Shown one piece after another: positions 1 to 13,319 of a stretch of 13,319 bases of DNA. Where the stretch lies: the NCBI GenBank assembly GCA_029054485.1, contig JAIDFD010000148.1:1-13319 (forward strand), written 5' to 3'. The first letter of the stretch is position 1, and each line of letters opens with the position of its first letter. The translations under genes were made by a program, and so were the position numbers. Source of the stretch: Clostridia bacterium. Its GTDB lineage: Bacteria > Bacillota > Clostridia > Christensenellales > Borkfalkiaceae. Below the pieces are notes generated by a model that saw only the letters and a list, made by a program, of their open reading frames with translations, did not search any database and had not been told where the DNA came from.

Positions 1-2
1 AT

Positions 3-788
3 AAAATTCCTTTCGTTATAGCGGGTGCGTTCGGTCTTATTACTGTGTATTCGCTCGGCGGCGGGCACTCGTTTATCGAAGCGGTCTCGGCTGAAAATAT
101 AAACGACCTTACCCGCGTGTTCGGGCTGGGGATTGTCGTCAGTCTGTTAATCATAGTCGTTATCCGCTTTATAACGGCGGTGCTTACTATGAGTTGCGGC
201 GTGCCCTGCGGCGTGTTCATTCCTATGCTCGCAATCGGCGCGGGGCTTGGCGCGATTTTATCGCTCGCCTTTCAAAAGGGCGGTATGGGCGCGGAGTATT
301 CCGATTACCTCGTAATAATATGTATGGCGGCATTCTTTACCTGCATAGTAAAAGCTCCCGTTACGGGCGTTGTAATGGTTTTCGAGCTTACGGGGCAGTT
401 TACCAATTTACTTCCCGCGATAATAGGCGTGGTTATAGGCTATCTTGTCGGTATGCTGTTTAAAACCGAGGGCATTTACGAAAAGAACCTCGCCCAGTAT
501 ATCAAGGACGAAAAAATTTACGACAGCTTTAAAAAGGTGCGCGTAAATATAACAGTTATGCCACACAGCAGGGCGGAAGGAAGCAAGGTGCGTTCAATTA
601 TCTGGCCCGCCAACGGACTTGTGGTTGAGCGCGTGACCGCCGAGGGCGAAGTAACCGTTCCGGACGGCGAAACGCGGCTCTGCGCGGGCGACAGACTAAC
701 CTTCGAGTGCGAAACGGACAGCGAAAAAGAGCTGAACGATTACCTTAAAGAAATAGTAGGTAAAGACGAAAACGCTGAAAATATTTGA
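3..788 (+). CDS. CLC-family chloride channel/antiporter with C-terminal TrkA-C domain (5'-truncated)
   Basis: This is the C-terminal part of an integral membrane CLC protein that moves Cl- (often in exchange for H+) across the membrane. The reading frame is open from base 3, before any start codon; the GTG at 45 lies inside the conserved fold, so the gene begins upstream of the window. Visible signatures are the CLC motif GVFIP (bases 210-224) preceded by CGVPC and followed by an IGAGLG helix, then a segment KAPVTGVVMVFELTGQF, matching the late helices that carry the central anion-site aromatic residue. Where E. coli ClcA has Tyr445 this protein appears to have Phe. After the last membrane helix (about base 465) comes a hydrophilic tail of roughly 100 residues resembling a TrkA-C/RCK-C ligand-binding domain, a known fusion in Gram-positive CLCs. 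No terminator is visible between its TGA and the purA promoter. Transport direction and ion selectivity cannot be read from the fragment. Confidence 0.9.
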   Translation, partial: KIPFVIAGAFGLITVYSLGGGHSFIEAVSAENINDLTRVFGLGIVVSLLIIVVIRFITAVLTMSCGVPCGVFIPMLAIGAGLGAILSLAFQKGGMGAEYSDYLVIICMAAFFTCIVKAPVTGVVMVFELTGQFTNLLPAIIGVVIGYLVGMLFKTEGIYEKNLAQYIKDEKIYDSFKKVRVNITVMPHSRAEGSKVRSIIWPANGLVVERVTAEGEVTVPDGETRLCAGDRLTFECETDSEKELNDYLKEIVGKDENAENI

Positions 789-797
789 CGATTAATA

Positions 798-826
798 TTG
801 ACTATATCAGGCTTTTGTTTTATAAT
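798..826 (+). promoter_or_regulatory. Sigma-A promoter for purA
   Basis: A -35 box TTGACT (798-803) and a perfect -10 box TATAAT (821-826) are separated by exactly 17 bp. Transcription would begin near 833, giving a leader of about 25-30 nt. No purine riboswitch or PurBox-like operator is evident in so short a leader. Confidence 0.85.
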
Positions 827-848
827 ATATAGCGTAAAAAAACTTTAT

Positions 849-853
849 AAGGA
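849..853 (+). promoter_or_regulatory. purA ribosome binding site (decides the start)
   Basis: AAGGA lies only 2 nt before the ATG at 856 but 8 nt before the in-frame ATG at 862. Normal Shine-Dalgarno spacing therefore favours 862. Confidence 0.6.
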
Positions 854-861
854 CGATGAAA

Positions 862-2142
862 ATGTTAACGAGTATTTGTGGGATTAACTGGGGCGACGAA
901 GGCAAGGGCAGAATGGTTGATTTGCTTTCACGCGACTTTGACGTGGTTTGCCGCTATCAGGGCGGAAACAACGCGGGTCACACCGTAATTAACGAGAGGG
1001 GCAAGTTCATTCTGAATTTACTGCCTTCGGGAATACTGCGTGACGACGTCGTAAACGTAATGGGCTGCGGAATGGTTATCGATTTGAAACACCTCTGCGG
1101 CGAGATTGAAAATCTGAGAAAGGCGGGAATTAAAATTTCGCCCGAAAATTTAAAGATAAGCGACAAAGCAATAATCACTATGCCCTACAACGTTTTGCAG
1201 GACGTAATGGAAGAGGACAGACTCACCAAAGCCACGGGCAAGCCCTACGGCTCCACCCGCCGCGGCATCGCACCAGTGTATGCCGATAAGTATATGAAAA
1301 AGGCTTTCCGCATGGGCGAGCTTTTAAATACCGAGCTTTTGTACAAGCGCGTGCCCGATATAGTGGCGTGGAAAAATATGACCATAAAGGCTTACGGCTT
1401 TGAGCCCGTTAAGGTTGAAGAGATAATAGAGTATTTCGAAAAATACGGCAAGCCCCTTGCAGAGTACGTCTGCGACACCGGCGTATTTTTGAATAAAGCA
1501 AACGAAAAGGGCAAAAACATTATGTTCGAAGCCCAGCTCGGCGCACTGCGTGATATAGATTACGGCATAGTTCCCTATACCTCGTCGTCCTCAACGATAG
1601 CGGCTTACGCTCCTATCGGCGCAGGCGTTCCCAATCTGAAATTATCAAACTCTATCGGCATAATGAAGGCTTATTCGAGCTGCGTCGGCGCGGGTCCTTT
1701 CACCTGCGAGTACTTTGGCGAAAAGGCTGAAAAATTACGCGAGGCGGGCGGCGAATACGGCGCGGCAACGGGCAGACCCAGAAGAGTGGGTCCTTTCGAC
1801 GCGGTGGCTTCGCGCTACGGCATACTCTGTCAGGGCGCGGACGAAATCGCACTCACAAAACTCGATGTTTTGGACGGATACGAAGAGCTTGAAATCTGCA
1901 CGCATTACGAGCTGAACGGCAAGGTCATTGACGATTTTCCTTTCACCGACGTTTTAGACGAGTGCAAGCCCGTTTTCGAAAAAGTCAAGGGTTGGCACTG
2001 TGACATTTCGCACTGCCGCAAAAAGGAAGATTTGCCCAAAGAGGCTTTGGATTACATAAAGCTTCTGGAAAAGCTTTGCGGTTGCAAAATCCGCTACGTT
2101 TCGGTCGGCGCAGAGCGCGAAGCTTATGTAAAAATGTATTGA
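862..2142 (+). CDS. purA: Adenylosuccinate synthetase
   Basis: PurA joins IMP and aspartate using GTP to make adenylosuccinate, the first committed step from IMP to AMP, in the cytoplasm. The N-terminus carries the GDEGKG nucleotide/IMP loop with the catalytic Asp (residue 12 from this start) and NNAGHTV with the catalytic His (residue 40). LPSGI, TGKPYGSTRRGIAPVY and the late GRPRRVGPFDAVASRYG block follow in the family order. The length of about 426 residues is normal. The start at 862 is chosen for its ribosome-binding-site spacing; the ATG at 856 adds two residues and is possible. The central substrate loop is unusual: where E. coli-type enzymes have an EGAQG...DIDHGTYP run, this protein reads EAQLGALRDIDYGIVPYTSS, so it belongs to a divergent PurA branch. 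It is flanked by its own promoter and terminator, so it is probably transcribed alone. Confidence 0.95.
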   Translation: MLTSICGINWGDEGKGRMVDLLSRDFDVVCRYQGGNNAGHTVINERGKFILNLLPSGILRDDVVNVMGCGMVIDLKHLCGEIENLRKAGIKISPENLKISDKAIITMPYNVLQDVMEEDRLTKATGKPYGSTRRGIAPVYADKYMKKAFRMGELLNTELLYKRVPDIVAWKNMTIKAYGFEPVKVEEIIEYFEKYGKPLAEYVCDTGVFLNKANEKGKNIMFEAQLGALRDIDYGIVPYTSSSSTIAAYAPIGAGVPNLKLSNSIGIMKAYSSCVGAGPFTCEYFGEKAEKLREAGGEYGAATGRPRRVGPFDAVASRYGILCQGADEIALTKLDVLDGYEELEICTHYELNGKVIDDFPFTDVLDECKPVFEKVKGWHCDISHCRKKEDLPKEALDYIKLLEKLCGCKIRYVSVGAEREAYVKMY

Positions 2143-2154
2143 TAAACGAAAATA

Positions 2155-2192
2155 ACGGCACGGCAATTTCGTCGTGCTGTTTTTGTTTTTTA
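2155..2192 (+). terminator. Intrinsic terminator after purA
   Basis: Arms 2155-2164 (ACGGCACGGC) and 2171-2180 (GTCGTGCTGT) form a 10-bp stem with two G-U pairs around a 6-nt loop AATTTC. A T-rich run with one G interruption follows (2181-2191). It closes the purA unit and directly abuts the dapF promoter. Confidence 0.88.
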
Positions 2193-2193
2193 G

Positions 2194-2222
2194 TTGCAAA
2201 TCGGTTGGATATGTTATATAAT
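2194..2222 (+). promoter_or_regulatory. Sigma-A promoter for dapF, reaching almost to the start codon
   Basis: TTGCAA (2194-2199), a 17-bp spacer and a perfect TATAAT (2217-2222). Only six bases separate the -10 box from the dapF ATG at 2229, so the expected transcription start coincides with the start codon or lies within a base or two of it. Confidence 0.75.
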
Positions 2223-2228
2223 AATTTT

Positions 2229-3059
2229 ATGAAATTTTATAAGATGCACGGCGCGGGCAACGACTATATTTATTTCGACTGTATGAAAGAAGAAATAGAA
2301 AATCCCGAATGCCTTTCCGTGAAACTTTCGGACAGACACTTCGGCATAGGCGGAGACGGAATAATTTTAATTTGCAAGTCAAACGTTGCCGACTGCAAAA
2401 TGCGTATGTTCAATGCGGACGGCTCGGAGGGCAAAATGTGCGGCAACGCGGTGCGTTGCGTGGGCAAGCTCGTTCACGATTTGGGCTATGTGAAGGGAAA
2501 CTTATGCACGGTTGAAACCCTTTCGGGCATAAAGACGCTTACGCTGAATATCGCGGACGGAAAAGCCGTTTCCGCAAAAGTGGATATGGGCGCGGCTGTT
2601 TTAGACGGCAAAAAAATTCCATCGGTTTTCAAGGGCGAAAGGGTGGTGAACGCGCCGCTTGACGTGGACGGCGTAAAGTATGGCGTAACCCTCGTTTCAA
2701 TGGGCAATCCGCACTGCGTGGTGTTTGAGGACCCCGATGAAATAGAACTTGAAAAAATCGGCGTAAAATTTGAAAACCACCCCGCTTTTCCAGACAGAAT
2801 AAATACCGAGTTTGTCAAGGTTTTGGCGCCTGATAAGATAAAAATGCGCGTGTGGGAGAGGGGCAGCGGCGAAACGCTCGCCTGCGGCACGGGCGCGTGC
2901 GCTTCGGTCGTTGCGTGCTGTTTAAACGGCTTTTGCAAAAAGGGCGAAGAAGTCACCGTATGCTTAAAGGGCGGCGAGCTGAAAATAGTCTACACTGATA
3001 AGACGGTAACGATGACCGGCCCCGCTGAACTGGTTTTCACGGGCGAAATAGAAATTTAA
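2229..3059 (+). CDS. dapF: Diaminopimelate epimerase
   Basis: DapF converts LL-diaminopimelate to the meso form, supplying both lysine and the peptidoglycan cross-link residue. It works without a cofactor through two cysteines. Both are visible: Cys71 in GKMCGNAVRC and Cys219 in ETLACGTGACAS. The N-terminal FYKMHGAGNDYIYFD block, GGDGI and MGNPHCVVF are also typical. The 276-residue length is normal. The frame is open well upstream of 2229, but the family N-terminus begins here, and upstream codons would run through the purA terminator and the promoter, so 2229 is the real start. No Shine-Dalgarno sequence precedes it (the bases before the ATG are aataatttt), consistent with a leaderless message. 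Its pathway partner dapL lies downstream, beyond pyrG. Confidence 0.95.
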   Translation: MKFYKMHGAGNDYIYFDCMKEEIENPECLSVKLSDRHFGIGGDGIILICKSNVADCKMRMFNADGSEGKMCGNAVRCVGKLVHDLGYVKGNLCTVETLSGIKTLTLNIADGKAVSAKVDMGAAVLDGKKIPSVFKGERVVNAPLDVDGVKYGVTLVSMGNPHCVVFEDPDEIELEKIGVKFENHPAFPDRINTEFVKVLAPDKIKMRVWERGSGETLACGTGACASVVACCLNGFCKKGEEVTVCLKGGELKIVYTDKTVTMTGPAELVFTGEIEI

Positions 3060-3079
3060 GGTAAAATAAAACTTAGTTG

Positions 3080-3099
3080 CGGTAAACTTGATTTTACCG
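3080..3099. repeat. 7-bp inverted repeat between dapF and pyrG
   Basis: CGGTAAA (3080-3086) and TTTACCG (3093-3099) are perfectly complementary around CTTGAT. It could be a weak dapF terminator, but no convincing T-tract follows. It overlaps the -35 element of the pyrG promoter, so an operator role is also possible. Function unproven. Confidence 0.45.
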
Positions 3100-3116
3100 G
3101 TTTAGTGTGATAGAAT
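3088..3116 (+). promoter_or_regulatory. Promoter for the pyrG-dapL-malQ run (extended -10)
   Basis: TTGATT (3088-3093), a 17-bp spacer and TAGAAT (3111-3116) preceded by TGA, an extended -10 element. The start would fall near 3123, leaving a leader of about 26 nt. The predicted initial bases are A-rich, so the GGGC-initiated reiterative-transcription control known for Bacillus pyrG is not evident. Confidence 0.65.
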
Positions 3117-3148
3117 AGAAAAGATTATAATTCAAAGGAAAACGGTTT

Positions 3149-4753
3149 ATGACAAAGTACATTTTCGTAACAGGCGGCGTAGTTTCGGGTTTAGGTAAAG
3201 GCATTACCGCCGCGTCGCTCGGCAGACTTTTAAAGTGCAGGGGGTATAAGGTCGCTTCGCAAAAGCTTGACCCCTATATCAATATCGACCCCGGCACAAT
3301 GAGCCCCTATCAGCACGGTGAAGTGTTCGTCACGGACGACGGCGCGGAAACCGACCTCGATTTGGGTCATTACGAGCGTTTTATCGACGAAAATTTAAAC
3401 AAATTCTCAAACCTCACCACGGGCAAGGTTTACTGGAACGTTCTCAACAAGGAGCGCAACGGCGAGTACCTCGGTCAGACGGTGCAGGTAATTCCCCACG
3501 TCACCAACGAGATAAAGTCCTTTATCTACAACGTTGGAAAGACCTCGGGCGCGGAGGTTGTCATTACCGAAATCGGCGGCACTATCGGCGATATCGAAAG
3601 TCAGCCCTTTATCGAGGCGATTAGACAGGTTGCGCGTGAGGTCGGCAGGGACAACTGCTGTTTTATCCACGTCACGCTCGTTCCCTATATTTCGGGCTCG
3701 GAAGAGTTCAAATCCAAGCCCACCCAGCACTCGGTAAAAGAGTTGCAGGGAATGGGAATTAATCCCGACATTATCATTCCGCGCGTGGACGCGCCTATGC
3801 CCGAAGAAATCAAGGCTAAAATCGCAATGTTCTGCAACGTGGAGCCCGAGTGCTGTATCGAAAATATGACTCTGCCCGTTTTGTACGAGTGTCCCATTAT
3901 GCTCGAAGAGAGTAGGTTTTCCGAAATCGTCTGCAAACGGTTGAAACTCGACCCCGGCGTAATCGATTTGACTGAGTGGAACAAAATGCTCGGACGTATA
4001 AAGGCGCGCGACAAGGTCGTAAAAATCGCCCTCTGCGGAAAGTACGTTCAGCTCCACGACGCCTATCTGTCCGTAGCGGAATCGCTCGCGCACGCGGGCT
4101 ATGAAAATTCCGCCAAGGTTGAAATCGAGTGGATTGACACAGAAGAGATTGAAAAGGGCAACCTTAAAAAGATTTTTGCGGGTATCGACGGAATTATCGT
4201 CCCCGGAGGCTTCGGCACCCGTGGTGTTGAAGGAAAAATTCTTGCCGCAAAATACGCCCGCGAGAATAATATTCCCTACTTCGGCATATGTCTTGGTATG
4301 CAGACAGCGGTTATCGAATACGCGCGGAACGTACTGGGATTAAAGGACGCAAACTCGTCTGAGTTCAACCCCGAATCCAAAAATTGCGTAATCGACCTTA
4401 TGCCTGACCAGCACGGCGTTAAAATGGGCGGCACGATGCGCCTCGGAGCGTACCCCTGCAAGGTGATAGGAAATATTATGAAAACGGCTTACGGCGAGGA
4501 TATCGTTTCCGAACGCCACCGCCACAGATACGAGTTCAACAACGATTACAGAGAGCAAATAGAAAAAGCGGGTATGGTAATCGCGGGTACTTCCCCCGAC
4601 GGAAGCTTGGTTGAGGCTGTTGAAATTCCCGCAAACGATTTCTATATAGGCGTGCAGTTCCACCCCGAGTTTAAGTCGCGTCCGCAGAACGCGCACCCCA
4701 TATTCCGCGAATTTATCAAGTACGCGGTAAAATATAAAAGCAAAAAAAAGTAG
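3149..4753 (+). CDS. pyrG: CTP synthase (glutamine hydrolysing)
   Basis: PyrG aminates UTP to CTP using ATP and ammonia taken from glutamine; it is cytoplasmic and usually tetrameric. The N-terminal synthetase domain starts with [12 protein letters not shown] (P-loop Lys17) and contains [18 protein letters not shown] and [19 protein letters not shown]. The C-terminal class I glutamine amidotransferase domain, from about residue 290, has the catalytic triad: Cys381 in FGICLGMQ, and His505 with Glu507 in [16 protein letters not shown] is also present. The 534 residues match the family. The ATG at 3149 has AAAGGAA 8 nt upstream. Its TAG stop is embedded in the dapL ribosome binding site, so the two are likely translationally coupled. 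Allosteric GTP and UTP/CTP control is known for the family rather than shown here. Confidence 0.97.
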
Positions 4754-4755
4754 GA
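4752..4755 (+). promoter_or_regulatory. dapL ribosome binding site overlapping the pyrG stop
   Basis: AGGA (4752-4755) shares its AG with the pyrG TAG stop (4751-4753) and stands 4 nt before the dapL ATG. Ribosomes finishing pyrG would be positioned to restart on dapL. Confidence 0.6.
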
Positions 4756-4759
4756 TACA

Positions 4760-5944
4760 ATGAATTTTAATACAAACTTTAACGATATAGCCGAAAATTA
4801 TCTGTTTGCCGAAGTTGCGGACAGAGTGGCGGCTTACACGAAAGCGCACCCCGATAAAAAGATTTTAAAACTTGGCATAGGCGACGTAACTCTGCCGCTC
4901 GCGCCCGAGGTTATAAAGGCGCTTCATTCCGCGGTGGACGATATGTCAAACGCCGCAACCTTCAAGGGCTACGGTCCTTACGAGGGTTACGATTTTCTGC
5001 GTAAAAATATTGCGGACTACTACAAGTTAAACGGCGTTGATTTAGAGCTTTCCGAAATTTTCGTTTCAGACGGCGCGAAGTCCGACCTTGGAAATATCCT
5101 CGATATTTTTTCAAAGGATAACAAGGTTTTGGTACCCGACCCCGTTTATCCCGTATACGTTGATACAAACCTTATGGCGGGCAGAAAGGTTGCCTTTATG
5201 GACGCAACAGCTGAAAACGGCTTTTTGCCAATGCCCGATAAAAAGACGGACGCGGATATAATTTATCTTTGTTCGCCCAACAACCCCACTGGCGCGGCGT
5301 ACACAAAAGCACAGCTTAAAGAGTGGGTTGACTACGCAAACAAGAGGGGCGCGGTAATTTTGTACGATGCGGCTTACGAGTGCTTTATCTCGGACGACAA
5401 TCTCGCCCGCTCCATTTTTCAGATAGAGGGCGCAAAGACCTGCGCGATAGAGTTTTGTTCATTTTCAAAGACGGCGGGCTTTACCGGTACGCGTTGCGGC
5501 TATACCGTAATTCCGCACGGGTTAAATAAGGACGGTTTATTTGCAAACAAGCTCTGGTTCAGACGGCAGGCGACCAAGTTCAACGGCGTGCCGTACATAG
5601 TGCAAAAGGGCGCGGCGGCGGTGTTCACCGAGCAGGGCCGCAAAGAAATTTTGCAAAATATCGCATACTACAAGCGCAACGCAAAGATAATTGCGGAGTG
5701 CATGGACAGATTGAATATCTGGTACACGGGCGGCACTAACTCGCCCTATATCTGGTTGAAGTGCCCGAACGGTATGAAGAGCTGGGAATTTTTCGACTTT
5801 CTTTTAAACGAGGCTCAGGTTGTGGGAACGCCCGGCGCGGGCTTCGGCAAAAACGGCGAAGGCTTTTTCCGCCTGACTGCATTCGGCAGTGAAGAGGTTA
5901 CAAAGCAAGCCGTAGAAAGAATCGAAAAACTTTTAAAAAATTAA
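4760..5944 (+). CDS. dapL: LL-diaminopimelate aminotransferase
   Basis: DapL is a PLP enzyme that converts tetrahydrodipicolinate plus glutamate directly to LL-diaminopimelate, bypassing the succinylase and acetylase branches of lysine synthesis. Family signatures are ENYLFAEVADRV near the N-terminus, KLGIGDVTLPL, GYGPYEGYDFLR, IFVSDGAKSDLGN and DPVYPVYVDTN. The PLP-binding lysine is Lys237 in SFSKTAGFTGTRCGY. The 394 residues are slightly shorter than the roughly 410 typical of the family, with no missing core motif. Its product is the substrate of DapF, encoded 1.7 kb upstream on the same strand, with pyrG between them. It starts 6 nt after pyrG and ends 9 nt before malQ, so it is almost certainly cotranscribed with both. 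Confidence 0.95.
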   Translation: MNFNTNFNDIAENYLFAEVADRVAAYTKAHPDKKILKLGIGDVTLPLAPEVIKALHSAVDDMSNAATFKGYGPYEGYDFLRKNIADYYKLNGVDLELSEIFVSDGAKSDLGNILDIFSKDNKVLVPDPVYPVYVDTNLMAGRKVAFMDATAENGFLPMPDKKTDADIIYLCSPNNPTGAAYTKAQLKEWVDYANKRGAVILYDAAYECFISDDNLARSIFQIEGAKTCAIEFCSFSKTAGFTGTRCGYTVIPHGLNKDGLFANKLWFRRQATKFNGVPYIVQKGAAAVFTEQGRKEILQNIAYYKRNAKIIAECMDRLNIWYTGGTNSPYIWLKCPNGMKSWEFFDFLLNEAQVVGTPGAGFGKNGEGFFRLTAFGSEEVTKQAVERIEKLLKN

Positions 5945-5953
5945 CGGTGTTAA

Positions 5954-7459
5954 ATGTCAGAAAATTTTAAAAGGGGCGCGGGCGTTTTATGCCATATCTC
6001 GTCCCTTCCAAATAAATACGGAATAGGCTCTCTTGGCAAGGAAGCTTACGAATTTGCCGACCTGTTGCAAAAATCGCACGTCAAGTACTGGCAGATTTTG
6101 CCCCTTACGCAGACGGGCTTCGGCGACAGCCCCTACCAGTCGGTATGCTGTAACTCGGGCAATCCCTATTTTATCGATTTGGAAAGTCTGAAAGAAGAGG
6201 GGCTTATCGACGCGGAAGAATTGCAGTCGGCGGAAGCACCCGCAGGTAAAACGGACTACGCCGCGCTGTATAATACGAGATACAAAATTCTTCGCCTTGC
6301 CTATGCGCGTTTTAACTTAAAGGACGCGGAATTTGCCGACTTCGTTGAAAATGGCGGGTATGAAGATTATGCGCTGTTTATGTCGCTCAAAGAGCGTTTC
6401 GGCGGAACGTTCGATGAGTTCCCCGAAGCGTACAAGCACAAGGAAAACCTTGCAATGTACGAGTTTAAACAGTCGGTCTATAAAAGCGATTATCTTTTCT
6501 GGCAGTTCGTCCAGTTTATGTTCGCAAAGCAGTGGAAAAAGTTCAAAGCTTACGTCAACTCTTTGGGTATAAAAATTATCGGCGATTTGCCTTTGTACGT
6601 TGCGTATGACTCATCGGACGTCTGGGGACATCCCGAGTTTTTCCGCCTCGACGAGGATTTGAAGCCTGTCGCGGTTGCGGGTGTTCCGCCCGACTATTTT
6701 TCCCAAAAAGGTCAGCTTTGGGGTAACCCGCTCTATGACTGGGACGCGCTTTCGGCGGCTAATTACGACTGGTGGATAGAGCGTATTCAGAAGGCGGCGG
6801 AGCTTTACGATGTAATCCGCATAGACCACTTCCGCGGTTTGGACAGGTACTACGCAATTCCCGCGGATGCGGAAACGGCGGAAGAGGGCGTTTGGCTTCC
6901 CGGTCCCGGTATGCGCCTTTTCAACGAGATAAGAAGAAGGCTTGGCGAGCTTGAAATTATCGCCGAGGACTTGGGAATACTTGACGCGGGCGTACACAAA
7001 CTGCGCGCAAGAACGGGTTTTCCCGGAATGAAGATTTTGCAGTTTGCGTTCGACGGCTCGGACGGCAATCCTTACCTTCCAAAAAACATAGAAGAAAATT
7101 CGGTTGTTTACACGGGCACGCACGACAACGATACCACGCTCGGCTTTATAAACGCTATGTCGGACGAGGAGTTCAAGCAGTTCAAGACTATGCTCCGTGC
7201 GGCGCTTGCAAGCGTGAAAGCGGTGTTCCCTATGGTATCGCGCGAGGACGCGGTGCTTGCTCTGAACGCTTGCGCACTGGCTTCAAAAGCGCGTTTGGCG
7301 GTAATACCCGTGCAGGATATTCTCGTTTTGGGGACCGAGGCGAGAATGAATATTCCGTCCACGGCTATCGGCAACTGGCAGTTCCGCCTTGAAAGTATGC
7401 CTGACAGACTGCATACGGCAATTCTCAGAAAAAACATAGACCAGTATAAAAGAAAATAA
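5954..7459 (+). CDS. malQ: 4-alpha-glucanotransferase (amylomaltase, GH77)
   Basis: MalQ transfers alpha-1,4-glucan segments between maltodextrins in the cytoplasm, for glycogen or maltodextrin turnover. The GH77 fold begins with GAGVLCHISSLPNKYGIG and a FGDSPYQS segment. The three catalytic carboxylates are recognisable: the nucleophile Asp291 in IRIDHFRG, the acid/base Glu338 in IIAEDLG, and Asp391 in THDNDT. At 501 residues it is the short, compact bacterial form, not the ~690-residue E. coli form. The ATG at 5954 has only a weak GGTG upstream, so translation may depend on coupling to dapL, whose stop is 9 nt away. No glycogen or maltose genes are adjacent. No terminator is visible after the TAA, so transcripts may read into the M-box leader. 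Confidence 0.95.
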   Translation: MSENFKRGAGVLCHISSLPNKYGIGSLGKEAYEFADLLQKSHVKYWQILPLTQTGFGDSPYQSVCCNSGNPYFIDLESLKEEGLIDAEELQSAEAPAGKTDYAALYNTRYKILRLAYARFNLKDAEFADFVENGGYEDYALFMSLKERFGGTFDEFPEAYKHKENLAMYEFKQSVYKSDYLFWQFVQFMFAKQWKKFKAYVNSLGIKIIGDLPLYVAYDSSDVWGHPEFFRLDEDLKPVAVAGVPPDYFSQKGQLWGNPLYDWDALSAANYDWWIERIQKAAELYDVIRIDHFRGLDRYYAIPADAETAEEGVWLPGPGMRLFNEIRRRLGELEIIAEDLGILDAGVHKLRARTGFPGMKILQFAFDGSDGNPYLPKNIEENSVVYTGTHDNDTTLGFINAMSDEEFKQFKTMLRAALASVKAVFPMVSREDAVLALNACALASKARLAVIPVQDILVLGTEARMNIPSTAIGNWQFRLESMPDRLHTAILRKNIDQYKRK

Positions 7460-7485
7460 TATTTAAAAAAAGCGGTTTAATTTTG

Positions 7486-7514
7486 TTGACTAAATTTTTC
7501 CGCGGGCATATAAT
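7486..7514 (+). promoter_or_regulatory. Promoter for the M-box leader and mgtA
   Basis: TTGACT (7486-7491) and a perfect TATAAT (7509-7514) with a 17-bp spacer. Initiation near 7521 would place the start immediately before the riboswitch aptamer. Confidence 0.88.
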
Positions 7515-7521
7515 GACAAAG

Positions 7522-7668
7522 TAATCGGTAGGTGAGGCTACTATTAAGGATACGGGCTGTTGCCGCAAACAATGGAGACATTGTCAGTTGGTTTGAACAG
7601 GCTACATCGAAAACAAGGTGTAGCATAACACAGTTTCATTGCCTAATAGAGCTAAAGCTTGAACGTTA
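7522..7668 (+). ncRNA. M-box (ykoK leader) Mg2+ riboswitch
   Basis: This Mg2+-sensing RNA folds tightly when Mg2+ is plentiful and then allows the downstream terminator to form. The sequence shows the characteristic 5' block GGTAGGTGAGGCTACTAT, a GGATACGGGCTGTTGCCG core and the 3' block AGAGCTAAAGCTT, as in the B. subtilis ykoK/mgtE leader. Internal helices are visible: 7569-7574 with 7579-7584 capped by GAGA (a GNRA tetraloop), and 7601-7608 with 7617-7624 (one G-U pair). A consensus promoter immediately upstream, a terminator 22 nt downstream and an mgtA gene after it fit the known regulon. The outer boundaries are approximate because the closing P1 helix was not resolved. Confidence 0.9.
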
Positions 7669-7689
7669 GACTTATAAAAAGTTTTTTCT

Positions 7690-7726
7690 TCACGCATACC
7701 TGTCGGTTTGCGTGATTTTTTATTTG
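7690..7726 (+). terminator. Riboswitch expression-platform terminator
   Basis: TCACGCATACC (7690-7700) pairs with GGTTTGCGTGA (7705-7715) across a TGTC tetraloop, with one U-U mismatch. A TTTTTTATTT tract follows. It sits directly after the M-box, so it is the expected Mg2+-dependent transcription stop. A complete competing antiterminator was not identified with confidence; short stretches of the aptamer 5' end (7527-7530 and 7532-7535) could pair with both ends of the left arm. Confidence 0.88.
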
Positions 7727-7832
7727 TAGGGTCAAATATGGACAGTTATCACAGTTGTAAATTGAATAAACTTTTAAGAAAGCGATATAGTTTTTCGTCC
7801 TTTTGCACGGCGTTTTTACGAAAGAGGTAAAA
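7727..7832 (+). other. Leader segment between the M-box terminator and the first small ORF
   Basis: About 105 nt of A/T-rich sequence with no ORF supported by a ribosome binding site. It contains a weak promoter-like pair TTGAAT (7762-7767) and TATAGT (7786-7791) with an 18-bp spacer, which could start a second transcript near 7798 that bypasses the riboswitch. GACAGTTATC (7741-7750) is the perfect reverse complement of 8022-8031. ACGGCG (7807-7812) can pair with the left arm of the second terminator. Confidence 0.4.
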
Positions 7833-7835
7833 ATG
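7811..7835 (+). promoter_or_regulatory. Hairpin enclosing the ribosome binding site and start of the 24-codon ORF
   Basis: CGTTTTTAC (7811-7819) pairs with GTAAAAATG (7827-7835), with one G-U pair. The 7-nt loop GAAAGAG and the closing G carry the Shine-Dalgarno bases, and the start codon 7833-7835 is wholly inside the stem. The stem is A/U-rich, so it is probably marginally stable and could act as a translational gate. Confidence 0.45.
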
Positions 7836-7907
7836 CAGGTGCTTGATTTTGGCGCGCGCAACCGTCGTTTTCTTGAAAGAGATTACGGCGGTTTTTTTAT
7901 GCCCTGA
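7833..7907 (+). CDS. Putative 24-residue leader peptide upstream of mgtA
   Basis: A small ORF beginning ATG CAG GTG and ending ATG CCC TGA. An AGAGG Shine-Dalgarno (7823-7827) stands 5 nt before the ATG. The predicted peptide starts MQVLDFGARN, has an Arg-rich centre (RNRRFLER) and ends GGFFMP; it has no signal peptide or membrane segment. Its second half encodes both arms of an intrinsic terminator (7860-7898), and the stop codon lies 7 nt beyond the T-tract. A ribosome translating to the end would melt that hairpin, the architecture of a translation-controlled attenuator. It resembles no peptide I recognise, and it has no proline/acidic run like the E. coli MgtL leader peptide. It may be fortuitous; the evidence is positional only. 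Confidence 0.45.
   Translation: MQVLDFGARNRRFLERDYGGFFMP
7860..7898 (+). terminator. Second intrinsic terminator, inside the 24-codon ORF
   Basis: AACCGTCGT (7860-7868) pairs with ACGGCGGTT (7885-7893) with one G-U pair. The 16-nt loop can form a small internal helix. Seven consecutive Ts run from 7892 to 7898. Because mgtA begins more than 200 nt later with no new strong promoter between, this must be read through for riboswitch-initiated mgtA transcription, so it is probably conditional. Confidence 0.68.
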
Positions 7908-7942
7908 AATAAAAATCAAAAATTCAAAAAATCAAAGGAGGT
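7908..7942 (+). promoter_or_regulatory. A-rich unstructured stretch ending in a strong ribosome binding site
   Basis: Three short TCAAA repeats in an A-rich run lead into AAAGGAGGT (7934-7942), a near-perfect match to the 16S rRNA anti-Shine-Dalgarno. It is 7 nt before the ATG at 7950. It marks the 35-codon ORF as a plausible translated gene. Confidence 0.65.
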
Positions 7943-7949
7943 ACACGGT

Positions 7950-8057
7950 ATGGAAGCAACGGACGGTTATCCAAGTATAAAAGACGTAAAGCTAAAAGGT
8001 TACGGAATTTCGCACTGTTCCGATAACTGTCGTTGCGGCACGGCCGAAAACCTTTAA
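7950..8057 (+). CDS. Hypothetical 35-residue Cys-containing small protein upstream of mgtA
   Basis: A short ORF with one of the best ribosome binding sites in the window (AAAGGAGGT, 7-nt spacing). The predicted peptide is hydrophilic. It begins MEATDGYPSIKD, passes through a basic middle (VKLKGYG) and ends with a cluster HCSDNCRCG (His22, Cys23, Cys27, Cys29) before a TAENL tail. There is no signal peptide, membrane helix or coiled coil. The His/Cys cluster could bind a metal or form disulfides; this is inference. It ends 54 nt before mgtA. It could be a regulatory micropeptide, a second leader peptide whose translation influences RNA folding (AAAGGTT at 7995-8001 pairs with AACCTTT at 8049-8055, within the ORF), or an independent small protein. 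I do not recognise a family. Confidence 0.6.
   Translation: MEATDGYPSIKDVKLKGYGISHCSDNCRCGTAENL
7995..8055 (+). repeat. Long-range hairpin within the 35-codon ORF
   Basis: AAAGGTT (7995-8001) and AACCTTT (8049-8055) form a 7-bp stem. CGG (8003-8005) with CCG (8044-8046) and CGCA (8011-8014) with TGCG (8034-8037) can stack inside it. No clean T-tract follows, so it is not a standard terminator. Its base includes the ORF stop codon. Confidence 0.35.
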
Positions 8058-8098
8058 ACTTTCGTCTTTTATGCTCTTTATGTTCTGAAAATAAAATC

Positions 8099-8105
8099 GG
8101 GAGGT
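8099..8105 (+). promoter_or_regulatory. mgtA ribosome binding site
   Basis: GGGAGGT stands 6 nt before the ATG at 8112, a strong site that fixes the mgtA start. The 41 nt between the small-ORF stop and this site hold no other feature I can identify. Confidence 0.8.
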
Positions 8106-8111
8106 AAATCT

Positions 8112-10829
8112 ATGAAAAAGGAACTTAAAGAAGTAAAGAAAAAGACTCTCGGTGAAAAGTTCACCAAAAAAGTATTAGAAAGCACCCTGAACGCGGAAGT
8201 TACCGAAAGGCTGAAATTCGCGTCTACGCACAAGACGGAAAGCATCTATAAAAAATTCAATACAAGCGGGTTCGGACTTTCGCCACTGGAAGTTGAGGAG
8301 AGGAGAAAAGAATATGGTGCAAACGTTGTAAAAAGCAAAAAAAATAAATCGGTATTAAAAAGAATTTGCGAGGCGTTTATCAATCCTTTTACCGCGATAC
8401 TTTTTCTGCTTGCGGTTATATCGGTTTTTACGGACATAGTCTTTGCCGAGCCTGCCGAGCAAAACCCCGCAACCGTAATTATAATTTCGGTTATGGTGAT
8501 AATTTCGGGACTGCTGCGTTTTATTCAGGACACCCGCTCGGGCAACGCGGCGGCAAAACTCGCCAAAATGGTAAACACGACTGCGGCGGTAGAAAGAAAC
8601 GATCAGGTGCGTGAAATCCCGCTCGAAGAAATAGTCGTGGGCGATTTGGTTCATCTCTCCGCGGGCGATATAATTCCCGCCGATATGAGAATTATTACCG
8701 CAAAAGATTTGTTCGTCAGCCAGTCCGCCCTTACGGGTGAAAGTGCGCCCGTCGAAAAAATCTGCGACACGGTGGACGAACAAAAGGCTGTTACCGATTG
8801 CGAAAATCTTGCCTTTATGGGCAGTAACGTTATAAGCGGCAGCGGAATAGGCTTGGTTCTTTCGGTCGGCAACGACACAATGTTCGGCAGTATCGCAAAA
8901 TCGCTGAGCGGCAAGCCGCACAAAACGAGCTTTGAAAAAGGCATAGGTAAGGTTTCGTGGCTGTTAATACGCTTTATGCTCGTAATGGTACCCGTTGTGT
9001 TACTCATCAACGGATTTACCAAAGGCAACTGGATTGAGGCACTTCTTTTTGCCGTTTCGGTCGCGGTTGGACTCACGCCCGAAATGCTGCCTATGATAGT
9101 CACCGCCGCGCTCGCAAAAGGCTCGGTCGCTATGAGCAAAAAGAAAGTAATAGTCAAAAATCTCAACGCTATACAAAATCTAGGCGCAATAGATATTCTC
9201 TGCACGGATAAGACGGGAACGCTTACGCAGGATAAAGTCCTTCTTGAAAAGCATATGAACGTCCACGGCGACGATGACGACAGAGTTTTGCGCCACGCCT
9301 GGCTGAATATCTTCTACCAGACTGGACTGAAAAATTTAATAGATATTGCCGTAATTGATAAGTTCAACGAAATTTTCGGCAACTCCTTGGACGGCGCGTT
9401 CAACAAGGTTGACGAAATTCCCTTTGACTTCGAACGCCGCAGAATGAGCGTAATAATTTCGGACGGAAAGGGGAAAGCGCAACTCATAACAAAGGGCGCG
9501 GTCGAAGAAATGCTTAAATGCTGTTCGTATGCGGAGTACGACGGAAAAGTAGAGCGGATTTCCAACAAACTGCGCAAATTTATCCTCGATAAAGCGGAAG
9601 AGCTGAACACGGGCGGTATGCGCGTGATTGCGGTTGCGCAGAAAAACGTAACCGGCGTCCCCGGCGAATTCAAAGTCGCGGACGAAAGCGATATGGTGCT
9701 TATCGGTTATCTGGCATTCCTCGATCCGCCCAAGCCTACAACGGCAAAGGCAATCAAGAGTCTGCAAGAGTACGGCGTTGCAGTTAAAATTCTTACGGGC
9801 GACAACGAAAAAGTCACCGCAAGCATATGCAAGCAGGTAGGCCTTGAAGTAAACGAGGTACTGCTCGGCGGCGAAGTGGATAATCTCACCGACGAAGAGC
9901 TTGCCGCAAAAGCGGAAACGATAAACGTCTTTGCAAAACTTTCTCCCGCGCAGAAAGCCCGCGTAATCCGCGTACTGCGTGCAAACAAGCACACCGTAGG
10001 CTATATGGGCGACGGAATAAACGACGCTATGGCGATGAAAGAATCGGACGTGGGAATTTCTGTAGACACGGCTGTTGATATTGCCAAGGAGTCGGCGGAT
10101 ATAATTCTGCTTGAAAAGGATCTGACAATTCTCAAAGACGGAATAGTAGAGGGAAGAAAGACTTACGCCAATATGATTAAGTACATCAAAATGACGGCGT
10201 CATCCAACTTCGGTAATATGTTTTCGGTGCTTGTGGCAAGCGCGTTTTTGCCCTTTATTCCAATGGCGGCAATTCAACTTGTATTGCTCAATCTCATTTA
10301 CGATATTTCGTGTACGGCAATCCCTTGGGACAACGTAGACAAAGAATTTTTGAAAAAGCCCCGCGCCTGGGAAACGAAGTCTATCGGCTCGTTTATGATA
10401 TGGCTCGGACCTGTAAGTTCGATTTTCGATATTACGACTTACCTTTTAATGTTCTTCGTGATTTGCCCTCTTGCTTGCGGCGGCAACTTCAACACCCTCG
10501 ACCCCGCTATGCAGGCGCAGTTTATAGCGGTATTTCAGGCGGGCTGGTTTATTGAGTCAATGTGGAGTCAAACGCTTGTCATTCATATGATAAGAACGCC
10601 GCACTTGCCCTTTATCAAGAGCCGCGCGTCACTGCCCATAACGCTTTTGACCTTTGCGGGCATAGCGGTTGCTACGGTAATTCCCTTCACGCCGCTCGGC
10701 ACGCTTTTGGGACTTGCGCCCGTTCCCGCAATCTACTTTGCGGTCCTTGCAGTAACGATAATCGCTTACATGGCACTTGTAACTCTTGTAAAGATGCTGT
10801 ACGTAAAACGGCACGGCGAACTTTTATAA
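8112..10829 (+). CDS. mgtA: Magnesium-transporting P-type ATPase (type IIIB, MgtA/MgtB family)
   Basis: MgtA imports Mg2+ across the cytoplasmic membrane using ATP. At 905 residues it matches the family (E. coli MgtA is about 900). A Lys-rich N-terminal tail of about 80 residues precedes two membrane helices (roughly 92-111 and 119-137). The actuator domain has TGES at 208-211. A second helix pair contains the family signature TPEMLP. The phosphorylation motif is DKTGT with Asp366, and TGDN (562-565) and GDGIND (633-638) form the ATP and hinge sites. The C-terminal helices carry [18 protein letters not shown] and the [17 protein letters not shown] segment, all typical of MgtA rather than of Ca2+, heavy-metal or KdpB pumps. 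The upstream M-box riboswitch independently supports the Mg2+ assignment. Expression is expected when cytosolic Mg2+ is low. It is followed by a strong shared terminator and appears to have no cotranscribed downstream gene. Confidence 0.97.
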
Positions 10830-10835
10830 AAACAA

Positions 10836-10871
10836 TCAAAAAAAGCGCGGTTTATTCCGCGCTTTTTTTGA
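10836..10871. terminator. Bidirectional intrinsic terminator between mgtA and spoIIE
   Basis: A perfect 15-bp stem: TCAAAAAAAGCGCGG (10836-10850) and CCGCGCTTTTTTTGA (10857-10871) around TTTATT. The seven-T tract on one strand and the matching A tract on the other make it work in both directions. It ends both convergent genes, 6 nt after the mgtA stop and 8 nt beyond the spoIIE stop. Confidence 0.93.
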
Positions 10872-10879
10872 TGGGAAAT

Positions 10880-13147
10880 TTATTTTGCGAAAAGGCGGGT
10901 GCAGAGGACGGTCATATCGTCTGCGACAGTCTGATTGCATCGGGCGAGCGCACCCGCAAGAATTTTGTCGGCGAGGTTCTGCGGATTTAAGGGGTTCAGC
11001 CCCTGCAAAAACTCGTATAAATCAGAGTAAGAGGGAAAAGCGGAAGTTATGCCGTCTGACATAAACACGACTATGTCGCCGCTTTTCAGCTGTTCACTGC
11101 AAACGTTGGGGCGCAGGTTGTCAAGTATGCCCAAAGGCAGGCTTTGACTTTCAAGCACTTTGATTTCACCCTCGCGCACTATAACTCCTGCGGGCGAGCC
11201 GATTTTTACGAAGTCGGCAATTCCCGTATTAAGGTTGACAGCCGCAATATCTATGCAGGTAAACCGTTCGTCTCGGTTAAATGACAAAAGCTTGTTTATC
11301 GTCTTTAAAACAGTGCCCTCGGGCATCTCGGCGCGGTAAAAGGCTTCTATGAGCGAAATAGCGGTGGCAGACACCTTTTTCGCGTATTCGCCGCTGCCCA
11401 TACCGTCTGAAAGTGCCATTAAGAAACTGTGTTCGTTTATGCGTATAACCGAGTGGGTGTCGCCCGAAACGCGTTCGCCGTTCTTTACCGCAAACGCAAC
11501 TCCGAAAGCGGCGTCGAGAGCGGGCGGCGCTCCGAAAACAAGACAGCTTTTTTCGCCGTCATAGTTCAGTCTGTCTTTTAAGACGTACTTTTTGTCCGTG
11601 CAGGCAGTAATTATATCGGTAATAAGTTTTACGTTGATTTTTCCGCAGATTACAGCGCAGATTTCCATATCATCGCCGCCAACGTAAAGCTCTGGACAGG
11701 AAATTCCGCTCGTTGAAAGCTTGCGCTTAATCTGTTCTTCCAGTGCGGAGTACTCGCTGTAACTTTTACTAAGTTCCACCGCGCAGGCTTTCATAACCTC
11801 GGCAACCCCGCGCGCCTGATCGGCGAGTAAAATCCGTCCGCTTTTTGCATTTTCGGCTTCGGTCATATATCTGCGGTATTCAGCTATTACAGAGTTCAGA
11901 ATAGCTAGTAGGTCGGCAGGCTTCGCGCAGTTTAAAGTGACCTCGCTCGGTAAATCGATAAGATTTACTTTGCCCTTTACACAGCCTGTGTCAATCAGTT
12001 TTTTAAACCCTGCGTAAACGTTCGTTGAAGCGCATTTTTTAGCGCGGGCGCAATTTTTACAGCACTTGTCACGCAAATCCGCAAGCATTCTTGCACGCGC
12101 GCCTCCGTCGTTCACGTCCTCGTCCAAAGCGTTGAACGCGCACTCTATTTCGCGGAAAACTTCGGATATGCGGTAAAGCTTTTCACCCGTGCGCCTGCGG
12201 TTTCTTTCCACGGCGGTGTCGGGCAAAACTTCTTTGACAAGCAGAGAATTTTTCAGCTTCGTGAAAAACGAGGCGGGAGGAATTGCGGGCAAGGTCATAA
12301 AAACAAGAAGAATAATCACGCGGAACACAATAAGTCCGGCGGAGCAGGCGAATCCGCCCGTGAAGTACATATAAACGGTTGTCGCCGCCAAAGTTACTAT
12401 ACTCGGAAACACCCTGCCCGCGTTTGAAAAAAGTAGCGCGAGTACCGCGCCCGAAATATATACGGTTAGGGGCATTGGCGAAAGATTGACGACCGCGGGC
12501 GGCAGCGCCGCAACAAGGGCGGCAATGATGGCTGCGGGCGAGCGGGCAAGCCTTACGCAGAAAACTATGAGCCCCGCGGCAAACGCGGTGTATACGAAAA
12601 CGCCCGTAAGGTTGTAAAACCCTGTGCCTGCGGCGGCATAGACTACCGCACAGCAGACAAGCTCGTCCTCTTTAAGACGGCATCTGTACACGCGGTACAT
12701 AACGGCGTATACCGTTTTAAAACAGAAGAATGAAAAGACCACCGTTGCGGCGGCGGCAACCGCTTTTAAGGCGTATTCGTTGTCGATAATTTCTAACGCG
12801 CTGACGCCCTTCCACGGCGCAAAAGCTATGTATAAGGAGAGCGCGATTGCGATATACGCAATTCCCTCAAACTTGATTTTGCGGTTGGTGCGCCTGTACA
12901 AAAAAGTCACCGCGCACAAAAAACCGCCCTCGAACAGACTTAAAAGAGTCATAATCCAGTTGAGGTGGACGGCGGAAGCGGCAATGTACAAAAGAGGAGT
13001 CGCGATAATATTCGTGCCGCAGAGCAGCATTGCAAAATAAAGACCGATTGACAGCGGAACGCCGTCTATAGCCTTGTTCATTAAAACGAGTGCCGCCGTA
13101 TAGACGGCGTACATTATTACGCTTTTTAAATTGATTTTCAGGGGCAT
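10880..13147 (-). CDS. spoIIE: Stage II sporulation protein E (PP2C-type serine phosphatase)
   Basis: SpoIIE localises to the polar septum during sporulation and dephosphorylates the anti-anti-sigma factor SpoIIAA, releasing sigma-F in the forespore. Residues 1 to about 295 are a series of hydrophobic helices, as in the multi-pass N-terminus of the family. A soluble central part follows, with a Cys cluster (Cys362, 363, 366, 372) that I recall as common in the family. The C-terminal PP2C/SpoIIE phosphatase domain (from about 530) has ALSDGMGSGEYA with metal-binding Asp581, NTGIADFVKIGSPAG, and VFMSDGITSAF with Asp698. At 755 residues it is somewhat shorter than B. subtilis SpoIIE (about 830), with no core motif lost. 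The ATG at 13147 has no good Shine-Dalgarno; a TACAAT -10-like box ends 6 nt before it. The gene shows that the organism belongs to a spore-forming lineage, but SpoIIE alone does not prove that it sporulates. Confidence 0.95.
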   Translation of the reverse strand: MPLKINLKSVIMYAVYTAALVLMNKAIDGVPLSIGLYFAMLLCGTNIIATPLLYIAASAVHLNWIMTLLSLFEGGFLCAVTFLYRRTNRKIKFEGIAYIAIALSLYIAFAPWKGVSALEIIDNEYALKAVAAAATVVFSFFCFKTVYAVMYRVYRCRLKEDELVCCAVVYAAAGTGFYNLTGVFVYTAFAAGLIVFCVRLARSPAAIIAALVAALPPAVVNLSPMPLTVYISGAVLALLFSNAGRVFPSIVTLAATTVYMYFTGGFACSAGLIVFRVIILLVFMTLPAIPPASFFTKLKNSLLVKEVLPDTAVERNRRRTGEKLYRISEVFREIECAFNALDEDVNDGGARARMLADLRDKCCKNCARAKKCASTNVYAGFKKLIDTGCVKGKVNLIDLPSEVTLNCAKPADLLAILNSVIAEYRRYMTEAENAKSGRILLADQARGVAEVMKACAVELSKSYSEYSALEEQIKRKLSTSGISCPELYVGGDDMEICAVICGKINVKLITDIITACTDKKYVLKDRLNYDGEKSCLVFGAPPALDAAFGVAFAVKNGERVSGDTHSVIRINEHSFLMALSDGMGSGEYAKKVSATAISLIEAFYRAEMPEGTVLKTINKLLSFNRDERFTCIDIAAVNLNTGIADFVKIGSPAGVIVREGEIKVLESQSLPLGILDNLRPNVCSEQLKSGDIVVFMSDGITSAFPSYSDLYEFLQGLNPLNPQNLADKILAGALARCNQTVADDMTVLCTRLFAK

Positions 13148-13159
13148 AAACCCATTGTA
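13148..13159 (-). promoter_or_regulatory. Possible -10 region immediately before spoIIE
   Basis: On the minus strand TATACAAT ends 6 nt before the spoIIE ATG (TACAAT occupies 13154-13159). No acceptable -35 hexamer lies at 16-18 bp, as could be expected if an activator such as Spo0A is needed. A GACAAA half-site (plus strand TTTGTC, around 13180-13185) falls at the -35 position but matches the 0A-box consensus only partly. Confidence 0.3.
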
Positions 13160-13218
13160 TACCGCATTATGTTAAATAATTTGTCTTTTAATAAACTAAT
13201 ATGTAAAAAAGGGTAAAT

Positions 13219-13231
13219 TCCGCGCCGCGGA
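13219..13231. repeat. 13-bp GC-rich palindrome upstream of spoIIE
   Basis: TCCGCG and CGCGGA flank a single central C. It stands out in an otherwise strongly A/T-rich intergenic stretch, about 75 bp before the spoIIE start. It could be an operator; no family is assigned. Confidence 0.4.
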
Positions 13232-13241
13232 TAAATAAATT

Positions 13242-13297
13242 AAACGGTAAACGGTGATAATATTAAAAAGAAGTATAAAAAATTAATTATACCGTTT
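13242..13297. repeat. Repeated AAACGGT heptamer (two direct copies, one inverted)
   Basis: AAACGGT occurs in immediate tandem at 13242-13248 and 13249-13255, and its complement ACCGTTT at 13291-13297. The inverted copy overlaps a TTGACT -35-like box. The arrangement resembles operator half-sites; a bound protein is inference only. Confidence 0.4.
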
Positions 13298-13319
13298 GAC
13301 TTAATTTGTATTATTGTGT
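13296..13319 (+). promoter_or_regulatory. Possible promoter truncated by the window end
   Basis: TTGACT (13296-13301) is followed by 17 bases, so a -10 box would begin at 13319, the last base (T). This may drive a gene beyond the window on the plus strand, divergent from spoIIE. The rest of 13148-13319 holds no ORF I can support. Confidence 0.3.

Follow-up and report, generated by a model that had tools for sequence, protein, structure and literature searches.

Behind the M-box Mg2+ riboswitch of the window (the whole stretch of 13,319 nucleotides that was analysed), a second intrinsic terminator was found ahead of mgtA, and part of this terminator can instead pair with a segment inside a 30-codon leader ORF, uORF1. 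These elements, their recurrence in other leaders and their alternative pairings are present in the sequences. They suggest, with a probability that we put at roughly 0.6, that a ribosome-operated transcription attenuator stands between the M-box and mgtA, in which translation of uORF1 would turn mgtA off and early failure of translation would turn it on. The earlier note on this DNA had proposed a second attenuator here; its apparently translation-linked, MgtL-like logic is retained in this study, but the ORF and the direction of control that the note gave are replaced. Two more leader ORFs, uORF1 and uORF3, had been overlooked in that note.

Organization of the mgtA leader

On the plus strand of the window, the order is M-box, terminator 1, uORF1, terminator 2, uORF3 and mgtA. 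The leader is preceded by a sigma-70-like promoter, TTGACT-17-TATAAT, at 7486..7514 (11/12 matches; such sites are no commoner here than in shuffles). The M-box (ykoK leader) Mg2+ riboswitch aptamer at 7517..7678 matches the whole RF00380 model with 98.4 bits against a gathering score of 44. Its own intrinsic terminator lies at 7690..7721, with a hairpin (7690-7715) and a T tract that were read from the sequence and seen inside a larger fold. The regulated gene, mgtA (8112..10829), encodes a Mg2+-importing P-type ATPase (TIGR01524, 1157.5 bits). Beyond it, a minus-strand ORF of 755 aa (10880-13147) faces mgtA; by eye it is a putative membrane-bound PP2C-type (SpoIIE-like) phosphatase, an odd candidate in a 1.46-Mb genome.

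The second terminator and its pairing with uORF1

The second intrinsic terminator, at 7860..7898 on the plus strand, has the 9-bp stem (7860-7868/7885-7893) and the seven Ts (7892-7898) that the earlier note had described, and its loop holds an inner 4-bp stem. The hairpin has a predicted energy of -17.8 kcal/mol (z -4.88), and none of 200 shuffles was equally stable; an intrinsic terminator thus lies ahead of the regulated gene. All five M-box-bearing genomes of the genus show a second terminator-like hairpin; in one of them (L004) the T tract is down to four Ts. The automatic terminator scan missed L004 on account of this short T tract, and gave the window's terminator only as an overlapping larger fold. 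Eighteen two-terminator leaders were picked by eye from the printed leaders and the scan; the selection of ORF starts and terminators was partly by eye.

uORF1 (MDSYHSCKLNKLLRKRYSFSSFCTAFLRKR; 7738..7830, plus strand), the proposed regulatory leader ORF, sits between the two terminators behind a weak Shine-Dalgarno (SD) sequence, TAGGG. It begins MDSYHS, with one acidic residue and no proline; the acidic content of such starts is modest throughout (one or two early D/E), and 17 of the 18 two-terminator leaders have an M[DE] N-terminus at this ORF. Its codons 12-17 contain element 1, the 5′ strand of the putative antiterminator (CTTTTAAGAAAGCGAT; 7771..7786, plus strand), which pairs with element 2 (GTCGTTTTCTTGAAAG; 7864..7879, plus strand). 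The latter covers the 5′ arm and the loop of terminator 2, and can pair either with element 1 or, in part, with the terminator's 3′ arm. The helix between the two elements is 16 bp long with G-U pairs allowed, and none of 300 shuffles gave one as long (p 0.003). Thus, the leader ORF overlaps one strand of an antiterminator that excludes the terminator.

The pairing is not confined to the window. By energy, uORF1 and the terminator arm of the window pair with a z of -3.1, and its own arm ranks first of 18 arms. Across the 18 two-terminator leaders, the pairing gave a Stouffer value of -6.2 by energy and a Fisher p of 4.5e-5 by helix length, although these and the other p-values are overstated because the sequences are related; individually, 6/18 leaders reached p<0.05 by energy and 5/18 by helix length. 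Long helices of different sequence were found in distant leaders (16 bp in L093, 14 in L094, 12 in L098 and L092); this speaks in favour of the pairing, not of the sequence. Nearer to the window the result was weaker: among the nine other two-terminator leaders of its family, L072 alone reached p<0.05 by energy and none did by length, and the pairing energies of L002-L005, L084 and L086 gave p values of 0.09-0.82. GC-rich arms in the family leaders lower the power of the test, yet these leaders are still counted as a miss.

Folding with parts of uORF1 held single-stranded links this pairing to the position of a ribosome. When 7739-7770 (codons 1-11) was occupied, the antiterminator formed; this constraint ended, by chance, exactly at the edge of element 1. 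When 7739-7800 (codons 1-21), or the ORF through to its stop, was occupied, the terminator formed. In those five leaders whose helix length was significant, element 1 starts at nucleotides 24-43 of uORF1, so far in that a ribosome held on the first codons would just fail to reach it. Unconstrained folds disagree with one another, the terminator being favoured for a short segment and the antiterminator when the leader is folded whole.

That the whole-leader fold yields the antiterminator with no ribosome would also suit an RNA-only second switch, or a terminator that damps expression constitutively, with uORF1 untranslated and its conserved start region serving as an RNA element. The shortness of the conserved block is consistent with this, as is the SD of uORF1, which is weak in the window and not evident in L004, L005 and L086; in L202, an extra two-terminator leader outside the 18, ACG stands where the ATG of uORF1 would be expected. 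Such an arrangement is nevertheless unlikely. Loci that differ in their pairing sequences still keep the start codon and an acidic second codon, SDs with as many as 10 matching bases precede leader ORFs elsewhere, and the Rfam scan of the window returned the M-box as its sole family, with no known RNA family over the second attenuator.

Proposed mechanism

We infer that uORF1 is translated, that ribosomes drop off it at low Mg2+, and that its translation would lead to termination. A polymerase that passes the M-box terminator would transcribe uORF1 (7738-7830). Ribosomes that proceed beyond about codon 12 would then cover element 1, leaving the 5′ arm of the terminator free, and transcription would stop at 7892-7898. 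Ribosomes that fail in the first codons (MDSYHS), or never start, would leave element 1 free to pair with element 2 once the latter is made; the antiterminator would block the terminator, and the polymerase would run on into uORF3 and mgtA. Low Mg2+ itself is probably the signal, weakening ribosomes on the acidic N-terminus as in MgtL and probably mgtQ. It is the simplest signal because acidic residues cause the drop-off in MgtL and Asp2 and Glu5 matter in mgtQ; the same model could, alternatively, respond to a loss of translation capacity of any kind. With low Mg2+ as the signal, two Mg2+ checks of the same sign would follow in series, first the M-box and then the leader ORF.

The ORF at 7833

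The earlier note had assigned the regulatory role to a different ORF, of 24 codons (MQVLDFGARNRRFLERDYGGFFMP; 7833..7907, plus strand), and had proposed that a ribosome translating it to the stop opens the terminator and permits mgtA transcription. The sequence features are as it described them: AGAGG lies just upstream of the ATG, and the ORF covers the stem and the T tract, with its stop beginning at 7905. In folds, occupation of this ORF abolishes the terminator hairpin. Moreover, uORF1 stops two bases before the 7833 ATG, so terminating ribosomes could restart there. The ATG is, however, buried in a stem with a 10-bp core, and the terminator would form directly behind the polymerase, so that a ribosome would have to trail it very closely. 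An SD-bearing ATG ORF across the terminator was found in only 1 of the 18 two-terminator leaders, the window's own; five others have an ATG ORF across the terminator without an SD. The homologous leaders therefore keep the stem and lack an ORF of the 7833 type, a pattern that the earlier note had itself named as refuting its proposal. An open frame of 24 codons behind a given ATG would be expected about once in three cases, given 3 stops among 64 codons, and is unremarkable.

The ORF at 7833 is probably incidental, because its SD-bearing form across terminator 2 occurs in the window only; we judge it to be incidental or, at most, a product of reinitiation after uORF1. A strong hairpin at 7805-7842 holds both the uORF1 stop and the 7833 ATG, with AGAGG in or beside its loop, and it may perhaps block reinitiation. 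The direction of control would also be reversed, since the folds predict that translation of uORF1 leads to the terminator. A regulatory role for the 7833 ORF in the manner first proposed thus seems quite improbable. Still more remote is the note's other suggestion, an independent short RNA of about 100 nt starting near 7798 and ending at the terminator. A promoter-like TTGAAT-18-TATAGT (9/12) is present near 7762-7791, but it would lie inside uORF1, and 7300-8400 holds two promoter-like sites against 2.1 expected in shuffles, the better of which is the promoter of the M-box.

Distribution of leader ORFs before mgtA

M-boxes were found in 5 of 93 genomes of the genus, a count from which stricter filters may lose some, and all five precede mgtA. 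The five leaders share a common order: M-box, terminator 1, M[DE]S ORF, T-tract hairpin, M[NDE] ORF and mgtA. A DNA search of the genus with 7720-8111 recovered the window itself and otherwise nothing beyond weak matches of short length (best E 4.7e-5 over 33 bases), with none in the four M-box relatives. Of the 301 genomes of the window's family that were searched, 71 carry M-boxes, which lie at 74 places. Together with one from the genus search, 73 of these places (a partial match in G128 was left out) were sorted by downstream gene: 42 precede mgtE, 29 precede mgtA and three are cut by contig ends. Two loci of the family are identical over a 700-nt block to named records, one of which is Candidatus Borkfalkia excrementavium, and this match places the window's family. 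An SD-bearing leader ORF is absent from 41 of the 42 M-box-mgtE leaders of the family, which are short; this indicates that the leader ORF goes with mgtA and not with the M-box. The sole mgtE-type leader with a leader ORF (L048) has one of similar style, MEEGSNN... (MEEGSNNLKNTSSPHRSTGKRIIH).

Outside the family, Rfam confirmed RF00380 in 39/39 loci, and also in L202. The carriers of mgtA leaders of this kind include Lactococcus cremoris, Clostridium, Romboutsia, Trichococcus, Lacrimispora, Niameybacter and a betaproteobacterial MAG. In the locus labelled Betaproteobacteria (L135, 1349-2501), an M-box is followed by a leader ORF (MDPDSSHRHRS), a terminator, a putative MgtC-like gene (by eye) and mgtA; this arrangement suggests transfer or mis-binning.

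When the M-box-mgtA leaders from the family, the named loci and the order were combined, and three duplicates (L133, L150 and L186) removed, 66 leaders remained. In 53 of them, a leader ORF has both an SD of at least 5 bases and D/E at residue 2. Ten of the other 13 have an SD-bearing leader ORF with a different residue 2 (six of these are M-N starts of the family); L106 and L178 each show, by eye, a weakly SD-bearing ORF, and in L149 there is none. The ORF adjoining mgtA has the consensus M-[DE]-x-G-S-S. Its residue 2 is D/E in 27/31 leaders outside the family and 20/29 inside, a tally in which D/E is favoured because starts were picked among several candidates and which covers the 60 of 66 leaders with an assigned ORF (L102, L135, L145, L149, L153 and L154 left out). 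The corresponding null is 22/203 (0.108) in long SD-bearing ORFs, namely those of at least 200 aa in 80 named loci, mgtA itself included.

Strong SDs, conserved N-termini and a position within the operon are also what one would see if these ORFs encoded small proteins acting in trans on MgtA or Mg2+ transport, with the terminator simply lowering expression. Salmonella MgtR and MgtU are described as peptides of that sort (PMC8092293). Against this, conservation is confined to about the first eight residues, and the following residues vary freely; the listed ORFs range from 19 to 60 codons, and that of L003 runs 93 codons into mgtA. None of uORF1, uORF3 and the 7833 ORF matched Pfam or NCBIfam at E up to 10. 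In addition, the regulatory arms pair with element 1, which is itself part of the ORF. A trans-acting product is accordingly a minor candidate, slightly less probable than the RNA-only switch and ahead of a regulatory 7833 ORF.

Some mgtA loci have a leader ORF and no M-box. Four relatives from the order, L187, L192, L195 and L203, each carry a promoter, a leader ORF of the form MDG.P..., a terminator and mgtA, with no M-box by Rfam; L198 resembles them (MENYD...), and L204 has MDAGGSS... and no Rfam match. The helix between ORF and terminator gave p 0.007 in L187 and 0.037 in L195, and was non-significant in L192, L203 and L198. Rfam found no M-box in L187, L192, L195, L198 and L181, nor in 15 further loci (L203-L208, L182, L184, L188-L191, L193, L194 and L199). 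Among 14 M-box-less mgtA loci, such a leader ORF occurs only in L187, L192, L195 and L198. In a second M-box-less set of seven, leader ORFs of this kind are present in L203 and L204, and L208 shows MPDRTS...; by eye, L205-L207 and L209 lack one. One locus of the window's own genus (L181, in G012) has mgtA with neither an M-box nor an SD-bearing leader ORF. Most M-box-less mgtA loci lack such a leader ORF, which counts against generality.

uORF3 and a possible translation layer

Between terminator 2 and mgtA lies uORF3 (MEATDGYPSIKDVKLKGYGISHCSDNCRCGTAENL; 7950..8057, plus strand), with 35 codons, an SD of AAGGAGGT and an N-terminus that by eye resembles those of the relatives. An element within it (7974..7986, plus strand) can form a 13-bp helix (p 0.02) with 8063..8075, directly upstream of a predicted hairpin over the mgtA SD (8077..8108, plus strand). 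In a set of 49 leaders, a hairpin conceals the mgtA SD beyond the level of shuffles (Stouffer -9.4), and the 5′ strand of that hairpin is able to pair with the opening codons of the leader ORF (Stouffer -10.7 by energy). The longest-helix test was significant in the family (Fisher p 0.0005, with 5/28 leaders significant) but not in other lineages (Fisher p 0.23, with 4/27 leaders at p<0.05). An mgtQ-type combination of RBS hairpin and ORF pairing has support by energy over the 49 leaders, against a z of 0.0 in the window and the p of 0.23 for the other-lineage helix. In the relatives, the leader ORF adjoining mgtA seems to act on translation through the SD hairpin much as uORF1 would act on transcription. 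In the window the translation layer is putative, because the SD hairpin does not overlap the uORF3 helix and lacks significance.

Taken more broadly, the widespread M-[DE]-x-G-S-S... leader ORFs before Firmicute mgtA may constitute a Mg2+ sensor that works through the ribosome and has converged with MgtL and mgtQ. Placed behind the M-box, it would let Mg2+ be read by RNA and then by the ribosome, and it would be able to act alone where no M-box is present. In the window's group it would be doubled, first at transcription (uORF1 and the terminator) and then at translation (uORF3 and the SD hairpin). This generalization is tentative, and we rate its chance as a little short of even. Control by the M-box in Firmicutes is usually described as self-sufficient. 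If the generalization holds, the M-box before mgtA would often be the first of two or three gates, the later of which read the ribosome and not the ion. It would also become testable whether sensing by Mg2+-dependent failure of ribosomes is general beyond the enterobacteria, and for what reason mgtA, and not mgtE, needs an extra gate.

Comparison with known systems

In the trp and his attenuators, the position of the ribosome on a leader ORF selects the antiterminator or the terminator. The position of the ribosome on uORF1 would choose the fold in the same way; unlike those leaders, uORF1 has no run of codons for a single amino acid, follows a riboswitch and has an acidic start. Enterobacterial mgtA is not known to have an M-box upstream, whereas in the window the M-box precedes the leader ORF. 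Like MgtL, uORF1 is a leader ORF ahead of mgtA whose early residues include acidic ones, and the proposed direction is that reported for MgtL, where efficient translation turns mgtA off and ribosome drop-off at low Mg2+ turns it on (PMC11282234, PMC11552253). The systems differ in that termination is described as Rho-dependent in enterobacteria and would be intrinsic in the window, and the EPDP motif reported for MgtL (PMC11282234) is not found in uORF1 (MDSYHS).

The closest match for uORF3 and the SD hairpin is mgtQ, an ORF of 8 codons between mgtC and mgtB of Salmonella, described with Asp2 and Glu5 and without a terminator (PMC8092293). Its short ORF, alternative stem-loops and control at the RBS of a Mg2+ P-type ATPase (PMC8092293) would have their counterparts in uORF3 and the predicted hairpin. 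The two would differ in sign at the level of the RNA: mgtQ is described as opening its RBS when a ribosome sits on stem region 1, whereas here covering element 1 should close it. The mgtM and mgtP ORFs of Salmonella mgtCBR also provide two serial leader ORFs with attenuation-like control of a Mg2+ transport operon (PMC3641672). In that system, as far as the account goes, the signals are ATP and charged tRNA-Pro, and an M-box is not mentioned (PMC3641672).

The earlier note's statement that no M-box followed by a leader ORF of this kind had been described needs qualifying. Leader peptides in Firmicutes are treated in PMC2965389, and among the matches listed from open-licence full-text literature, judged by titles and the starts of abstracts, none concerned leader ORFs behind Firmicute M-boxes. 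However, uORFs behind M-boxes have been described in Mycobacterium tuberculosis (PMC12810186), and these are the nearest precedent among the matches listed. The pe20 and rv1535 leaders have the same succession of M-box, uORFs and regulated gene as the window (PMC12810186). According to the same source, they differ in forming a translational platform with Rho, in having a conserved uORF2 that is itself the regulated product, and in both the organism and the genes controlled.
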